Source of the DNA: Haloprofundus halobius
GTDB taxonomy: Archaea > Halobacteriota > Halobacteria > Halobacteriales > Haloferacaceae
Reading direction: 5' to 3'
Length of the DNA stretch: 64,000 nt
Assembly: GCF_020097835.1 (NCBI RefSeq)
Contig: NZ_CP083666.1
Span: 310,001 to 374,000 of the forward strand
Shown here: one piece after another, positions 1 to 64,000 of the stretch
Numbering within the stretch: the stretch's first letter is position 1
Layout of the letters: each line of letters begins with the position of its first letter
Translations under genes and position numbers: made by a program
Notes under the pieces: generated by a model
The model's input: only the letters and a program-made list of their open reading frames with translations
What the model was told of the DNA's origin: nothing
Databases searched by the model: none

Positions 1-19
1 CACCGCGTCGCCGTCCTCC

Positions 20-1195
20 GTGCTGGCGACGCTGCAAAGCGGTGGGGACAATCTCGTCGGCGACGCGCTCTACATTGTCGCGTTCGCGCTCACCGCCACC
101 GTCGTCGCCGCCGCCGGGGCGTTCGGCTACCGCTGGTACTTTCGGGAGCGACCGCCGCGGGGACTCACCGTCCTGCTCGGGCTGTCGGCCGTGGTGCTCT
201 ACCTCAACACAGCCAAACTGAGCGACTTCGCCGCCGGCGGGAACGGCGGCGACGACCTCTTTCTCGTGGGGAACGTGCTGTTCAACCTCGGCGCGCTCGC
301 CGCCGCCACCGTCGGCGCGCCCGTCGGCGCGCAACTCGGCGACGCGCTCGCGACGAACGCGTTCGCGTTCTCGGGCGTCCGCGAACTCGAAGACGAGGTG
401 AGCCGCGTCGTCCGCTCGGTCGGCCGCGTCATCTCGGTGACGCTCCCCGAGGAGATCGAGGACATGGCCGAGTACGACCCGGTCGCCGACACGACGAAGG
501 AGACACTCGCCGGGAAGACGCTCCTGTTCCCCCGACGGCTCACGGTCGCGGAACTCCGCGAACGACTCGTCGCGCGCCTCCGCGAGGACTACGGCGTCGG
601 CCACGTCGACGTCGACCTGACCGAAGCGGGCGAAGTCGAGTATCTCGCGCTCGGCAGTCGCCTCGCCGGTATCGGGCCGACGCTCGCGCCCGGCGGCGTC
701 GCCATCGCGGTCCGTGGCGACCCCTCGTTCGACGCGAGTCCGGGTGACACCGTGCAGGTGTGGCGCTCCGGTGACGGGGAGGGACCGAACCGAGTGCTGA
801 CCGGCGAACTTCGCGCGACGGCCGACGACGTGGCGACGCTCGCTATCGACGAGGCGGAGGTCGACCGACTCGACGCCGAGCGCTCGTATCGCCTCGTCAC
901 GCTTCCGGTCGACCCCGCGGCCGACCGCCAGTTCGCGGCGCTGCTCCGGACCGCCGAGGAGACGATGGGCGTCGTCACTGTCGCCGAGACGGACTCCGGG
1001 TCGCACGCGACGGTCGGCGACCTCGCGACGACCGTCGTCGCCGTCCGCTCGACGACCGGGTCGGTGGAGGCCATCCCGCCGCGGTCGCGGCCGCTCGAAA
1101 CGGGCGACACGCTCTACGTTATCGCGCGTCCGGACGAACTGCGCCGCCTCGAACGCACTATCGGGACGGCGACCGACGTGGCGAGCGACGACTGA
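20..1195 (+). CDS. TrkA-C (RCK_C) domain membrane protein
   Basis: This is probably a regulatory membrane protein linked to potassium or other ion transport. The N-terminal 100 residues hold about three hydrophobic segments (roughly 18-38, 46-62 and 80-105). The soluble remainder ends in a segment with the TrkA-C pattern (ETGDTLYVIARPDELRRLE, about residues 355-375). A second similar unit may lie near residues 215-250. No NAD-binding Rossmann motif of full TrkA is visible. The start used is a GTG 19 nt from the window edge. The frame stays open to the edge, so the true start may lie outside. The fold call is by motif. The transported ion is not shown. Confidence 0.7.
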   Translation: MLATLQSGGDNLVGDALYIVAFALTATVVAAAGAFGYRWYFRERPPRGLTVLLGLSAVVLYLNTAKLSDFAAGGNGGDDLFLVGNVLFNLGALAAATVGAPVGAQLGDALATNAFAFSGVRELEDEVSRVVRSVGRVISVTLPEEIEDMAEYDPVADTTKETLAGKTLLFPRRLTVAELRERLVARLREDYGVGHVDVDLTEAGEVEYLALGSRLAGIGPTLAPGGVAIAVRGDPSFDASPGDTVQVWRSGDGEGPNRVLTGELRATADDVATLAIDEAEVDRLDAERSYRLVTLPVDPAADRQFAALLRTAEETMGVVTVAETDSGSHATVGDLATTVVAVRSTTGSVEAIPPRSRPLETGDTLYVIARPDELRRLERTIGTATDVASDD

Positions 1196-1273
1196 GCGGC
1201 CGACCGGGCGACGTGGGTTTTGTGCTCCGGGAACCCCGCAACCCTCATGTGGTCCGCGCGGCGAGTGGTGCGC

Positions 1274-1546
1274 ATGCAGTGGAAGCTCTTTGCGGACCTC
1301 GCGGAGACGGCCGGGGGTCGGACCGTCTCGGTCGACGCCGACTGTGAGACGGTCGGCGACGCACTCGACGCGCTGCTCTCGGCGCGTCCGGCGCTCGAAG
1401 CGCGCGTCCTCGACGACGACGGGGAGGTGCGCGACCACATCAACGTCCTCCGAAACGGCGAGAACGTGTCTACGAGCGAGGGTCTCGACACGCCCGTCGC
1501 CGACGGCGACGAACTCGCGCTGTTCCCGCCGGTCAGCGGCGGCTGA
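1274..1546 (+). CDS. samp1: Ubiquitin-like small archaeal modifier protein SAMP1 (MoaD family)
   Basis: A 90-residue beta-grasp protein that ends in Gly-Gly, the residues activated by the E1-like enzyme UbaA and joined to lysines of target proteins (sampylation). In Haloferax SAMP1 also serves molybdenum cofactor synthesis. The N-terminus MQWKLFADLAE and the C-terminus LALFPPVSGG match my memory of Haloferax SAMP1 closely. The ATG at 1274 was chosen because it gives the family's usual start; an in-frame GTG at 1220 would add 18 unrelated residues. It is a single gene, convergent with the Rieske gene. Confidence 0.93.
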   Translation: MQWKLFADLAETAGGRTVSVDADCETVGDALDALLSARPALEARVLDDDGEVRDHINVLRNGENVSTSEGLDTPVADGDELALFPPVSGG

Positions 1547-1749
1547 GGTTTATTAACGAACACGGGGCCAACTCGCGACGTGACCTGACGACGGTCGCGA
1601 GGGAGTCGAGGCGGGTGTGCGGCGCACTCTCTCGAGAGCGCGCCGCCTGTTCGCCGCTCGAAGCCACTACGTCGAGAACAGAGGAGAGAGTCGAGAACGG
1701 AGACGAGTGGGAAACGGAGGAGAGAACCGAGAGCGTCGGCGTCCGGTCG

Positions 1750-2586
1750 TTACTCGGGCCGCGGGCGGGCGACGAACAGCGTCTCGACGACGCTGAACGG
1801 GTCGTACACCGACTGGTGACACTGACAGTACACCGCGTCCGCGCCGCCGAACGTCGCGGACGACCCGGTCGTCTTGTAGCCGGGGACACAACAGAAGTGC
1901 GTGCACTTGTTGAGCCAAGCGATGACGCCCTGAGAGGTACTCGCCTGTAGCCACTGGTTGTTCTGTGCGGCCTCTTCGATGCGCGTACTCCGGATCATCT
2001 GCACCGGAATGACGTCCTCGGCGTCCTCAGAGCGCCACGTCGCGGAGGCCGGTTTCCCGATACCGGCCTGTCCGATACCGTTACCCCACGACTCGTAGTC
2101 CTCGAAGTCGCTGATGTTGATCTGGTCGCCCTCGGATTTGGACTCCTGCTGCCAGGAGTACGGCGGTGCGGAGTCCGAGAGGAAGTAGTTGTCGCTCTCG
2201 TAGGACGGGCTGAGACCCTCGTACGACTCGACGCCGCAGTACTGGAACCACTCGGAGGAGTACGTGGTCCCGCCGAGTTGCATCTCCGCGATCTCTACTT
2301 CGACTCCGTTCTGTTCGACGGTCTTCACCTCGGGCCAGATACCCCTGATATTGCCGTCGTCGTCGATTTCGACGGGAATCTGTGGCATCCCGCGCGGTGC
2401 CGGTCCCGCGATGTTCTCGATAGCGTACGCCTGCGTCGACCCGCCACCCGCACCCGAAGCGCTCGTCGCGGCGTTGATGGTCGTGGTCCCGAGGGCCCCC
2501 ACGCCCGCGAGAGTAGCGCCGCCGACGACGCCTTTCACGAACCGACGCCGCCCGGATTCGGCGGGGTACTTGTCGCTGTCGCTCAT
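1750..2586 (-). CDS. Rieske [2Fe-2S] protein with Tat signal
   Basis: A 278-residue iron-sulfur electron-transfer protein, likely on the outer face of the membrane. Residues 12-40 form a twin-arginine signal (GRRRFVKG followed by a hydrophobic stretch). The Rieske boxes are CTHFCC (C228, H230, C233) and CQCH (C254, C256, H257): two Cys plus two His ligands and a disulfide pair. It resembles the Rieske subunit of a cytochrome bc-type complex, but no cytochrome b gene lies in this window. Its partner complex is therefore inferred, not seen. Confidence 0.85.
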   Translation of the reverse strand: MSDSDKYPAESGRRRFVKGVVGGATLAGVGALGTTTINAATSASGAGGGSTQAYAIENIAGPAPRGMPQIPVEIDDDGNIRGIWPEVKTVEQNGVEVEIAEMQLGGTTYSSEWFQYCGVESYEGLSPSYESDNYFLSDSAPPYSWQQESKSEGDQINISDFEDYESWGNGIGQAGIGKPASATWRSEDAEDVIPVQMIRSTRIEEAAQNNQWLQASTSQGVIAWLNKCTHFCCVPGYKTTGSSATFGGADAVYCQCHQSVYDPFSVVETLFVARPRPE

Positions 2587-2851
2587 ACCTAGCCGTTAGG
2601 GGGACCGATAAAAAGACTGACGAAGTGGGTGGGAGTTCCATCGCCGTCTCCGAGACTCGCCCGGCGGCGACGGCCTCGTCGAGCTCCGAACGTCGAAGAT
2701 CGAACCCGAACGTTCATCGACGCGCGCCTCTCAGGTGTTCTTCTCACTCCTCGACGTGAGACCGAGCGCCGTCTATAACTGTACTCGGTTCCGAGGCAAT
2801 TTTTCGGCGAGTGTCGCGGACTTTTACCCTATGCCACTCGTACACGTAGGC

Positions 2852-5548
2852 ATGAACCTGCACAACCGGACGGTTCGGCAGGACGTCCGCGAACTCGGTG
2901 CGCTGTTAGGCGACGTACTGGAGGCCCAGACGTCCACCGAAGCGTTCGAGACGGTCGAAGAGCTCCGGACGAACGCCATCGGCTACCGGAAGGGCGACAC
3001 GGATTCGAGACAGAAACTGTACGACGTACTCGGCGGACTTCGGTCGGGCGACGAGAGCGTCGTCGCTCGCGCGTTCACGACGTACTTCGAGCTCATCAAC
3101 CTCGCCGAGGAGCGCGAACGCGTCCGGGCGGTCAGACGCGGGTCCCAAGACGGGACGCTCGACGACAGTCTCGTCGAAACCGTCGCCGCCCTCGTCGAGG
3201 ACGACGCAGACGCCGACACCGTCCAGCGGGTTCTCGACGACGTGCTCGTCGAACCGACGTTCACCGCCCACCCGACCGAAGCCCGGCGGAAGACGGTCAA
3301 ATCGAAGCTCCGCTCCATCGCGGGCGACCTGGAGACGCTGGACGAGCGACGACTCACCGACCAGGAGCACGACCAGACGTGGCACCGGGTCGACGCCGAG
3401 GTGACGAGTCTCTGGCAGACGGCACAGGTCCGAAACCGTCGCCCCGAACCGACCGACGAGGCTCGAAACGTCCAGTGGTACCTCGAAAACACGTTGTTCG
3501 ACGTGACCGGCGAGGTGTACAGCGAACTCGAAGACATCGTCTCGGAGGCGTACGGCGACGAGGTACGGGTGCCGAAACTGTTCGAGTTCCGCTCGTGGGC
3601 CGGCAGCGACCGCGACGGCAACCCGTACGTCACCGTCGACGTGACCGAGGAGACGCTCGAACGCCAGCGCTCGGTCGTCCTTGACCGTTACCGAACCGCA
3701 CTCAAGCGGCTCTCCGGCGTGCTCAGTCAGGACGGCAGTCGTATCGACGTGGGGCCGACGTTCGAGCAGTCGCTCGAAGATGACCGCGACCGCCTGCCCG
3801 GCGCGGCCGAGGAGGCGACGACGCGCTACCCCGACGAACCGTACCGTCAGAAACTGAAACTGATGCGCGAGCGCCTCGAACGCGTCGAGGACGTCCGCCC
3901 CGACGGCTACGACGCCGCCGCCGAACTCACCGCCGACCTCGAAGCCATCGCGGCGAGTCTGAAGCAGAACGGGGCCGAGCGCGTCGCTTCGGCGTACGTC
4001 GAACCGCTGATGCGACAGGTCGACACGTTCGGGTTCAGTCTGGCGAGCCTCGACCTGCGTGACCACCGCGAGAAGCACACGAGCGCCATCTCGGAGGCGC
4101 TGGCGGTCGAGGGCATCGAGTACCGCTCGATGGACGAGGACGAGCGCGTCGAACTGCTCACCGAGGCCGTCCTGCAGGAGCAACCGGTGCTCGACCTCGA
4201 CGAACTAGACGAGTTCTCCGACGAGACGACGCGGGTGCTCCGTCGGTTCCGCAAACTCGGCGACTGGCAGCGCGAGTACGGCGACAGCGCCATCGACACC
4301 TACGCCATCTCGATGACCGACGAGCCGAGTCACGTCCTCGAAGTGCTGTTCCTCGCCGACCAGGCGGGCGTCGTCTCGCTGCCCGACCACTGCGGCATCG
4401 ACATCGTCCCGCTGCTCGAAACTGAGTACGCGCTCAACGGCGCGCGCCGCATCATGGGAACGCTGTTCGAGAACGAGGCGTACTCGCAGGCACTCGCTGC
4501 GCGGAACGGCCTGCAGGAGATCATGCTCGGTTACTCCGACTCGAACAAGGAGAACGGCTTCCTCGCGGCGAACTGGGACCTCTACAAGAACCAGCGCCGC
4601 CTCGCCGAGATTACCGACGAGCACGATGTGGAGATGCGGCTGTTCCACGGCCGCGGCGGCTCCATCTCCCGCGGCGGCGGTCCGATGAACCAGGCGATGC
4701 TCGCGCTGCCGAACGAGACGGTGACGGGTCAGATCAAGTTCACGGAGCAGGGCGAGGCTATCGCCGAGAAGTACGCGAATCCGCGCATCGCCGAGCGCAA
4801 CCTCGAACAGATGCTCGACGCCCAGATTCGAGCGCGCTACGAGGCGCTACAGGAGCCGAAGGAGCACGTCCCCGACGAGTGGGCCGAGGCGATGGACACG
4901 ATGGCCACCGCCGCCAGACAGGAGTACCGCGACCTGCTGGAGACGGAGGGGTTCGTCTCCTACTTCGAGCAGGCGACGCCCATCACCGTCATCGAGGAAC
5001 TGAACCTCGGCTCTCGTCCCGCCTCCCGGTCGGGCGAGCGAACCGTCGAGGACCTCCGCGCCATCCCGTGGGTGTTCTCGTGGACGCAGTCGCGGTGCAT
5101 CCTCCCCGGCTGGTACGCGCTGGCGACGGGGCTGAACGCCTACCTCGACGACGGCGGCGACGAGGAGACGCTCGAAGAGATGTACGACGAGTGGCCGTTC
5201 TTCCGGACGACGCTCGACAACGCGGCGCTATCGCTGGCGCGGACGGATCTCGAAATCGCCGCCGAGTACGCCAAACTCGCCGATGCGTCGCTTCGCGCCG
5301 AGTTCTTCGGCCGCATCGAGGACGAGTACGGCGACGCGACCGACCTCGTGCGTTCGATCTCGGGTCGCGAGTCGCTGCTCACGCGCGAGTGGCTCGACGA
5401 GAGCCTCCGCCGCCGCAATCCGTACGTCGACCCGCTGAACCTGCTGCAGACGCATCTGATGGCGCAGACCCACCGGACGACCGAGGAGGAGCGAACGCTC
5501 CGCCTGACGGTGAAAGGTATCGCCGCCGGGATGAAGAACACGGGGTAG
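2852..5548 (+). CDS. ppc: Phosphoenolpyruvate carboxylase
   Basis: An 898-residue bacterial-type enzyme that carboxylates phosphoenolpyruvate with bicarbonate to oxaloacetate, refilling the citric acid cycle. Conserved sites are the catalytic histidine in FTAHPTEARR (H140), GYSDSNKENG, and the glycine-rich loop FHGRGGSISRGGGP near residue 600. The C-terminus ends in the usual MKNTG. The ATG at 2852 gives the family start MNLHNRTVRQDVRELG. The in-frame codons further upstream code for unrelated sequence. It stands alone, with pyrF 69 nt downstream on the same strand. Confidence 0.96.
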   Translation: MNLHNRTVRQDVRELGALLGDVLEAQTSTEAFETVEELRTNAIGYRKGDTDSRQKLYDVLGGLRSGDESVVARAFTTYFELINLAEERERVRAVRRGSQDGTLDDSLVETVAALVEDDADADTVQRVLDDVLVEPTFTAHPTEARRKTVKSKLRSIAGDLETLDERRLTDQEHDQTWHRVDAEVTSLWQTAQVRNRRPEPTDEARNVQWYLENTLFDVTGEVYSELEDIVSEAYGDEVRVPKLFEFRSWAGSDRDGNPYVTVDVTEETLERQRSVVLDRYRTALKRLSGVLSQDGSRIDVGPTFEQSLEDDRDRLPGAAEEATTRYPDEPYRQKLKLMRERLERVEDVRPDGYDAAAELTADLEAIAASLKQNGAERVASAYVEPLMRQVDTFGFSLASLDLRDHREKHTSAISEALAVEGIEYRSMDEDERVELLTEAVLQEQPVLDLDELDEFSDETTRVLRRFRKLGDWQREYGDSAIDTYAISMTDEPSHVLEVLFLADQAGVVSLPDHCGIDIVPLLETEYALNGARRIMGTLFENEAYSQALAARNGLQEIMLGYSDSNKENGFLAANWDLYKNQRRLAEITDEHDVEMRLFHGRGGSISRGGGPMNQAMLALPNETVTGQIKFTEQGEAIAEKYANPRIAERNLEQMLDAQIRARYEALQEPKEHVPDEWAEAMDTMATAARQEYRDLLETEGFVSYFEQATPITVIEELNLGSRPASRSGERTVEDLRAIPWVFSWTQSRCILPGWYALATGLNAYLDDGGDEETLEEMYDEWPFFRTTLDNAALSLARTDLEIAAEYAKLADASLRAEFFGRIEDEYGDATDLVRSISGRESLLTREWLDESLRRRNPYVDPLNLLQTHLMAQTHRTTEEERTLRLTVKGIAAGMKNTG

Positions 5549-5617
5549 TCGCGCACGGAAACCGCTCGGTACCGCCGAAGAGCAACACTTAGCCTCCCCC
5601 CGTTCGACGCGCCTGCA

Positions 5618-6415
5618 ATGAACTTCTTCGACCGCCTGGCCGACCGCATCGCCACCGTCGACAGCGTCGTCTCCGTGGGCTTGGACGCCGACCCGTCTCG
5701 CATCCCCGAGCACCTACAGGACAAGGACCTGCCGCAGTGGGCGTTCAACCGCCGCATCATCGACGCGACGCACGAACACGCCGCCGTCTACAAGCCGAAC
5801 GCGGCCTTCTACGAGTCCGAGGAGGGGTGGCGCTCGCTCCGCGAGACCATCGCCTACGCCGAGGGGAAAGGCGTCCCCATCCTCCTCGACGCCAAGCGCG
5901 CCGACATCGGCAACACGACGCGGCAGTACGCGAAACTGCTCGACGACGTGGACGCCATCACGGTCAACCCGTACATGGGCCGCGACTCGCTCGAACCGTT
6001 CCTCTCCCGCGAGGACAAGGGCGTGTTCGTCCTCTGTCGAACCTCGAATCCGGGGGCGGCGGACCTGCAAGCCCTCGAACTCGACACGGGCGAACCGCTG
6101 TACGAGCGCGTCGCGGCGCTCGCAGACCTCTGGAACCGGAACGGGAACGTCGGGTTGGTCGTCGGCGCGACTGCCCCCGAGGAACTGGAGACGCTGCGCG
6201 AGCAGGTGCCCGAACTCCCGTTCTTGGTCCCGGGCGTCGGCGCGCAGGGCGGCGACGCCGAGGCGGCGGTGGAGTTCGGCCTGCGCGCCGACGGTGTCGG
6301 CCTCGTCAACTCCTCGCGCGGCATCATCTTCGCCGGCGAGGGCGAAGGGTTCGAGAAGGCCGCCGGACGGGCCGCCCGGCGGATGAAACGGCGACTCAAC
6401 GAGTTCCGGGCGTAG
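5618..6415 (+). CDS. pyrF: Orotidine 5'-phosphate decarboxylase
   Basis: A 265-residue TIM-barrel enzyme making UMP from OMP, the last step of de novo pyrimidine synthesis. The catalytic motif DAKRADIGNT (D91, K93, D96) is present, and the length fits the longer PyrF subfamily 2. A TATA-like CACTTAGCC about 27 nt before the ATG supports a leaderless transcript from 5618. Confidence 0.95.
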   Translation: MNFFDRLADRIATVDSVVSVGLDADPSRIPEHLQDKDLPQWAFNRRIIDATHEHAAVYKPNAAFYESEEGWRSLRETIAYAEGKGVPILLDAKRADIGNTTRQYAKLLDDVDAITVNPYMGRDSLEPFLSREDKGVFVLCRTSNPGAADLQALELDTGEPLYERVAALADLWNRNGNVGLVVGATAPEELETLREQVPELPFLVPGVGAQGGDAEAAVEFGLRADGVGLVNSSRGIIFAGEGEGFEKAAGRAARRMKRRLNEFRA

Positions 6416-6509
6416 CGTCGGTCCCGGATGTCGCCTCGGTCTCGGACATCACCTCGTCGACGACTGTTTCGTCCTCGTCTCCGTCTCGGCGCTCGAATGC
6501 TGTCACTAG

Positions 6510-6520
6510 AGTTAATTAAC
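6510..6520 (+). promoter_or_regulatory. TATA-like box of the GH5-like gene
   Basis: GTTAATTAAC is centred about 28 nt upstream of the ATG at 6544, the spacing expected for a leaderless haloarchaeal transcript. The box is itself palindromic. Confidence 0.5.
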
Positions 6521-6543
6521 CGCTCGTGGTATACTGACCTCAG

Positions 6544-7677
6544 ATGGTACGTCAGCAGAGACGACGGCAGTTCCTCGCGGCGGGTGCGGCAGCGGCGACG
6601 GCCGCCGCTTCGGGCTGTCTCGTCGGGTCTGTCGACGCCGAGAGCGTGTTTCGACCGCCGGTCGACGTTCGTGGCGCGATCTATCTCCCATCGCGAGCGT
6701 ACAACACCTACCAGATGTGGGCCGACTACGACCGGTCGGTCGTCGAACGAGACCTCGGGTACGCCGCGTCGCTGAACCTCAACGCGGTCCGGACGTGGCT
6801 CGACTACGAGTACTGGATGCACGACCCCGAAGGGCTCCGAAGCGCCGTCGACCACTTCCTCGCGACGGCCGCCGAACGCGACATCGACGTGCTCCTCGGC
6901 CTGTTCGACTCGATCGGTCAGCAACCGACCGAGGAGAACCTGACCGACACCGACCCACTCACGGCGACGGCGGTGCAGTCGCCCGCACGCTGGCACCTCG
7001 AAGAGCGCGAACGCTGGGAGAACTCGCGGCGGTTCGTACGGTGGTTCATGGAGCGCTACCGTGACGACGAGCGCCTGCTCGCCGTCGAACTGATGAACGA
7101 ACCGGGGTGGGACCCGCTGAAGCTACGCTTCGCCCGCGAACTGTTTCGGACGGTAGACGAGGAGCGTGGGTCGGTGCCGCTCACCGTCGGGTCGACGAGT
7201 CTCACGAACAACGCGCAGTATCTCGACTGGGGAGCCGACATACTCCAGTTCCACTACAACTTCGCCAACCGACCCGGCACCGTCGAGAACCTCCTGGCGG
7301 ACGCGAAGCGACTCGAATCACGGGTCGACCGACCCGTCTGGTTCTCCGAGTGGCAGCGGATCCGCACGGGCGTCGGATTCACCGGGGAGGTGACGCGCGA
7401 CGACTGGTATCCGAACTACGCGTCGCTCGCGCCCGTCATCCGTCGCGCGGGCGTCGACAACTTCTTCTGGTCGCTGATGGTGAAACCGGCGTACGTACCC
7501 CTCCAGCGCAAGAGCGGCGTCGTCAACGGCCTCTTCCACGAGGACGGCGCGGTGTGGAGTCTCGACGACGCCCGCGCGCTGAAGGCGATGTCCGGCGACG
7601 ACGAGTTCCACGCCGAGGAGCGCTCCGAGTGGCCCGAGTGGGCGGAGTCGGCGAGCCAGTGGGTGCCGGAACCGTGA
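6544..7677 (+). CDS. GH5-like glycoside hydrolase, Tat lipoprotein
   Basis: A 377-residue secreted enzyme of the cellulase/endo-mannanase superfamily (clan GH-A). The N-terminus has a Tat motif (RRRQFL) and a lipobox ending in Cys25, so the mature protein is probably lipid-anchored outside the cell. The (beta/alpha)8 fold shows the acid/base in LMNEPG (E186) and the nucleophile in WFSEW (E269). The natural polysaccharide cannot be read from sequence. No carbohydrate-binding domain or sugar operon is next to it. Confidence 0.8.
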   Translation: MVRQQRRRQFLAAGAAAATAAASGCLVGSVDAESVFRPPVDVRGAIYLPSRAYNTYQMWADYDRSVVERDLGYAASLNLNAVRTWLDYEYWMHDPEGLRSAVDHFLATAAERDIDVLLGLFDSIGQQPTEENLTDTDPLTATAVQSPARWHLEERERWENSRRFVRWFMERYRDDERLLAVELMNEPGWDPLKLRFARELFRTVDEERGSVPLTVGSTSLTNNAQYLDWGADILQFHYNFANRPGTVENLLADAKRLESRVDRPVWFSEWQRIRTGVGFTGEVTRDDWYPNYASLAPVIRRAGVDNFFWSLMVKPAYVPLQRKSGVVNGLFHEDGAVWSLDDARALKAMSGDDEFHAEERSEWPEWAESASQWVPEP

Positions 7678-7699
7678 GGCCGGCCGAGAGCGCGTCGGG

Positions 7700-8371
7700 T
7701 CAGTCGCCGTTCGGCGGTCGGCAGTCCATCCGTTCGGCGAGCTGTCGAGGTGCGGGGAGACGCCGATGGACGTCGGCCCCCGCGTTCTCCCGCGCGTCGA
7801 CGCCCGACAGTCGATTGACCGCCCACACCGTCTCGACGCCGACGAGGTTGTCTCGCAGTTCGCTGTCGCTGACGCGGACGCCCGTCGCCTCCCCGAGGTA
7901 GAGCCCGTAGGAGTTGTTCGCCGCAACGACGTCGCTGACGCGTCCGCAGGAGGCTCTTCCGTAGTCGACGCCGCGGTGCCAGCCGGTGACGCGGAGGTCG
8001 GAAACGGTGACGTTTCGCTCGGCGGCGTGGGTGACGGCGACCCCGGTGGTGTTGCTCGTCCCGCGGCCGTCGACGGCGTGTCCGCCGCCGTCGAGGACGA
8101 CGTCGCTGGCGTTGATACGGATGCAGGCACGCGATAAAATCGTCCCACCCCCGTTCTCGATGTCTTCGGTGAGCGCGTATCGACCGGGTTCGGAGATGGT
8201 CGTGCACGACTCTATCGGCGTCGCCTCCGAGTCGGCGTCTGACGCCGCCGCTCGACTGTCGGGGACTGCCGCCGGTCCGTCGGTACCGACCGGAACCCCC
8301 GTTGAAACCGCCGCAATCGCCACTCCGACCAACAGAACGACTGGTAGCCACCGGCGGACGCCACGACGCAT
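7700..8371 (-). CDS. NosD-like parallel beta-helix secreted protein
   Basis: A 223-residue protein with an N-terminal hydrophobic segment (about residues 6-24), then short repeats of a right-handed beta-helix (VVLDGGGHAVDG, VSDLRVTGWHRGVDYG, VRVSDSELRDNLVGVET). Such domains occur in NosD and in carbohydrate-active surface proteins. The number of coils is small and no catalytic site is evident, so the role is unknown. The start at 8371 is supported by an AT-rich TATA box (GATATATTAAC) about 27 nt upstream. The same-frame ATG at 8410 lies upstream of that box. Confidence 0.65.
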   Translation of the reverse strand: MRRGVRRWLPVVLLVGVAIAAVSTGVPVGTDGPAAVPDSRAAASDADSEATPIESCTTISEPGRYALTEDIENGGGTILSRACIRINASDVVLDGGGHAVDGRGTSNTTGVAVTHAAERNVTVSDLRVTGWHRGVDYGRASCGRVSDVVAANNSYGLYLGEATGVRVSDSELRDNLVGVETVWAVNRLSGVDARENAGADVHRRLPAPRQLAERMDCRPPNGD

Positions 8372-8520
8372 TGTAGAGAGGACGACGGAAGTGAAGTTAA
8401 TATATCGCAACTGTTAGAAATGCTATAAAATAGTCGCGAGACGCGGCGTCTCTGGGAACGGGACGACGGCGACGCGCTTCCGTTCTCCGCAGCCACCCAC
8501 TCGGAGAGCCGTCGACCGTC

Positions 8521-8640
8521 TCAGTCGACCAGCCCGGCGTCGCGGAGGTGCGCTTCGAGCGACTCCTCGCTCTCGAACTCCTTCCCACACGTCTCGCAGA
8601 CGTACGGTTTCGACGCGGTTTCGTCCTCTGACTCCGTCAT
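8521..8640 (-). CDS. Small C2H2-like zinc finger protein
   Basis: A 39-residue protein with YVCETCGKEFESEESLEAH, the first three ligands of a C2H2 finger (C15, C18, H31). The second His is absent: the chain ends HLRDAGLVD. The fold may use another ligand, or the finger may be degenerate. Its ATG overlaps the stop of the upstream zinc-finger gene by 4 nt (ATGA), which points to translational coupling. It probably binds nucleic acid or a protein partner; function unknown. Confidence 0.7.
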   Translation of the reverse strand: MTESEDETASKPYVCETCGKEFESEESLEAHLRDAGLVD

Positions 8641-8825
8641 TTCAGTACGTCCGACCGGTCGATTTCGGCCGTCTCGCCGCCACTCTGTCGCGCTGCGGAC
8701 GCACACCGGGTGCAGACGCTCAGTTCGCGGTCGTAGTGGTCGTCGCAGACCATCGCGCCGCAGTTCGGACATGTCTGGGTCGCTTCCGCCGACTCGCACA
8801 CTTGACAGACACCGCTGACACTCAT
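8637..8825 (-). CDS. Small treble-clef/HIT-like zinc finger protein
   Basis: A 62-residue protein with four Cys pairs or Cys/His pairs: CQVC, CPNC, CDDH and CTRC, able to hold two zinc ions as in HIT/B-box-type fingers. The ATG at 8825 starts MSVSGVCQVC. It is the first gene of a two-gene unit overlapping the C2H2-like gene by 4 nt. Such micro-proteins are common in haloarchaea; a precise function is not known. Confidence 0.7.
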   Translation of the reverse strand: MSVSGVCQVCESAEATQTCPNCGAMVCDDHYDRELSVCTRCASAARQSGGETAEIDRSDVLK

Positions 8826-8953
8826 AGGTTGCGTACGGCACCGAGTCACTTGAGCGCTGGGCAGCATCGACCGCACGCCGCGCCGAGTCCCAGACGCGCG
8901 TCGGGTCCGATGCCGGGCGGGAGCCTTAGGTCCATGCAGTCCGTATCGACTCC

Positions 8954-9460
8954 GTGGACCGCGACCAGCTCATCATGGGACTCGCCGCCGTCTTCGCGGG
9001 GATTACCGTCCTCCTCGCGGTTCTCGGACTGACCTACCAGCTCTTTCTGCTCTTTCTCGCCATCCCCTTCGGCGCGACGACGTACTTCATGTGGTACCAG
9101 GCGAGCGGCCGACTCGCCGAGCGGACGCGCCACCGTCGCGTTCGCCGGGAACCCTCGGGCTTCGGCGCGGGCGCGCGTCGCGAGAACGCCCGCGACAACC
9201 GGCGGCGGGCGCGTCGTGGCGCGGGCGCTGGCGCACGGGGCGGTGCGCGAACTCGTGCGGGTGCCGGTGCACCGCGGGAGACTCGGGGGCCGACTCGCGC
9301 GGAGGCGTACCGCGCGCTCGACCTCGAACCCGGCGCGAGTATCGACGAGGTCAAGCGCGCCTACCGCTCGAAGGTGAAGGACGTTCATCCCGACACCGAG
9401 AGCGGCGACGAGGAGTCGTTCAAGCGGGTGAACCGGGCGTACGAGTCGTTGACCGAGTGA
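8954..9460 (+). CDS. Membrane-anchored J-domain protein
   Basis: A 168-residue protein with two N-terminal membrane helices (about residues 7-45), a middle linker very rich in Arg, Gly and Ala (about 50-110), and a C-terminal J domain with the HPD motif (VKDVHPDTESGD). J domains stimulate Hsp70 (DnaK) ATPase, so this may recruit DnaK to the membrane. It lacks the Gly/Phe and zinc domains of DnaJ. It starts with GTG at 8954; a TATA-like CCTTAGGTC about 27 nt upstream supports this. Confidence 0.8.
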   Translation: MDRDQLIMGLAAVFAGITVLLAVLGLTYQLFLLFLAIPFGATTYFMWYQASGRLAERTRHRRVRREPSGFGAGARRENARDNRRRARRGAGAGARGGARTRAGAGAPRETRGPTRAEAYRALDLEPGASIDEVKRAYRSKVKDVHPDTESGDEESFKRVNRAYESLTE

Positions 9461-9539
9461 AGTGGGGGACCGTCGGTCGCTCTGCGCCTTCCGACGGACA
9501 GTTCCAGCATTCGTCGCCACGCTGACCGCGAACCTCCGA

Positions 9540-10175
9540 TTATCCGTCTTCGTCGGGTTCGACGCCGTCTTCGCTGTTGCCGCCTCCGCTCTCTCCGCCT
9601 CCACCTCGACCGCCTCCACCCTCTCCGCCGCCGGGGTTCAGGGCGACCGGACACGGTCTCGCCTCGATCCGGCCGCGCATCGACTGTGGATGGTACTCGC
9701 AGTAGTACTCGGTCATGTTTCGCGTGGCGACGAACGTCACGCTGACGCGCTCGCCACGCCGGGCGGACTCATCGCTCGCCACGAGTTCGTTCCCCTCTCC
9801 GTCGACGACGAGCAGTTCGTGTTGCCGGCCGTCGACGTTCTGCCACGTGAACGTGTACTCGCGGCCCGGTACCAACCGAAGCCCGGGGTTCTGTTGTCCT
9901 TCGATGCCGACCGGAGCGCGACCGACCCAGCCCCGCGTCCGGCCGCCGAAGACGACCTCGAACGGGGGCGGTCCCCGCCGACCGCCTCCCTGACCGCCGC
10001 CTTGCCCGTCGTCGTCTCCTCCACCGCCGTCTCCTCCGCCACCCTGACCGTCGTCACCGCCTTCACCGTCGTTCTGTGCCGCCGCAGTTCCCGTCGCGGC
10101 CGCCCCCACACCGGCCACGGCGGTCCCCGCGAGTCGAAGCGTCGTCCGTCGGTCGAGTTCTGTACGTCGCGCCAT
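9540..10175 (-). CDS. Cupredoxin (plastocyanin/halocyanin-like) protein with Tat signal
   Basis: A 211-residue exported copper protein. A Tat-type signal (DRRTTLRLAG, then hydrophobic) ends near AAAQN. A Gly/Asp-rich linker follows (about residues 35-68), then one cupredoxin domain with His in RQHELLV and the cluster YYCEYHPQSMRG, which gives the Cys, His and Met ligands of a type 1 copper site. A second Gly-rich tail ends the protein. It is probably a small extracytoplasmic electron carrier or copper-binding protein; no redox partner is adjacent. Confidence 0.8.
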   Translation of the reverse strand: MARRTELDRRTTLRLAGTAVAGVGAAATGTAAAQNDGEGGDDGQGGGGDGGGGDDDGQGGGQGGGRRGPPPFEVVFGGRTRGWVGRAPVGIEGQQNPGLRLVPGREYTFTWQNVDGRQHELLVVDGEGNELVASDESARRGERVSVTFVATRNMTEYYCEYHPQSMRGRIEARPCPVALNPGGGEGGGGRGGGGESGGGNSEDGVEPDEDG

Positions 10176-10342
10176 AGTTCGAGGAGGCTTTCCAGAGGAG
10201 CGTGCGTAAACGTGAACCCTGAGTGAACAGCGTCCGCCGGGGAACGACGGCGGGAGGGTTCCAGAGTACTCGATATCCGAATAGTGTCATGTGTACTCAC
10301 AACACGAAAAAGGTTTTAGCAAACCGACGCTTACCGCCGCCC

Positions 10343-12004
10343 ATGAGCGCCGACCGGGCCGCCTTAGAGGAGGCCCTACAGCGCGGAGAAGAGGAAGGCG
10401 GGTACATCGAGTTCAAAGAACGGCTCTCCAAAGAGGTCCACCTCTCCGGTGGCCGCATGGAGAGTCTCGCCGCCCAACTCCGACACCGAGTCCTCTCGGG
10501 CGACGGTGAGGCGACGTACGTCGTCGGCGTCACCGACGACGGAGGTATCGCCGGTATCTCGGCGGACGCCTTCTCGGAGTCGATGGACGTCCTCTCGCTG
10601 CTCGCCGAGGAGGCGGGCGCGCACATCGAAGACGTGGACACCTGGGGCGTCGGCGGCGAGACGCAACGCGTCTCGAACGGACCGAGCGGGGGAACCCCGC
10701 GAGACGACGCGCCCGGCGCGGGCCTCGTCGGCGTCGCGACGGTCCGCGAGGGCGCGATGCTCGAAACAGACGAGGAACACATCGTCGTCGGCACCGCGGG
10801 CCACGTCGACCACGGCAAGTCCACGCTCGTCGGGTCGCTCGTCACCGGACAGGCCGACGACGGCGACGGCGGGACTCGCGGTTTCCTCGACGTGCAACCG
10901 CACGAGGTCGAACGCGGCCTCTCGGCGGACCTCTCGTACGCCGTCTACGGCTTCGACGACGACGGCCCGGTCCACATGCGCAACCCCCACCGCAAGAGCG
11001 ACCGCGCCCGCGTCGTCGAGACGGCCGACCGCCTCGTCTCCTTCGTCGACACCGTCGGCCACGAGCCGTGGCTCCGCACCACCATCCGCGGGCTGGTCGG
11101 CCAGAAACTCGACTACGGCCTGCTGGTCGTCGCCGCCGACGACGGGCCGACGAAGACGACGCGCGAACATCTCGGCATCCTGCTCGCGACGGAACTGCCG
11201 ACGATCGTCGCCATCACGAAAGTCGACGCCGTCAGCGACGAGCGCGTCGCCGAAGTCGAGCACGAAGTCGAGAAACTGCTCCGCGACGTCGGCAAGACGC
11301 CGCTGCCGGTCGAACGCTACGGCGTCGAGGCCGCCGTCGAGGAGATCAGCGACTCGGTCGTCCCCATCCTCCGGACCAGCGCCGTCGCCATGGAGGGAAT
11401 CGACGACCTCGACTATCTGTTCGAGACGCTGCCGAAGACGAGCGACGGTCAGGGCCAGTTCCGGATGTACATCGATCGAAGTTACAGCGTCACCGGCGTC
11501 GGCGCAGTCGCCTCCGGGACAGTCAACTCCGGCACGGTCGAGGCGGGCGACGAACTGCTGCTCGGGCCGATGCCCGACGGGAGTTTCCGCGACGTGGAGG
11601 TGCGCTCCATCGAGATGCACTACCACCGCGTCGACGAAGCCAAGGCGGGGCGAATCGTCGGCATCGCGCTCAAGGGCGTCAAGGAGGCCGAGATCGAGCG
11701 CGGGATGGTGCTCGTCCCGCGGGACGCTGACCCCCGCGCCGTCCGCTCGTTCGAGGCCGACGTGATGGTGCTCAACCACCCGACGCGCATCGGAACGGGC
11801 TACGAACCCGTTATCCACCTCGAAACCATTAGCGAGGCGGCGGTGTTTCACCCCGAAGAAGGGCGTCTCCTGCCCGGCGACACCGGCCACTCCCGCGTCG
11901 AGTTCAAGTTCCGACCGTATCTCATCGAGGACGGTCAACGGTTCGTCTTCCGCGAAGGACAGAGCAAGGGCGTCGGCACCGTCACCGACGTCCACTACGA
12001 CTGA
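10343..12004 (+). CDS. GTPBP1-family translational GTPase
   Basis: A 553-residue GTPase related to EF-Tu/EF-1A and eukaryotic GTPBP1/2. After an N-terminal domain of about 150 residues come G1 GHVDHGKST (about 153-161), G3 DTVGHE in place of the usual DTPGH, and G4 TKVD. Two beta-barrel domains follow, the second ending in FRPYLIEDGQRFVFREG. The family is thought to act in translation or ribosome rescue; the archaeal role is not settled. The ATG at 10343 (MSADRAALEEAL) lies about 27 nt after the TATA-like GGTTTTAGC at 10312-10320. Confidence 0.88.
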   Translation: MSADRAALEEALQRGEEEGGYIEFKERLSKEVHLSGGRMESLAAQLRHRVLSGDGEATYVVGVTDDGGIAGISADAFSESMDVLSLLAEEAGAHIEDVDTWGVGGETQRVSNGPSGGTPRDDAPGAGLVGVATVREGAMLETDEEHIVVGTAGHVDHGKSTLVGSLVTGQADDGDGGTRGFLDVQPHEVERGLSADLSYAVYGFDDDGPVHMRNPHRKSDRARVVETADRLVSFVDTVGHEPWLRTTIRGLVGQKLDYGLLVVAADDGPTKTTREHLGILLATELPTIVAITKVDAVSDERVAEVEHEVEKLLRDVGKTPLPVERYGVEAAVEEISDSVVPILRTSAVAMEGIDDLDYLFETLPKTSDGQGQFRMYIDRSYSVTGVGAVASGTVNSGTVEAGDELLLGPMPDGSFRDVEVRSIEMHYHRVDEAKAGRIVGIALKGVKEAEIERGMVLVPRDADPRAVRSFEADVMVLNHPTRIGTGYEPVIHLETISEAAVFHPEEGRLLPGDTGHSRVEFKFRPYLIEDGQRFVFREGQSKGVGTVTDVHYD

Positions 12005-12091
12005 GCGCGACTGACGACCCCCGCCTCCCCATCGGCGGCTCCGCTAGCACGACTCCCGCAACTTCATCCTCTCGAAGCGACTATCCGTCCC

Positions 12092-12439
12092 ATGGAACAG
12101 CGGCGAGTCGCCCTGACGCTCACCGGTGCGCTGCTCGCGGGCGTCGTCACGGCGGTACTGGGAACGACGGGGCTCGACGGGCCGCTGGCCATCGTGGCTG
12201 GCGTCGCGGTGGTGATTCCACTGCTCAGAGCCGAGGCGTTCGGCGGGTTCGAGAGTTCAGACTCGTTCGACAGCGGCGCGGCGTTTCTCGCCTCGCTCGG
12301 CGCGCTGCTCGTCGGCACCGTCGCCGTCTGCGCAGCGGGTGCGGTCGGTGCAGGACAGACGGTGACGATCGGTGTCGGCGGGGGCGGCGCGTTCGCGGGA
12401 AGCTATCTGGGGGACGTGTTCGCCCGCCGACGGTCATGA
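12092..12439 (+). CDS. Small membrane protein, unknown function
   Basis: A 115-residue protein with about four hydrophobic segments (near 7-22, 28-45, 62-85 and 90-108) and an Arg-rich end (ARRRS). It has no recognisable motif. It begins MEQRRVALTLTGALLAG and lies between the GTPBP1 gene and the convergent gene at 12456. Confidence 0.6.
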   Translation: MEQRRVALTLTGALLAGVVTAVLGTTGLDGPLAIVAGVAVVIPLLRAEAFGGFESSDSFDSGAAFLASLGALLVGTVAVCAAGAVGAGQTVTIGVGGGGAFAGSYLGDVFARRRS

Positions 12440-12455
12440 GGCGACACGCCGGCGT

Positions 12456-12944
12456 TCAGCTCCGGACGTAGCCGTCGTCTCGACGCTCGGCTCCGTCGAG
12501 GAGGACGAACCACTCCAGTACGTCGCCGACTCGTTCGCGCCAGATCTCTTCCCACCGCTTGGGGTTTTTGAAATGCTCCCACTGCGGCACTCGGTCACGG
12601 ACGCGGTCGTACGCCTCGTCGACGCTCACAGGAGTTTCGGCGTCGTCTACCACTGCGAGCACCTCCTCGGCGGCGAACACTCGGCGGACGAACGCGTCGC
12701 GCAGGTGGTCGGGCGTCGGGTCGGTCCGGGTGCGCTTGAATCCGGTCGGCGTCTCGGTGGCGAGTTCCAAGGCGCGAAGAAACGTCAACCACGTGCGGGC
12801 GGCGTCGCGACTCGGGAAGCCGACGCGGCGCATCAGACGCTCGCAGCAGTCGTCCTCGGAGTCGGGCACCAGCGGCACCGCCTTCTGGGCGTCGGCGACG
12901 ACGCCGAGGTCGTCGGGCGCGGGCGGGACGAGTTTGAACCGCAC
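12456..12944 (-). CDS. Conserved haloarchaeal hypothetical protein downstream of mch
   Basis: A 162-residue soluble acidic protein; I recognise no family. It begins with GTG at 12944 (MRFKLVPPAPDDLGVV), three bases after the mch stop, so it is very likely co-transcribed with mch. It has two Cys side by side (DDCCERLMRRVGFPSRDAARTWLTFL context) and a helix-rich C-terminal half. A link to tetrahydromethanopterin metabolism is only suggested by position. Confidence 0.65.
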   Translation of the reverse strand: MRFKLVPPAPDDLGVVADAQKAVPLVPDSEDDCCERLMRRVGFPSRDAARTWLTFLRALELATETPTGFKRTRTDPTPDHLRDAFVRRVFAAEEVLAVVDDAETPVSVDEAYDRVRDRVPQWEHFKNPKRWEEIWRERVGDVLEWFVLLDGAERRDDGYVRS

Positions 12945-12947
12945 GGC

Positions 12948-13889
12948 TCAGCGCTCGCGGAGGTCGAACGACTCCGCGAGCAGGTCCTCGTCGGTCTCGC
13001 CGAACACTCGGGTAGAGCCGTCGACGACGTCGACGGTCACCTGCGCGGGCGCGAATGCCGACACCGGCACCTGCGAGAAGTCCCAGTCGTTCTCGGCGAA
13101 GATGTCCTCGAACGGCGTACCGTACTCGTCGGCGGCGGTCGACGGGAGTTCGTCGAAGCGGTCGAACTCGTCGCGGACCGTCAGGTGGACTTTGCCGCCG
13201 TAGGCGAGCGCGTCGTTCGTGCGGCCCATGGCGACGCCCTCGTCGTAGCTGACGGGGGCGATGGGGGCGCTGCCGCTGACCGAGAGCACGTCTCGGGGGT
13301 CGTAGCCGAGTTCGAAGAGACGGAACACGGCGAGTTCGGCGGCGCGCGAGGCGATGTTGACGCTCCCGGCGATGGAGCCGACGGCGAACGTCGGCAGGAA
13401 GACGGCGCTCGGTTCGACTTCGGCGAGCTCGGCGACGTGTTCGGCCACCTCGTCGCCCGGCAGGTCGATGCTCTCGACGGCGAGGACGGTGAGGTCGAAC
13501 TCGTCGTAGTAGCCGACGGCCTCGAACTCCGACTCCTGGCCGACGAGCGCGCGGGCGGGGCCGCTGCCGAGGCCGTCGAAGCGGTCGAACTCCAGTTCCC
13601 ATCCCGCCTTCTGCGAGCAGAGCAGCGCGATTGCGGGGTGGTCCGTCGACAGTTCGACGTGCGGAATCGGCGCGCCGTCGACCTCGCCCATCCGACTCTG
13701 GACCGTGGCGAGACCGGCGGTCTGAATCTCCGTCAGCAACAACCCGGCCTCGACGCCGCCCGTCGCGTCGACGCCGAAGTCAAGCACCGTCGCGCCCGAC
13801 TCCAACTCGTACGCGCCGACGTTCAACTCGTCGGCGAAGTCGAGCGCCTCGTCGACGAGTTCTATCGCCATCCGATTGAGACTGTCCAT
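12948..13889 (-). CDS. mch: Methenyltetrahydromethanopterin cyclohydrolase
   Basis: A 313-residue enzyme converting methenyl- to formyl-tetrahydromethanopterin in archaeal C1 metabolism. In non-methanogenic haloarchaea it probably serves folate-like C1 transfer. Family signatures include MDSLNRMAIELVDEALDFA at the N-terminus, MGEVDGAPIPHVELSTDHPAIALLCSQKAGWEL and YDPRDVLSVSGSAPIAPVS. A TATA-like CCTTTATCC about 27 nt before the ATG at 13889 supports this start over the ATG at 13907. Confidence 0.94.
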   Translation of the reverse strand: MDSLNRMAIELVDEALDFADELNVGAYELESGATVLDFGVDATGGVEAGLLLTEIQTAGLATVQSRMGEVDGAPIPHVELSTDHPAIALLCSQKAGWELEFDRFDGLGSGPARALVGQESEFEAVGYYDEFDLTVLAVESIDLPGDEVAEHVAELAEVEPSAVFLPTFAVGSIAGSVNIASRAAELAVFRLFELGYDPRDVLSVSGSAPIAPVSYDEGVAMGRTNDALAYGGKVHLTVRDEFDRFDELPSTAADEYGTPFEDIFAENDWDFSQVPVSAFAPAQVTVDVVDGSTRVFGETDEDLLAESFDLRER

Positions 13890-13987
13890 ACTCCCGGTTG
13901 CGCCCATTCGGATAAAGGGTTTGGCGGTCGGCGCTCGGCAGTCGGTATACGGATTTTTGTTCCTGCCGCGCGGTACAGTCGTGCACG

Positions 13988-14356
13988 ATGCTCGAACTCT
14001 ACCAAGCCGAAGGCTGCCCGCATTGCGCGAAAGTCCGGGACAAACTGTCGGAGCTCGGCGTCTCCTATGTCAGCCACACGCCACGGCTGCCCGGCGGTGA
14101 GGGCGGCGATGTCGTCAACCGGCAGGCGTACGACGAGCTGCTCGCGCTCGGCGACGCGGACCAGATTCCGTTCCTCGTCGACCACGACCGGGGCGTTCGA
14201 CTGTACGAGAGCGACGCCATCGTCGCCTACCTCGACGGACAGTACGACGGGTCGCGCGAGGCGCGGACGACCGTCGAGGTCCACAAACCGACCGAGAACG
14301 GGTTGCGCGGCACCGTCGCGGGCGTCGCCGGACGACTGCTACAGGTCGTCCGGTGA
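13988..14356 (+). CDS. Glutaredoxin/GST N-terminal-fold protein with CPHC site
   Basis: A 122-residue thioredoxin-fold protein. The redox motif CPHC sits at residues 10-13, followed by a cis-Pro segment QIPFLVDHDRG and the GST-type YESDAIVAYLDGQYD. A C-terminal tail of about 35 residues is extra. It is likely a thiol-disulfide oxidoreductase working with small thiols; haloarchaea use gamma-glutamylcysteine rather than glutathione. It is a tandem paralogue of the next gene. Confidence 0.8.
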   Translation: MLELYQAEGCPHCAKVRDKLSELGVSYVSHTPRLPGGEGGDVVNRQAYDELLALGDADQIPFLVDHDRGVRLYESDAIVAYLDGQYDGSREARTTVEVHKPTENGLRGTVAGVAGRLLQVVR

Positions 14357-14409
14357 CGAGGTTCGGCGCGGCCCAGCTATTACTGACTGGCCGTCGACCA
14401 CACCCTGCG

Positions 14410-14664
14410 ATGCTCGAACTCTACCAAGCCGAAGGCTGTCCGTACTCGGAGAAGGCGCGCCAGAAACTGTCCGACCTCGGCGTCTCCTACGTCGTCCACA
14501 ACCCGCGGACGCACGACGGCGACGTGCTGAACGAACAGACTCACGAGGAACTCACGGCGCTCGGCGGCGAGGACCAGATTCCCTTCCTCGTCGATCACGC
14601 GCGCGGGAAGACGATGTACGAGAGCGACGACATCGTCGATTACCTCGACGAGCACTACGGCTGA
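14410..14664 (+). CDS. Glutaredoxin/GST N-terminal-fold protein with CPYS site
   Basis: An 84-residue paralogue of the gene just upstream. It shares MLELYQAEGCP, the QIPFLVDH cis-Pro segment and YESDDIVDYLDEHYG. The active site is CPYS, so only one cysteine remains and it may work by a monothiol mechanism. A TATA-like GCTATTACTG about 30 nt upstream suggests its own leaderless transcript from the ATG at 14410. Confidence 0.8.
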   Translation: MLELYQAEGCPYSEKARQKLSDLGVSYVVHNPRTHDGDVLNEQTHEELTALGGEDQIPFLVDHARGKTMYESDDIVDYLDEHYG

Positions 14665-14674
14665 GAGCGTAGCG

Positions 14675-14989
14675 CTACTCGCCGTCGCTTCGCGCTTCCC
14701 GGCCGAGTTCGCGCTCGACGGCCTCGACTTTCTCCCGGGCGGATTCGTCGCTGGTTCGCTTGTCGTCTATCTTGAGGAACGTGCTGACCCGGTCGGCATC
14801 GATCGCCTTGTGCGCGGCGGCGACGGCGTCGAGGAGCGTGTCGACGTCCTCGGCTTCGATAACGGTCCCCATCGGGTTCGTCTCGTAGTCGACGTCGAAC
14901 CCGTCGAGCGCGGCGACTGCCTCGGCCACGTCGGCGGCCATGCTCTCTTCTTTCACGGGTGCGACGCTCAGTAGTGCGATGACGGTCAT
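14675..14989 (-). CDS. MTH1187-family thiamine-binding protein
   Basis: A 104-residue ferredoxin-like-fold protein of the MTH1187/YkoF group, which binds thiamine or related pyrimidines. It begins MTVIALLSVAPVKE and contains YETNPMGTVIEAEDVDTLL, both typical of the family. The acidic, Arg-rich C-terminal tail is disordered. It is divergent from the small gene at 15003, with promoter regions overlapping. Confidence 0.85.
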   Translation of the reverse strand: MTVIALLSVAPVKEESMAADVAEAVAALDGFDVDYETNPMGTVIEAEDVDTLLDAVAAAHKAIDADRVSTFLKIDDKRTSDESAREKVEAVERELGREARSDGE

Positions 14990-15002
14990 ACGTGTCAGAT
15001 CT

Positions 15003-15254
15003 ATGGCCAGCGACCTAACTTTGCGGGTCGGTCCCGTCGCCGTCGAGTCGACCGGTCCCGTTCCCGCATCGCCGCTGACCGAACTGGACCGCCTCCTCGA
15101 CGCCGGCGACGAGATGACGATAGTGGCCGGCGACAGTTCGGTGACGCTGCCGCGACCGCAGCGCGTCGAGACCGAAACCGACGGATCGCCGTTCCGACTC
15201 GCCGACGGCCGGTACGGTCTCGAACTCCGGTGGTCCGTTCGCGACGAGGAGTGA
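15003..15254 (+). CDS. Small hypothetical protein
   Basis: An 83-residue acidic protein (MASDLTLRVGPVAVES) with no recognised motif. It starts only 13 nt from the start of the divergent thiamine-binding gene. The frame stays open upstream, so the start is uncertain. Its short strands suggest a beta-rich fold. Confidence 0.5.
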   Translation: MASDLTLRVGPVAVESTGPVPASPLTELDRLLDAGDEMTIVAGDSSVTLPRPQRVETETDGSPFRLADGRYGLELRWSVRDEE

Positions 15255-15334
15255 CCGGCGAAGCTCCGGACGAGATACGTCGAAACGTCAGTTCTGGCTG
15301 CGAGTTTATCTCGGCAGGTTGTGTATGGGTATTG

Positions 15335-15568
15335 ATGAACACGAACTCACTGGTCGACCGACCCGCCAGTAACTCGACCGCCGCCGGTTCGATACCGCGC
15401 AGAACCGTCGTCCGCAACGAACGACTCGTTCGCTCCGACTTCGGCGAAGCGTACCTCGTCTGGCGCTGTCACCGCTGCAGCGAGACCGGCGACTTGGAAG
15501 CGTTCCCCGACGCCTGCTCCGGCTGTGGCGCGCCGCGCGAAGAACTGTACTACTGGACGGAGGACTGA
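15335..15568 (+). CDS. Rubredoxin-like zinc-ribbon protein (DUF7130 type)
   Basis: A 77-residue protein with two CxxC knuckles, CHRC and CSGC, in the setting WRCHRCSETGDLEAFPDACSGCGAP and a conserved end EELYYWTED. I recall this as the haloarchaeal DUF7130 rubredoxin-like family. It may hold iron or zinc; the function is unknown. A TTTATC box about 27 nt upstream supports the ATG at 15335. Confidence 0.75.
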   Translation: MNTNSLVDRPASNSTAAGSIPRRTVVRNERLVRSDFGEAYLVWRCHRCSETGDLEAFPDACSGCGAPREELYYWTED

Positions 15569-15702
15569 GCATCTCTCGGCCTCCGTCTCGTCGACACCGC
15601 GCGTCGCGCACCTACTCGACAAGCGAACCCACTCGACAAGCGCCGTCACCGACTTCGACTCCGAACCGGATTCGTTTTGCTCGCGAGCGTTCACCTTCCG
15701 TC

Positions 15703-16056
15703 GTGTACCTCTCACATCCCGTTCGCCGGATGCGCGACGACCCTATCGACGACGAGGAGGCGACGCTCGTCGTCGAACTGGGCGACACCTCGCGCCGGGA
15801 CGCCCTCGAAGCGAGCGTCCGGGAGCTGGACGGTTCCGTCGTACGCGACCTGCGGTTTCGAGCCGTACTGGTGACGGTCCCCGAATCTGGTGTCTCGTCG
15901 CTCTGCGAGTTCGACGGCCTCGCCCGCATCGAGACCGGAGAGACGCTCTCGCTCGGCGTTGACGAGGACGCGACGCTCCCGCGAGACGACGATGACGGCG
16001 ACGCACTCGACCTCGGCAGGAGTGAACTCGAACCTGACGGCGACGAACGACGGTGA
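15703..16056 (+). CDS. Small acidic hypothetical protein
   Basis: A 117-residue protein with an alpha/beta core of about 85 residues (EATLVVELGDTSRRDALEAS, VVRDLRFRAVLVTVPESGV) and a very acidic tail. No family is recognised. The GTG at 15703 is preferred because a CGTTTTGC box lies 26 nt upstream; the ATG at 15730 would remove nine residues. It is the last intact gene before the decayed tRNA zone. Confidence 0.55.
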   Translation: MYLSHPVRRMRDDPIDDEEATLVVELGDTSRRDALEASVRELDGSVVRDLRFRAVLVTVPESGVSSLCEFDGLARIETGETLSLGVDEDATLPRDDDDGDALDLGRSELEPDGDERR

Positions 16057-16080
16057 CGGACTCGGTCGAAAGCCGCGCTG

Positions 16081-16369
16081 TCACCGCGGACGTCGGGCGA
16101 CGAGTGCGTGTGCGGTCCACGAGATGACGACCGCTCCGCGCTGATTCACGCCGATTGTCTCCACGTCGACGTGGCCGCGATTGGGGTCCGACTCCGAGAT
16201 GCGCATCTCTCCGAGTTCGACTCACCCCGAGAGGGTGTCGTCGGGTCGTACCGGCCGGCGAACTCGACGATTTCCTCTCTCGTCAGTATCGCCGACCCCA
16301 ACTCCCAGCGACCGTCGGGGTCGAGTTCCTCGTAGACGCTCGGGGAGTCGCGGCGGACTCGGATTCCAT
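16081..16369 (-). pseudogene. Remnant of a MaoC-like (hot-dog) acyl dehydratase
   Basis: Two pieces of one family lie head to tail. The N-terminal piece (about 16235-16340) reads VYEELDPDGRWELGS, then TREEIVEFAGRYDP, the start of MaoC-like enoyl-CoA hydratases. The C-terminal piece (16081 to about 16225) reads VELGEMRISESDPNRG, then VDVETIGVNQRGAVVISWT and ends in a normal stop. The middle part is missing, and the two pieces are in different frames with a stop between them. A possible ATG at 16369 is also out of frame with the first piece. The gene is dead through deletion and frameshifts. Confidence 0.75.
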
Positions 16370-16756
16370 GCCGTACGCACGGCCCGCTCGGAGAATGACC
16401 GTTCCGGTATCGCCGAAAAAATTTGCACGGTGTTCGACGAGGTGTGTCGCCCGTGGACTCGCACGACCGTCGTCGACCGACCGTCGGACCGCGAGCGTCG
16501 CTGCGCTCCGGTCCGTTCCGGTCGGCCGGTGGACTTCCCCCGGTGCGGCGTGCGGTGCTCCGGCGGGGCGTCGAATTCAGCGTTCCCGCTGCAGAACTTG
16601 CGACGTGCCCGGATGCGTTACCGTACTCTCGACGCTCCGTCGACAGCGACTGACGCGTCACAGGTGGTCGTTATCAATCTGTGGGCCACACGCCGTGTGG
16701 ACTGACTGTGAGGGTTTCGAGAAGGTGCGTGCGCCGCTCGGAGTACCGAGTTGAGA
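16370..16756. other. Gap without a recognisable gene
   Basis: About 390 nt between the MaoC remnant and the first tRNA-like fragment. Open frames exist on both strands but are Arg/Ser-rich and show no motif. A short hairpin (CCACAC-GCC-GTGTGG) lies near 16684-16698. I see no other structure. Confidence 0.5.
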
Positions 16757-16850
16757 GAAGTGCGCTGGCCAGGAGTTCACCGAGCGCAAGCGAGGTGAAC
16801 GACGACGAGACGCAGTCTCGTCGGGACCGAGCAGACCGGCGGTCTGCGAG
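16757..16850. repeat. tRNA 3'-end fragment followed by three short palindromes
   Basis: Positions 16757-16773 repeat the plus-strand form of the tRNA-Gly 3' end (GAGAAGTGCGCTGGCCAGG). The match then breaks into perfect palindromes: GTTCACC...GGTGAAC (16775-16800), a 9-bp arm hairpin with loop GCA (16803-16823), and GCAGACC-GGC-GGTCTGC (16831-16847). The last is almost identical to the hairpin at 17931-17947. Confidence 0.65.
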
Positions 16851-16877
16851 GGTTGGGCGGCGTACGACCGAAGGGAG

Positions 16878-16981
16878 TGCGCTGACCAGGATTCGAACTG
16901 GGTCAGACGTGCTCGCTCATAGTGTTCGTTGCGCGCGACTGACTGGCTCAAAGCCGGTTACTGCATTCACCGCTTCAGCGC
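16878..16981 (-). pseudogene. Possible degenerate tRNA
   Basis: Read on the minus strand, the ends GCGCTGA and TCAGCGC pair over 7 bp. A T-arm with loop TTCGAAT is recognisable, with one base missing from its stem, and CGGT...ACCG could be a D-stem. There is no U8, no D-loop GG and no clear anticodon arm, and the total of about 104 nt is too long. It is best read as a decayed tRNA or tRNA-derived insertion. Chance pairing is possible for the 5' half. Confidence 0.35.
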
Positions 16982-16984
16982 CTC

Positions 16985-17006
16985 GCGACGGAATGAAACC
17001 CGTCGC
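16985..17006 (-). terminator. Hairpin 3' of the tRNA-Gly(UCC)-like gene
   Basis: GCGACGG and CCGTCGC pair around an 8-nt loop, starting 23 nt after the tRNA discriminator base. Hairpins of different sequence lie at the same distance behind the other tRNA copies, so it is a candidate trailer or terminator structure. Confidence 0.45.
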
Positions 17007-17029
17007 TCGGAGGGACTGAATCGTAGAAG

Positions 17030-17103
17030 TGCGCTGGCCAGGATTTGAACACTGGGTTGCGGCCGTGGAAACGACCGCGTGTTGACCGCTACACTACCAG
17101 CGC
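17030..17103 (-). tRNA. tRNA-Gly(UCC)-like gene, possibly non-functional
   Basis: The acceptor GCGCTGG/CCAGCGC with discriminator A matches the intact tRNA-Gly(GCC) at 18108. The anticodon arm reads GCGGTC, loop GTTTCCAC, GGCCGC, giving an UCC-like anticodon in an 8-nt loop. The D-loop is one base longer than in the sister gene. The T-arm has an extra T in its stem (CCAGTG before TTCAAAT). The gene is 74 nt against 71. With one extra base in each of three arms it may be a pseudogene, unless it is the only UCC decoder. A possible TATA box (TTTACAA) lies near 17143-17149. Confidence 0.6.
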
Positions 17104-17335
17104 GAGGTGACTGCGTCTGCGTTTCTATCGATGCCCCGCAGTTGTAAAGGCGTTTTCTCCCTTATCACGCTGCGAGACAGTTCGGAGTCGAGACGCGAGA
17201 ACTGCGGACGCGTTCCAGATTCGAGTCGTATAACCCGTTTCCGTGACACTTCGTCGTCAGCGACGATCACGATGTGTGCTACATCTTAGCAATGGTTTTG
17301 CCGTCTCCTGACCTCCTTCCTGTTGGGGATCTTCG

Positions 17336-17797
17336 ATGACTACACCCGCCGAAAACAAGGAAATCGTCCAGCGGACCTCGTTCGACCTGTTTACCGAGGG
17401 CGACATGGACGTGATCGAAGAGTTGGTGAGCGAGGACTACGTCCTCCACGACCCCGACTGGCCGGAAGAGGTTCGTGGTCGTGACGGACTGAAAACGTAC
17501 GCCGAGACGCTCCGCGAGGCGATGTCGGACCTCTCGTTCGAGTACGACCACATGGCCGCCGAAGGTGACCTCGTCGCGGTCCACTTCACGTGCAGCGGAA
17601 CGAACGAGGGACCCATCCCGGAACTCGGCATCGAACCGACCGGAAACGAGTTCACGGTGACCGGTATGGAGTTCGACCGCATCGAGGACGGGAAGTTGGC
17701 CGAGACGTGGGTCGTCTTCGACACGATCGGACTCATGGAACAACTGGGGATGACTCCCGAAGGAGCAACCTCGACCGAACACCGTCAGAGCGCGTAG
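17336..17797 (+). CDS. SnoaL-like ester cyclase / NTF2-fold protein
   Basis: A 153-residue cone-shaped alpha+beta-barrel protein. The pattern is typical of SnoaL-like polyketide cyclases: NKEIVQRTSFDLFTEGDMDVIEELVSEDYVLHDP, then RGRDGLKTYAETLREAMSDL, and a C-terminal EFDRIEDGKLAETWVVFDTIGLMEQLG. No polyketide genes are nearby, so the substrate is unknown. The gene sits alone between tRNA-Gly-like copies, as carried cargo of a tRNA-associated insertion would, though its base composition looks like its neighbours. Confidence 0.8.
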   Translation: MTTPAENKEIVQRTSFDLFTEGDMDVIEELVSEDYVLHDPDWPEEVRGRDGLKTYAETLREAMSDLSFEYDHMAAEGDLVAVHFTCSGTNEGPIPELGIEPTGNEFTVTGMEFDRIEDGKLAETWVVFDTIGLMEQLGMTPEGATSTEHRQSA

Positions 17798-17866
17798 TCG
17801 TCTCACCGCTCTCTTTTCTGTGCTCTTTCGAATCCGCGAGGTTTACGTTTCCCTCCCGAGAGCCTC

Positions 17867-17888
17867 GCGGCGCGACGAGACGCGCCGC
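17867..17888 (-). terminator. Hairpin 3' of the broken tRNA-Gly-like copy
   Basis: GCGGCGCG and CGCGCCGC pair around a 6-nt loop (ACGAGA), 24-25 nt from the tRNA-like 3' end at 17913. The stem differs in sequence from those at 16985 and 18065 but keeps perfect pairing and position. Confidence 0.45.
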
Positions 17889-17909
17889 TCGGAGGTATTG
17901 AAGTCAGAG

Positions 17910-18036
17910 AAGTGCGCTGGCTGGGACCGAGCAGACCGGAGGTCTGCGAGTGTCGGCGAGACGGAGTCTCGCCGGGATTTGAACCGCCTGAACTTCGCTC
18001 GCTTTCGCTCGCTCGTTCCGTGCTTCAAATCCAGCG
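17910..18036 (-). pseudogene. tRNA-Gly-like copy broken by palindromes
   Basis: The plus strand reads GAAGTGCGCTGGCTGGGA as in tRNA-Gly(GCC), then about 50 nt of palindromes (GCAGACC-GGA-GGTCTGC at 17931-17947 and GGCGAGAC-GGA-GTCTCGCC at 17955-17973), then resumes with TTTGAACC. A further CG-rich repeat (CTTCGCTCGCTTTCGCTCGCT) follows, and then TTCAAATCCAGCG, which is inverted relative to GGATTTGAA. No anticodon arm remains. Confidence 0.6.
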
Positions 18037-18064
18037 TACCGCATTCACAGAATCGGAGCTTCGC

Positions 18065-18082
18065 AGGGCGATAAAACGCCCT
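18065..18082 (-). terminator. Hairpin 3' of tRNA-Gly(GCC)
   Basis: AGGGCG and CGCCCT pair around ATAAAA, about 25 nt beyond the tRNA 3' end. On the transcribed strand the loop is TTTTAT. It is a candidate terminator or processing hairpin. Confidence 0.5.
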
Positions 18083-18107
18083 ACTCAGAGTATTAGATTC
18101 GGAGAAG

Positions 18108-18178
18108 TGCGCTGGCTGGGATTTGAACCCAGGTTGTGACCATGGCAAGGTCACGTGATACCACTACACTACCAGCGC
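18108..18178 (-). tRNA. tRNA-Gly(GCC)
   Basis: A 71-nt gene including discriminator A; CCA is not encoded. The acceptor stem is GCGCTGG/CCAGCGC, the D-arm GTG...CAC, the anticodon stem TGACC/GGTCA with 7-nt loop TTGCCAT (anticodon GCC), and the T-arm CTGGG-TTCAAAT-CCCAG. All four arms pair well. A TATA-like CTTATCA lies upstream near 18215-18221. Confidence 0.95.
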
Positions 18179-18400
18179 CTGACTGCTGCATTCCCACAAT
18201 CGACGCATTTGTTGATAAGGCTTGCGAATCGGCGTCGAATCGGCAGCGGGCGTGGGGGTCGTTCGCACTCCCAAATTCGGCTGAATGTGTCGTCAACAGT
18301 CATGCGAGCGCGTCTCACGGGCGTTTGGATTCCGCTACCCTTTTTAGTGCGTATCGGATAGCAACGTCACAGTCTAGTGGCGAGACACCCAAACGACGGC

Positions 18401-19252
18401 ATGACACTCACCGTATGCGTGCCGTCGTCGCTCGTCCGGGAAGCCGAGGACCAACGCGAGGCCACTCGCAAAATCGGCTACGTCGCCCGCGCGGCGACCG
18501 TGTTCCGGGCGGACCGGTTGGTCGTCTTCCCCGACAGGGAAGGCGAGCGCCGCTGGGGCGGCGAGTTCGTCGCGACCGTGCTCGAATACGCCGCGACGCC
18601 CCCCTACCTCCGACAGGAGGCGTGGGGCAAGCGCGACGAGTTACGGTACGCCGGCGTGCTACCGCCGCTCCGTGTCTCGCCACGGACCGGCTCCGAATCC
18701 GACGATTCGGGGTCGTTAACACAGGGAATCGTGACCGAGGTCGGACCTGAAGGTCGCGTCCGGGTCAATTGCGGACTGCAACACCCGATCTCTCTCTACA
18801 CGCCTCCGGGAACGGAGGCCGAGGAGGGAGAGCGCGTCACCGTCAGGATCTCTTCGAGAGAACCGGTCCGTGCCCGCATCGTCGACGAGACCCCGCCGGG
18901 GTTCGTCGTCGAGCGCATGGACCTGTCGGAAGCGCTCGGCCGTGAGGGCGCCGGCGTGAAGATCGCCACCTCCCGATTCGGACAGCAGTTGTCCATCGGG
19001 CGGTTGTCGACGCTGGCCGGACGAACCGCCGACGGAATGACCGTCGCCTTCGGTTCGCCCGAGAGAGGGCTTCCGGACATCTTCGGGTTTCCGCCCGAAG
19101 CCGTCGCCGACGACGAGTCGGCGGATGACCGAGTCGAACCCGGTCCGGGGTTCGACCTCTGGCTCAATACGGTTCCGCGACAGGGCAGCGAGGTCGTGCG
19201 GACGGAGGAAGCGATGTTCGCCTCACTCGCCTGCCTAACACTCACGGAGTGA
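18401..19252 (+). CDS. SPOUT-family putative RNA uridine-N3 methyltransferase
   Basis: A 283-residue protein of the Methyltrn_RNA_3 (DUF171, C9orf114/SPOUT1-like) family, a trefoil-knot RNA methylase with an inserted OB-like domain (about residues 105-165). Signatures are REATRKIGYVARAATVFRADRLVVFPD near the N-terminus, and VAFGSPERGLPDIFG with the C-terminal LNTVPRQGSEVVRTEEAMFASLACL, which form the knot. It directly precedes rpl3 with a 4-nt gap, an arrangement common in archaea, and probably shares the ribosomal operon promoter. A TATA-like CTTTTTAG lies near 18340. Confidence 0.85.
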   Translation: MTLTVCVPSSLVREAEDQREATRKIGYVARAATVFRADRLVVFPDREGERRWGGEFVATVLEYAATPPYLRQEAWGKRDELRYAGVLPPLRVSPRTGSESDDSGSLTQGIVTEVGPEGRVRVNCGLQHPISLYTPPGTEAEEGERVTVRISSREPVRARIVDETPPGFVVERMDLSEALGREGAGVKIATSRFGQQLSIGRLSTLAGRTADGMTVAFGSPERGLPDIFGFPPEAVADDESADDRVEPGPGFDLWLNTVPRQGSEVVRTEEAMFASLACLTLTE

Positions 19253-19256
19253 AACA

Positions 19257-20273
19257 ATGCCACAACCAAGCAGACCACGAAAAGGCTCGATGGGCTTCGG
19301 CCCGCGTACGCGCGCAGCCAAAGAGGTTCCGCGCATCAAGTCGTGGCCCGACGACGAGGGCTCCCCTGCGCTGCAGGGCTTCGCCGGTTACAAGGCCGGG
19401 ATGACCCACGTCGTCATGGTCAACGACACGGCGAACTCGGCCCGCGAGGGGATGGAGGAGTCCGTCCCCGTCACGGTCGTCGAGACCCCGCCGATGCGCG
19501 CCGTTGCGCTCCGAGCCTACCAGAACACGCCGTACGGACAGAAACCGACGACCGAGGTCTGGGCGACCGACCTCGACGAGGACCTCGACCGCGTCCTCGA
19601 CCTGCCGTCGGAAGACACGTTCGAGGAGGACGCAGACGACCTCCGTTCGCTGCTCGACGACGGTGAGGTCGACGACCTCCGGGTCATCACCCACACCGTC
19701 CCGAGCGGCCTGAAGAACGTCCCGAAGAAGAAACCCGACGTGATGGAGACTCGCGTCGGCGGCGGTTCCCTGCAGGAACGCGCCGACTTCGCGCTCGACC
19801 TGCTCGAAGCGGGCGGCGAGCACGCGATGGCCGACGTCTTCCGCGCGGGCGAGTACCTCGACGCGGCCGGCGTCACCAAAGGGAAAGGGACGCAGGGTCC
19901 CGTCAAGCGCTGGGGCGTCCAGAAGCGCAAGGGCAAGCACGCCCGCCAGGGATGGCGGCGTCGCATCGGTAACCTCGGCCCGTGGAACCCGAGCCGCGTC
20001 CGCTCGACGGTTCCCCAGCAGGGCCAGACCGGTTACCACCAGCGCACCGAACTGAACAAACGCCTCGTCGCGATGGGCGACGGCGACGACGCGTCCGTCG
20101 ACGGCGGCTTCGTCAACTACGGCGAAGTCGACGGCGACTACGCGCTCGTCGAGGGCTCGCTCCCGGGCCCGAACAAGCGCCTCCTGCGCTTCCGCCCGGC
20201 CATCCGACCGAACGACCAGCCGCGCCTCGACCCCGAGGTGCGCTACGTCTCCACCGCGTCCAACCAGGGGTGA
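19257..20273 (+). CDS. rpl3: 50S ribosomal protein uL3
   Basis: A 338-residue large-subunit protein near the peptidyl transferase centre. Family segments include the N-terminal RKGSMGFGPRTRA, FAGYKAGMTHV, and the central basic loop KRWGVQKRKGKHARQGWRRRIGNLGPWNPSRVR, which reaches the catalytic core. It opens the 23-gene S10/spc-type cluster and is followed by rpl4 after 7 nt. Confidence 0.97.
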   Translation: MPQPSRPRKGSMGFGPRTRAAKEVPRIKSWPDDEGSPALQGFAGYKAGMTHVVMVNDTANSAREGMEESVPVTVVETPPMRAVALRAYQNTPYGQKPTTEVWATDLDEDLDRVLDLPSEDTFEEDADDLRSLLDDGEVDDLRVITHTVPSGLKNVPKKKPDVMETRVGGGSLQERADFALDLLEAGGEHAMADVFRAGEYLDAAGVTKGKGTQGPVKRWGVQKRKGKHARQGWRRRIGNLGPWNPSRVRSTVPQQGQTGYHQRTELNKRLVAMGDGDDASVDGGFVNYGEVDGDYALVEGSLPGPNKRLLRFRPAIRPNDQPRLDPEVRYVSTASNQG

Positions 20274-20280
20274 CTAACGA

Positions 20281-21024
20281 ATGGAAGCAACAATCAAGGA
20301 CCTGAACGGCGACGACGCCGGCACGCTCGAGCTTCCGGAGGTCTTCGAGACGACGTACCGTCCGGACCTCATCAAGCGCGCCGTCCTCGCCGCACAGGCG
20401 AACCGAACGCAGGCCTACGGAGCCGACCCCCTCGCCGGGATGCGAACCCCGGCGGAGTCGCTCGGCAGCGGCCGCGGTATGGCGCACGTGCCCCGAGAGA
20501 ACGGGCGCGCACGTCGTGTCCCGCAGGCCGTCAGCGGACGCAAAGCGCACCCGCCGAAGGCCGAGAAGGAGCACGGCAAGAAGATCAACAAGAAGGAGCG
20601 CCAGTTGGCGGTCCGCTCGGCAATCGCCGCGACGACCGACGCCGAGATCGTCGCGGAGCGCGGCCACCAGTTCGACGACGGCGTCGAACTCCCGGTCGTC
20701 GTCTCCGACGACTTCGAAGACCTCGTGAAGACGCAGGAAGTCGTCTCGCTGCTCGAAGCGCTCGGCGTCGACGCCGACATCGAGCGCGCAGAGGACCGCA
20801 AAGTCCGCGCCGGACAGGGGAAGGCCCGCGGTCGCAAGTACAAGCGACCCAAATCCATCCTCTTCGTCACCAGCGAGGCGCCGTCGAAGGCGGCTCGCAA
20901 CCTCGCCGGCGCCGACGTCGTGACGGCCGCCGAGGTCAACACCGAGGACCTCGCGCCCGGCACCCACGCCGGTCGCCTCACCGTCTGGACCGAGAGCGCA
21001 GTCGAGGAGGTGGCCGACCGATGA
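20281..21024 (+). CDS. rpl4: 50S ribosomal protein uL4
   Basis: A 247-residue archaeal/eukaryal-type L4 (L1e). It has the long loop RTPAESLGSGRGMAHVPRENGRARRVPQAVSGRKAHPPKAEK that lines the nascent-peptide tunnel. The C-terminal Rossmann-like half ends LTVWTESAVEEVADR. It overlaps rpl23 by 4 nt (ATGA). Confidence 0.97.
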   Translation: MEATIKDLNGDDAGTLELPEVFETTYRPDLIKRAVLAAQANRTQAYGADPLAGMRTPAESLGSGRGMAHVPRENGRARRVPQAVSGRKAHPPKAEKEHGKKINKKERQLAVRSAIAATTDAEIVAERGHQFDDGVELPVVVSDDFEDLVKTQEVVSLLEALGVDADIERAEDRKVRAGQGKARGRKYKRPKSILFVTSEAPSKAARNLAGADVVTAAEVNTEDLAPGTHAGRLTVWTESAVEEVADR

Positions 21025-21275
21025 GCTCGGTTATCCGCCACCCGCTGGTCACCGAGAAGGCGATGAACGAGATGGACTTCGACAACAAGCTCCAGTTCAT
21101 CGTCGACCTCGACGCCGCCAAGCCGGAGATCAAAGAGGAGATCGAATCGCGCTACGACGTGACCGTCGACGAGATAAACACGCAGGTCACGCCGAAAGGA
21201 ACGAAGAAGGCGACCGTGCGTCTCAGCGAAGACGACGACGCACAGGAGATCGCCTCCCGAATCGGGGTGTTCTAG
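21021..21275 (+). CDS. rpl23: 50S ribosomal protein uL23
   Basis: An 84-residue protein at the tunnel exit, a docking site for SRP and the translocon. Typical segments are IRHPLVTEKAMNEMDFDNKLQFIVDLDA and VTPKGTKKATVRL. It overlaps the end of rpl4, and its stop codon is directly followed by the rpl2 ATG. Confidence 0.97.
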   Translation: MSSVIRHPLVTEKAMNEMDFDNKLQFIVDLDAAKPEIKEEIESRYDVTVDEINTQVTPKGTKKATVRLSEDDDAQEIASRIGVF

Positions 21276-22001
21276 ATGGGACGTAGAATTCAAGGCCAAC
21301 GTCGCGGACGCGGCTCGTCCACGTTCCGTGCACCGTCGCACCGCTACAAGGCCGAACTCGCACACAAGAAGGAAGCGACCGACGGCGACACCGTCTCCGG
21401 AACCGTCGTCGACATCGAACACGACCCGGCGCGCGCAGCGCCGCTGGCCGACGTCGAGTTCGAGGACGGCGACCGCCGACTGGTGCTCGCGCCCGAGGGC
21501 GTCACCGTCGGCGACACCATCCAGGTCGGTGTCTCCGCCGAGATCAAGCCCGGCAACACGCTGCCGCTGGCCGAGATCCCCGAGGGGATTCCGGTCTGTA
21601 ACGTCGAACGCCAGCCCGGCGACGGCGGCAAGTTCGCCCGCGCCTCCGGCGTCTCGGCGCAGCTGCTCACCCACGACAAACGCGTCGCGGCGGTCAAGCT
21701 GCCCAGCGGCGAGGTCAAACGGCTCAACCCGCAGTGCCGCGCCACCATCGGCGTCGTCGCCGGTGGCGGCCGGACCGAGAAGCCGTTCGTCAAGGCGGGG
21801 AAGAAGCACCACAAGATGCGCGCTCGCGGTACCAAGTACCCGCGCGTCCGCGGTGTCGCGATGAACGCCGTCGACCACCCGTTCGGTGGCGGCGGCCGAC
21901 AGCACCCCGGCAAGCCGAAGTCCGTCTCGCGGAACGCACCGCCGGGTCGGAAGGTCGGAGACATCGCATCGAAACGTACCGGACGAGGTCGTAACAAATG
22001 A
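21276..22001 (+). CDS. rpl2: 50S ribosomal protein uL2
   Basis: A 241-residue protein needed for subunit joining and peptidyl transfer. It carries [22 protein letters not shown] at the N-terminus and the conserved [18 protein letters not shown] near the C-terminus, which includes the invariant Asp-His pair close to the catalytic centre. The start follows the rpl23 stop without a gap; the end overlaps rps19 by 4 nt. Confidence 0.97.
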
Positions 22002-22420
22002 GTACTGATTACCGCACCGGCCGCGAGGGCGAGTTCACCTACCGCGGCCACACGCTCGACGAGCTGCAGGATATGGAGCTCGACGAGGTCGCAGAACTGC
22101 TCCCCGCGCGTCAGCGGCGAACCATCAACCGTGGCCTGGGCGTCGAGCACGAGAAACTGCTCGAGAAGGCCCGAGACAAGACCGAAGAGGAGACCGCGAA
22201 CGACCCGATTCGGACGCACCTGCGCGACATGCCCGTCGTGCCCGCGTTCGTCGGGCTGACGTTCGCCGTCTACAACGGTCAGAGCTTCGAGCGCGTCCAG
22301 GTTCAGCCCGAGATGATCGGCCACTACCTGGGCGAGTTCCAGCTCACCCGCAACTCGGTCGAACACGGGCAGGCCGGTATCGGTGCGACCCGGTCCTCGA
22401 AGTTCGTGCCACTCAAGTAA
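21998..22420 (+). CDS. rps19: 30S ribosomal protein uS19
   Basis: A 140-residue small-subunit head protein. It has the archaeal N-terminal extension ([31 protein letters not shown]) and the universal [26 protein letters not shown], then [11 protein letters not shown]. rpl22 follows after 3 nt. Confidence 0.96.
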
Positions 22421-22423
22421 CCC

Positions 22424-22891
22424 ATGGGAATCAACTACAGCGTCGAGGCCGACCCCGACACGACGGCGAAAGCCATGCTCCGGGAGCGGCCCATCAGCCT
22501 GAAGCACAGCAAGGCCATCGCGCGCGCCATCAAAGGCAAGCGCGTCGACGACGCCGAGTCGTACCTGCAGGACGTCATCGACGAGAAGCAGTCGGTGCCG
22601 TTCAAGCAGCACAACTCCGGCGTCGGCCACAAAGGCGACATCGACGGGTGGGACGCGGGTCGCTACCCGAACAAAGCGTCGAAGGACTTCCTGAAACTGC
22701 TCGAGAACGCGCGTAACAACGCCACCGAGCAAGGGTTCGACGGCGAATCGATGGTCATCAAGCACGTCGCCCCCCACAAGGTCGACGAGCAGATGGGGCG
22801 CAAGCCCCGCGCGTTCGGACGAGCGGACCCGTGGAACACGACGCTCGTCGACGTGGAGCTCATTATCGAAGAACAGGAGGAAGACGAATAA
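22424..22891 (+). CDS. rpl22: 50S ribosomal protein uL22
   Basis: A 155-residue protein whose hairpin lines the exit tunnel. Family segments are [35 protein letters not shown] and [26 protein letters not shown]. The stop TAA shares its last A with the rps3 start (TAATG). Confidence 0.96.
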
Positions 22892-23871
22892 TGGCAGACG
22901 AACACCAGTTCATCGAAGACGGTCTCCAGCGCTCGCAGATCGACGAGTTCTTCGCCGAAGAACTCGGCCGCGCCGGCTACGGCGGTATGGACGTGGCCAA
23001 GACCCCGATGGGCACGCAGATCGTCCTGAAAGCCGAGAAGCCCGGCATGGTCATCGGTAAGGGCGGGAAGAACATCCGCAAGGTCACCCGCCAACTCGAA
23101 GAGCGGTTCGACCTCGACGACCCCCAGATCGACGTCCAGGAGGTCGACGAACCCGACCTGAACGCGCGCATCGTCGCGGACCGCCTCGCCAACGCGCTCG
23201 AACGCGGTTGGTACTTCCGTAAGGCCGGTCACACGACCATCGACCGCATCATGGATGCGGGCGCGCTCGGCGCCGAAATCAAGCTCAACGGCAAGGTCAC
23301 CGGTGCCCGCTCGCGCGACGAGAAGTTCAACCGCGGCTACATCAAGCACAACGGCGAACCCGCCGAGGAAGTCGTCGACACCGGCCAGGGCGTCGCCGTC
23401 ATGAAACTCGGCACCATCGGCGTCACGGTGAAGATCATCCCGCCGGGAGCGCAGCTCCCCGACGACTTCTCCGTCGCCGAGGACGTCGAGGTCGAAGCGG
23501 TCGAACAGATCGCGGAGACCGAGGGCGTCGAGGACCTCCTCGACGAGCCCGACGACGAGAAAGTGCCGGACGTCGGCGACGACGCCGACGACGTGCCCGC
23601 CGAACACGCCGGCGAGGACGACGCCCAGGAGGCCATCGACGAGGAGGTCGTCGAAGAGGTAGTCGAGGAGACCGGCGAGACGGCCAACGCGCAGGAGGAA
23701 CCGGTCGCGACCGGCGACGTCGACGACGACGAGCACGCGCTCGACGCCGACGAGGAAGCCACCGACGACGTGGAGACGGAGCTCTCCGAGCTCGACGAGG
23801 AAGTCGAGCAGGAGGCCGCCGACCTCGTCGCCGAGATGGAAGCCGACGAATCCGAGGAGGAGGGTCAGTAG
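22891..23871 (+). CDS. rps3: 30S ribosomal protein uS3 with long acidic tail
   Basis: A 326-residue protein. The KH domain has the GKGG loop ([22 protein letters not shown], about residues 50-70) and the S3 C-terminal domain ends near [14 protein letters not shown]. The last 125 residues or so are almost entirely acidic and Ala/Val, a disordered tail typical of haloarchaea. The start at 22891 gives [16 protein letters not shown] and overlaps the rpl22 stop by one base. Confidence 0.96.
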
Positions 23872-24078
23872 ATGGCCATCCTCTACCCCGACGAGATCCG
23901 CGACATGACGCCCGCAGAGCGCGAGGCGGAAGTCGAGGAACTCGAGACGGAACTCCTGAACGCCCGCGCCGTGCAAGCGGCGGGCGGCGCGCCGGAGAAC
24001 CCCGGCCGAATCGGCGAGATTCGCCGGACCATCGCCCGAATCAAGACCATCCAGAACGAAGAGGGCGACGACGAGTAA
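23872..24078 (+). CDS. rpl29: 50S ribosomal protein uL29
   Basis: A 68-residue two-helix protein at the tunnel exit ([52 protein letters not shown]). It follows rps3 with no gap and is followed by rnp1 after one base. Confidence 0.96.
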
Positions 24079-24079
24079 G

Positions 24080-24634
24080 ATGGCCCTGACACCCGAGCGC
24101 CTCACGCGACACGAACTCAACGGTCTCCCGATTCGGGTGGCCGCCGCCGACAACCCCGACCTCGTCGGGATAGTCGGCCGTGTCGTCGTCGAGACGATGC
24201 AGACGCTGCACGTCGACTGCGACGTGCCCGCTGCACGTCGACTGTTCGGCGAGGAGGTCGCCGAGCGTGGCGCTCGGGTCGTTCAGGTGCCGAAACGCGG
24301 AACGACGTTCGAGTTCGCACTCGAACGAGGAACCGGCGGTCCGAACGGGCCGTCGTGCACAAATGAAGCCGCCGGGAACCGTCGAGTCCACCTCGACGAG
24401 TCGTCGGACACGCGCCGACGACGCCGCAAGGCTCCGGGGTCTGCGTCCAAACGGGAGTCGGAAACTGCCGGCCATTCAGCCGGTCAGTCTGGGTCGACCC
24501 GCGAGGGCTCGTCGGACGGCAGTTCGCCGTCCGGCGACTGCGAGGGCGTAGTCTACGTTACGGTGGATGGTGCAAAGCTGCTCTCACGACCCGCATTGCG
24601 CACCGAAAACGTAGGTGAATCTACATGGCGATAG
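24080..24634 (+). CDS. rnp1: Ribonuclease P protein component 1 (Rpp29/Pop4)
   Basis: A 184-residue subunit of archaeal RNase P, which trims tRNA 5' leaders. The Sm-like core is split: [39 protein letters not shown] and [12 protein letters not shown] lie before, and [20 protein letters not shown] after, a polar insert of about 65 residues (roughly 95-160) rich in Ser, Gly, Arg and Asp. The end overlaps the rps17 start by 10 nt. Its place in the ribosomal operon is normal for archaea. Confidence 0.93.
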
Positions 24635-25014
24635 GACTGAACGTACCAGAACCGGAGGAGACCTGCTCCGACGCGAACTGTCCGTTCCACGGCTCGCTTG
24701 CCGTGCGAGGACAGACGCTCGAGGGCACCGTTGCCTCCACAGACATGGACAAAACCGTCATCGTGGAGCGCGAATACGACGTTCGCGTTCCCAAGTACGA
24801 CCGCTACATGAAGCGGCGTAGTCGCGTTCCGGCCCACGCACCCCCGTGCGTGGAGCTCCAGGAAGGCGATACGGTTCGCATCGCAGAGACACGACCGCTG
24901 TCGAAGACGAAATCACACGTGGTCGTCGAGAAAATCGCGTCGCTGGACGTCACCGAGGGCCTCGCGGCCCCCGAGACGGCCGACGACGAGTCGGATGAAG
25001 AGGGTGACGCGTGA
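24625..25014 (+). CDS. rps17: 30S ribosomal protein uS17
   Basis: A 129-residue OB-fold protein. The core is [25 protein letters not shown] then [46 protein letters not shown]. The N-terminus carries CSDANCPFH, a small Cys/His cluster that may bind zinc. It overlaps rnp1 by 10 nt and rpl14 by one base. Confidence 0.96.
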
Positions 25015-25412
25015 TGGAGGCGCTGAAAGCCGACGTCACGCAGGGTCTCGAACGAGGCTCGCTCGTCACCTGTGCGGACAACACCGGAGCCCGCGAGCTG
25101 AAAGTCATCAGCGTCGCCGGCTACTCCGGGACGAAGAACCGACACCCCAAAGCGGGCGTCGGCGACAAAGTGACCGTCTCGGTCACGAAGGGCACCCCCG
25201 AAATGCGTCGACAGGTGCTCGAAGCCGTCGTCGTGCGGCAGCGGAAATCGATCCGCCGCCCCGACGGCACGCGCGTCAAGTTCGAGGACAACGCCGCCGT
25301 CATCATCGACGAGAACGGCGAGCCTCGCGGGACCGAGATCAAGGGTCCCATCGCGCGGGAAGTCGCCGAGCGCTTCGGGAGCATCGCATCCACGGCTACG
25401 ATGATCGTATAG
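25014..25412 (+). CDS. rpl14: 50S ribosomal protein uL14
   Basis: A 132-residue subunit-interface protein: [23 protein letters not shown], then [50 protein letters not shown]. The ATG at 25014 is used rather than the GTG directly before it; it forms a TGATG junction with the rps17 stop. Confidence 0.96.
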
Positions 25413-25413
25413 C

Positions 25414-25767
25414 ATGAGCAAGCAACCACGCAAACAGCGAACCCAGAACCGCGACGCGCCGCTGCACGAGCGGCACAAGCAGGTCCGCGCGACGCTGTCG
25501 GCCGACCTCCGCGAGGAGTACGGCCAGCGCAACGTTCGCGTCAACGCGGGCGACACCGTCGAGGTACTCCGCGGCGACGACGCCGGGGAGACGGGCGAAG
25601 TCGTCGACGTCGACCTCAAGCGCGAGGTCATCACCGTCGAGGGCGTCGTCGTCGAGAAGGCCGACGGGGAGGAAGTCCCGCGGCCGGTCGACACCTCGAA
25701 CGTCCGCGTGACGGAACTGGACCTCGAAGACGAGCGCCGCCAAGCGCGTCTGGAGGGTGAAGAATGA
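25414..25767 (+). CDS. rpl24: 50S ribosomal protein uL24
   Basis: A 117-residue KOW-domain protein involved early in large-subunit assembly. Core: [57 protein letters not shown]. It overlaps rps4e by 4 nt. Confidence 0.96.
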
Positions 25768-26498
25768 CGAAGCACCAGAAGCGACTCTCGGTCCCGAACT
25801 CGTGGCCGGTCGAACGGAAAGAACAGGTCTGGACGGTCAAAGCCGGCGCCGGCCCGCACGGCGAACAGGGGGTCCCCCTGCTCATCCTGCTGCGGGACGT
25901 GCTCGGCTACGTCAACACGAAGAAGGAAGCGCGCTACGCGCTCAACGAGGGCACAGTCCTCGTCAACGGTGACAACGTCTCCGACGAACGCCGACCCATC
26001 GGCATGTTCGACATCGTGGCGTTCACCGCCCGAGACGAGTACTACCGCGTCTTCCCCGACGAGGGAGGTCGCCTCGCGCTGACCGCCATCGACGAGGACG
26101 CGGCGTCGAGCCGTCTCGGCAAGATCGTCGGCAAGCGTCAGGTCGCCGGCGGCGCGTTCCAGTTGTCGCTACACGACGGCACGAACGTCCAGCTCGACGA
26201 CGCCTCCGAGTACAGCAGCGGCGACTCGGTCGTCGTCGACAACGAGTCGAAGGAGATCGTCGCGCACTTCCCGTACGAGGAAGGCGCGCTCGTGACGGCC
26301 GTCACCGGCGCGCACGCCGGCGAAATCGGCCAGATCTCGGAGATCACCGTCACGCTCGGCAGCGGCGACAACACCGTCGCCGTCGAGCAGGAAGACGGCG
26401 AGGGCTTCGAGACGGTCGCCGACTACGTCGTCGTCATCGACGAGAACTTCACCGGCGGCGAACCGGAAGTCACCACCACCGGAGGTGACGACGAATGA
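25764..26498 (+). CDS. rps4e: 30S ribosomal protein eS4
   Basis: A 244-residue archaeal/eukaryal S4e. It has an S4 RNA-binding segment ([47 protein letters not shown]), the central S4e domain, and a KOW stretch ([17 protein letters not shown]). It begins [23 protein letters not shown] and overlaps rpl5 by 4 nt. Confidence 0.96.
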
Positions 26499-27010
26499 GC
26501 GAGTCCGTCCACGAGATGCGCCAGGCGCGCGTCGAGAAGGTCGTCGTCCACATGGGCATCGGCCAGGGCGGCCGCGAACTCGCCAACGCCGAGGACATCA
26601 TCGAGGCCGTCACCGGCCAGCAGAGCGTCCGCACCACGTCGAAGCGTGCCGGACAGGACTTCGGCGTCCGCATCGGCACGCCCGTCGGCGCGAAGGTGAC
26701 CCTTCGCGGCGAGACGGCCCACGAGTTCCTCGAGACGGCGCTGCCGCTGGCAGACGTCTCGGCGAGCAACTTCGACGATACGGGTAACTTCAGCTTCGGC
26801 GTCGAGGAACACACCGAGTTCCCGAGTCAGGAGTACGACCCCGAGATCGGTATCTACGGGCTGGACGTGACGGTCAACCTCGTCCGCCCCGGCTACCGTG
26901 TCGCGAAGCGAGACCAGGTGACGCGGAGTATCCCCTCCGGTCACCGCCTGACCCCCGAGGACGCCATTTCGTTCCTCGAGGAGTCGTTCGACGTGGAGGT
27001 TGAACAATGA
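26495..27010 (+). CDS. rpl5: 50S ribosomal protein uL5
   Basis: A 171-residue central-protuberance protein that contacts 5S r[63 protein letters not shown] and [22 protein letters not shown]. It overlaps rps14 by 4 nt. Confidence 0.96.
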
Positions 27011-27183
27011 GCGAGAGTGAAACAGACGTGACGGGTGAACACGCCACGCAGCGCACCGGCCAGCGCCACGAGTGCCGCCGATGCGGTCGCAAACAGGCGC
27101 TCGTCGGCAAGTACGACATCAACCTCTGCCGGCAGTGCTTCCGCGAGATCGCCCGCGAGATGGGATTCAAGAAGTATCGATAA
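27007..27183 (+). CDS. rps14: 30S ribosomal protein uS14 (zinc-binding type)
   Basis: A 58-residue protein, easily missed because of its size. It reads [19 protein letters not shown], then [18 protein letters not shown], and ends [18 protein letters not shown]. The two CxxC pairs (CRRC and CRQC) bind zinc. It fits between rpl5 (4-nt overlap) and rps8 (2-nt gap), exactly where the archaeal spc order needs it. Confidence 0.96.
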
Positions 27184-27185
27184 CT

Positions 27186-27578
27186 ATGGCTGACAACGAC
27201 CCACTCAGCAGCGCGCTCTCCGGCGTCGACAACGCCGAGAGCGTCGGGCATCTGTCCCACGAGGTACAACCCGCCTCGAACATCATCGGCTCCGTTCTCG
27301 AGGTCTTCTACGACCGCGGGTACATCGACGGCTTCGAGTTCGTCGACGACGGTCGAGCCGGTCGGTTCGAGGTCGAACTGAAAGGCGCTATCAACCGATG
27401 TGGCGCAGTCAAGCCCCGCTATTCGGCGGGTGCCGGCGAGTTCGAGAAGTGGGAGAAGCGATTCCTCCCCGCCCGTGACTACGGAGCGCTCATCGTCACG
27501 ACGAGCCACGGCGTCATGAGCCACTACGAGGCCCGCGAACAGGGCATCGGTGGCCAAGTAATCGCATACGTCTACTAA
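27186..27578 (+). CDS. rps8: 30S ribosomal protein uS8
   Basis: A 130-residue protein binding the central domain of 16S r[57 protein letters not shown], with the family C-terminus [29 protein letters not shown]. The ATG at 27186 gives [11 protein letters not shown]. The open frame continues upstream into rps14, but that part is not S8. Confidence 0.96.
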
Positions 27579-27579
27579 C

Positions 27580-28116
27580 ATGAGCCGAGTCGAAATCGAA
27601 ATTCCAGACGACGCCTCCGCCGAGGTAGACCACCTCGACCTCACAGTCGAGGGACCGAACGGGTCCGTCACGCGACGACTCTGGTACCCGGACGTCTCCG
27701 TCAGCGTCGAGGGCGACCACGTGGTCGTCGAGAGCGACAACGAGAACGCGAAGACGAACGCGACCATCGGAACGTTCGAGAGCCACGTCCGGAACATGCT
27801 CCACGGCGTCACCGACGGCTGGGAGTACCGGATGGAGGTCTACTACGCTCACTTCCCGATGCAGGTTAGCGTCGAGGGCAACGAGGTAGTTATCGAGAAC
27901 TTCCTCGGTGAGAAGGCACCGCGCCGCGCGCAGATTCGCGGCGACACCGACGTACAGGTCGACGGCGAGGAGGTCATCCTGACGGGCTCCGACAAGGAGG
28001 CCGTCGGACAGACCGCCGCGTCCATCGAACAGCTGACGCGCGTCACCGACAAGGACACTCGCGTGTTCCAAGACGGCGTCTACATCACCGAGAAGCCACA
28101 GGCAGGTGGTGCATAA
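27580..28116 (+). CDS. rpl6: 50S ribosomal protein uL6
   Basis: A 178-residue protein of two repeated domains next to the GTPase centre. Segments include LTVEGPNGSVTRRLWYP and FPMQVSVEGNEVVIENFLGEKAPRRAQIRGDTDVQVDGEEVILTGSDKEAVGQTAASIEQ. One base separates it from rps8 and none from rpl32e. Confidence 0.96.
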   Translation: MSRVEIEIPDDASAEVDHLDLTVEGPNGSVTRRLWYPDVSVSVEGDHVVVESDNENAKTNATIGTFESHVRNMLHGVTDGWEYRMEVYYAHFPMQVSVEGNEVVIENFLGEKAPRRAQIRGDTDVQVDGEEVILTGSDKEAVGQTAASIEQLTRVTDKDTRVFQDGVYITEKPQAGGA

Positions 28117-28827
28117 ATGGCCGACGACGAACCAGAGACACTCGAAGAGATCAGCGGTGTCGGACCGAGCAAGGCCGAAGCACTGCAGGAAGCCGGCTAC
28201 GAGACCGTCGAGGACGTCAAGGCGGCGAGCCAGTCGGAACTCGCCGACGTCGAAGGCATCGGCAACGCGCTGGCGGCCCGCATCAAGGCGGACGTCGGCG
28301 GACTCGAAGTCTCCGAGGAGACCGAGGCCGAAGTCGAAGACGAGGGCGAAGCCGATGAAGCCGAAGAAGCCGACGAGGACGTCGAGACGGAGCTCCGTCC
28401 GCGCGGCCACGTCGACAAGACGCCCGACCTCGACGACGAGACGGCGCGCGCACTCGGGCAGAAGCACCGCGAGGGCATGCCCGCGTTCCGCCGCCAGAAG
28501 TACTACATGAAGAAGCGAGTCCCCGAGTCGTGGCGTAAGCCGCGCGGCGGACTCTCCAAGCAGCGACGCGGCATCAAGGGCAAAGGCTCGATGGTCGAAG
28601 CGGGCTACCGCACGCCGAAGGCCGCCCGCGGCCTGCACCCGAGCGGCTTCGAGGAGGTCCGCGTGCACAACGTGGACGACCTCGAAGGCGTCGACGGCGA
28701 CACGCAGGCCGTCCGCATCGCCAGCAAAGTCGGCGCTCGCAAGCGCGAGCGCATCGAGGACGTCTGTGAGGACCGCGAGATTCGCGTCCTCAACCCGACC
28801 TACGTCGAAGTGGAGGTCGATCAATGA
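28117..28827 (+). CDS. rpl32e: 50S ribosomal protein eL32 with N-terminal helix-hairpin-helix domain
   Basis: A 236-residue protein. Residues 1-65 form two helix-hairpin-helix motifs ([51 protein letters not shown]), a known haloarchaeal addition. An acidic linker leads to the L32e core from about residue 105 ([34 protein letters not shown], then [23 protein letters not shown]). It overlaps rpl19e by 4 nt. Confidence 0.95.
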
Positions 28828-29285
28828 CGGACCTCAGCGCACAGCGACGCATGGCCGCCGACGTCCTCGACGTCGGCAAGAGCCGCGTCTGGTTCGACCC
28901 CGAGGAACAGGACGAGATCGCCGAAGCCATCACGCGCGAGGACATCCGTGACCTCGTCGACAGTGGCACCATCCGCGCGAAGGACGCCAAGTCCAACTCG
29001 CGCGGACGCGCCCGCGAGCGGCAGGCCAAACGAGAGTACGGCCACCGCAGCGGTCCCGGCACCCGGAAAGGGAAAGCCGGTGCGCGGCGAGACTCGAAAG
29101 ACGAGTGGATGAGCCGGATTCGCGCTCAGCGAGCCCGACTCAAGGAACTACGTGACGACGGTCCGCTGAACCGAACCCAGTACCGCGAGCTCTACAACAA
29201 GGCAAGCGGTGGGGAGTTCGAGAGCGTCGACCGCCTCGAAGCGTACGCACGGAACAACTACGAAATCGAACTGGAGGACCAATAG
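28824..29285 (+). CDS. rpl19e: 50S ribosomal protein eL19
   Basis: A 153-residue helical protein: [50 protein letters not shown], then the basic [33 protein letters not shown]. It overlaps rpl32e and is followed by rpl18 with no gap. Confidence 0.96.
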
Positions 29286-29840
29286 ATGGCGACAGGACCA
29301 CGATACAAGGTACCGATGCGACGCCGTCGCGAGGTCCGGACCGACTACCATCAGCGGTTGCGCCTGTTGAAATCCGGCAAGCCGCGGCTCGTAGCCCGCG
29401 TCAGCAACAAGCACGTCAGGGCGCAGCTGGTAACCCCCGGACCCAACGGCGACAACACACACGCCGCCGCTTCCTCCGAGGACCTCGCCGAGTACGGCTG
29501 GGAAGCCCCCACGGGCAACCTCCCGAGCGCGTACTTGACGGGCTACCTCGTCGGCAAGCGAGCGGTCGAAGCCGGCCTCGAAGAGGCCGTCCTCGACATC
29601 GGCCTGAACACGGCGACGCCCGGCAACAAGGTGTTCGCCGTGCAGGAAGGAGCGATAGACGCTGGCCTCGAAATCCCGCACAACGAGAGCGTGCTGGCCG
29701 ACTGGTCGCGTAACCGCGGCGAGCACATCGCCGAGTACGCAGAACAGCTCGACGAGCCGCTGTACGGCGGGGAGTTCGACGCCACGAAACTACCCGAGCA
29801 CTTCGACGACGTGCTCGAACAACTACAGGACGACGAATGA
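29286..29840 (+). CDS. rpl18: 50S ribosomal protein uL18
   Basis: A 184-residue 5S rRNA-binding protein: [46 protein letters not shown] and [32 protein letters not shown]. It overlaps rps5 by 4 nt. Confidence 0.96.
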
Positions 29841-30481
29841 GCAGAAACAACAACGGCTGGGAGCCGCGAACGCGCCTCGGCCGCATGGTCCAGAACGACG
29901 ACGTCACGTCGATGGAGCAGGCGCTCGACACGGGCCTGCCGCTGAAAGAGCCCGAGATCGTCGACCAGCTCCTCCCCGGACTGGACGACGACGTGCTCGA
30001 CATCAACATGGTCCAGCGGATGACCGACTCCGGCCGCCGGGTGAAGTTCCGGTGCGTCTGTGCGGTCGGCAACCGCGACGGGTTCCTCGGCTACGCCGAG
30101 GCCCGCGACGACCAGGTCGGCTCGGCGATTCAGAAAGCCATCGACGTCGCAAAGCTGAACATCATCAAGGTCGACCGCGGCTCCGGTTCGTGGGAGGACC
30201 GCGCGGGCGGCACCCACTCGTTGACCCGGAAAGCCGAGGGCAAGGCCGGCTCGGTGACCGTCGAGGTCATCCCCGCGCCGATGGGTCTCGGCCTCGCGGC
30301 CGCGCCCACCGTCCGCAGCATCCTCGAACTCGCAGGTGTGCAGGACGCGTGGACGAAGTCCGACGGCAACACCCGGACGACGGTCAACCTCGCGAAAGCG
30401 ACGTACAACGCGCTCAAGAACGCCTCGCAGTCCCGGACGCCGCGGCACGCCCGCGAAGTCCAGCAAGAGGTGAACGAGTGA
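29837..30481 (+). CDS. rps5: 30S ribosomal protein uS5
   Basis: A 214-residue protein acting in decoding fidelity. The double-stranded RNA-binding-like segment is [33 protein letters not shown]. The C-terminal domain includes [33 protein letters not shown]. Its stop shares one base with the rpl30 start. Confidence 0.96.
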
Positions 30482-30945
30482 TGCGCGCGGTCGTTCAGAT
30501 TCGCGGTGACGTCAACATGAGCGGTGCGGTGCACGACACCCTGAAGATGCTCAACATCCACGGTGTCAACCACTGCGCGTTCGTCCCCGAGACGGACACC
30601 TACGACGGTATGGTGACGAAAGTCAACGAGTACGTCGCCCACGGCGAACCGAGCGCAGACGTCGTCGAGACGCTGCTTCGCAAGCGCGCGGAGCCGCTCG
30701 AAGGCGAGGCGACGGTCGACGACGACTACGTCGCCGACAACACCGACTACGACGACCTCGGTGCGCTCGCGGAGGCACTCGTCGACGAGGAGACGACGCT
30801 GCGCGAGCAGGGGCTCTCCCCGTCGCTGCGACTCCACCCGCCGCGCGGCGGGCACAAGGGGCTCAAGCACCCGACCACCGAAGGCGGCCAACTCGGCAAA
30901 CACGAAGCCGAGGACATCGACGCCCTCCTGGAGGCGATGCGATAA
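30481..30945 (+). CDS. rpl30: 50S ribosomal protein uL30
   Basis: A 154-residue archaeal-type long L30: [52 protein letters not shown], ending with the basic LRLHPPRGGHKGLKHPTTEGGQLGKHEAEDIDALLEAMR. Its stop overlaps the rpl15 start by one base (TAATG). Confidence 0.96.
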   Translation: MRAVVQIRGDVNMSGAVHDTLKMLNIHGVNHCAFVPETDTYDGMVTKVNEYVAHGEPSADVVETLLRKRAEPLEGEATVDDDYVADNTDYDDLGALAEALVDEETTLREQGLSPSLRLHPPRGGHKGLKHPTTEGGQLGKHEAEDIDALLEAMR

Positions 30946-31448
30946 TGACATCCAAGAAACGTCGACAGCGCGGTTCCCGAACGCACGGCGGCGGCACGCA
31001 CAAGAACCGGCGCGGTGCCGGTCACCGTGGCGGCCGCGGCCGCGCCGGACGCGCGAAACACGAGTTCCACAACTACGAACCGCTCGGCAAACACGGCTTC
31101 ACCCGCCCGGAGGACGCACAGCTCGACGTCGTCGAGGTGCGACTCCAGAAACTCGACGAGGACGCGGCGCTGTACGCCGCGGACGACCTCGCCGAGGAGG
31201 AGGGCGACGGCTACCGCCTCGACGCCCGCGACGTCGTCGACGCGCGAAGCGACACCGACGTCGTGAAAGTGCTCGGCGGCGGGCAGGTCCGCAACGAACT
31301 GCACGTCGTCGCCGACGCGTTCACGTCGACGGCCGTCGAGGACCTCGAGGAGAACGGCGGCAGCGCCGTCCTCTCGGAGTACGGCGAGCATCTCGTCGCC
31401 GAGGCCGAGGCGGCCGAGGAAGACGAAGACGCCGAAGGCGACGAGTAA
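30945..31448 (+). CDS. rpl15: 50S ribosomal protein uL15
   Basis: A 167-residue protein with the Gly/Arg-rich N-terminus KKRRQRGSRTHGGGTHKNRRGAGHRGGRGRAGRAKHEFHNYEPLGKHGF and a disordered acidic tail. It is the last gene of the ribosomal cluster here. In most archaea secY follows directly; here it does not. Confidence 0.96.
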   Translation: MTSKKRRQRGSRTHGGGTHKNRRGAGHRGGRGRAGRAKHEFHNYEPLGKHGFTRPEDAQLDVVEVRLQKLDEDAALYAADDLAEEEGDGYRLDARDVVDARSDTDVVKVLGGGQVRNELHVVADAFTSTAVEDLEENGGSAVLSEYGEHLVAEAEAAEEDEDAEGDE

Positions 31449-31466
31449 CTCCGTCGTTCGACGCGG

Positions 31467-31480
31467 TTTCTCTCTTTATT
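31467..31480 (+). terminator. Pyrimidine-rich terminator candidate after rpl15
   Basis: TTTCTCTCTTTATT begins about 18 nt after the rpl15 stop. Haloarchaeal termination commonly uses T-rich tracts, and the next gene is 105 nt further on. No strong hairpin precedes it. Confidence 0.4.
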
Positions 31481-31585
31481 CGCGATGAGGAGTGGTTACA
31501 CTAGCGAACGAGGGTATCGGACGTTGAGTAGCGTCAGTAACCGCCGAGAGCAACAGTCAAACCGATAGGACGCCGACCTGTGGTC

Positions 31586-31750
31586 GTGACCGAGTCGAGA
31601 GAGGGACCGTCCGAGGCGGAGGCGGATGCAGAGCAGACGCCGCGCGGGCGACCCTGCCCGCTCTGCGACGCGCCGATGCAGCACCGCCACTGCAAGTACG
31701 TCTGCCCGAGCCACGGCGTCGTCTACGACTGCAGCGACACGTTCTGGTAG
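31586..31750 (+). CDS. Small zinc finger protein, HVO_2523 type
   Basis: A 54-residue protein starting with GTG. After an acidic N-terminus comes RPCPLCDAPM, then QHRHCKYVCPSHGVVYDCSDTFW, with two Cys pairs plus extra His/Cys suited to one zinc site. It matches my memory of the HVO_2523 family, which in Haloferax also lies beside crtB. Function unknown; position hints at carotenoid gene control only weakly. Confidence 0.75.
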   Translation: MTESREGPSEAEADAEQTPRGRPCPLCDAPMQHRHCKYVCPSHGVVYDCSDTFW

Positions 31751-31899
31751 CGCCGTCAATCGCGGTGACGGCAGCGGCCGTCGTCGACGAGTCGACGGGC
31801 GGACCGTCGACCGCGCTCAACCTATATCTGTACTAATGGTTATGAGCCTGCATTTCGTAAGCCTCCGTAGCTCATGCGCTGTTGTGACCCGAGTAGACG

Positions 31900-32883
31900 A
31901 TGGATAAGGCAACCGCAGGGTACGTCCTCATGGTGAGAGACGAACAGGTCGCCCGGAGCAAAGCGATACAACAGCGGACCGGAAAGACGTTCCACTTAGC
32001 GACGCGACTCCTCCCTCAGCGAGTCCGCCACGCGACGTACGTCCTCTACGCGTTCTTCCGACTGGCCGACGAAGTCGTCGACGACGTCGGTGACGTGACG
32101 CCTGAAGAGCGACGGGCCGAACTCGAACGGCTTCGCGCCGCCGCGCTCGGCGAGACCGAGACCGACGACCCCGTCATCTCGGCGTTCTCGGAGATGCGCG
32201 AGCAGTACGGCATCGACGACGCGGACGTGAACACGTTCGTGGACGCCATGCTCACCGACATCACGAAGGGTCGCTACGAGACGTACGCCGAACTGGAGGC
32301 GTACATGGACGGCTCGGCGGCCGCGGTCGGTCGGATGATGACCGCGGTGATGGACCCCGACGAGCGCGAGGAGGCGCTCCCGCACGCGACGAAACTCGGC
32401 GAGGCGTTCCAGATGTCGAACTTCCTGCGCGACGTGCGCGAGGATATCGACGAACGGGACCGCATCTATCTCCCGCGGACGACGCTCCGCGAGCACGGCG
32501 TGACCGACGACCAGATTCGACGCTACGAACTCACCGAGGGCTTTGCCACCGCTATGGAGTCGGAACTCCATCGAACGGAAGCGCTCTATCGTGAGGGCGT
32601 CGCCGGAATCAAGTATCTCCCGGCGGACTGCCAGTTCGCGGTGTTGCTCGCGGCGGTGCTGTACGCCGATCACCACCGACTCATCCGCGAGCGGAACTAC
32701 GACGTGCTCTCCGCGACGCCGGAGTTAGGGACGCTCCGGAAACTGAGTCTGCTCGCTCGGACGCGCTACTACTGGATGTGGACGAAAGACCCCGAGACGG
32801 TGTTCTGGCGCGTCAGCTCGGTGTCGAAACGCGGGTCGCCGACGGCCGGTCCGGGACGCCACGACGGGCTTCCGGCGCGCTGA
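31900..32883 (+). CDS. crtB: Phytoene synthase
   Basis: A 327-residue squalene/phytoene synthase family enzyme that joins two geranylgeranyl diphosphates to phytoene, the first committed step to bacterioruberin. The two Asp-rich motifs for Mg-diphosphate are present: DEVVDD (residues 57-62) and LRDVREDIDERDRIYLP (about 176-192). The ATG at 31900 is used; the ATG at 31930 (MVRDEQVARSKAIQ) agrees better with family N-termini and may be the real start. A TATA-like CTATATCTG lies near 31824. Confidence 0.92.
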   Translation: MDKATAGYVLMVRDEQVARSKAIQQRTGKTFHLATRLLPQRVRHATYVLYAFFRLADEVVDDVGDVTPEERRAELERLRAAALGETETDDPVISAFSEMREQYGIDDADVNTFVDAMLTDITKGRYETYAELEAYMDGSAAAVGRMMTAVMDPDEREEALPHATKLGEAFQMSNFLRDVREDIDERDRIYLPRTTLREHGVTDDQIRRYELTEGFATAMESELHRTEALYREGVAGIKYLPADCQFAVLLAAVLYADHHRLIRERNYDVLSATPELGTLRKLSLLARTRYYWMWTKDPETVFWRVSSVSKRGSPTAGPGRHDGLPAR

Positions 32884-32931
32884 GTCGACCGCGCGCAGCT
32901 CTTCTGTCTCCGCAACTCGGACTCACTCCCG

Positions 32932-33795
32932 TCACGACGGCCGGAACAATCCCGTGTCGAACCGTTCGGTTCGGCGGAGACCGAACCCAAAGAGCACCGC
33001 GACCAGCGCGGGGACGTAGTTGCCGAAGACGACGTTGACGCTCCCCCAGAGAATGACGAAACTCACGAGGTCGTCGAGCATGAACTCGCAGCCGGAGAGC
33101 CGCGCGAGCAGCGCGCGGCGGTCGAACGCCCAGTCGAGCGTGACGACGGCGACGGTGGCGCTCACGACCCACCCGGCGTAGTTCGACAGCGGGACGCCGT
33201 AGAACCCGCCGCCGGGCGGGACGTCGGGGTACACCCAGAACCCGAGCGCGACGGCCCCGGGGTCCAACACGACGTCCATCGCCAGCACGGTCACGATGAC
33301 CGAAAAGAGGCGCACGGCCGAGTTGTCCGCGCGGTCACCGAGGAGCAGCAGACAGAGCAGGTACGAGTTCATCACCAGCGGGAGGAAGAAGATGGGCAAG
33401 CCCAGCGGAATCCCCTCGACGGTCGGCCCGAGGTCGACGCCGTAGTAGAACTCGCCGTAGGGCCACCCCGTCTCGACGCCGGTGTACTCGATACCGTAGG
33501 CGTACAGCGCGAGCGCCGAGACGCCCACGACCGCGCGGCGGTCGAACAGCGGGAGCGTGCCGACGACGAGCGGCGAGCGCATCACGGCCGTTCCCAAGAG
33601 GAGGAGGACGGCGTTGAACGCCAGCGGTTCGGGAAGCAGTTCGAGGCGACTGGCGACGAGCAACACGCCGCCGACGAGCGGGAACACCACGGAGATCGTA
33701 AAGCGGTTCTCGCGGACCAAGCGGTCGAGCCGCGCCTCGATCTCCGTCCGGTTCGAGGGGAGTCGCTCGGAGACCGTCGACACCGAATCAGCCAT
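32932..33795 (-). CDS. cruF: Bisanhydrobacterioruberin hydratase
   Basis: A 287-residue membrane enzyme (about seven helices) that adds water to bisanhydrobacterioruberin at the ends of the C50 carotenoid to give bacterioruberin. Recognised by the CruF-type segments YAYGIEYTGVETGWPYGEFYY, LPIFFLPLVMNSYL, VLDPGAVALGFWVYP and GGGFYGVPLSNYAGW. The ATG at 33795 lies inside the end of lyeJ (8-nt overlap). It is the last gene of the crtD-lyeJ-cruF operon. Confidence 0.92.
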   Translation of the reverse strand: MADSVSTVSERLPSNRTEIEARLDRLVRENRFTISVVFPLVGGVLLVASRLELLPEPLAFNAVLLLLGTAVMRSPLVVGTLPLFDRRAVVGVSALALYAYGIEYTGVETGWPYGEFYYGVDLGPTVEGIPLGLPIFFLPLVMNSYLLCLLLLGDRADNSAVRLFSVIVTVLAMDVVLDPGAVALGFWVYPDVPPGGGFYGVPLSNYAGWVVSATVAVVTLDWAFDRRALLARLSGCEFMLDDLVSFVILWGSVNVVFGNYVPALVAVLFGFGLRRTERFDTGLFRPS

Positions 33796-34621
33796 ACACC
33801 AGCCTCCAGAGCGCGCCCATCGTGAGTACCATCCCGACACCCGTGTTCAACGCGGGGTACCACCAGTACGCCCGCGAGACGTCGACCTCGGACAGATAGA
33901 TGACGAAAACGACGACCGGATACGCCAGCAGCAACAGGCCGATCCGAAGGTCGACAGCGGCGAACGCGAGCGCCGCGGCGAGCCAACAGCCCGCACAGTA
34001 GGCGTACGTCCGGGTCTCGCCGAGCACGGTGGCGGTCGTCCGAATCCCCGCCTCGCGGTCGGGGTCGATATCGGGAATCGCCGAGAACGTGTGCATCCCC
34101 ATCGTCCAGAGCCACCCGCCGAGCACGCCCGCGAGCGGTGGATTTTCGCCAGCGACGGCGGCGTAGGCGGCGACGCCAGGCAGGATGTACAGCCCGTTCG
34201 AAATCGAGTCGAAGAGCGGTTTGGTCTTGAACCGAAGCGGCGGGGCGCTGTACTCCACGGCGAGGAAGAAGTGCGCCGCCAGCCAGCCCCACGCGACCCG
34301 CGGCGTCGCCGCGAACAACGCCAGTCCCAAGAGCCCAGAAACGACGACGACGGCGACGACGACGGGGTCGCCGCCGAATCGCACTTCTCTCTCGTCCTTC
34401 TTCGGATTCTCGGCGTCGATGTCGGCGTCGAAGACATCGTTGACGCCGTAGAGAAGCACGTTCCCCGGGACGAGAAAGTAGCCGAACAGCGCCAGCGCGA
34501 GCGGGTCGAAGAGGTCCGGAACCGCGTCGGCGGCGAACGCGACGCCGACGACGACGGGTCCCGCGAGGTAGAACCAGAAGCGCGGCCGAGAGAGCTTCAG
34601 CAGGTAGCCGAGGCGACCCAT
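33788..34621 (-). CDS. lyeJ: Lycopene elongase (UbiA-type prenyltransferase)
   Basis: A 277-residue membrane enzyme that adds C5 units to lycopene ends, leading to C50 carotenoids. UbiA motifs are the first Asp-rich site NDVFDADIDAENPKKDE (about residues 51-67) and the second DIDPDREAGIRTTA (about 175-188). About eight membrane helices are visible. Its ATG touches the crtD stop (TGATG). The context crtD-lyeJ-cruF matches the set characterised in Haloarcula japonica. Confidence 0.93.
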   Translation of the reverse strand: MGRLGYLLKLSRPRFWFYLAGPVVVGVAFAADAVPDLFDPLALALFGYFLVPGNVLLYGVNDVFDADIDAENPKKDEREVRFGGDPVVVAVVVVSGLLGLALFAATPRVAWGWLAAHFFLAVEYSAPPLRFKTKPLFDSISNGLYILPGVAAYAAVAGENPPLAGVLGGWLWTMGMHTFSAIPDIDPDREAGIRTTATVLGETRTYAYCAGCWLAAALAFAAVDLRIGLLLLAYPVVVFVIYLSEVDVSRAYWWYPALNTGVGMVLTMGALWRLVYG

Positions 34622-36411
34622 CAGTCGTCCGTTCGACTCGTCTGCTGTCGTTCTGTCGAGACGCCGTCTGCCTCGCGTTCGTCGCCAGAACCAGCCTCGT
34701 CGTAGGCGGTGTCGGTCACCTCGCTGGTTTCCCCGTCGGAGCGAACGATTTCGTCTTCGGCGGTTCTGGATGGCCGCGGGTCCTCGCGGCCCGAATGCGT
34801 CGCCATCGACTCGGCGGTGAGTCGGCCGCTGATGAGACACATCGGCACGCCGATACCGGGCGTCGTGTACGACCCGGTGAAATAGAGTCCCGGCACCTTC
34901 TTCGAGCGGTGGGGTGGCCGCAGGAGCGCTGTCTGTCGGAGCGTATGCGCCATCCCGAGCGCCGTCCCCTGCTGGCTGTTGTAGCGCTCCGCGAAGTCGG
35001 CGACGCAGAACGACTTCTCGAAGACGATGCGGTCGCGGAGTTCCACACCCGTATTCTCGGCGATGTCGTCGAGGACCAGTTCGCGGAAGGAGTCACGAAT
35101 CTGGGCTGTGTCTTCCAGTCCGGCGGCGATGGGGACGAGGACGAACAGGTTGCTGTGGCCCTCGGGGGCGACAGAGTCGTCGGTCTTCGAGGGGACGCAG
35201 AGGTAGTACGCCGGGTCGTCGGGCCACGAGTGGTCACCGAAGATGGTCTCGAAGTGCGGCTCCCAGTCGGTCGGGAGCACGAGCGTGTGGTGGGCCAACT
35301 CCTCGACGTCGCCCTCGACGCCGAGGTATAGCAGGTACGCCGAGGGGGCATAGGTTCGAGAATCCCAGTAATCGGCGTCGTACTGTCGTTTTTCCGGAGG
35401 AAGGAGTTCCTGTTCGGTGTGGGCGTAGTCGGCGTCGGAGACGACGAGGTCCGAGAGGTACTCCTCGCCCGACTCGGTCCGGACGACGAACCCGCCTTCG
35501 CGCCCTCGGATTTGGGTGACCGCGTCGTCGGTGTGGAAGGTGACGCCGAGTTCCTCGGCGAGGTCGGCCATCGCGTCGACGACCGCACCCAGTCCTCCGT
35601 CGGGGTAGTAGACGCCGAGTTCGAAGTCGACGTGGCTCATCAGGCTGTACAGCGCCGGCGTGTTCGACGGCGCGCCGCCGAGAAACACCAGCGTGTACTG
35701 CATTATCTGCTGGAGCTTCGGGTGGTCGAAGTAGTTCTCGACGTGACCCTGCATCGAACCCACGAGCGAGAGGCCCCACGCGTGCCGGAGCACGTCGGTG
35801 TCGACGTAATCCCGTAGGCGCGGCCGGTCCTCGTAGACGAAGTGCTCCATCCCGATGCGGTAGTTGCGCTCGGACTTTTCGAGATAGCGTTCGAGGCTCT
35901 CGCTCGCGCCCTCCTCGTAGGAGTCGAACAGCAGTTTGTTCGTCTCAAGGTCGGGGACGAGGTCCACGCGGTCGCCGTCTTTGAAGAAGATGCGGTAGTG
36001 GGGGTCGAGCCGTTCGAGGTCGTAGTAGCCGGTCGGTCGCTTCCCGAAGTAGCCGAAGAAGTCCTCGAACACGTCGGGCATCAGATACCACGAGGGTCCC
36101 ATGTCGAAGCGGAAGCCGTCCTCCTCCAGCCGACTCGCGCGCCCACCGAGTTGCTCGTTCTTCTCCAACACGGTGACGTCGGCTCCGGCGTCGGCGAGGT
36201 AGCAGGCCGTCGAGAGGCCGCCGAACCCGCTGCCGACGACGACGACGGACTGCCCCGCGAGCGACGAGAGGGCGTCGCGGACGCGTTCGCGGTCGCCGTC
36301 GAGGCCGGAGCCGAACCGCCGACCGACGTCCGCGGCGGGGGTGTCCGCCTCGACACCGTCGCTGACGGCGTCGGCGCTGCCGCTGCCGTCGCCGTCCGTT
36401 GGGAAGGTCAT
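34621..36411 (-). CDS. crtD: Carotenoid 3,4-desaturase / phytoene desaturase family
   Basis: A 596-residue FAD enzyme. The dinucleotide motif VVVGSGFGGLSTACYLADAGADVTVLEK sits near residues 55-82. The C-terminal CrtI signature is LYFTGSYTTPGIGVPMCLISGRLTAE. The gene order favours CrtD, which introduces 3,4 double bases of unsaturation in C50 intermediates. A CrtI role cannot be excluded, as both are in one family. About 55 N-terminal and 60 C-terminal residues are acidic and probably disordered. The start at 36411 is fixed by a TATA box 29 nt upstream. Confidence 0.9.
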   Translation of the reverse strand: MTFPTDGDGSGSADAVSDGVEADTPAADVGRRFGSGLDGDRERVRDALSSLAGQSVVVVGSGFGGLSTACYLADAGADVTVLEKNEQLGGRASRLEEDGFRFDMGPSWYLMPDVFEDFFGYFGKRPTGYYDLERLDPHYRIFFKDGDRVDLVPDLETNKLLFDSYEEGASESLERYLEKSERNYRIGMEHFVYEDRPRLRDYVDTDVLRHAWGLSLVGSMQGHVENYFDHPKLQQIMQYTLVFLGGAPSNTPALYSLMSHVDFELGVYYPDGGLGAVVDAMADLAEELGVTFHTDDAVTQIRGREGGFVVRTESGEEYLSDLVVSDADYAHTEQELLPPEKRQYDADYWDSRTYAPSAYLLYLGVEGDVEELAHHTLVLPTDWEPHFETIFGDHSWPDDPAYYLCVPSKTDDSVAPEGHSNLFVLVPIAAGLEDTAQIRDSFRELVLDDIAENTGVELRDRIVFEKSFCVADFAERYNSQQGTALGMAHTLRQTALLRPPHRSKKVPGLYFTGSYTTPGIGVPMCLISGRLTAESMATHSGREDPRPSRTAEDEIVRSDGETSEVTDTAYDEAGSGDEREADGVSTERQQTSRTDD

Positions 36412-36435
36412 GACACACACTTGGAGCGTTCGGGG

Positions 36436-36444
36436 CATAAAACG
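36436..36444 (-). promoter_or_regulatory. TATA box of the crtD-lyeJ-cruF operon
   Basis: CGTTTTATG on the minus strand is centred about 29 nt before the ATG at 36411, giving a leaderless mRNA. This excludes the in-frame ATG at 36438, which lies inside the box. Confidence 0.55.
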
Positions 36445-36541
36445 AGTGACTGTGGCACCGTCGCACGATTCGACGGCTGCGGCGGCGTCCGACCGCAGTC
36501 GCTCACCGCCGCCGGCGATTCCTCTTTCTCGCCGGCAGACC

Positions 36542-36973
36542 CTACTGCGCGTCTTCGGTGTCGACTGCCGCCTCGTCGACGGCGTCGGCGACGGCTTCGA
36601 CGATGGACACCACCGGTTCGTCGGGCGCGAGTGCGAGGAAGATCCCCTCTCTGTCGAAGTAGATCCGCAGGAACTTGAGGTAGTCCATCGCCGTGGTGAC
36701 GTAGTTGACGCGGTCGGCGATAGGGAACAGTTCCTCGGTCAGAAGGTCAATCTCCGCGAAGTCGATGCCGGCGTAGTTGTGAATCTCGTCGAAGTGCGCG
36801 ACCATCTGCTCGCGGTCGCGGTAGAACGTGCGCGTGACGTCGTCGACGTGGAGTAGTTCGTACGCCTCCGGCGTGTAGACGGCGAACGAGTACAGCGGTC
36901 CGTCCACGGCGTCCCGGGCCGCCCCGAGTACGGCGTCCGCGTCGAACGTTACGACATCGGAACTGTGTGTCAT
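36542..36973 (-). CDS. Conserved haloarchaeal hypothetical protein upstream of crtD
   Basis: A 143-residue acidic soluble protein, MTHSSDVVTFDADAVLGAARDAVDG, then YSFAVYTPEAYELLHVDDVTRTFYRDREQMVAHFDEIHNYAGIDFAEIDLLTEELFPI. No named domain is recognised; the pattern suggests an alpha/beta sensor-like fold. It is 130 nt upstream of crtD on the same strand. A box GACAAAAG centred 26 nt before the ATG suggests a leaderless transcript. Confidence 0.65.
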   Translation of the reverse strand: MTHSSDVVTFDADAVLGAARDAVDGPLYSFAVYTPEAYELLHVDDVTRTFYRDREQMVAHFDEIHNYAGIDFAEIDLLTEELFPIADRVNYVTTAMDYLKFLRIYFDREGIFLALAPDEPVVSIVEAVADAVDEAAVDTEDAQ

Positions 36974-37060
36974 ATCACCACCGACGCGGCTATCGACAAA
37001 AGTGTGTACACTCCGGTTCGGGAGGTCCACCTTTAGGTCGGATTCGTCCGAACCGACAAT

Positions 37061-37753
37061 ATGGACGATACGACGGTCGTCGTCACGGGTGCGAGTCGGG
37101 GAATCGGTCGGCGCGTCGCCGCGGCGTTCGCCGCCGAGGGCGCGCGCGTCGTCGCCTGCGCCCGCGACGACGAGGCACTGGACGAACTCGCGGCGGACGT
37201 CGCCGAGAGCGGCGGGACGCTGCTCGCCGAGCGCGCCGACGTGCGCGACGAGTTCGACATGGAGCGACTGATGGAACGAGCGGCGCGCGAGGGAGGGCGG
37301 ATAGATACCCTCGTCGCCTGCGCGGGCGTCAACCACGGGACGCCCGGCGAGATGCCGACCGCCGAGGAGTCGTACGCGCGCTTCGACGACACGATGCGGA
37401 CGAACGCCCGCGGCGTGTTCGCGACGGTCAAAGAGGCCGTCCCGCACATGGCCGACGACGCACGCGTACTGGTCCCCTCAGGTTCGGTCGCCCGCGAGGC
37501 GAAAGCCGGGATGGGCGCGTACGCCGTCTCGAAAGCCGCGGCGGAGGCGCTGGTTCGGGGGTTCGCGGCCGACTTAAAGCAGACCGTCGGCGTCGTCGAT
37601 CCGGGTCTCGTCGCCACCGACCTCACCGGCGGACGTGGTCGCGACCCCGACGACGCCGCGGCGATGTTCGTCTGGGCGGCGACGGACGCCGACGCCGCGG
37701 ACCTCGACGGCGAGATTCTCGACCTCCGGGCGTGGGAGACGGCGACGCGGTGA
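37061..37753 (+). CDS. Short-chain dehydrogenase/reductase
   Basis: A 230-residue classical SDR. It has the cofactor loop TGASRGIGRRV (TGxxxGIG, residues 9-19), the stability motif CAGVNHG, a catalytic Ser in LVPSGSVAREA, and YAVSK (Tyr and Lys of the YxxxK pair). An Arg after the glycine motif suggests NADP(H). The substrate is unknown. It is divergent from the gene at 36542. The stop codon lies inside a 19-bp tandem repeat. Confidence 0.88.
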   Translation: MDDTTVVVTGASRGIGRRVAAAFAAEGARVVACARDDEALDELAADVAESGGTLLAERADVRDEFDMERLMERAAREGGRIDTLVACAGVNHGTPGEMPTAEESYARFDDTMRTNARGVFATVKEAVPHMADDARVLVPSGSVAREAKAGMGAYAVSKAAAEALVRGFAADLKQTVGVVDPGLVATDLTGGRGRDPDDAAAMFVWAATDADAADLDGEILDLRAWETATR

Positions 37754-37816
37754 CGAGGGGGCGACGCGGTGACGAGGGGGCGACGCGGTGACGAAGGGGC
37801 GACGCGGTGACGAAGG
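37741..37816. repeat. Four tandem copies of a 19-bp unit
   Basis: The unit GGCGACGCGGTGACGARGG occurs four times without gaps. The first copy contains the last codons and the stop of the SDR gene, so the array probably grew by duplicating the gene's 3' end. Copies 1-2 end GAGGG and copies 3-4 end GAAGG. Confidence 0.9.
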
Positions 37817-37856
37817 GGCGATACCCGGAGTGCGTGGTCGGAGAGAACGACGGATG

Positions 37857-37863
37857 TATTAAT
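37857..37863 (+). promoter_or_regulatory. TATA-like box of the ZIP transporter gene
   Basis: TATTAAT lies about 25 nt upstream of the GTG start at 37885, supporting that start and a leaderless mRNA. Confidence 0.5.
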
Positions 37864-37884
37864 CTGTGAGCCTCAGTTCACAAC

Positions 37885-38709
37885 GTGCAACGACGCTCGG
37901 CGATAGGCCTCGGTTCGGTCACGCTGCTGGTCGTTCTCTCGTCGCTCGCGCTCGAACGCGGGGCGAGCGACCTGCTCGTCATCTCGTGGGTGGCGTTTCT
38001 CGCGATGGCCGTCGCGGGATGGCTCGGCGCGCGGCGAACCGCCGAGCGCGCGGGCGCCCTCGTCTGGGGCTACGGCCTCGCCAGCGGCGCGATGATAACC
38101 AGCGCCGCCGTCTTCTTGCTCCCGCAGGCTATCGGCGTCAGCGGCGACGTCCCGCAGTACGGCGGCTTCGGCGTCGCGCTCGGACTGCTCGTCGGCTTCG
38201 GCTCTCACACCGTCGGCCACCGTCTCGCTCACCTCAATCTGCCGCTGGACCGCACCGTGACGGAACTGTCGGCGCACGCGCTGTCGGCGGGAGCCATCAT
38301 CGGCATCGTCTACGGCAACATGGAGGTGGGTCTGACGCTCGGTCTGGCCATCGTCTCGCACAAGGGGCCGGCGGGCTACGCTGCGGCGACGCGCCTGCGC
38401 CGCGCCGGTCGGGAGTGGTCGGTTCTCTTGCTACCCGCCGCGGGCGTCGGTCTCGCCGCGATTCTGTCGAGCATCGTCGTCCTCCCGGCGACGCCAGCGG
38501 TTCGCGGAATCGTCTTCGGGTTCGCCGCGGGAGTGTTCCTCCACGTGGCGATGGATTTCCTCCCCCGATGTGAACTCGGCAGCGAGGTTCACGAGGCGCT
38601 CAGCGTCGACGGCGACGCCCACGCGCTGTTGGACCGGTTGCGGGTTCACGCCGTCGCCAGCACGACTCTCGGCGGCCTCGTCGTCTTCGCCGCGTGGGTC
38701 GCGCTCTGA
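37885..38709 (+). CDS. ZIP-family metal transporter
   Basis: A 274-residue membrane protein with about eight helices. The metal-binding helices show HALSAGAIIGIVYG and SHKGPAGYA, and near the C-terminus HVAMDFLPRCELGSEVHE, matching the HSxxDG-, HK/HE- and HExPHE-like positions of ZIP carriers in weak form. It probably moves Zn or another divalent ion into the cytoplasm. The start is GTG. It stands alone; the zinc ABC system lies about 8 kb away. Confidence 0.82.
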   Translation: MQRRSAIGLGSVTLLVVLSSLALERGASDLLVISWVAFLAMAVAGWLGARRTAERAGALVWGYGLASGAMITSAAVFLLPQAIGVSGDVPQYGGFGVALGLLVGFGSHTVGHRLAHLNLPLDRTVTELSAHALSAGAIIGIVYGNMEVGLTLGLAIVSHKGPAGYAAATRLRRAGREWSVLLLPAAGVGLAAILSSIVVLPATPAVRGIVFGFAAGVFLHVAMDFLPRCELGSEVHEALSVDGDAHALLDRLRVHAVASTTLGGLVVFAAWVAL

Positions 38710-38730
38710 GGTCTGCTCGGGTCCGGGGGG

Positions 38731-39024
38731 TCAGAAGTCGAGGCCGATGGGCCACTCACAGGAGGGGCAGGTGAACGCCACCGAAATCTTGTCGGGGTCG
38801 CGTCCCTCGAAGAACGCCGGTTCGTACGACGAGAGCACCGCGTAGTGGCCGCACTCGGGGCACTCCTCGGTGAGTTCCGCGAGGATGTCCTCGCGAATCA
38901 GTTCGACTGCCGCGTCCTTCTCGCTTCGGGGGACGGCGATGGCGCACTCGCGCTGTCGTTTCGTGCGCGGGTCCATCGCGCCCGTCGTCGGGTCCATGTT
39001 GGTGGGGGTCGGCGGGCCACTCAT
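38731..39024 (-). CDS. Small zinc-ribbon protein
   Basis: A 97-residue protein with CPECGHYAVLSSYEPAFFEGRDPDKISVAFTCPSCEWPIGLDF: two CxxC knuckles about 30 residues apart form a zinc ribbon. The N-terminal part is Pro/Thr-rich. Function unknown; convergent with the ZIP gene. Confidence 0.65.
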   Translation of the reverse strand: MSGPPTPTNMDPTTGAMDPRTKRQRECAIAVPRSEKDAAVELIREDILAELTEECPECGHYAVLSSYEPAFFEGRDPDKISVAFTCPSCEWPIGLDF

Positions 39025-39089
39025 AGGCTTTCTGAACCGGCCGAGTGTCAGTCGAGCGGGAAAATTACCCGGACTAGACGTCGGTCCGG

Positions 39090-39476
39090 TCAGTCCAACC
39101 GCCGCAGTTGCAGCGAGATGCCGCCGACGCAGAGCAGCAGCACGACGAGGTTGAACGCGCCGCGGAAGAAGATGCGGTACTCCGAGGCGACCCACCGGTC
39201 GATGACGCCGTTGACCGCGCCGTACAGTTGTATCGACGCGACGAGCGCGAACAGCACTAACACCGCCAACGCGGCGTAGTTTACGAGCGCCCGCACGTCG
39301 CGCCCCGACCGACTCGGTTTCGCGTTCGGGTTGTGGTCAGTACTCGTTTCGGTGTCAGTACTCGTTCCGTCGCCAGTACTCGCGCTGTCGTCAGTACTCG
39401 TTCCGCCGTCGGTTCGTGTCGGGGGTGTGTCGTCCGTGTTCATCTCTCTGGTAATCGAGCCGTCGTTCGCGTTCAT
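39090..39476 (-). CDS. Small membrane protein with disordered N-terminus
   Basis: A 128-residue protein: the first 60 residues are almost only Thr, Ser, Asp and Gly, followed by two membrane helices (about 66-86 and 104-121) and a short basic end LQLRRLD. Its ATG overlaps the stop of the PGF-CTERM gene by 4 nt, so the two are translated together. Function unknown. Confidence 0.65.
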   Translation of the reverse strand: MNANDGSITREMNTDDTPPTRTDGGTSTDDSASTGDGTSTDTETSTDHNPNAKPSRSGRDVRALVNYAALAVLVLFALVASIQLYGAVNGVIDRWVASEYRIFFRGAFNLVVLLLCVGGISLQLRRLD

Positions 39477-40492
39477 TCGGACCGCCTCCGGGCGAAAAGC
39501 GCCGTCGCGAGCAGAGCGACGGCGGTGACGACGACGCCGAAGCCGGGCGTGTCGGTCTCGGTTCGCACGGCCTGGCCGTCAGCGGCGGTGGTCTCGTACC
39601 CGCTGTCCGACTCGCCGTCGGAGTCGAAGTCCTCCACCTCGAACTCGACCTCCTGTTCGGTGACGTTCGCGCTGATGCGCTCTGTCGGGTCGAGGTTCGC
39701 GACGCTCTGTGCGGAGTCGACGTGGACGTCGTCGCGCCACAGAACGGCGTCGACGTAGTAGTTGTACTCGTCGGGCACCGTCACCGAGGCGTCGACGGTC
39801 GAGGTTCGACCGGCGCGAATCTCGCCGACGGGGACGGTGACGCGGTCGGCGACGACGTTCGATTCGGCCTGCCGAACGACGAACGTCACTTCGAGGTCGC
39901 CGGTCGGCGTGTCGCCGCCGTTCGTCAGCGCCGCCGAGAGGTCGAGGCTCACCCGATCGCCCTCCGCGGAACCGACCGAGACGGAGACGGGCTGTAGTCC
40001 CGTCGCGTCGGCGAACTCGACGTTCGAGTCGGCGTAGGGGGGCGTGAGTGCTTCGAGACCGCTGACGCGCCGACTCTCGCTGTCGACGCGCTCGCCGTCG
40101 CGGAAGACGACGGTCTCTATCTCGTAGCCGCCCTCGCGGGCGACGGTGAGGTTCGTACGGACGGGCGTCTCGCGGTCGCCCGCGAGTTCGCCCACCTCGA
40201 CGGTGCGGCTCGTCTCGACGAGGTTCGACTCGCTGTCGACGGCACGGAACAGCACGGTCACGTTGTCGGTGGGGTTGCCGCGGTGTTCGAGTCTGGCTTC
40301 GACCGCCAGCGTTGCCGTCTCGCCCGTCGCGTCGCCGGGGGCGATGGGAACCTCTTCGATCTGGACGTAGCCGGGGCGGAGGGGACCGTCGTCGGTCGGG
40401 TCGGCGAGGGCACCGGGGACCACCGCGGCGGCGACGAGCGACACCGCGACCACGACGGTGGCCGCGGCGACGAACGTCGTTTCACGGTTCAT
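39473..40492 (-). CDS. Secreted surface protein with PGF-CTERM anchor (DUF7490-like)
   Basis: A 339-residue protein with an N-terminal signal (residues 1-30), two or three beta-rich Ig/CARDB-like units (for example SVSVGSAEGDRVSLDLSAALTNGGDTPTGDLEVTFVVR), and a C-terminal TPGFGVVVTAVALLATALFARRR. The last is the PGF-CTERM tripartite signal processed by archaeosortase A and replaced by a lipid anchor. It is therefore a cell-surface protein; the ligand is unknown. A TATA-like ATTTAACG lies about 26 nt upstream. Confidence 0.8.
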   Translation of the reverse strand: MNRETTFVAAATVVVAVSLVAAAVVPGALADPTDDGPLRPGYVQIEEVPIAPGDATGETATLAVEARLEHRGNPTDNVTVLFRAVDSESNLVETSRTVEVGELAGDRETPVRTNLTVAREGGYEIETVVFRDGERVDSESRRVSGLEALTPPYADSNVEFADATGLQPVSVSVGSAEGDRVSLDLSAALTNGGDTPTGDLEVTFVVRQAESNVVADRVTVPVGEIRAGRTSTVDASVTVPDEYNYYVDAVLWRDDVHVDSAQSVANLDPTERISANVTEQEVEFEVEDFDSDGESDSGYETTAADGQAVRTETDTPGFGVVVTAVALLATALFARRRSE

Positions 40493-40572
40493 GTCACGGC
40501 GGACACGTGTCGTCGTTAAATGTTTTGTGTAGTTTCCGACTGAAAAGAGTTCGGTCGGTCGACCTCGGGAGT

Positions 40573-41823
40573 TCAGCGCTCAGCGTCGGCTTCGGCCTCG
40601 AACACTTTCTCGGTGAGCGCGGGGACGAACGTCCCGATGTCGGTCACCATGCCGATGGCCTGCGACGACCCGCGGTCGAGCAGTTGCGTCACCGTCGCCG
40701 GGTTGATGTCGACGCAGACAGTCTTCGTCGTCGACGGCAGGCAGTTGCCGACGGCGACCGAGTGCAGGAGCGTCGACAGCATCAACACGAGGTCGGCCTC
40801 GTGGGCCTGCTCGCGGATGGCGTTCTGCGCCTCGACGGCGTCGGTGATGGTGTCCGGCAGCGGCCCGTCGTCGCGGATCGACCCCGCGAGCACGTACTCC
40901 ACGTCGTTTTGGACACACTCGTACATCACGCCCTCCTGGATGAGTCCGGCGTCGACGGCCTCGCGGATACCGCCCGCGCGGACGACCTCGCTGATCGTGT
41001 AGATGTGGTGTTTGTGGCCCTTCCGGGGGTGTTCCATCGTCTCCATGTCCATCCCGAGCGAGGTGCCGTAGAGGCCGCGTTCGATGTCGTGGGTGGCGAA
41101 GCCGTTGCCCGCCGAGAGGCCGTCGACGAACCCCTCGCGGACGAGGTCCGCGAGCGCGTCACCTGCCCCCGAGTGGATGAGCGCGGGGCCGGCGACGACG
41201 AGCACGTTGCCGCCCTCGCGCTTCGTCTCGACGAGCGCCTCGGCGACTTCGCGGATGAGCGACTCCGAGGGTCGCTCCGATGAGACGCCGCCCTGCATGA
41301 AGCCAAATGGCCCAGAAGCGTCGCGGGGGCGCTCCGGCGGGTTGACTCTGATACCCGACTCGCCGACGACGACGAGGTCGTCTTCGCGAATCGCGTTCAG
41401 CACTTTCGTCCGAGCGCTGCGGTCGCCGTTTTCTCCGTCTTCTATCACGACGGCGCAGTCCATCTCGATGTCGTCGACGGGAATCCACTCGTCGCGGTAG
41501 AACACCTCCGTCGGGTGGTTCGTCGTCGAGTAGAAGCCGGCGGGGACAATTCGGTCGCCGGGGGCGGGTTCGACCGAGGCCGGGCGCGGGTCGGCGGGGT
41601 TCGCGCCGCTCTGGTGGAGCTCGTGGACGATGGTCTGCAGGTCGCCCTCGGTGTCGGCGGAGACGCGCATCCGGCAGTAGGTCGTGGCGTCTTTGTGACG
41701 GCCGACTTCGAACTCCTCGACCTCGAACGAACCGCCGAGGTCCATCACGATGCCGAAACAGCGACCCATCATCCCCGAGTCGATGATGTGGCCCTCCAGT
41801 TCAACGGTGCGAGAGACGGTCAT
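40573..41823 (-). CDS. LOR/SDH-type (TIGR00300) protein, ornithine cyclodeaminase-like
   Basis: A 416-residue enzyme of the archaeal TIGR00300 family, related to the C-terminal half of ArgZ/AgrE and to the methanococcal ornithine cyclodeaminase. It begins RTVELEGHIIDSGMMGRCFGIVMDLGGSFEVEEF. It has a dinucleotide-binding half (VVAGPALIHSGAGDALADLVREGFVDGLSAGNGFATHDIE) and VCVDINPATVTQLLDRGSSQAIGMVTD. The likely reaction is ornithine to proline with ammonia release; this is by homology only. Confidence 0.82.
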   Translation of the reverse strand: MTVSRTVELEGHIIDSGMMGRCFGIVMDLGGSFEVEEFEVGRHKDATTYCRMRVSADTEGDLQTIVHELHQSGANPADPRPASVEPAPGDRIVPAGFYSTTNHPTEVFYRDEWIPVDDIEMDCAVVIEDGENGDRSARTKVLNAIREDDLVVVGESGIRVNPPERPRDASGPFGFMQGGVSSERPSESLIREVAEALVETKREGGNVLVVAGPALIHSGAGDALADLVREGFVDGLSAGNGFATHDIERGLYGTSLGMDMETMEHPRKGHKHHIYTISEVVRAGGIREAVDAGLIQEGVMYECVQNDVEYVLAGSIRDDGPLPDTITDAVEAQNAIREQAHEADLVLMLSTLLHSVAVGNCLPSTTKTVCVDINPATVTQLLDRGSSQAIGMVTDIGTFVPALTEKVFEAEADAER

Positions 41824-41923
41824 AGCGGAGAGACGCAGGACGGAGAAAAGAGGGTTACGTCGCGGGGGAAGCTTGCGACCGGGCGAACGGACGGCGAGGT
41901 GAGAGTTTCGAGGAGCGGCGCGG

Positions 41924-42898
41924 TCAGTCGGACGGTTCGCCGAGCACCCGGTCGAGGAACGCCAACTGGTGGGCGAGCGACTCCTCGAACGCCGCGCCCC
42001 CGTAGAGGTCGAAGTGACCGACCGGCATCCGGACGAACGTGCCGTTCGGGAGCTTCTCGGCGGCTGCTTCGACGTCCGAGGCGGGGACGACTTCGTCGCG
42101 GTCGCCCGCGATGACGAGCGTCGGGCACTGGACCTCCTCGGTCTTCGTCCCCGGTCGGTAGCCCGGAAGCGAGAGGAACACCCGCGCGGGCGTCTCGTTC
42201 TCCCACGCCGACTCCGGCGGCACGAGATCGAAGTAGCCGGTCTTCGCGCCGGGTTCGTTCAGCACGGCGAACTCCTCGGGCGTGCCGACGACGGGGACGG
42301 TCTTCGACCGGCCGACGACCGAGAGCAGTTTGTCGGCGAGCGCCAGCGGCAGCGCCTTCGCGACGTACTTCAGCCCCTTTCGAAGCGTCGTCGACCGACC
42401 GTCGACGAACGGCACCTGCGCGACGACGGCGGCGACGTGTGGCTCCCCGGCGGCGACTTCGAGGACGTGACCGCCCGCGAACGACGACCCCCAGAGGACG
42501 AGTCGGCTCGAGTCGACGCCGTCGAGTTCGCGGGCGTGTTCGATGGCCGCCCGCCAGTCGGCGACCTGGCGCTTCGGGCTGACGAGGTTCCGGGGGTTCC
42601 CCTCGCTGTCGCCGAAGTGGCGGTGGTCGAAGATGAGGACGGCGTAGCCCCGCTCGGCGAACCGCTCGGCGTAGGCGGGGAGACCGAACTCGCGTTCGCC
42701 GCCGAAGAGAGCCGACAGCAGAATCAGCGGCGGATTCTTCGGTCGGTCGGGGCGGTACAGCGACCCGACGCAGCGGTCGTCGTCGCTGTCGAAGCGGACG
42801 CGGACTTTCGAGAACTCGTAGCGCGAGGGGCGGCGCTTCTCGCCCGGCGTCGCGTTCCCCCGGTCGCGGTGTCGCCACGCGCCGGTCTCTCGGCTCAT
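41924..42898 (-). CDS. Alpha/beta-hydrolase
   Basis: A 324-residue hydrolase of the dienelactone/S9-like group. It has the oxyanion stretch LILLSALFGGEREFGLPAYAERFAERGYAVLIFDHRHFGDSEG, a nucleophile elbow WGSSFAGG (Ser in the second position of SSF), an acid in IAGDRDEVVPA and a His in MPVGHFDLYGG. The substrate is unknown. Its ATG overlaps the stop of the gene at 42895 by 4 nt. Confidence 0.85.
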   Translation of the reverse strand: MSRETGAWRHRDRGNATPGEKRRPSRYEFSKVRVRFDSDDDRCVGSLYRPDRPKNPPLILLSALFGGEREFGLPAYAERFAERGYAVLIFDHRHFGDSEGNPRNLVSPKRQVADWRAAIEHARELDGVDSSRLVLWGSSFAGGHVLEVAAGEPHVAAVVAQVPFVDGRSTTLRKGLKYVAKALPLALADKLLSVVGRSKTVPVVGTPEEFAVLNEPGAKTGYFDLVPPESAWENETPARVFLSLPGYRPGTKTEEVQCPTLVIAGDRDEVVPASDVEAAAEKLPNGTFVRMPVGHFDLYGGAAFEESLAHQLAFLDRVLGEPSD

Positions 42899-43272
42899 CT
42901 GCCACCTCCGAGGGAAGCGACGGGTTCCTCTTCGAGCGTGTCGAGGACGAGTTCCGAGAAGTCCTCGTCCGAAAGGCTGTATGCGAGGTACTCCTCGAAC
43001 CACTCGGCTTCGACCCGCCAGCGACCCTGCACGTCGTCGTCGGTCCGAATCGACGTCGCGCGGACCAGTTCGGGGTTCCACTCGCCCTCTCGCGCGAGGT
43101 CGATGAACGCCGTGAGCGCCTGGCCGACTTCGCGGTGGTTGACGTGTGCGGCGGGGAACGCCGTCATGTACGTCAGTTCGACGCCGTCGTCGGTATCGTC
43201 GCCGACGCGTACCTCCTCGACGCTGATACCGTTGCCGCGGAGTTCCTCCTCCAAGACGTTCGGGTCGGTCAT
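42895..43272 (-). CDS. Haloarchaeal hypothetical protein
   Basis: A 125-residue acidic protein (MTDPNVLEEELRGNGISVEEVRV), with VELTYMTAFPAAHVNHREVGQALTAFIDLAREGEWNPELVRATSIRTDDDVQGRWRVEAEWFEEYL. The family is not named with confidence. It is translationally coupled to the downstream hydrolase by a 4-nt overlap, so they may act together. Confidence 0.65.
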   Translation of the reverse strand: MTDPNVLEEELRGNGISVEEVRVGDDTDDGVELTYMTAFPAAHVNHREVGQALTAFIDLAREGEWNPELVRATSIRTDDDVQGRWRVEAEWFEEYLAYSLSDEDFSELVLDTLEEEPVASLGGGR

Positions 43273-43390
43273 GGCACACGATACGAGGGCGGGGGGCTAA
43301 ACGCTTGCCGCGCAGACAGTTCGAAGCTCGAACGAAGCGGACTCGGACGAAACGGGTCGAAAATGGTGTTGGCGGACGAACCGCGACCGA

Positions 43391-45466
43391 CTACACCGAC
43401 GGCGGGCGCTGCGTCGACCGGAGCTCGTCGGCGGTCACTCCGAGCGACTGACAGAGGAAGCCCCACTGCTCGGCCTGCTCGGTGACGTACATCGAGGTGG
43501 GTTTGCCGATGCCGTGGCCGGCATTCTCTTCGGTTCGGAGCAGAATCGGGTCGTCGCCGGTGTTCGCCGCCTGCAGTCGCGCGGTCATCTTCCGGGCGTG
43601 ACTCGGGTGGACGCGCGTGTCGCCCGCTGCCGTCGTGAACAGCGTCGCCGGGTACTCGGTTTCCTCGACGTTGTGGTACGGCGAGTACTCGCGGATGTAG
43701 TCGTAGGCGACGGGGTCGTCGGGGTTGCCGTACTCCGTGGTCCACGACGGGCCGAGCAGGAACTTGTGGAAGCGGAGCATGTCGAGCAGCGGGACGAGAC
43801 AGAGCGCCGCGCCGAACAGGTCCGGTCGCTGGGTGATGAGCGCGCCGACGAGCAGGCCGCCGTTCGACCCGCCGGAGACCGCGAGGCAGTCCGGATTCGT
43901 GTACCGCCGTTCGACGAGTCCCTCGGCGACGGCGATGGCGTCGTCGAAGACGTTCTGTTTGTGCTCGCGACGGCCCGCGTCGTGCCACTCCTCGCCGAAC
44001 TCCGCGCCGCCGCGGAGCGTCGCGAGCACGTAGACGCCGCCCGCTTCGAGAAACGGCACGGCGAAGCGGTTGAACGTCGGCGTGCGGTTGACCCGGAAAC
44101 CGCCGTAGCCCGTCAGAATCGTCGGGTTGTCGCCGTCGCGGTCGAGCTCGGCCCGGTGGACGACGAACGCCGGGATGCGGGTGCCGTCGGTGGACTCGAA
44201 CCACTCCTGTTTCACGTCGAGGTCGACTTCGATTCTGACCTCGGGTTCGTCGAGGACCCGCGTCTCCTCGGTTTCGAGGTCCGCACAGCAGACCCGCGGC
44301 GGGCGCTCGAACGACTCGACGGTGTAGAACAGCTCGCCGTCCCACGCGTACGTCCCGGCGACGGCCCCGTACTCGGGGAGGTCGATGCGGCCGACGCGCT
44401 CGCCGTCGCGGGTGAACGTCGACAGCGCCGAGTAGGCGTTGCGGTGGTAGTGCGCGACGATTCGGTCGTCGCCGAGAGCGATTTCGCGGAGTATATCTTT
44501 TTGCTCGGGGATGACGACGTCCATCTCGTCGGGATGGGCGTCGCCGGAGAGCGCCGTCTCGACGTCGCAGCCGAGCAGGCGCGAGCGCGGCGCGTCGTAG
44601 TCGGTGAGCAGATAGAGGTAGCCGTCGCGGAGGCTCGGCTCGAACGTGGCGTCGAAGCCGGTGACGACGGGGACGAGGTCGACCGGTTCGGTCCGCCCGG
44701 CGTCGGGTGTCTTTCCGAGGGCGTACACCTCCGAGCGGTCCCAGCCCTCGTAGTACTGGACGATCAGCACGTCGTCGTCGGTCTCCAGTACGGGCCAGAC
44801 CTGCTCTTCGAAGTCGTCGACGACGAGCGCGTCGGTGTCGCCCGGCGACCCGAGGACGTGGTGTCTGACCTCCTTGTCGAGCTGCTGGACGCCGTCGCCT
44901 TCCCGGGTCCCGGTGCCGACGTAGTAGAACCCGTCGGCGGTCCACGCGAACCCGGTCACGGAGATGCGACCCACGTCGACGAGTTCGTCGACCTGTTCGC
45001 CGGAGACGACGTCGATAACGCGAACGTCGTACTGCTCGTCGCCGCCGGTGGCGACGCCGTAGGCGAGGAAATCCCCGTCGGGATGTGGGACGAACCAGTC
45101 CATCGAGATGGTCCCGTCTTCGCTCCACTCGTTGGGGTCGACCAGCGTCCGCCGGTCGGTGTCGAGTGAGTCCCGGACGCACAACACCGGCTGTTCGTCC
45201 TCGGGCGCTTTGATGCGCTGGAAGTACCGACCGGCGGCGGGGCGAATCGTCCCGTAGTCGGTGACGCGGGCGAGTTCGTCGAACCGGGCTTCGAGAACGC
45301 GTCTCGCGGGGACGTCGAGTATCGACTCGGCGTACGCGTTTTGGCCTGTAATCCACTCTCTCACTTCGGCAGACTCCGCCTCTAACCAGCGGTAGGGGTC
45401 GACAACCTCCTCGCCGTGGACGGTGTCGACCACCTCACGGCGCGGCGTCTCTGGAGGCCCTTGCAT
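43391..45466 (-). CDS. Prolyl oligopeptidase (S9A)
   Basis: A 691-residue serine peptidase cleaving short peptides after proline. The N-terminus has the family segment VVDTVHGEEVVDPYRWLEAESAEVREW. A seven-bladed propeller (about residues 70-400) gates the C-terminal alpha/beta-hydrolase domain. The nucleophile is in AVSGGSNGGLLVG (about Ser530) and the His in ENAGHGIGKP. There is no signal peptide, so it is cytoplasmic. A TATATC box 27 nt upstream fixes the start at 45466. Confidence 0.93.
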   Translation of the reverse strand: MQGPPETPRREVVDTVHGEEVVDPYRWLEAESAEVREWITGQNAYAESILDVPARRVLEARFDELARVTDYGTIRPAAGRYFQRIKAPEDEQPVLCVRDSLDTDRRTLVDPNEWSEDGTISMDWFVPHPDGDFLAYGVATGGDEQYDVRVIDVVSGEQVDELVDVGRISVTGFAWTADGFYYVGTGTREGDGVQQLDKEVRHHVLGSPGDTDALVVDDFEEQVWPVLETDDDVLIVQYYEGWDRSEVYALGKTPDAGRTEPVDLVPVVTGFDATFEPSLRDGYLYLLTDYDAPRSRLLGCDVETALSGDAHPDEMDVVIPEQKDILREIALGDDRIVAHYHRNAYSALSTFTRDGERVGRIDLPEYGAVAGTYAWDGELFYTVESFERPPRVCCADLETEETRVLDEPEVRIEVDLDVKQEWFESTDGTRIPAFVVHRAELDRDGDNPTILTGYGGFRVNRTPTFNRFAVPFLEAGGVYVLATLRGGAEFGEEWHDAGRREHKQNVFDDAIAVAEGLVERRYTNPDCLAVSGGSNGGLLVGALITQRPDLFGAALCLVPLLDMLRFHKFLLGPSWTTEYGNPDDPVAYDYIREYSPYHNVEETEYPATLFTTAAGDTRVHPSHARKMTARLQAANTGDDPILLRTEENAGHGIGKPTSMYVTEQAEQWGFLCQSLGVTADELRSTQRPPSV

Positions 45467-45654
45467 ACCAAGGGGTTGCGGACACCCTTGATATAACTGT
45501 GGGCGTCGGCGATTTCGCGTCGAGAGCCGATACCGGAAACTCAGCAACGGTGGTCCCGAAGCGGCGGTCGATATCCGCCGGTGGCGGCGGTTCCACAGCG
45601 GCGCTGTCGCGGCGATACGTTCGCGTCGACGACTCGCTGGTGGCGGAACGATAA

Positions 45655-45685
45655 TAACTCCTAATAGCTGAGACACGCTGAGTTA
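45655..45685. promoter_or_regulatory. Inverted repeat in the nikR promoter
   Basis: TAACTC (45655-45660) and GAGTTA (45680-45685) are perfect inverted 6-mers spaced by 19 nt, ending 4 nt before the nikR ATG and spanning the expected TATA and start site. It is a candidate operator for autoregulation. Confidence 0.45.
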
Positions 45686-45689
45686 ATAC

Positions 45690-46118
45690 ATGACCGTCGT
45701 CAGTGTCTCGATGCCCGAAGAACTGCTCGCCCGAATCGACGCGTTCGCCGACGACCACGGCTACACCGGCCGCAGCGAAGTCGTCCGCGAGGCGTCGCGC
45801 AACCTCCTCGGCGAGTTCGAGGACACGAGACTGGAGGACCGCGAACTGATGGGCGTCGTCACCGTCGTCTTCGACTACGAGACGACGAGCGTCGAAGAGC
45901 GGATGATGCACCTGCGCCACGAACACGAGAGCCTCGTCGCCTCGAACTTCCACAGCCACGTCGGCGCACACTACTGCATGGAACTGTTCGTCCTCGAAGG
46001 GACGCTCGAAGAGATCTCGACGTTCGTGGGGAAGGTGCGTGCGACCAGAGACACGCTCTCGGTCGATTACTCGGTGATGCCCGTCGACGAGTTCGGCCCG
46101 TTGGCCGACGCCGAGTGA
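45690..46118 (+). CDS. nikR: NikR nickel-responsive regulator
   Basis: A 142-residue ribbon-helix-helix repressor. Residues 1-45 are the DNA-binding domain ([33 protein letters not shown]). The C-terminal ACT-like domain keeps all four nickel ligands of E. coli NikR by spacing: H77, H88, H90 and C96 in [20 protein letters not shown]. It is convergent with the znuACB operon. Targets may include metal uptake genes; the inverted repeat over its own promoter suggests autoregulation. Confidence 0.88.
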
Positions 46119-46134
46119 GGGGCTATCGGCGCGG

Positions 46135-47157
46135 TCAGCGTCTGTGTTCCCGTTTCCGTCGCGTGTCCTGTCCGTCGAGTTCCCCGCCGTCGGTCGCCGT
46201 CTCGGTCGGTCCCGTCTCGGCGTCTCGCGGAACTACACGGTCGGCGGCGACGGCGACGGCGTAGAGTGCGATGGCGACGAGGACGATAGCGCCGCCGGCG
46301 GCGACGCCGTACTGGTAGGAGGCGAACAGTCCGAGCAGGACGGCGAGTTCGCCGACCACGACCGCGACGAGCACCGACTCGCGGAAGCTGCGGGCGACCT
46401 GCGCCGCCGCCGCGACGGGGACGACGAGCATCGCGGCGACGAGGATGACACCCATAATCTGCATCGCGGCGACGACGACGAGTGCCGTCAGCATCACCAG
46501 AAGCCGGTTGTACAGCGACACGTTCACGCGGGCGACGCGCGCGGCCGTCTCGTCGAAGGTGACGAACAGGAGCTGTTTGTACGTCAGCGCGACGACGCCG
46601 ACGACGAGCGCGCTGAGCAGCAACAGCACAGACGTGTTCGCCAGCGTCACCGTCGAAAGACTGCCGAAGAGGTACTGGCTGATACCGACGGCGATGCCGC
46701 CGTCGGTGAGACTGATGACGACCGTCCCGAGCGCGAAGCCGCCCGAGAGGACGATGGCCATCGAGACGTCGCCGTAGGCGTCGGTGTAGTCGGCGATGAG
46801 TTCGATGAGGAGCGCCGAGAGGACGGCGACGACGAGCGCCGTCACGTACGGCGAGACGCCGATCTCGAACGCCGAGCCGAGAAAGAGGCCGATGGCGACG
46901 CCCGCGAAGGCGGTGTGCGCGAGCGTGTCGCCGATGAACGCCATCTCGCGGTGGACGAGGAAGCTACCGACCAGCGGCGCGACGACGCCGACGCAGAGCC
47001 CGGCGAGGAACGCCTGCTGCATGAACTGGTAACAGAGTATCTCGACGCCGAGCGGCCGGGTGGCTGCGCATATCCCGTCGCCGAACAGTTGCACCAACCG
47101 GTTCACGAGATCCAAGAGGAGCAGGGTCGAACTCTGTGAGAGTGTCGCGGCGGTCAT
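46135..47157 (-). CDS. znuB: Zinc ABC transporter permease
   Basis: A 340-residue permease of the ABC-3 family with about eight to nine helices. Family segments are EILCYQFMQQAFLAGLCVGVVAPLVGSFLVHREMAFIGDTLAHTAFAGVAIG and MQIMGVILVAAMLVVPVAAAAQ. A basic 30-residue tail is extra. The start at 47157 overlaps the znuC stop (ATGA). The substrate is Zn or Mn; zinc is inferred from the His-rich ZnuA. Confidence 0.92.
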   Translation of the reverse strand: MTAATLSQSSTLLLLDLVNRLVQLFGDGICAATRPLGVEILCYQFMQQAFLAGLCVGVVAPLVGSFLVHREMAFIGDTLAHTAFAGVAIGLFLGSAFEIGVSPYVTALVVAVLSALLIELIADYTDAYGDVSMAIVLSGGFALGTVVISLTDGGIAVGISQYLFGSLSTVTLANTSVLLLLSALVVGVVALTYKQLLFVTFDETAARVARVNVSLYNRLLVMLTALVVVAAMQIMGVILVAAMLVVPVAAAAQVARSFRESVLVAVVVGELAVLLGLFASYQYGVAAGGAIVLVAIALYAVAVAADRVVPRDAETGPTETATDGGELDGQDTRRKREHRR

Positions 47158-47927
47158 GGTTGCGAGCGGGTGCTGTCGTGCCTGTGGTCGTGGTGGTCGT
47201 GCTCCAGCAGCCGCTGGTTCGCGCCGTACGCCCGCGAGAGTGCGTCGCTCTCGGCGAACCCCGACGGCTCGCCGTGGAAGAACAGTCGACGGTTGAGACA
47301 GGCGACCGTCGTCGCGTGCTCGGTGACGACGCCGATGTCGTGTTCGATGAGCACGATCGTCAGGCCGCTCTCGTTGAGTTCGCGGAGGAGGTCGTAGAAC
47401 GCCTCTCGGGAGTCGGCGTCGACGCCGACGGCCGGTTCGTCCAGCGCGAGGAGGTCTGCTTCCCCCGCGAGCGCGCGAGCGATGAACACGCGCTGTCGCT
47501 GGCCGCCCGAGAGGTGCGCTAGGCGACGGTCGGCGAGGTCGGCGACGCCGACGGTGTCGAGCGCGTCGGCGACGATACATCGGTCCTCAGCGTCGAGACG
47601 ACCGAATCCTACGTGGGGATAGCGGCCCATCTCGACGACTTCGCGGACGGTGATGGGCATCTCGGTCGCGGCGTTGGCGACGTCCTGCGCCACGTAGCCG
47701 ATTCGCTCGCCCGCGTCGAACGACCGCGCGGGCTCGCCGAACAGTTCGACGCGCCCCGCGTCGGGTCGGACGAGACCGAGCATGAGGCGGAGCAGCGTGC
47801 TCTTTCCGGAGCCGTTCGGCCCGACCAGTCCGAGGAACTCGCCCTCGCCGACGGTGAGAGAGATATCCTCGACGACCGGCGTGCCGGTGTAGCCGAACGT
47901 CACGTCCGATAGCTCGATGGCGGTCAT
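47154..47927 (-). CDS. znuC: Zinc ABC transporter ATP-binding protein
   Basis: A 257-residue ATPase with Walker A GPNGSGKST (about residues 36-44), ABC signature LSGGQRQR, Walker B LLALDEPAVGVD and switch His in IEHD. The C-terminal region is His-rich (LLEHDHHDHRHD), which may sense or buffer zinc. It lies 129 nt after znuA and overlaps znuB by 4 nt. Confidence 0.93.
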   Translation of the reverse strand: MTAIELSDVTFGYTGTPVVEDISLTVGEGEFLGLVGPNGSGKSTLLRLMLGLVRPDAGRVELFGEPARSFDAGERIGYVAQDVANAATEMPITVREVVEMGRYPHVGFGRLDAEDRCIVADALDTVGVADLADRRLAHLSGGQRQRVFIARALAGEADLLALDEPAVGVDADSREAFYDLLRELNESGLTIVLIEHDIGVVTEHATTVACLNRRLFFHGEPSGFAESDALSRAYGANQRLLEHDHHDHRHDSTRSQP

Positions 47928-48056
47928 GCGCTGTTCGCGTCCGTCTCCTCTGTGGCGGTCATCTCTGCGTTCACCCGTCTCCCCGCTCGTCCGACGGCGT
48001 CTTCGGTGAAGCGTCTGACGGAACTACCGCGTCGAATCGGCTGCTATCGGGTGCGT

Positions 48057-49181
48057 TCATTCGGCTCCGAGCGCCGTTTTCAGGCTCCCGAGGTTCACCT
48101 CCCGCATCACGTCGACGTAGCCCCACCCGTTCTCGTGCCACTCCTCGGTCACACCCGGAATCGACGTCACGGGGAGCGCCTCCTCGGCGTCTGTCTCCTC
48201 GACCAACTGGCGGGCGGCGCGGTCGGACTCGAACACGGGTGCGAGCACGTGCGTGATGCCGTATTCCTCGATGAGTTCTTGCGCGCGCCTGGTGTCCTGC
48301 GCCGACGGCTGGTCGTCGGGCGACAGTCCAGTCAGCGCGTGGACGTGGAAGTCGTACCGGTCGCCGAGGTACTGTAGCGCGTTGTGACCGGCGACGAGGA
48401 CGTCCTCGCGTTCGCGGTTCGACAGTTCCTCCTCGAAGGTCGCGTCGAGGTCGTCGAGGTCGTCGAGGTAGCTGTCGGCGTTCTCCGCGTAGGTGTCGGC
48501 GTTCGACGAGTCGAAGTCTGCGAAGCCGTCTCTAATGGTCTCGACTGCGGTCGCCGCCCGCGTCGGGTCGAGCCAGAAATGCGGGTCGGCGTCGCCGTGG
48601 TCGTGATCGTCGTCGCCCGTCGATTCCTCGTGGTCGCCGCTCTCTTCGTCGTCGTGAGTCTCGTTTTCGTGTGTGTCGTCGTGTTCACCCTCGTGCTCGT
48701 CGTGAGTCCCGTTGCTATGTTCGTCGTGAGTCTCGTTGTTGTGCGTTTCCTCGTCGTGTCCGTGCTCCGCCTCGTCTTCCGGCGGGCCGAGCAGGTCGAC
48801 GCCGTGACGCGCCTCGACGACTGCGACGTCGCTGTCGGCGTCTTCGATGTTCGTGACGACCTTGTCGGCCCACGGCTGGAACCCCTCGCCCATGTAGACG
48901 AAGGCGTCCGACTGGATCACCGCCCGCTGGAGGTCCGGCCCTGGTTCCCACCCGTGGCCGTGCTGGCCGAACGGGACGAGATTCTCGACGGCGGCCGCGT
49001 CGCCCGCGACGTGCTCGGCGAAGTCCGAAAGTACGAAGAAAGACGCCTGTACTGTCGGCTCGCCATCTCCGTTCGCTCCGCCAGACCCCTCGCCCGCGTT
49101 CGTACCCGTACACCCGGCGAGCGCCGCGGTCAGGAGTCCGGCGCTCATCCCCAGAATCTCTCTGCGGTTGTGAAGACTCAT
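48057..49181 (-). CDS. znuA: Zinc ABC transporter substrate-binding lipoprotein
   Basis: A 374-residue cluster 9 binding protein. A lipobox ends at Cys24 (ALAGC). A long acidic His-rich loop (roughly residues 135-205, with many HD, HE and HxxH units) precedes DADPHFWLDP, as in zinc-type ZnuA. Metal ligands are expected in the segments GQHGHGWEPGP, DPHFWLDP, VAGHNALQYLG and near the C-terminus. The start at 49181 is set by a TATA box about 30 nt upstream. Confidence 0.92.
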   Translation of the reverse strand: MSLHNRREILGMSAGLLTAALAGCTGTNAGEGSGGANGDGEPTVQASFFVLSDFAEHVAGDAAAVENLVPFGQHGHGWEPGPDLQRAVIQSDAFVYMGEGFQPWADKVVTNIEDADSDVAVVEARHGVDLLGPPEDEAEHGHDEETHNNETHDEHSNGTHDEHEGEHDDTHENETHDDEESGDHEESTGDDDHDHGDADPHFWLDPTRAATAVETIRDGFADFDSSNADTYAENADSYLDDLDDLDATFEEELSNREREDVLVAGHNALQYLGDRYDFHVHALTGLSPDDQPSAQDTRRAQELIEEYGITHVLAPVFESDRAARQLVEETDAEEALPVTSIPGVTEEWHENGWGYVDVMREVNLGSLKTALGAE

Positions 49182-49496
49182 GCTCTGATTAACAATCAGG
49201 GGTCCATGGTTAATAAGCACTACTATCCAATCATGAATTTTTGTTAGCCGAAGGCGGAGGCGAAGAGAGAGAGGAGACGGAAAGCGTGCGACGGAAGTAC
49301 GGGGAAACGACGACCAAGAACTTCGACCGTCAGCGACCGAGCGCTCGGTTCGATAGTCGCCTACGTCGATGCGACGCACAACCAAGTCGGGGGTCGACGC
49401 CTCGGGTTCGACGCGACGACGGCCACGAGAGACCGTTCGGTAGCTACCGGGAGAAGCGCACGAACGGGAGTGACCCGAAGAGGAGAAACAGTTCGT
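49182..49496. other. Intergenic region between znuA and secY
   Basis: About 315 nt. The first 70 nt are the AT-rich znuA promoter. The rest, up to the secY stop, is purine-rich (GAGAGAGAGGAGACGG near 49265) with no convincing gene, RNA or repeat. Confidence 0.5.
49188..49217 (-). promoter_or_regulatory. znuA promoter with overlapping inverted repeat
   Basis: ATTAAC (49188-49193) and GTTAAT (49209-49214) form a perfect inverted repeat with a 15-nt spacer. The upstream arm is part of the TATA-like CTTATTAACC. A repressor here would block TBP and the start site. Confidence 0.5.
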
Positions 49497-51002
49497 CTAC
49501 CGTCCGAACATCTGGCGCATCATCGGGTGCATCTCCATGAGCTGCTCCTCGGCGATTTCCTCGTACAGTTTGTACGTGATGGAAACCGTCAGCAGCAGGC
49601 CCGTTCCGGAGACCTGCCCGATGGTACCGAGCATGTTCGCCATGACGGCGAGCAGGCCGACGAGCGCGCCGCCGATGACCGTCACCTGCGGGATGTAGCG
49701 CTCCATGACTTTCTCGATGACCTGCGGATTCCGCCGGAAGCCGGGGATCTGCATCCCGGAGTTCTGAATCTGGCGGGCCGTCGACTCCGGACCCATCCCG
49801 GTCGTCTCGACCCAGAAGATGGCGAATATCGCGCCGCCGATGACCATGAACGTCAGGTCGACCGCGACACGGATGAAGATCTGCCACGGCTCTGCCGCCG
49901 TCCCGGCGAGGAACCAGAGCCAATCCTGCGGGGCCTGAATCGGCGCGAGGTAGTAGAACAGTCCGCCGACGGGCTGTCCGTCGGAGCCGTACTGTCCGAG
50001 CCACGGCATCGTCGTGCCGAACAGCGTGATGGCGCTGGCACCGCCCGGACTCTGCGAGTAGAGGATGCGCCCGAGGAACTGGATGTTCGCCTGCAGCGCG
50101 CGCACGAGAATCATCGGCAGGACGGACGCGTAGATGAGCTTCACGGGGAAGCGACCGCGCGCGCCTTTCACGCGGGCGTGGCTCAGCGGAATCTCGACGC
50201 GGACCGACTCCGCGTAGACGACGATGGAGAAGATGAGCACCGTCGTGAACAGCGCCAGAATCTGTCCCGGCTGGAACAGCAGCGCCTGAATCCCGCTGTC
50301 GGTGAGCAACTGGCCGTCGCCGAGCTGCTGATTACCGGTGAGGATGGCGAACCACGTCGGAATGAACCCGGGCGCGCCGCCGAGCGACGGCCACGCGAAC
50401 AGCCCGCCGACGAGCTGCTGGCTCACGCCGGCGATGATGAACAGCCCGACACCGGAGCCGACGCCCCACTTGCTCACGATCTCGTCCATGAACAGGATGA
50501 GGACGCCGCCGACGAATATCTGCGCGAACAGGAGCACTTGGACGCCGGTAACACCGATACCGAAGGCGGTCGCCACGGCTTGACTCGGCGGGAGGAAGTC
50601 CCCGGCGAACACCATCGGGATGCCCGTCAGACAGATCATCACGACGACGAGGAACTTCTGCAGTCCCTGGTAGAGAATCTGGTCGCGCGGGTCGTCCGTG
50701 TCCAGTCCGAGCAGGTCGGCACCGCCGAGCAACTGGAGAACGATGCTCGCGGTGACGATCGGTCCGATACCCAACTGGAGAACCGAGCCCTGTGCTCCGG
50801 CGAGGATCGACCTGAACTGTCCGAACAGGTCGCTGGACTGGCCAGCGTCCAACCCGAACAGGGTGACGTTCGTAAGGAAGAAGTACAACACGAGAATTCC
50901 GGCGGTCCAGCCGAGTTTCCGTTTGAAGGGGACGTGCCCCTCCGGACGCTCGACCGTGGGCATCCGCGTTAAAACTGGTTCGGCCGTCTCTTTCCAACCC
51001 AT
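49497..51002 (-). CDS. secY: Preprotein translocase subunit SecY
   Basis: A 501-residue protein with ten membrane helices that forms the protein-conducting channel with SecE and Sec61beta. It begins MGWKETAEPVLTRMPTVERPEGHVPFKRKLGWT. Signatures include QLGIGPIVTASIVLQLLGGADLLGL (plug and TM2 region), YAESVRVEIPLSHARVKGARGRFPVKLIYASVLPMILV, and FWVETTGMGPESTARQIQNSGMQIPGFRRN. Normally this gene follows rpl15; here it stands alone, 18 kb away on the other strand, with its own promoter. Confidence 0.96.
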   Translation of the reverse strand: MGWKETAEPVLTRMPTVERPEGHVPFKRKLGWTAGILVLYFFLTNVTLFGLDAGQSSDLFGQFRSILAGAQGSVLQLGIGPIVTASIVLQLLGGADLLGLDTDDPRDQILYQGLQKFLVVVMICLTGIPMVFAGDFLPPSQAVATAFGIGVTGVQVLLFAQIFVGGVLILFMDEIVSKWGVGSGVGLFIIAGVSQQLVGGLFAWPSLGGAPGFIPTWFAILTGNQQLGDGQLLTDSGIQALLFQPGQILALFTTVLIFSIVVYAESVRVEIPLSHARVKGARGRFPVKLIYASVLPMILVRALQANIQFLGRILYSQSPGGASAITLFGTTMPWLGQYGSDGQPVGGLFYYLAPIQAPQDWLWFLAGTAAEPWQIFIRVAVDLTFMVIGGAIFAIFWVETTGMGPESTARQIQNSGMQIPGFRRNPQVIEKVMERYIPQVTVIGGALVGLLAVMANMLGTIGQVSGTGLLLTVSITYKLYEEIAEEQLMEMHPMMRQMFGR

Positions 51003-51024
51003 ATAACCGCTACTTCGCATCGGG

Positions 51025-51034
51025 ATTTGTATGT
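51025..51034 (-). promoter_or_regulatory. TATA-like box of secY
   Basis: ACATACAAAT on the minus strand is centred about 28 nt before the secY ATG at 51002, so secY is transcribed alone as a leaderless mRNA. Confidence 0.5.
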
Positions 51035-51204
51035 TCTTCGCTTTTGTTGCCAGACGGTTGTGTACTGGTATCATCATCCGATCGCCATAAATTCGGCGGT
51101 GAACGCGCCAGAGAAGCCTAACGGCGACGGTCGACACCTACAGCATTGCCACCGAGTCCGCAGAGTGCTCTGCGGTCCCGGTGAGTCGACCCGTGACCAC
51201 CGAG

Positions 51205-51224
51205 ACCCCCCGGACCGAGTGAAG
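51205..51224 (-). promoter_or_regulatory. ORB-like motif 1
   Basis: The minus strand reads CTTCACTCGGTCCGGGGGGT, the shared core plus a G-run. Confidence 0.5.
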
Positions 51225-51364
51225 TCGAACGAAGGTGGGTGTTGTTCCCGGAAGGTGGTCGACGGCCGACTGGATGCGGTCCGGATACGTCCACCCCGAC
51301 CCCTCGTACCGACTGATTTCGGCGTCAACGCCGAGAACCATTCGGCGGTCCAGACGTCCACCGT

Positions 51365-51386
51365 CACCCTTCGAACCGAGTGAAAC
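51365..51386 (-). promoter_or_regulatory. ORB-like motif 2
   Basis: The minus strand reads GTTTCACTCGGTTCGAAGGG followed by TG, the copy most like published haloarchaeal ORB elements in its GTTTC start and AAGGG end. Confidence 0.55.
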
Positions 51387-51436
51387 GCGGCCGACAACAC
51401 CCGCTTCGGCGGCGAACTGTCACCTGGCGACTCGCA

Positions 51437-51500
51437 TGTATTATATAGTTATCTAAACAAGCAAACAACAACACGAAGAATTTGTACACGCTGCGCCGTC
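51437..51500. other. AT-rich candidate DNA unwinding element
   Basis: A local AT-rich run (TATTATATAGTTATC, then AACAAGCAAACAACAACACG and GAATTTGTAC) in a very GC-rich genome. It lies between the two inward-facing pairs of ORB-like motifs. Confidence 0.5.
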
Positions 51501-51616
51501 GAATCGTCTACTCCCTCTTTCTCACATTCCATTGAGAACGTGGCACACATAGTTTATTAACAGTCTACACGTGACCCGACACGGCCTTCACCACCGACCC
51601 CACCCTCGACTCCGAA

Positions 51617-51640
51617 TTCACTCGGTACGTGGGGTGGGGG
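51617..51640 (+). promoter_or_regulatory. ORB-like motif 3
   Basis: TTCACTCGGTACGTGGGGTG followed by GGGG on the plus strand: the shared core with a double G-run. Confidence 0.55.
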
Positions 51641-51706
51641 ATTGCCGCCCGTCGGACGGTCGTGAGATGCTCTCCACCTCTCGCCGTCCCTCGGAATCGG
51701 ACGAAG

Positions 51707-51728
51707 TTCACTCGGTACGAGGTCGGCA
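51707..51728 (+). promoter_or_regulatory. ORB-like motif 4, abutting the orc1 TATA box
   Basis: TTCACTCGGTACGAGGTCGG on the plus strand ends just before the TATA box at 51730, so Orc1 binding could repress its own gene. Its G-run is weaker than in the other copies. Confidence 0.5.
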
Positions 51729-51729
51729 G

Positions 51730-51736
51730 TTTTATC
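51730..51736 (+). promoter_or_regulatory. TATA box of orc1
   Basis: TTTTATC is centred 30 nt before the ATG at 51763. This selects that ATG over start codons further upstream in the same frame, which would read through the ORB-like motifs. Confidence 0.6.
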
Positions 51737-51762
51737 TCCGTTCCGCGTGGCTACGTGAGTCG

Positions 51763-53247
51763 ATGACCGACTCGGAGGAGGGTTACCGCGGCCGTCGGAG
51801 TCGAGACCGGGCCGGCGACGGCCGTCGGAGTCGAGACCAGGCCGGCGACGGCCGGCCGGACACCGGATACGACGCGGACCTCCGGTCGTACACGGGGGAC
51901 TCGGCGAACGATAGCTGGCCCGTCACGACCGACGGCGGCGACCGACGACACGGCACTCAGGACGACGATTGGCAGCGAGAAGGCGGTGCCAACAGAGAAC
52001 GCGGCGACGACAGCAACGAGCGCGGTGGCGGCAGCGAATGCGGTGACGGTAGCGAGCGCGGCGACCCCTTCGCCGTCGGTTCCATCTTCGCCCGCGAGGA
52101 ACTGCTCCGCGTCGGCTACGTCCCGGACCGCGACCGAATCATCGGTCGCGACGACGAGATTCGCGCAGTCGGGAAGGCGCTCGGTCCGGCCGTCAGGGGT
52201 GGTCCGCCGCGTAACCTGCTGCTGTACGGCAAGACGGGCACCGGAAAGTCGCTCGTCTCCAAGCACATGGCCCGCGAAGCGGGCGCGCGCGCGAGCGACA
52301 ACGACATCGACCTCATCTATCAGTACGTCGACTGCTCGAACGACGACACCGAGACGCGGGCGGCGCGCGAGCTCGCACTCGGCGTGCGCGACACGCTCGA
52401 ACCCGAACTCTCGATTCCGCGGAAAGGCATCGGCGCGGCGGAGTACTTCAGGCACGTCTGGGACCTCCTCGACGCCCACGACGTGCGCTCGCTCATCGTC
52501 ATCCTCGACGAAGTCGACAAACTCGACGGCGACGACGACATCCTGATGACGCTCTCGCGTGCCGAGGAGTCGGGCAAAACAGAGTCGTACGTCGGCATCA
52601 TCGCCATCAGCAACAAGATTCAGTACCGCGAGTCCATCGGCGAACGCGTCGATTCATCGCTGCAGGACCGCGAGTTCGTCTTCCACCCCTACGACGCGAC
52701 CCAGTTGAGACGGATACTCGAAAACCGGCGCGATGCATTCCAACCGGACGTGCTCTCGGCGGACGTGATTCCGAAGGTCGCCGCGCTGGCGGCCCGCGAA
52801 CACGGCGACGCCCGCAAAGCCATCGATATCCTCCGATACGCGGGTGCGATAGCCGAGGAGTCCGACAGCGCGCAGGTGCTCGAAGCGCACATCGACAGCG
52901 CGATGGAGCGCGCGGAGGCGGACCGCTTCGCCGAACTCGTCTCCGGCAGCACCCCGCACGTCAAGTACATCCTCGTCGCCCTCGCGTCGCTGACGATGCG
53001 CCGCGACGAGGAGGAGTTCGCCAAACAGGACATCTACTCGACGTACAAGCGGGTCTGCGCGAACGAGGGCTCCGACCCCATCTCGTGGGACCGCGTCTCT
53101 CGCCTGCTGAAAGAGCAGTCGTTTCTCGGCATCACCGAGAGCCGCCACACCGGCGGCGGCTACGAGAAGGGAAGCTACCGCGTCCACTCGCTGAACCGCG
53201 ACCCCGAAATCGTCCTGAAGGCGCTCGACTCGCGCTCGGACGTGTAA
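51763..53247 (+). CDS. orc1: Orc1/Cdc6 replication initiator
   Basis: A 494-residue AAA+ initiator that binds origin boxes and loads MCM helicase. A disordered Gly/Asp/Arg-rich N-terminus of about 100 residues contains a repeated GRRSRDxAGDG unit. Then come the initiator motifs GYVPDRDRIIGRDDEIRAVGKAL, Walker A YGKTGTGKS, Walker B VILDEVDKL, sensor 1 IIAISNK, sensor 2 region ARKAIDILRYAG, and a C-terminal winged helix ending YRVHSLNRDPEIVLKAL. It is adjacent to the putative origin. Confidence 0.95.
   Translation: MTDSEEGYRGRRSRDRAGDGRRSRDQAGDGRPDTGYDADLRSYTGDSANDSWPVTTDGGDRRHGTQDDDWQREGGANRERGDDSNERGGGSECGDGSERGDPFAVGSIFAREELLRVGYVPDRDRIIGRDDEIRAVGKALGPAVRGGPPRNLLLYGKTGTGKSLVSKHMAREAGARASDNDIDLIYQYVDCSNDDTETRAARELALGVRDTLEPELSIPRKGIGAAEYFRHVWDLLDAHDVRSLIVILDEVDKLDGDDDILMTLSRAEESGKTESYVGIIAISNKIQYRESIGERVDSSLQDREFVFHPYDATQLRRILENRRDAFQPDVLSADVIPKVAALAAREHGDARKAIDILRYAGAIAEESDSAQVLEAHIDSAMERAEADRFAELVSGSTPHVKYILVALASLTMRRDEEEFAKQDIYSTYKRVCANEGSDPISWDRVSRLLKEQSFLGITESRHTGGGYEKGSYRVHSLNRDPEIVLKALDSRSDV
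51791..51850 (+). repeat. 30-bp tandem duplication inside orc1
   Basis: Two copies of a 30-nt unit beginning GCCGTCGGAGTCGAGACC differ at one base. They code for two copies of a ten-residue Arg/Asp/Gly-rich unit in the disordered N-terminus and keep the frame. Confidence 0.9.
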
Positions 53248-53263
53248 GCCGACTGGGTGGTGT

Positions 53264-53281
53264 CCGGCTTCCATCAGCCGG
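53264..53281 (+). terminator. Hairpin downstream of orc1
   Basis: CCGGCT-TCCATC-AGCCGG forms a perfect 6-bp stem 16 nt after the orc1 stop. It may mark the transcript end; no T-tract follows. Confidence 0.35.
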
Positions 53282-53455
53282 CACACGCTACACCACCATG
53301 GGTCGGTATCGGCCGGGGTTTCTTCAGCCGGTCGGTACCGTCCCGAAGTTCAGTACGTAGGTTCTTCTGTGGTGCCGTTGTCATTACCTCGTTCGAGTAC
53401 GCTGGGTGGTGTCGTCTCGATCAGTCGCCGCGCGACGGCGTTTCGGGGGAGAACT

Positions 53456-54367
53456 ATGATGAAGTACGTCGGCCAGTCCGTCCAGCACCGATTCGATATC
53501 TGGGGTTTTCTCTGCTTCTCGCACGGGTGGACGTGGTTCTGGTGGTGCGCGCTTCTCCTCTCCGGCTGGAACGCCTTCGAGTTGCCGGGCGTCGTCCTCC
53601 TCGTTGGCGGCGGCCTCGGCGTTCCGCTCGGCGCGGTGTGTATGTCCGCAGTCGTCGAGGAACCGCCCGGCGCGTGGCGGCTCTGGTACCGTCTCGTCGA
53701 CGTGGATCGGATCACGGCACCGTGGCTCACCGTGGCGGTTCTGCTCCTTCCGACACTCGGGCTGGCAGCCGTCGCCGTCGATCTCGCGCTGGAACTATCT
53801 CCGCGACCCGTGACGTTCGACGAACTCGAAACGCTGCTGGCCGGCCCGCTCTCGCTTCTGGTCTACGCCGGGTTCGTGCTCCTGCTCGTAGCGCTCTCCG
53901 AGGAACTCGGCTGGCGGGGATACCTCCTCGACCGGTTGCAGCGACACCGGAGCGCGCTCTCGGCGAGTCTGCTCGTCGGCATCGCGTGGGCGACGTGGCA
54001 CGCGCCGCTGTTTCTGATGGTCGACGACGTCGTCGACCCCGATTTCACACCCCCTCCGCTGTGGTTCACCTCGAACGTCCTCGCCGTCTCGGTACTGTAC
54101 GCCTGGCTCTACAACAGCACGAATCGGAGCATCCTGGCGGTTGTCCTGTTTCACTTCACCGATAGCGTCACGGGGCAGCTACTGGTGCTCTCGACGACGA
54201 CCCGGTGGATTCAGACCGGACTGACGGTCGTCCTCGTGGTCCTCGTCGTGCGCTGGTGGGGTCCATCCGAGCTCGGTCACCGAACCCCACGCGGGGGCGG
54301 CGAGGCTCGAAGCATCGGCGGGGGCAACAGGAAGACGAAACGGAGGGAGGGAGACGGCGGAGACTGA
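53456..54367 (+). CDS. CPBP-family intramembrane metalloprotease
   Basis: A 303-residue membrane protein with about eight helices. It has the CPBP (CAAX protease/bacteriocin-processing) motifs: EELGWRGYL (EExxxR), WATWHAPLF (FxxxH-like, here WxxxH) and HFTDS (HxxxN/S). A basic Gly-rich tail is cytoplasmic. It may cleave membrane or prenylated proteins; no target is known. Two adjacent ATGs (53456 and 53459) are possible starts. Confidence 0.82.
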   Translation: MMKYVGQSVQHRFDIWGFLCFSHGWTWFWWCALLLSGWNAFELPGVVLLVGGGLGVPLGAVCMSAVVEEPPGAWRLWYRLVDVDRITAPWLTVAVLLLPTLGLAAVAVDLALELSPRPVTFDELETLLAGPLSLLVYAGFVLLLVALSEELGWRGYLLDRLQRHRSALSASLLVGIAWATWHAPLFLMVDDVVDPDFTPPPLWFTSNVLAVSVLYAWLYNSTNRSILAVVLFHFTDSVTGQLLVLSTTTRWIQTGLTVVLVVLVVRWWGPSELGHRTPRGGGEARSIGGGNRKTKRREGDGGD

Positions 54368-54388
54368 GTGCCGCTCGGCCGGGCTATC

Positions 54389-57300
54389 TCAGCACTCCGA
54401 CCAGCCGCAGGACTCGCAGGTCTTACAGCCCTCCGAGAAATACAGCGTCAGGTTTCCGCACTCGGGACACTCGGGGCTCTCGCCCGCGGCCAAGAGATCG
54501 TCCATCGCCGACGACTTCGCGCTGTCGGAGATCGACGCGCCGCCGTCGGGTTCGGGAGCCTCCTCGGCGTCCACCTTCGCGTCGGCGTCGGTCGTCTCGG
54601 ACTCGATCTCGGTGAGGCTCTTCTGCTTGGGGTAGGGCTTCTCGATCTCGCCGTCGAGGTAGCGTCGCATCGCCACGCCGACGGCGTCCGGGATGGAGTT
54701 TATCTGCTCGCCTTTGTCCCACGCGACCTTCGGACTGCGGATGCCCTGCAGGTCGGCGGCGATCTCGCGCGGGTCGACGCCCGAGCGCAGCGAGTAGCTG
54801 ATGACCTTCGCCAGCGCCTCGGTGAAGGAGTTAGTGAAGCCGCCGGAGTTGCCGATGGTGGCGAACAGCTCGAACGGCTCACCGTCCTCGTCCTCGTTGA
54901 TGTTGACGTAGAGCTTCCCGTAGCCGGTGTCGATGCGCTGGGTGACGCCGTGGAGTACGTCCGGACGCGGACGCTCCTGGGCGTAGGCGCGACCCTCGCG
55001 GGTCGCCTCCACGAACGCCTCGACGTCGCCGCCGAGCGCCTCGCGGACCCCCCCGTTGTCGAGGAATGCGTCGAGTCCGCCGAACGCCTCGCGAATCTGC
55101 TCGGCGATGATCTCGGCGGCTTCGTCCTCGTCGGCGAACTCGGCGTTGTCCGCGCGCGTCGTCAGCACCTGCTTCGAGCGGGTGCCGTCGCGGTAGACGG
55201 TGACGCCTTTGCCGCCGTGGTCGTAGATGTAGCGGTACACCTCGTCCATATCTTCCTTACTGGCGCTGTTCGGGAAGTTGCAGGTCTTCGAGATGGCGGA
55301 GTCGACGCCCTGCTGGCAGGCGCACTGCACCGCGGCGTGGTCCTTGCCGGAGAGGTCGGCGGTGACGACGAACAGCTCCGAGATGGCGTCGGGAACCGTC
55401 GACAGCGAGTCGACGCCGTCGAACTCGTTGTTCGCCATCTGCGCTTGGGCCTCGCGCTTGACCTCGTCGACGTCGATGTCGTTGGCCTCCAGCACGCGCA
55501 GGAAGTAGTCGTCGAACTCGACGAGCATCTCGTCGCCCTGCACGTCGTCGGAGACGTTCTTGTAGTAGGCGACGTTGTAGATGGGCTCGCAGCCGCCGGT
55601 CGTGTTGCCGACCATCGACGTGGTACCCGTCGGGGCGATGGTCGTCGTGTTGTGGTTGCGGACGGCGAAACCGTCTGCCCACTCGTCGGCGTCCAGCCCC
55701 GTGTGGTGCTCGAACCACTGGCGGTACTCGGTCGGGTTCGCGTACTTCGAGTCGTCCCAGTCGTCGAAGGAGCCGCGCTCCTCGGCGAGTTCGTGCGACG
55801 CCCACTTCGACTGGTGGTTCATGTGGGTCATCAGCTGACTCGCGACCTCGTTGCCCGCGTCGGAGCCGTAGCGGATGCCGAGTTGGATGTACAGCTGGGC
55901 GAGCCCCATGATACCGAGCCCGATTTTCCGCATTTCGCGGACTTTCTGCTCGATTTTCGGTACTGGGAAGTCCGACATCGTGACGACGTTCTCGAGGAAG
56001 CGCGTCCCGAGGTCGATGCGGCGGTCGAACTCCTCGAAGTCGATGGCATCCTGCAAGAAGGCCTCGACGGCCGCCTCGTGGGAGTCGTACTCGTCGAGGT
56101 GCTCGTCGGCCCAGACGCGCCAGTCGGGGGCGTCCAGCGACGCCAGCGTCGAGAGGTTGATGTGACCCAGGTTGCAGGCTTCGTACTCTTCGAGCGGCTG
56201 TTCACCGCACGGGTTCGTCGCGAGAATGCGGTGGTCCGGGTGTTTCTCGACGTCGAAGGAGTGCTGCTTGTTCACTCGTTCGAGGTAGATGATGCCCGGT
56301 TCGCCGTTCTCGTGGGCACCTTCGACGATGTGGTCCCAGAGTTCGGCGGCCGGGATCGAGAGTACCTCGCCGACGTCGACGTGCTCGCCGAGACCGAACA
56401 TCTCGTACAGTTCCTTCGTCTCGGGCGTGGCGACGTGGGGTTCCTCGGTTCGGGGGTTGGTGAAGACGAACTCCTCGTCGTCGTACAGCGCCTCCATGAA
56501 GTCGTCGGTGACGCCGACGGAGATGTTGAAGTTCGAGAGGTGACCCTCGACGGCGTTGCGGAGATGCTTCGGGACGCGACCCTCGTCGTCGATGAGTTCG
56601 CGCGCCTCGTCGAGCGCGTCGGCGAACTTCGTGTGTGTGTAGTCGTCGGGGTCGTTCAGACGGAGTGAGTGCGCCAGCGAGACGTCCTTGTTCTTCGCGT
56701 GGATGAACTGGATGACGTCGGGGTGGCTGACGCGCATGACGCCCATCTGCGCGCCGCGGCGCGCGCCGCCCTGCGCGATGGTCTCGCACATCTGGTCGTA
56801 CGTCCGCATGAACGTGATTGGCCCGGAGGCGATGCCGCCGGTAGAGCCGACGGCGTCGCCGTACGGGCGGAGCTTCCAGAACGCGTACCCCATCCCGCCG
56901 CCGGACTGGAACACCTCGGCGGCTTCCTTCATCGTCTGGTGGATGTCGGTGATGTCGTCGCCCGGCGAGTCGACGAAACACGCCGAGAGCTGCTGGAGTT
57001 CGTCGCCGGCGTTCATCAGCGTCGGCGAGTTCGGGATAAATGAGAGCCGTTCCATCAGGCTCTGGAACTCCTCGCGGCGCGTCTCGACGGTCGAGCGAAC
57101 TTCCTCGGGGAGTTCGGGGACGACGGTGTCGTAGGCGAACTTGTTGACGTTGTAGACGGAGAGCGCCGTCTCCGCGTTACTGTCGGCGGTGACGCCCTTG
57201 CCGAACACTTCGGCGGCGAGTTCGTCGCGTCGGGGGTGGTCGGGCTTCAACTGGTCGGGGGTGACCGTCACCGACTCGCCCGTCCGTTCGGCCCCGTAGA

Positions 57301-57508
57301 CGGCTTCGGCGAGCGCGATGTTCTTCGCGACGCGGGCGAACAGTTCTTCCTGCGTCTCGGTGAGGTTGCCGTCGGCGTCCTTGCGGAGATACCGCGCGGG
57401 CAGGATGTTGTTGTACGCGTTCGAGGTCATCCGCGCTTCGAGGTCGTCACCCTCGGTGCGCTTGACAGGGAGCACGAGTTCGTCCGCGCTCAGGTCGACG
57501 TTACTCAT
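54389..57508 (-). CDS. nrdJ: Adenosylcobalamin-dependent (class II) ribonucleotide reductase
   Basis: A 1039-residue enzyme making deoxynucleotides with a B12-derived radical. Segments include LSFIPNSPTLMNAG, GGGMGYAFWKLRPYGDAVGSTGGIASGP, the active-site loop ILATNPCGEQPLEEYEACNLGHINL (about residues 425-450) and IAPTGTTSMVGNTTGGCEP. The C-terminus has a zinc ribbon, CPECG, then CKTCESCGWSEC. No intein interrupts it, although inteins are common in haloarchaeal nrdJ. The start at 57508 has a strong ribosome binding site. Confidence 0.95.
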   Translation of the reverse strand: MSNVDLSADELVLPVKRTEGDDLEARMTSNAYNNILPARYLRKDADGNLTETQEELFARVAKNIALAEAVYGAERTGESVTVTPDQLKPDHPRRDELAAEVFGKGVTADSNAETALSVYNVNKFAYDTVVPELPEEVRSTVETRREEFQSLMERLSFIPNSPTLMNAGDELQQLSACFVDSPGDDITDIHQTMKEAAEVFQSGGGMGYAFWKLRPYGDAVGSTGGIASGPITFMRTYDQMCETIAQGGARRGAQMGVMRVSHPDVIQFIHAKNKDVSLAHSLRLNDPDDYTHTKFADALDEARELIDDEGRVPKHLRNAVEGHLSNFNISVGVTDDFMEALYDDEEFVFTNPRTEEPHVATPETKELYEMFGLGEHVDVGEVLSIPAAELWDHIVEGAHENGEPGIIYLERVNKQHSFDVEKHPDHRILATNPCGEQPLEEYEACNLGHINLSTLASLDAPDWRVWADEHLDEYDSHEAAVEAFLQDAIDFEEFDRRIDLGTRFLENVVTMSDFPVPKIEQKVREMRKIGLGIMGLAQLYIQLGIRYGSDAGNEVASQLMTHMNHQSKWASHELAEERGSFDDWDDSKYANPTEYRQWFEHHTGLDADEWADGFAVRNHNTTTIAPTGTTSMVGNTTGGCEPIYNVAYYKNVSDDVQGDEMLVEFDDYFLRVLEANDIDVDEVKREAQAQMANNEFDGVDSLSTVPDAISELFVVTADLSGKDHAAVQCACQQGVDSAISKTCNFPNSASKEDMDEVYRYIYDHGGKGVTVYRDGTRSKQVLTTRADNAEFADEDEAAEIIAEQIREAFGGLDAFLDNGGVREALGGDVEAFVEATREGRAYAQERPRPDVLHGVTQRIDTGYGKLYVNINEDEDGEPFELFATIGNSGGFTNSFTEALAKVISYSLRSGVDPREIAADLQGIRSPKVAWDKGEQINSIPDAVGVAMRRYLDGEIEKPYPKQKSLTEIESETTDADAKVDAEEAPEPDGGASISDSAKSSAMDDLLAAGESPECPECGNLTLYFSEGCKTCESCGWSEC

Positions 57509-57899
57509 CGGTCGTTCTCTCCTCCGTTCGTGGGTGCGTGAGTGGCTGCGTATAGGACATGTTGTCGACTCCGGCTCGTCATCTATGACGGAACGTTTGA
57601 TGCGATAGTGACCCATTAATGCTTTCGAAGCCGGGTATCACCAATTAAATGACTTATATTATATCTGACTATTCCGTCGGCTCGACTCGCCTTCAGTCGT
57701 CTATGGGGTCGGCGACGACATAACGATGTGCAGAGTGCAGCGAAAGTGATTATCCAGCACTCGGAACCGCACGACGGCTACGAGATGTCCAGCGGAAAGA
57801 AAGGGGGGTCAAGTCGGCGTCCGCTCCCGACGGCGCTCGGAACCTGTCGGCTTTCGAATCGGTGTCCGACACAAGCTTATACCGACGGCGGTTCTAACG
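57509..57899. other. Promoter-rich gap upstream of nrdJ
   Basis: About 390 nt. On the minus strand it holds AT-rich boxes (GTCATTTAATTGG near 57640-57655 and AGATATAATATAAG near 57655-57670) suited to drive nrdJ with a leader of about 100 nt. On the plus strand AAGCTTATACC near 57873-57880 fits the small gene at 57900. I see no further gene. Confidence 0.5.
57518..57525 (-). promoter_or_regulatory. Shine-Dalgarno site of nrdJ
   Basis: GGAGGAGA on the minus strand lies 9 nt before the ATG at 57508. A leader with a strong site is unusual in this window, where many first genes look leaderless. Confidence 0.6.
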
Positions 57900-58115
57900 A
57901 TGGCCATGGACGCCCTCCCCGTCGTCGCGCCGCTACTCCAGACCGCACTCGGCGAGATGCCGTACGGTTCGCTGTTCGTCGGACTGCTGGCGCTCGGAGC
58001 CGTCGTGCTCGTCGGACGGCTGCTACTACATCTGGCGTGGCGACTCGTGACCATCGCGCTGGTCGTCGTCGCCGTGCTGATGGTCGTCTCGATGGTCGCG
58101 CCGGGACTGCTCTGA
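57900..58115 (+). CDS. Small membrane protein
   Basis: A 71-residue protein with two membrane helices (about residues 22-46 and 48-68) and a short N-terminal amphipathic part. No motif is recognised. A TATA-like box about 23-27 nt upstream favours the ATG at 57900 over the one at 57906. It is convergent with trpG. Confidence 0.55.
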   Translation: MAMDALPVVAPLLQTALGEMPYGSLFVGLLALGAVVLVGRLLLHLAWRLVTIALVVVAVLMVVSMVAPGLL

Positions 58116-58141
58116 GTCCGTCGCGCGTCGCCCCCACGGAG

Positions 58142-58795
58142 TTAGTCGGCCGTCACTCGCGGCGCGTCGGCGACGCAGTTCGTCAGGAAGTTCTCCACGA
58201 TGTCGTGCCCGACGGCGGTCAGCACGCTCTCGGGGTGGAACTGGACGCACTCGATGGGGTGCTCGCGGTGGCGTACGCCCATCACGAGGTCCGTCCCCTC
58301 GTGGTCCGTCGTCGCCGTCACCTCGAAGCAGTCCGGTACATCTGTCACCACGAGCGAGTGGTAGCGCCCGGCCTGAAAGCCCTGTTCGAGTCCCGCGTAG
58401 ACGCCTCGTCCGTCGTGGTCGACGGCGAACGCCTTCCCGTGGACGGGTTCGGGTGCGTGGCCCACTTCGCCGCCGTAGGCGTACACCGCCGCTTCGAGGC
58501 CGAGACAGACGCCGAGCGTCGGCGTCTCGGGGCTCAGTTCGCGAAGCACGTCGAGCGTCACGCCCACGTCGCGGTCGTTCTCGGGATGGCCCGGTCCCGG
58601 ACTCAGGACGATGGCGTCGGCGTCGACGGCGCGAATCTCGTCGAGCGACGCCGTGTTCTTCAGGACCTCCACGTCGACGCGCTCGCTCTCCTCGCCAACT
58701 CCGTCGGTGTCCTCGCGTTCGACCTGCGTCTCCGAGAGATACTCGACGAGGTTGTACGTGAACGAGTCGAAGTTGTCGACGACGAGCACCCTCAT
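58142..58795 (-). CDS. trpG: Anthranilate synthase component II (glutamine amidotransferase)
   Basis: A 217-residue class I amidotransferase supplying ammonia to TrpE. The N-terminal VLVVDNFDSFTYNLVEYL, PGPGHP, nucleophile loop GVCLGLEAA (C97) and HPES (H187, E189) are present. The loop has Leu-Glu where most enzymes have His-Gln (CLGHQ). A polar insert (about residues 23-42) is also unusual. The ATG overlaps the trpE stop by 4 nt; it is the last gene of trpDFEG. Confidence 0.93.
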   Translation of the reverse strand: MRVLVVDNFDSFTYNLVEYLSETQVEREDTDGVGEESERVDVEVLKNTASLDEIRAVDADAIVLSPGPGHPENDRDVGVTLDVLRELSPETPTLGVCLGLEAAVYAYGGEVGHAPEPVHGKAFAVDHDGRGVYAGLEQGFQAGRYHSLVVTDVPDCFEVTATTDHEGTDLVMGVRHREHPIECVQFHPESVLTAVGHDIVENFLTNCVADAPRVTAD

Positions 58796-60426
58796 CTCGA
58801 CGCCTCCGCGGGGGTCATCTCGTCGCTCTCTGGCGACTTCTCGATGCGTTCGAGCGCGTCGAGCACGCCGCCCATCTTCTGTTCGGTCTCCTCGTACTCG
58901 GCGGTCGGGTCGCTGTCGGCGACGATACCCGCTCCCGCCCGAACGCGAATCAGGTCGTCGTCCTCGTCTCCGTCGCCGCCCCTGCGGTCGATGGTCGCCG
59001 TCCGGATGACGATGGCCACGTCGGCGTCGCCGGTCCACGAGTAGTAGCCGACGCCGCCACCGTACAGTCCGCGTGGAGTGGTCTCCAGCGCGTCGATTAT
59101 CTCCATCGCGCGGACCTTCGGCGCCCCCGAGAGCGTCCCCGCCGGGAACGACGCGCGGGTCGCGTCGAAGGCGTCTGACTTGGCGTCTACGGTACCCGAG
59201 ACGGTCGACTCGATGTGCTGGACGTGGCTGTACTTGAGCACGTTCATGAACTCCTCGACGCGGACGCTGCCCGCCTCGGAGACGCGGCGCACGTCGTTGC
59301 GCGCGAGGTCGACGAGCATCGTGTGCTCGGAGCGCTCCTTGGCGTCGGCGAGCATCTCGCCGGCGAGGCGGCGGTCCTCGACGGGGCTGTTCCCCCGCGG
59401 ACACGTTCCGGCGATGGGGTTGGCCACGACTCGGTCACCGCGCACCGAGACGAGCGTCTCCGGACTCGCGCCGACGACGGTTCGGTCGCCGTGGCGTAGC
59501 AGGTACATGTACGGCGAGGGGTTCACCTCCCGGAGCGACGCGTACAGACCGAGCGGATCGATTTCCCCCCTGAGCTCGCGCGTCCGCGAGATGACGCCCT
59601 GGTAGATGTCGCCGTCGAGGACGTGCTGTTTGGTCTCGCGAACGGCCGCTTCGTACGCCTCTTTCGACTCCGCGGTCTCGCCGCGCTTCTCGAAGCCGCC
59701 GTGGTCGGGCGTCTCCGCCGCAGCGAGTTTCCCGCGCAGGCGCGTCGCCTCCGATTCGAGTTCGTCGTAAACTGTTTCGGGGTCGTCGTCGGGGCCGACG
59801 ACTGGTGTGAAGACGAGCGACACCGCGTCGGTGGCGTGGTCGAAGACGAGCGTCTTCGTCGTCAGCACGAACTGGGCGTCCGGCATCGCACTCTCTTCGG
59901 CGCGGGATTCGGGCCGTTCGACGCCGACCTCCTCCAACCAGAGGTCGTACACCGCGTCGTACGCCAGGAAGCCGACCAGTCCGCCGTCGAGACGTTGCCG
60001 GGCGGCGGCCTCGGCGCCTTCGAAGCCGACGCGTTCGACGGCCGGGAGCGCGCCGCGGAGCGCGTCGAGCACGTCCCCGTCGTCGGGATCGACGTAGCGC
60101 GCCGCGCGGCCGCCGAGCGACTCGACGGTCGCGCCGTCGGCGTCGACGGTGACGACGGCGTCGGGGTCGTAGCCGACGAACGAGTAGCGAGCGTGTCGGT
60201 CGGTCGCCGTCCCGGGCGAAAAGGCGCCGTCAGGGTCGCTCGAGGGCGTCTTCTCGGCGCTCTCCAACAGAAAACCGTACTCGTTCTCATCGGTCAGCGC
60301 GCCGTACGCCGACAGCGGCGGCGTCGACGGCAGGTCGAGCGTCGCCGAGATACGTGCGACGGCCGGTCCGCCGACGTCGGCGAACAGCGACGCGAACGAC
60401 TCGCGACTCCGGTCGAGCGAACTCAC
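58792..60426 (-). CDS. trpE: Anthranilate synthase component I
   Basis: A 544-residue chorismate-using enzyme that makes anthranilate with TrpG. Signatures are the chorismate-binding segments DGDIYQGVISRTRELRG, NPSPYMYLLRHGDRTVVGASPETLV, NPIAGTCPRG, DLARNDVRRV, and FPAGTLSGAPKVRAMEIIDALE. The N-terminal regulatory region (SATLDLPSTPPLSAYGAL) may hold the tryptophan feedback site. The start is GTG at 60426, overlapping the trpF stop (GTGA). Confidence 0.95.
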   Translation of the reverse strand: MSSLDRSRESFASLFADVGGPAVARISATLDLPSTPPLSAYGALTDENEYGFLLESAEKTPSSDPDGAFSPGTATDRHARYSFVGYDPDAVVTVDADGATVESLGGRAARYVDPDDGDVLDALRGALPAVERVGFEGAEAAARQRLDGGLVGFLAYDAVYDLWLEEVGVERPESRAEESAMPDAQFVLTTKTLVFDHATDAVSLVFTPVVGPDDDPETVYDELESEATRLRGKLAAAETPDHGGFEKRGETAESKEAYEAAVRETKQHVLDGDIYQGVISRTRELRGEIDPLGLYASLREVNPSPYMYLLRHGDRTVVGASPETLVSVRGDRVVANPIAGTCPRGNSPVEDRRLAGEMLADAKERSEHTMLVDLARNDVRRVSEAGSVRVEEFMNVLKYSHVQHIESTVSGTVDAKSDAFDATRASFPAGTLSGAPKVRAMEIIDALETTPRGLYGGGVGYYSWTGDADVAIVIRTATIDRRGGDGDEDDDLIRVRAGAGIVADSDPTAEYEETEQKMGGVLDALERIEKSPESDEMTPAEASR

Positions 60427-61094
60427 GCCGAGGCCTCCCTACGGAACTGCGACGCCTTCGCCCGGCGGACGAACTCGCGGACCGCGTCGTGGTCCTTGAT
60501 GCCGCCGGTGAGTTCGACGCCGCTGGCCGCGTCGACGCCGTAGGGTTGGGCGGTCTCGATGGCCTCCTCGACGTTCTCGGGCGTCAACCCGCCCGCGAGG
60601 ATGACGGGCGAACAGAGTTTCTTCGCGAGGTCGGCCGTCGTCTCCCAGTCGTGGGTCTCGCCGGTTCCGCCCGCACCCTCGTCGCTCACGGAGTCCAGGA
60701 GCACCGCGTCGACGACCTGGTCGAGGTCCCTCGCCCGTTCGATGTCATCGGGGTCTTCGGCGTCGACGGCGGTGACGATTTTCGTCTCCGCCTCGGCGCG
60801 GATGTACTGGAGTTCGTCGGCGGCGAACTCGCTGTGCAGTTGGAGCACGTCCGGGTCGACGAGGCGCGCGAGTTCGACGGCGCGGTCGGGCGTCTCTGGC
60901 ATGAGCACGAGCACCGTCGTGACGAACGGTGGGGCCGCGGCCACGAGATCCGCCGCGCGGTTCGGCAGCACCTCCCGAGGACTCTCGACCTGCTCCGGCA
61001 GTTCGGTGATGACGCCGACGGCGTCGACACCGGCGTCGGCGGCGATTCGCAGGTCGACGGCGCGGGCGAATCCGCAGAGTTTGACCCGCGTCAT
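60423..61094 (-). CDS. trpF: Phosphoribosylanthranilate isomerase
   Basis: A 223-residue TIM-barrel enzyme: VKLCGFARAVDLRIAADAGVDAVG (catalytic Cys in KLCG), LQLHSEF in the form VLQLHSEFAADELQYI, VDAVLLDS, and ILAGGLTPENVEEAIETAQPYGVDAASGVE. It overlaps trpD by one base and trpE by 4 nt. Confidence 0.94.
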   Translation of the reverse strand: MTRVKLCGFARAVDLRIAADAGVDAVGVITELPEQVESPREVLPNRAADLVAAAPPFVTTVLVLMPETPDRAVELARLVDPDVLQLHSEFAADELQYIRAEAETKIVTAVDAEDPDDIERARDLDQVVDAVLLDSVSDEGAGGTGETHDWETTADLAKKLCSPVILAGGLTPENVEEAIETAQPYGVDAASGVELTGGIKDHDAVREFVRRAKASQFRREASA

Positions 61095-62113
61095 CAGTCG
61101 CTCCGGGAGAGTTCGACCGTCGTCTCTCGGAGCCGTTCGAGCTTCTCGGCCGCCGCGCCCGAGTCGATGGCCTCGCGTGCGCGGTCGACCCCCGACTCGA
61201 CGCTGTCGGCGTGGCCGGCGACGTAGACGGCCGCACCCGCGTTCGCGAGGATGATATCGCGTTTCGCCCCCGTCACGTCGCCCTCGACGATGCCGCGGAG
61301 GTCGGCGGCGTTCTCCTCGGGCGTGCCACCGGAGACCGCAGCGATAGGAGCCGAGTCGAGTCCCATCTCCTCGGGCGTGAGCGCGTACTCCTCGACCTCG
61401 TCGCCGTCGACTTCGGCGACGGTCGTCTCGCCGTGCAGCGCGATTTCGTCGAGGCCGTCACCGTGGACGACGAGCGCTCGCTCCACGGGCATGTGCGACA
61501 CCGCATGTGCGATGACCGGGACGAGTTCCGGGTCGTAGACGCCGAGTACCTGCGCATCGGCCCCGGCGGGGTTCGTCAGCGGGCCGAGCACGTTGAACAG
61601 CGTCCGCATCCCCAGTTCCTTTCGTGGGCCGATGACGGCTTTCATCGCCGGGTGGAACACCGGCGCGAGCATGAAGCCGATGCCGTCGCGGTCGATGGCC
61701 CGCTCGACGGCGGGCGGCTCGGCCCCCACGTCGACGCCGGCGACTTCGAGAACGTCGGCGCTGCCCGACGAGGACGAGACCGAGTAGTTGCCGTGTTTGG
61801 CGACCGCCACGTCTGCGCCGGCGGCGACGATGGCGCTCGTCGTGGAGACGTTGATGGTGTCGTAGTCGTCGCCGCCGGTACCGCAGGTGTCGACGAGCGG
61901 TTTTCGGTCGGGTGAGATGGTCCGGGCGGCGTCGCGCATCCCCTGTGCGAACCCGGCGATTTCGGCTTCCGTCTCCCCCTTCGCTCGAAGTGCGGTGAGC
62001 AGCGCGCCGATCTGCGCCTCCGTCGCCCCCTCGAAGACCGCGTTCGCGGCCTCGCGTGCTTCCTCGACGGTCAGATTCCCCCCCTCCGTAGTGCGTTCGA
62101 TGTATTCCTGCAT
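61094..62113 (-). CDS. trpD: Anthranilate phosphoribosyltransferase
   Basis: A 339-residue enzyme that joins anthranilate to PRPP. Motifs are the PRPP loop DTCGTGGDDYDTINVST, KHGNYSVSSSSGSADVLE, FMLAPVFHPAMKAVIGPRKELGMRTLFNVLGPLTNPAGA, and VVHGDGLDEI. The ATG at 62113 is the first gene of the trpDFEG operon; a TATA-like CACTATAAC lies about 28 nt upstream. Confidence 0.95.
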   Translation of the reverse strand: MQEYIERTTEGGNLTVEEAREAANAVFEGATEAQIGALLTALRAKGETEAEIAGFAQGMRDAARTISPDRKPLVDTCGTGGDDYDTINVSTTSAIVAAGADVAVAKHGNYSVSSSSGSADVLEVAGVDVGAEPPAVERAIDRDGIGFMLAPVFHPAMKAVIGPRKELGMRTLFNVLGPLTNPAGADAQVLGVYDPELVPVIAHAVSHMPVERALVVHGDGLDEIALHGETTVAEVDGDEVEEYALTPEEMGLDSAPIAAVSGGTPEENAADLRGIVEGDVTGAKRDIILANAGAAVYVAGHADSVESGVDRAREAIDSGAAAEKLERLRETTVELSRSD

Positions 62114-62125
62114 GGTGGCCACCAA

Positions 62126-62171
62126 TGTACGTATTCGTGTTATAGTGTACAAATCAGTACATCAGTATAAG
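62126..62171 (-). promoter_or_regulatory. trp operon promoter with TGTACA-type boxes
   Basis: A TATA-like CACTATAAC (62136-62144) is placed for leaderless trpD. Just upstream, TGTAC-AAATCA-GTACA (62146-62161) is a perfect inverted repeat containing the hexamer TGTACA. A further TGTAC lies at 62126-62130, and a second TATA-like box (CTTATACTG) at 62164-62172. TGTACA is the TRP box bound by TrpY in Methanothermobacter, so this may be a tryptophan-responsive operator. Confidence 0.5.
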
Positions 62172-62324
62172 CCTGTCGCCGAGAAGATCGACGCGACGCG
62201 GTGCTCGCGCCGTCTTCGGCCACTACTTGAGCGCGTCGAAAGTCGCTGACGGAACCGCGTTCCGAAACCTTCAATTACTCGGCCGGGATAGGTGTTACTG
62301 CGTTCAGCACGTGAGCGCCGGACT

Positions 62325-62399
62325 GGGTTTGTGGTCTAGTCTGGTTATGACACCTCCTTGACATGGAGGAGGCCGGCAGTTCAAATCTGCCCAAACCCA
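62325..62399 (+). tRNA. tRNA-Val(GAC)
   Basis: A 75-nt gene including discriminator A; CCA is not encoded. The acceptor stem is GGGTTTG/CAAACCC, the anticodon stem CCTCC/GGAGG with loop TTGACAT (anticodon GAC), and the T-arm GGCAG-TTCAAAT-CTGCC. All arms pair well. Confidence 0.95.
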
Positions 62400-62422
62400 C
62401 TACTTCTGCGGATCTCACGCTT

Positions 62423-62440
62423 CCGAGCGGCGGCGCTCGG
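62423..62440 (+). terminator. Hairpin 3' of tRNA-Val
   Basis: CCGAGCG-GCGG-CGCTCGG forms a perfect 7-bp stem beginning 24 nt after the discriminator base, the same distance as behind the tRNA-Gly copies. Confidence 0.5.
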
Positions 62441-62507
62441 TTCGCTCTCTCGAACCGAAACCGTCAGAGCCACTCCGTACGTCGACGCCTCCCTTCCCTT
62501 TCACCGC

Positions 62508-63038
62508 TCAGTCTCCGCCGACGGGGTTCGCATCCACGACCCGATCGAACTGCGCCTCCAGCGCGCCGTCGACGGTGACGCCCGGCTGCACCGCGTGGAC
62601 GCCGTGGAGTCGTCGTCCGGCCGTCTTCTGGAGTACCGTCAAGAAGAACCGGGAGACTACGTCCGGTTCGCAGTACATGTCGAGCACCCCGAGCGCGTCG
62701 GTGACGACGCAGTCGCCCTCCGAGAGGGTCGAGAGCGCGTCGACGAGACGCATCCCGACGCCGGTCACGTCGCCGGGATGGACGACACCCGAGAGGTCGA
62801 CCGGACCCTCGTAGTCGACTTCGACCGGCCACACCGACAACAGCGTCGCTCGCGCCGGGTTGCGGCCCGATTCGTAGAGTAGTCGCTCCAAACGTCGAGG
62901 ATGGAGGCGAGCGCTGACGACGAGCAGTCGATCGCTTCGCGGTAGCACCGACGCGGGCAGGGGATCGGCGGTGCGCACAAGCGTCTGTTCGCCTGGAACG
63001 GGCGCGTTCGTCGTATCCGCGTTTGCGTCGAAGACCAT
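62508..63038 (-). CDS. DUF7504-like haloarchaeal protein
   Basis: A 176-residue protein with the alternating strand/helix layout of a RecA/KaiC-like remnant (RLLVVSARLHPRRLERLLYESGRNPARATLLSVWPVEVDYEGPV, then DVTGVGMRLVDALSTLSEGDCVVTDALGVLDMYCEPDVVSRFFLTVLQKTAGRRLHGVHAV). There is no Walker A, so ATP binding is unlikely. Such proteins often accompany haloarchaeal signalling. The start is uncertain: the ATG at 63104 would add 22 Arg-rich residues. Confidence 0.6.
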   Translation of the reverse strand: MVFDANADTTNAPVPGEQTLVRTADPLPASVLPRSDRLLVVSARLHPRRLERLLYESGRNPARATLLSVWPVEVDYEGPVDLSGVVHPGDVTGVGMRLVDALSTLSEGDCVVTDALGVLDMYCEPDVVSRFFLTVLQKTAGRRLHGVHAVQPGVTVDGALEAQFDRVVDANPVGGD

Positions 63039-63233
63039 CGTGGGAGAGAACCTGCGGCGTCGACGCCGCTTGCCAGACCGTAGAACGGCCTCCCTTATCG
63101 ACATACGCCGCCTACCGTCGCCGTAGTCCGTGATTACTTTCCGTTTGGTCGCACCTTCCAATCGTTTCGGCGCTTCGCCGGTCGCGGTTCGGCGACCGGA
63201 GATCCGGCGGGTATCGGCGTGGTCGTCGCCGAC

Positions 63234-63656
63234 TCAACGGTCGTCCGACCGCTGCCGGCCGTCCGCCCGCCGGTCGTCGGCCCGTTCCGTCGCGAATCGC
63301 TCGCGTTCTCCCCCTGGCGGCCCGTGGACGAGTTCGTGGATGCCGATGACGAGCGACGGCACGACGATCATGAAGATGTGTTCTTCCAGGGGGATGCCGA
63401 GCAGTTCGACGCCCGTCCGCAACGGAATCGAGAAGACGCCCACTTCGAGCGTGTACCAGTCCCATACGTAGGCGATGGGGTAGAGCACGGCGACGGTCTT
63501 GCCCGCCCGGCGGAACGCGTTCGCTCGCCAGAGGAGGACGGCTGCGAAGCTTCCGAACACCACCTCGGTTAACAAGTACGTATAGGGTCCGAAAACGCCG
63601 ATATCCGGCAACGCCGCGAGAGCGAAACGGACACCTCCGGTCGCTGAGGACCCCAT
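63234..63656 (-). CDS. Single-domain lycopene cyclase-like membrane protein
   Basis: A 140-residue protein with about three or four membrane helices and the PLEE motif (IPLEEHIFMIVVPSLVIG) of CrtYc/CrtYd-type lycopene beta-cyclases, plus the upstream YPIAYVWDWYTLEVGVFSI. Full haloarchaeal CrtY has two such domains; here there is one. It could work as a dimer, as a heterodimer with a distant partner, or have another role. A TATA-like GTTGTATAG about 27 nt upstream favours the ATG at 63656 over one at 63716. Confidence 0.75.
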   Translation of the reverse strand: MGSSATGGVRFALAALPDIGVFGPYTYLLTEVVFGSFAAVLLWRANAFRRAGKTVAVLYPIAYVWDWYTLEVGVFSIPLRTGVELLGIPLEEHIFMIVVPSLVIGIHELVHGPPGGERERFATERADDRRADGRQRSDDR

Positions 63657-63754
63657 GACAGAGTACACCACACCTACTATACAACCTGGTATCGGAAAGC
63701 AGCGGGGGGTAAACAACCTTCAAGGCCTCAGGAGAAGTAGATGGCACTTGGGCC

Positions 63755-64000
63755 ATGGACATTACTGACATAGCACTCCAGGACTTCGTGGAGCTGGAGG
63801 CCGACACCCGACTCGGGAAAGTCCGGTCTGCGTTCGAGCGCGAGAACCCGAAGGGTATCATCATCACCGACGACGGCGACTACGTCGGGGTGGTCGGCGA
63901 GAAGCAGTTGATTCAGTCGCACATCGAAGACAACACGAAGGCCGCCGCGTTGATGCGCTCCGCGCCGCGCATCGACCGTCACGAGGATGTCCGCGAGGCG
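63755..64000 (+). CDS. CBS-domain protein (cut by window end)
   Basis: 82 codons are visible: MDITDIALQDFVELEADTRLGKVRSAFERENPKGIIIT, then DYVGVVGEKQLIQSHIEDNTKAAALMRSAPRIDRHEDVREA. This is one CBS domain and the start of a second. CBS pairs bind adenosine nucleotides and control attached enzymes or transporters. The rest of the gene and any effector domain lie outside the window. Confidence 0.8.
   Translation, partial: MDITDIALQDFVELEADTRLGKVRSAFERENPKGIIITDDGDYVGVVGEKQLIQSHIEDNTKAAALMRSAPRIDRHEDVREA

What the first reader, a model, noticed from the sequence alone, without database searches (positions are those of the whole stretch)
16757..18178. Degenerate tRNA-Gly array interrupted by palindromes
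Within 1.4 kb there is one intact tRNA-Gly(GCC), one tRNA-Gly(UCC)-like gene and at least three further tRNA 3'-end-like pieces (16757, 16878, 17910), all in the same direction. Each begins with nearly the same GAAGTGCGCTGG or GAGTGCGCTGA. tRNA 3' ends are preferred integrase targets, so repeated 3' ends next to a dead MaoC gene and a lone SnoaL gene suggest a worn integration hot spot. Tandem tRNA duplication with decay is the alternative.
Basis: partly seen in the sequence, partly recalled or inferred. Interest (0 to 1): 0.7.

Follow-up and report, generated by a model that had tools for sequence, protein, structure and literature searches.

The report
tRNA ends copied forward, inverted, forward
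What looked like a worn-out tRNA cluster in a salt-loving archaeon is two conserved glycine-tRNA genes, one of them structurally abnormal yet strictly preserved, each followed by a forward-inverted-forward repeat of its own 3' end, a pattern that follows about a third of the tRNA genes tested here.

Summary
The host is a Haloprofundus-type haloarchaeon, and everything described lies on the minus strand. Two separate things are present.

(1) The "UCC-like" gene X (17030-17103) is not decayed. It is 99-100% identical in all five species held of the genus, while its flanks are 49-64% identical. It has an 8-nt anticodon loop and a bulged T stem. Relatives with the same bulge and with compensatory stem changes occur at one syntenic place in three species of a second genus. 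A canonical tRNA-Gly(UCC) exists in every X-bearing genome, so X is an extra, non-canonical tRNA-Gly.

(2) The 3'-end pieces and palindromes are one architecture: the tRNA 3' end in direct, then inverted, then direct copy, with hairpin loops between. It is not special to this locus. The last 24 nt of the tRNA recur 20-260 nt downstream on the same strand in 13/41 own-genome tRNAs and 13/33 in another genus; 5'-end and middle pieces never do. The inverted copy is also tRNA-specific (p~1e-23, pairs not independent).

A worn integrase hot spot is weakly supported: no integrase or inserted element here in five genomes. Whole-gene tandem duplication is not supported. Template switching is the favoured origin but unproven. 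X's function is inferred.

The parts
18108..18178 (-). Intact tRNA-Gly(GCC); first direct copy (DIR1) of the upstream unit
   Evidence: ARAGORN, Rfam RF00005 66.7 bits, 100% identical in five species
18211..18223 (-). Promoter-like AAGCCTTATCAAC upstream of tRNA-Gly(GCC)
   Evidence: Conserved in five species; coordinates
18022..18054 (-). Inverted copy (INV) of the Gly(GCC) 3' end with some downstream flank: GATTCTGTGAATGCGGTACGCTGGATTTGAAGC
   Evidence: Local alignment to the reverse complement of tRNA 3' end plus flank, score 15.2
17986..18021 (-). Palindrome-rich loop between INV and the second direct copy (GGAACGAGCG...AGCGAAGTTC)
   Evidence: Sequence; loops of the same style in units behind other tRNAs
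17974..17985 (-). Second direct copy (DIR2) of Gly(GCC), T-arm part GGTTCAAATCCC
17924..17973 (-). Two further perfect hairpins (17955-17973 and 17931-17948) that split DIR2; stems vary with compensation between species
   Evidence: the second hairpin occurs only twice in the genome, both here
17908..17923 (-).
17030..17103 (-). X: supernumerary non-canonical tRNA-Gly-like gene, 8-nt anticodon loop GUUUCCAC, bulged T stem, 74 nt
17139..17154 (-). Promoter-like AACGCCTTTACAACTG upstream of X; its core AACGCCTTTAC is invariant in five species
16945..16978 (-). Inverted copy (INV) of the X 3' end with flank: CTGAAGCGGTGAATGCAGTAACCGGCTTTGAGCC
   Evidence: Local alignment
16877..16902 (-).
16850..16865 (-). 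Short inverted acceptor-like piece GTACGCCGCCCAACCC
   Evidence: judged by eye, weakest of the copies
16775..16848 (-). Three hairpins (16831-16848, 16804-16822, 16775-16800)
16756..16775 (-).
17336..17797 (+). SnoaL-like ORF (153 aa) between the two units; bystander
16086..16370 (-). MaoC-like pseudogene with internal deletion and lost frame; bystander (approximate ends)
   Evidence: Intact frame in sister species G004

Best explanation
The region holds two conserved, apparently expressed glycine-tRNA genes, each followed by a relic unit made from its own 3' end. (a) Behind tRNA-Gly(GCC) and behind X the tRNA 3' end (T loop, acceptor strand and roughly 5-20 nt of flank) is present as direct, inverted, then direct copy, separated by palindromic loops. 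The same unit stands behind about a third of the tRNA genes tested. Shown: the architecture, its tRNA specificity, its restriction to the 3' end, its spread across genera. Inferred: it arises when DNA synthesis folds back twice by template switching at the hairpin-rich 3' end of tRNA genes, and then decays or collects further palindromes. (b) X is an extra tRNA-Gly derived from a UCC-type duplicate. Shown: strict conservation, compensatory changes, abnormal anticodon loop and T stem, presence of a normal tRNA-Gly(UCC) in the same genomes. Inferred: it is transcribed and charged with glycine but poorly used for decoding, so it serves another purpose such as a glycine donor or a regulatory tRNA-like RNA.
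For: Units: the last 24 nt recur on the same strand 20-260 nt downstream (at most 6 mismatches) in 13/41 own-genome tRNAs, 13/33 in G024, 9/17 in G092/G093 and 9/25 Gly loci of other genera; 5'-end and middle pieces 0/116, upstream 1/116, antisense 1/116 (first seen). The inverted arm fits its own tRNA's T arm better than those of other tRNAs (45 units, p=4e-8). The full inverted copy scores 14.3 on its own unit against 8.95 on others (p=1.7e-23, pairs not independent); 31/46 units against 6/52 echo-less tRNAs exceed the 95th percentile. Near-complete inverted copies include flank in L114 and L291. Exact-pattern hits in five genomes lie beside Glu, Asp, Lys, Arg and Gly tRNAs; the control pattern gives 0. 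X: 100/100/100/100/99% in five species with flanks at 49-64%. Relatives in G024, G092 and G093 keep the T-stem bulge with both-side changes at 4 stem pairs at one syntenic place. It is absent elsewhere in 171 family genomes and in 392 genomes sampled from the order. Canonical UCC is present in all X-bearing genomes. The archaeal glycine identity set C35, C36, C2-G71, G3-C70 (PMC9976931) is kept in every X.
Against: No expression, charging or processing data. For X, 74 nt in five related species is a short stretch, and fourfold sites of the neighbouring gene are still 89-96% identical, so part of the contrast with the flanks may reflect fast turnover of the flanks. Two of three g21 copies have 7-nt anticodon loops, so the 8-nt loop is not a fixed trait, and some decoding ability is not excluded. 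For the units, template switching is inferred from the product alone. Shared loop styles behind different tRNAs and different loops behind the same tRNA would also fit a small mobile cassette. An RNA role for the inverted copy is not excluded.
Confidence: 0.66

Rival explanations
1. Integration relics: tyrosine recombinases that target the tRNA 3' end (T loop to discriminator) left attachment-site duplications, and the elements were later lost except for short palindromic ends.
For: Copies are 3'-end-only and start at the T loop, a known archaeal attachment region (PMC8371274). In this genome an integrase lies beside the canonical tRNA-Gly(UCC), and in G004 a 42-nt copy of that tRNA's 3' end lies 5.5 kb away.
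Against: Intervals are uniformly short (about 70-175 nt) and gene-free behind many tRNA types. An inverted tRNA-specific copy is not part of attL/attR logic. No element or integrase occurs at this locus in five genomes.
Confidence: 0.15
2. Functional RNA unit: the inverted copy is an anti-tRNA that misfolds read-through precursor, and the second direct copy is an anti-anti-tRNA that sequesters it, so the trio works as a switch or fail-safe for 3' processing or termination.
For: Predicted probability of native acceptor and T-stem pairs falls from median 0.93 (tRNA alone) to 0.02 with the inverted copy and rises to 0.38 with the second direct copy; the reversed interval gives 0.84. Units behind Gly(CCC) are nearly identical in G024 and G093.
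Against: Recovery by the second copy is inconsistent across 46 units (p=0.06), and loss of native pairing is expected from mere complementarity. Most tRNAs lack the unit; copies are in all stages of decay.
Confidence: 0.2
3. Small mobile cassette: a palindromic mini-element inserts at tRNA 3' ends with a long target duplication.
For: Core sequences such as CAGTCGCGCGCAGCG...GAGCACGTCTGG recur behind different tRNAs and genera. In a Haloarcula plasmid the core sits inside the T arm of a Cys-tRNA-like gene.
Against: The tRNA-specific inverted copy needs a second mechanism. Only four partial matches in 72,556 plasmid records and none in phages.
Confidence: 0.15
4. X is simply a decaying tRNA-Gly pseudogene and the whole array is tandem duplication with decay.
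For: X scores low as a tRNA (40.1 bits) and a normal tRNA-Gly(UCC) exists.
Against: One substitution in five species and compensatory stem changes in a second genus. No D- or anticodon-arm copies among the fragments.
Confidence: 0.05
5. X is a decoding tRNA with an expanded anticodon loop (GGA reader or +1 frameshift suppressor).
For: UCC is kept in all copies; an 8-nt loop resembles frameshift suppressor tRNAs (from general knowledge).
Against: G092 has A at position 33 and a possible G32-C38 pair closes the loop in all copies. G18 and U55 are altered in g21. A canonical UCC tRNA is present.
Confidence: 0.2

Closest known systems
tRNA 3'-end fragments left by integrase-borne elements (archaeal tyrosine recombinases, PMC8371274; tRNA gene fragments, PMC9897764)
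   Same: Partial copy of the 3' end of a tRNA gene on the same strand downstream of the intact gene.
   Different: Here the interval is about 70-175 nt without genes, an inverted tRNA-specific copy lies between the direct copies, and about a third of tested tRNA genes carry it.
Transposase-free repeats of Haloquadratum: MITE, PATE, SMR (PMC3119063)
   Same: Short, palindrome-rich, non-coding elements in haloarchaea.
   Different: The retrieved passages of that paper describe other mobile elements as targets, not tRNA genes. The units here use the sequence of the adjacent tRNA itself as their arms.
Non-proteinogenic tRNA-Gly of Staphylococcus aureus (PMC4052509, citing Giannouli 2009)
   Same: Extra tRNA-Gly isoacceptors with altered positions 18-19 and T stem, kept beside normal ones.
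   Different: X belongs to archaea, has a T-stem bulge and a variable anticodon loop, and no partner enzyme is known; FemAB-like genes do not track X.
Pseudo-tRNA tRNA-Other of Bacillus cereus (PMC3399842)
   Same: A tRNA-like gene not used in translation but functional.
   Different: That one sits in a longer regulatory RNA next to a genomic island; X has no island.

Membership tests
Integrase attachment-site duplication at a tRNA gene | 3'-end-only duplication, intact gene kept | tested here: met
Integrase attachment-site duplication at a tRNA gene | Integrase gene or element between the duplicated ends | tested here: not met
   None at this locus in five genomes
Integrase attachment-site duplication at a tRNA gene | No inverted copy of the core between the ends | tested here: not met
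   Inverted tRNA-specific copies
Tandem tRNA gene duplication with decay | Remains of 5' half (D or anticodon arm) in the copies | tested here: not met
   0/116 for 5' and middle pieces
Template-switch (fold-back) triplication | Direct-inverted-direct order with tRNA-specific arms | tested here: met
Template-switch (fold-back) triplication | Observed de novo event or strain pair with and without the unit | not tested
   One genome per species held; no strain pairs
Canonical tRNA-Gly | 7-nt anticodon loop and 5-bp T stem without bulge | tested here: not met
   X: 8-nt loop and bulge
Glycine-accepting archaeal tRNA | C35, C36, C2-G71, G3-C70 | tested here: met
   All X copies against PMC9976931
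Non-proteinogenic tRNA-Gly | Supernumerary beside a canonical isoacceptor | tested here: met
Non-proteinogenic tRNA-Gly | Altered G18-G19 in the D loop | tested here: inconclusive
   G18 changed to A in g21, unchanged in Haloprofundus
Non-proteinogenic tRNA-Gly | Weak elongation-factor binding and a partner transferase | not testable with these tools
   FemAB family does not correlate with X

The most novel reading that the evidence does not exclude
Haloarchaeal tRNA genes carry a widespread, tRNA-specific direct-inverted-direct 3' unit that acts as an anti-tRNA/anti-anti-tRNA pair in read-through transcripts, i.e. a self-derived switch on tRNA maturation; beside it, X is a dedicated non-decoding glycine tRNA, possibly the first in archaea.
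Probability: 0.12. Interest if true: 0.9.

Novelty: new variant of a known kind. Interest (0 to 1): 0.68.

Why it matters
If the unit is a mutational product, tRNA genes of haloarchaea are a natural record of fold-back template switching, with a dozen or more examples per genome. If it is functional, it is an unknown layer of tRNA maturation control. X is a strictly conserved tRNA-Gly that annotation tools miss or call undetermined, and it gives a direct way to ask whether archaea keep tRNAs for purposes other than decoding.

Tried and rejected
A mobile hairpin repeat was considered, but the hairpin CTCGCAGACC...GGTCTGCTCGG occurs only twice in the genome, both at this locus. X on phages or plasmids: no convincing match; viral-contig pattern hits are ordinary or unrelated tRNAs. 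Could X be the only GGA reader in G024? A canonical-type tRNA-Gly(UCC) was found there (L201), so no. FemAB glycyl-transferase as partner of X: weak hits also in genera without X and missing in G092/G093, so not supported. Integrase at the locus: none. The literature searches found no description of the unit; the library misses most subscription journals. An RNA switch role was tested by folding and left open.

Full report
What was given. All pieces are real and lie on the minus strand. The locus lies upstream of the S10 ribosomal cluster.

The UCC-like gene X. ARAGORN reports it as tRNA-??? with an unresolved anticodon. Read 5' to 3' it is GCGCTGG TA GTGT AGCGGTCA ACAC G CGGTC GTTTCCAC GGCCG CAAC CCAGTG TTCAAAT CCTGG CCAGCGC A: an acceptor of 7 pairs, an 8-nt anticodon loop around UCC, and a T stem with one extra base. 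The five genomes of the genus carry it at the same place with one substitution in total. The DNA 76-150 nt upstream is 53% identical, the first 60 nt downstream 61% and the next 140 nt 49%; the tRNA-Gly(GCC) is 100% identical. A promoter-like stretch about 45 nt upstream is also conserved.

X in other genera. A covariance model from X and a first relative searched 171 genomes of the family; a second model searched 392 genomes drawn from the order. Relatives with the T-stem bulge occur only in the genus itself (5/5) and in genus g21 (G024, G092, G093). The g21 copies lie at one syntenic position behind the same small protein gene. They differ from X at both sides of pairs 4-69, 5-68 and 49-65, and the 30-40 pair varies as U-A, U-G and C-G, so the fold is kept while the letters change. 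In g21 positions 18 and 55 are both altered (G to A, U to G). Anticodon loops there are 8, 7 and 7 nt, and one has A instead of U33. Bulge-free UCC tRNAs of similar type are found in G022 at the same locus and in G322, which suggests that X came from such a duplicate. This last step is inference.

X is extra. The own genome has canonical tRNA-Gly CCC, UCC and GCC. Canonical UCC is present in G001-G004, G092 and G093, and a canonical-type UCC tRNA is present in G024. The archaeal glycine identity positions C35, C36, C2-G71 and G3-C70, as given for Aeropyrum (PMC9976931), are intact in all copies of X. The most economical reading is a charged tRNA-Gly that is poorly suited to normal decoding, similar in kind to the extra tRNA-Gly of Staphylococcus aureus (PMC4052509). 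This is a comparison, not membership. A FemAB search gave no correlated partner.

The pieces are not locus-specific. A pattern for the piece behind tRNA-Gly(GCC) (GGATTTGAA, 20-50 nt, GGTTCAAATCC) hits 1-4 places in each of the five genomes, with none for the control pattern. Nearly all hits lie behind tRNA genes: Gly, Glu, Asp, Arg, Lys. In most of them the copied 3' end is that of the adjacent tRNA. I then took the surroundings of further own-genome tRNAs. The last 24 nt recur downstream in many, mostly at +70 to +130, while 5' and middle pieces do not. With a fixed rule the counts are 13/41 (own genome), 13/33 (G024), 9/17 (G092/G093) and 9/25 (Gly loci of other genera); the controls total 0/116 for 5', 0/116 for middle, 1/116 upstream and 1/116 antisense. 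The last two sets are not random samples of tRNAs, and related genomes are not independent.

Direct-inverted-direct. Between the intact tRNA and the second copy lies an inverted copy of the same 3' end. The inverted T-loop arm fits its own tRNA better than those of other tRNAs (p=4e-8). In well-preserved units it extends through the acceptor strand into the downstream flank: in a Natronorubrum record GTGTCGTCAGAAATGG...ATTTGAAC mirrors the tRNA-Val(CAC) end and its trailer. Over 46 units the full inverted copy scores 14.3 on its own unit against 8.95 on others, and 31 of 46 exceed the 95th percentile of mismatched pairs, against 6 of 52 tRNAs without a copy. In the window the order is: Gly(GCC) 18108-18178, inverted 18022-18054, direct 17974-17985 plus 17908-17923, split by two hairpins; and X 17030-17103, inverted 16945-16978, direct 16877-16902, then further hairpins and a third direct piece at 16756-16775.

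How it may arise. Two successive fold-backs of a growing DNA end at the hairpin-rich tRNA 3' end give exactly this order, and the palindromic loops are the expected turning points. This is inferred from the product. Integrase relics explain the 3'-end restriction but not the inverted copy or the short gene-free intervals. They do occur elsewhere in these genomes: an integrase lies beside the canonical tRNA-Gly(UCC), and G004 has a 42-nt repeat of that tRNA 5.5 kb away. A mobile cassette would explain the shared loop sequences. A functional reading is possible: folding predicts that the inverted copy disrupts the tRNA (median native pairing 0.93 to 0.02) and that the second direct copy partly restores it (0.38), but the restoration is inconsistent (p=0.06). 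Complementarity alone would give the first effect.

Verdict. The fragments belong to a tRNA-specific triplication pattern found in several haloarchaeal genera, and the UCC-like gene is a conserved, non-canonical, supernumerary tRNA-Gly rather than debris. I found no prior description of the unit in the library available, which is incomplete.

Noticed in passing
window 18747-18846 (+): Rfam RF03135 (L4-Archaeoglobi ribosomal leader) scores 73.7 bits, well over its cut-off of 34.5, inside the open frame 18377-19252 upstream of the ribosomal protein genes; also in the sister species G004.
   Followed up: no
L292 (Haloarcula halophila plasmid NZ_CP119561.1) about 1130-1270: In a dense array of 13 called tRNA genes, a Cys(GCA)-like tRNA is split in its T arm by an insert carrying an inverted T-loop copy and the core CAGTCGCGCACAGCG...GAGCACGTCTGG; ARAGORN does not call it.
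   Followed up: partly
G000:C1:1696109-1697370; L232 (G004:C1:372500-379500): Integrase beside the canonical tRNA-Gly(UCC) in the own genome, and in G004 a 42-nt direct repeat of that tRNA's 3' end 5.5 kb apart, as left by a real integrated element.
   Followed up: partly
window 16086-16370 (-) and 17336-17797 (+): MaoC-like gene is broken here but intact in G004; the SnoaL-like ORF seems lost in G004, leaving its upstream sequence joined to the unit behind Gly(GCC).
   Followed up: partly
G002:C1:1322182-1322204 (L119): A 23-nt stretch with one mismatch is antisense to the anticodon arm of X; possibly chance.
   Followed up: no
L185 and L188; L245 and L247: Units behind the same tRNA in different species share the arms but have different loop cores, as if loops were exchanged or units arose repeatedly.
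   Followed up: partly
L293 (Natronorubrum bangense NZ_CP031306.1, 272214-275288): A record labelled plasmid carries two tRNA-Gly(GCC) genes near an RNA methyltransferase gene, and downstream of the second a direct copy of its acceptor end preceded by an inverted T-loop-like stretch, so the pattern probably reaches Natrialbaceae.
   Followed up: partly
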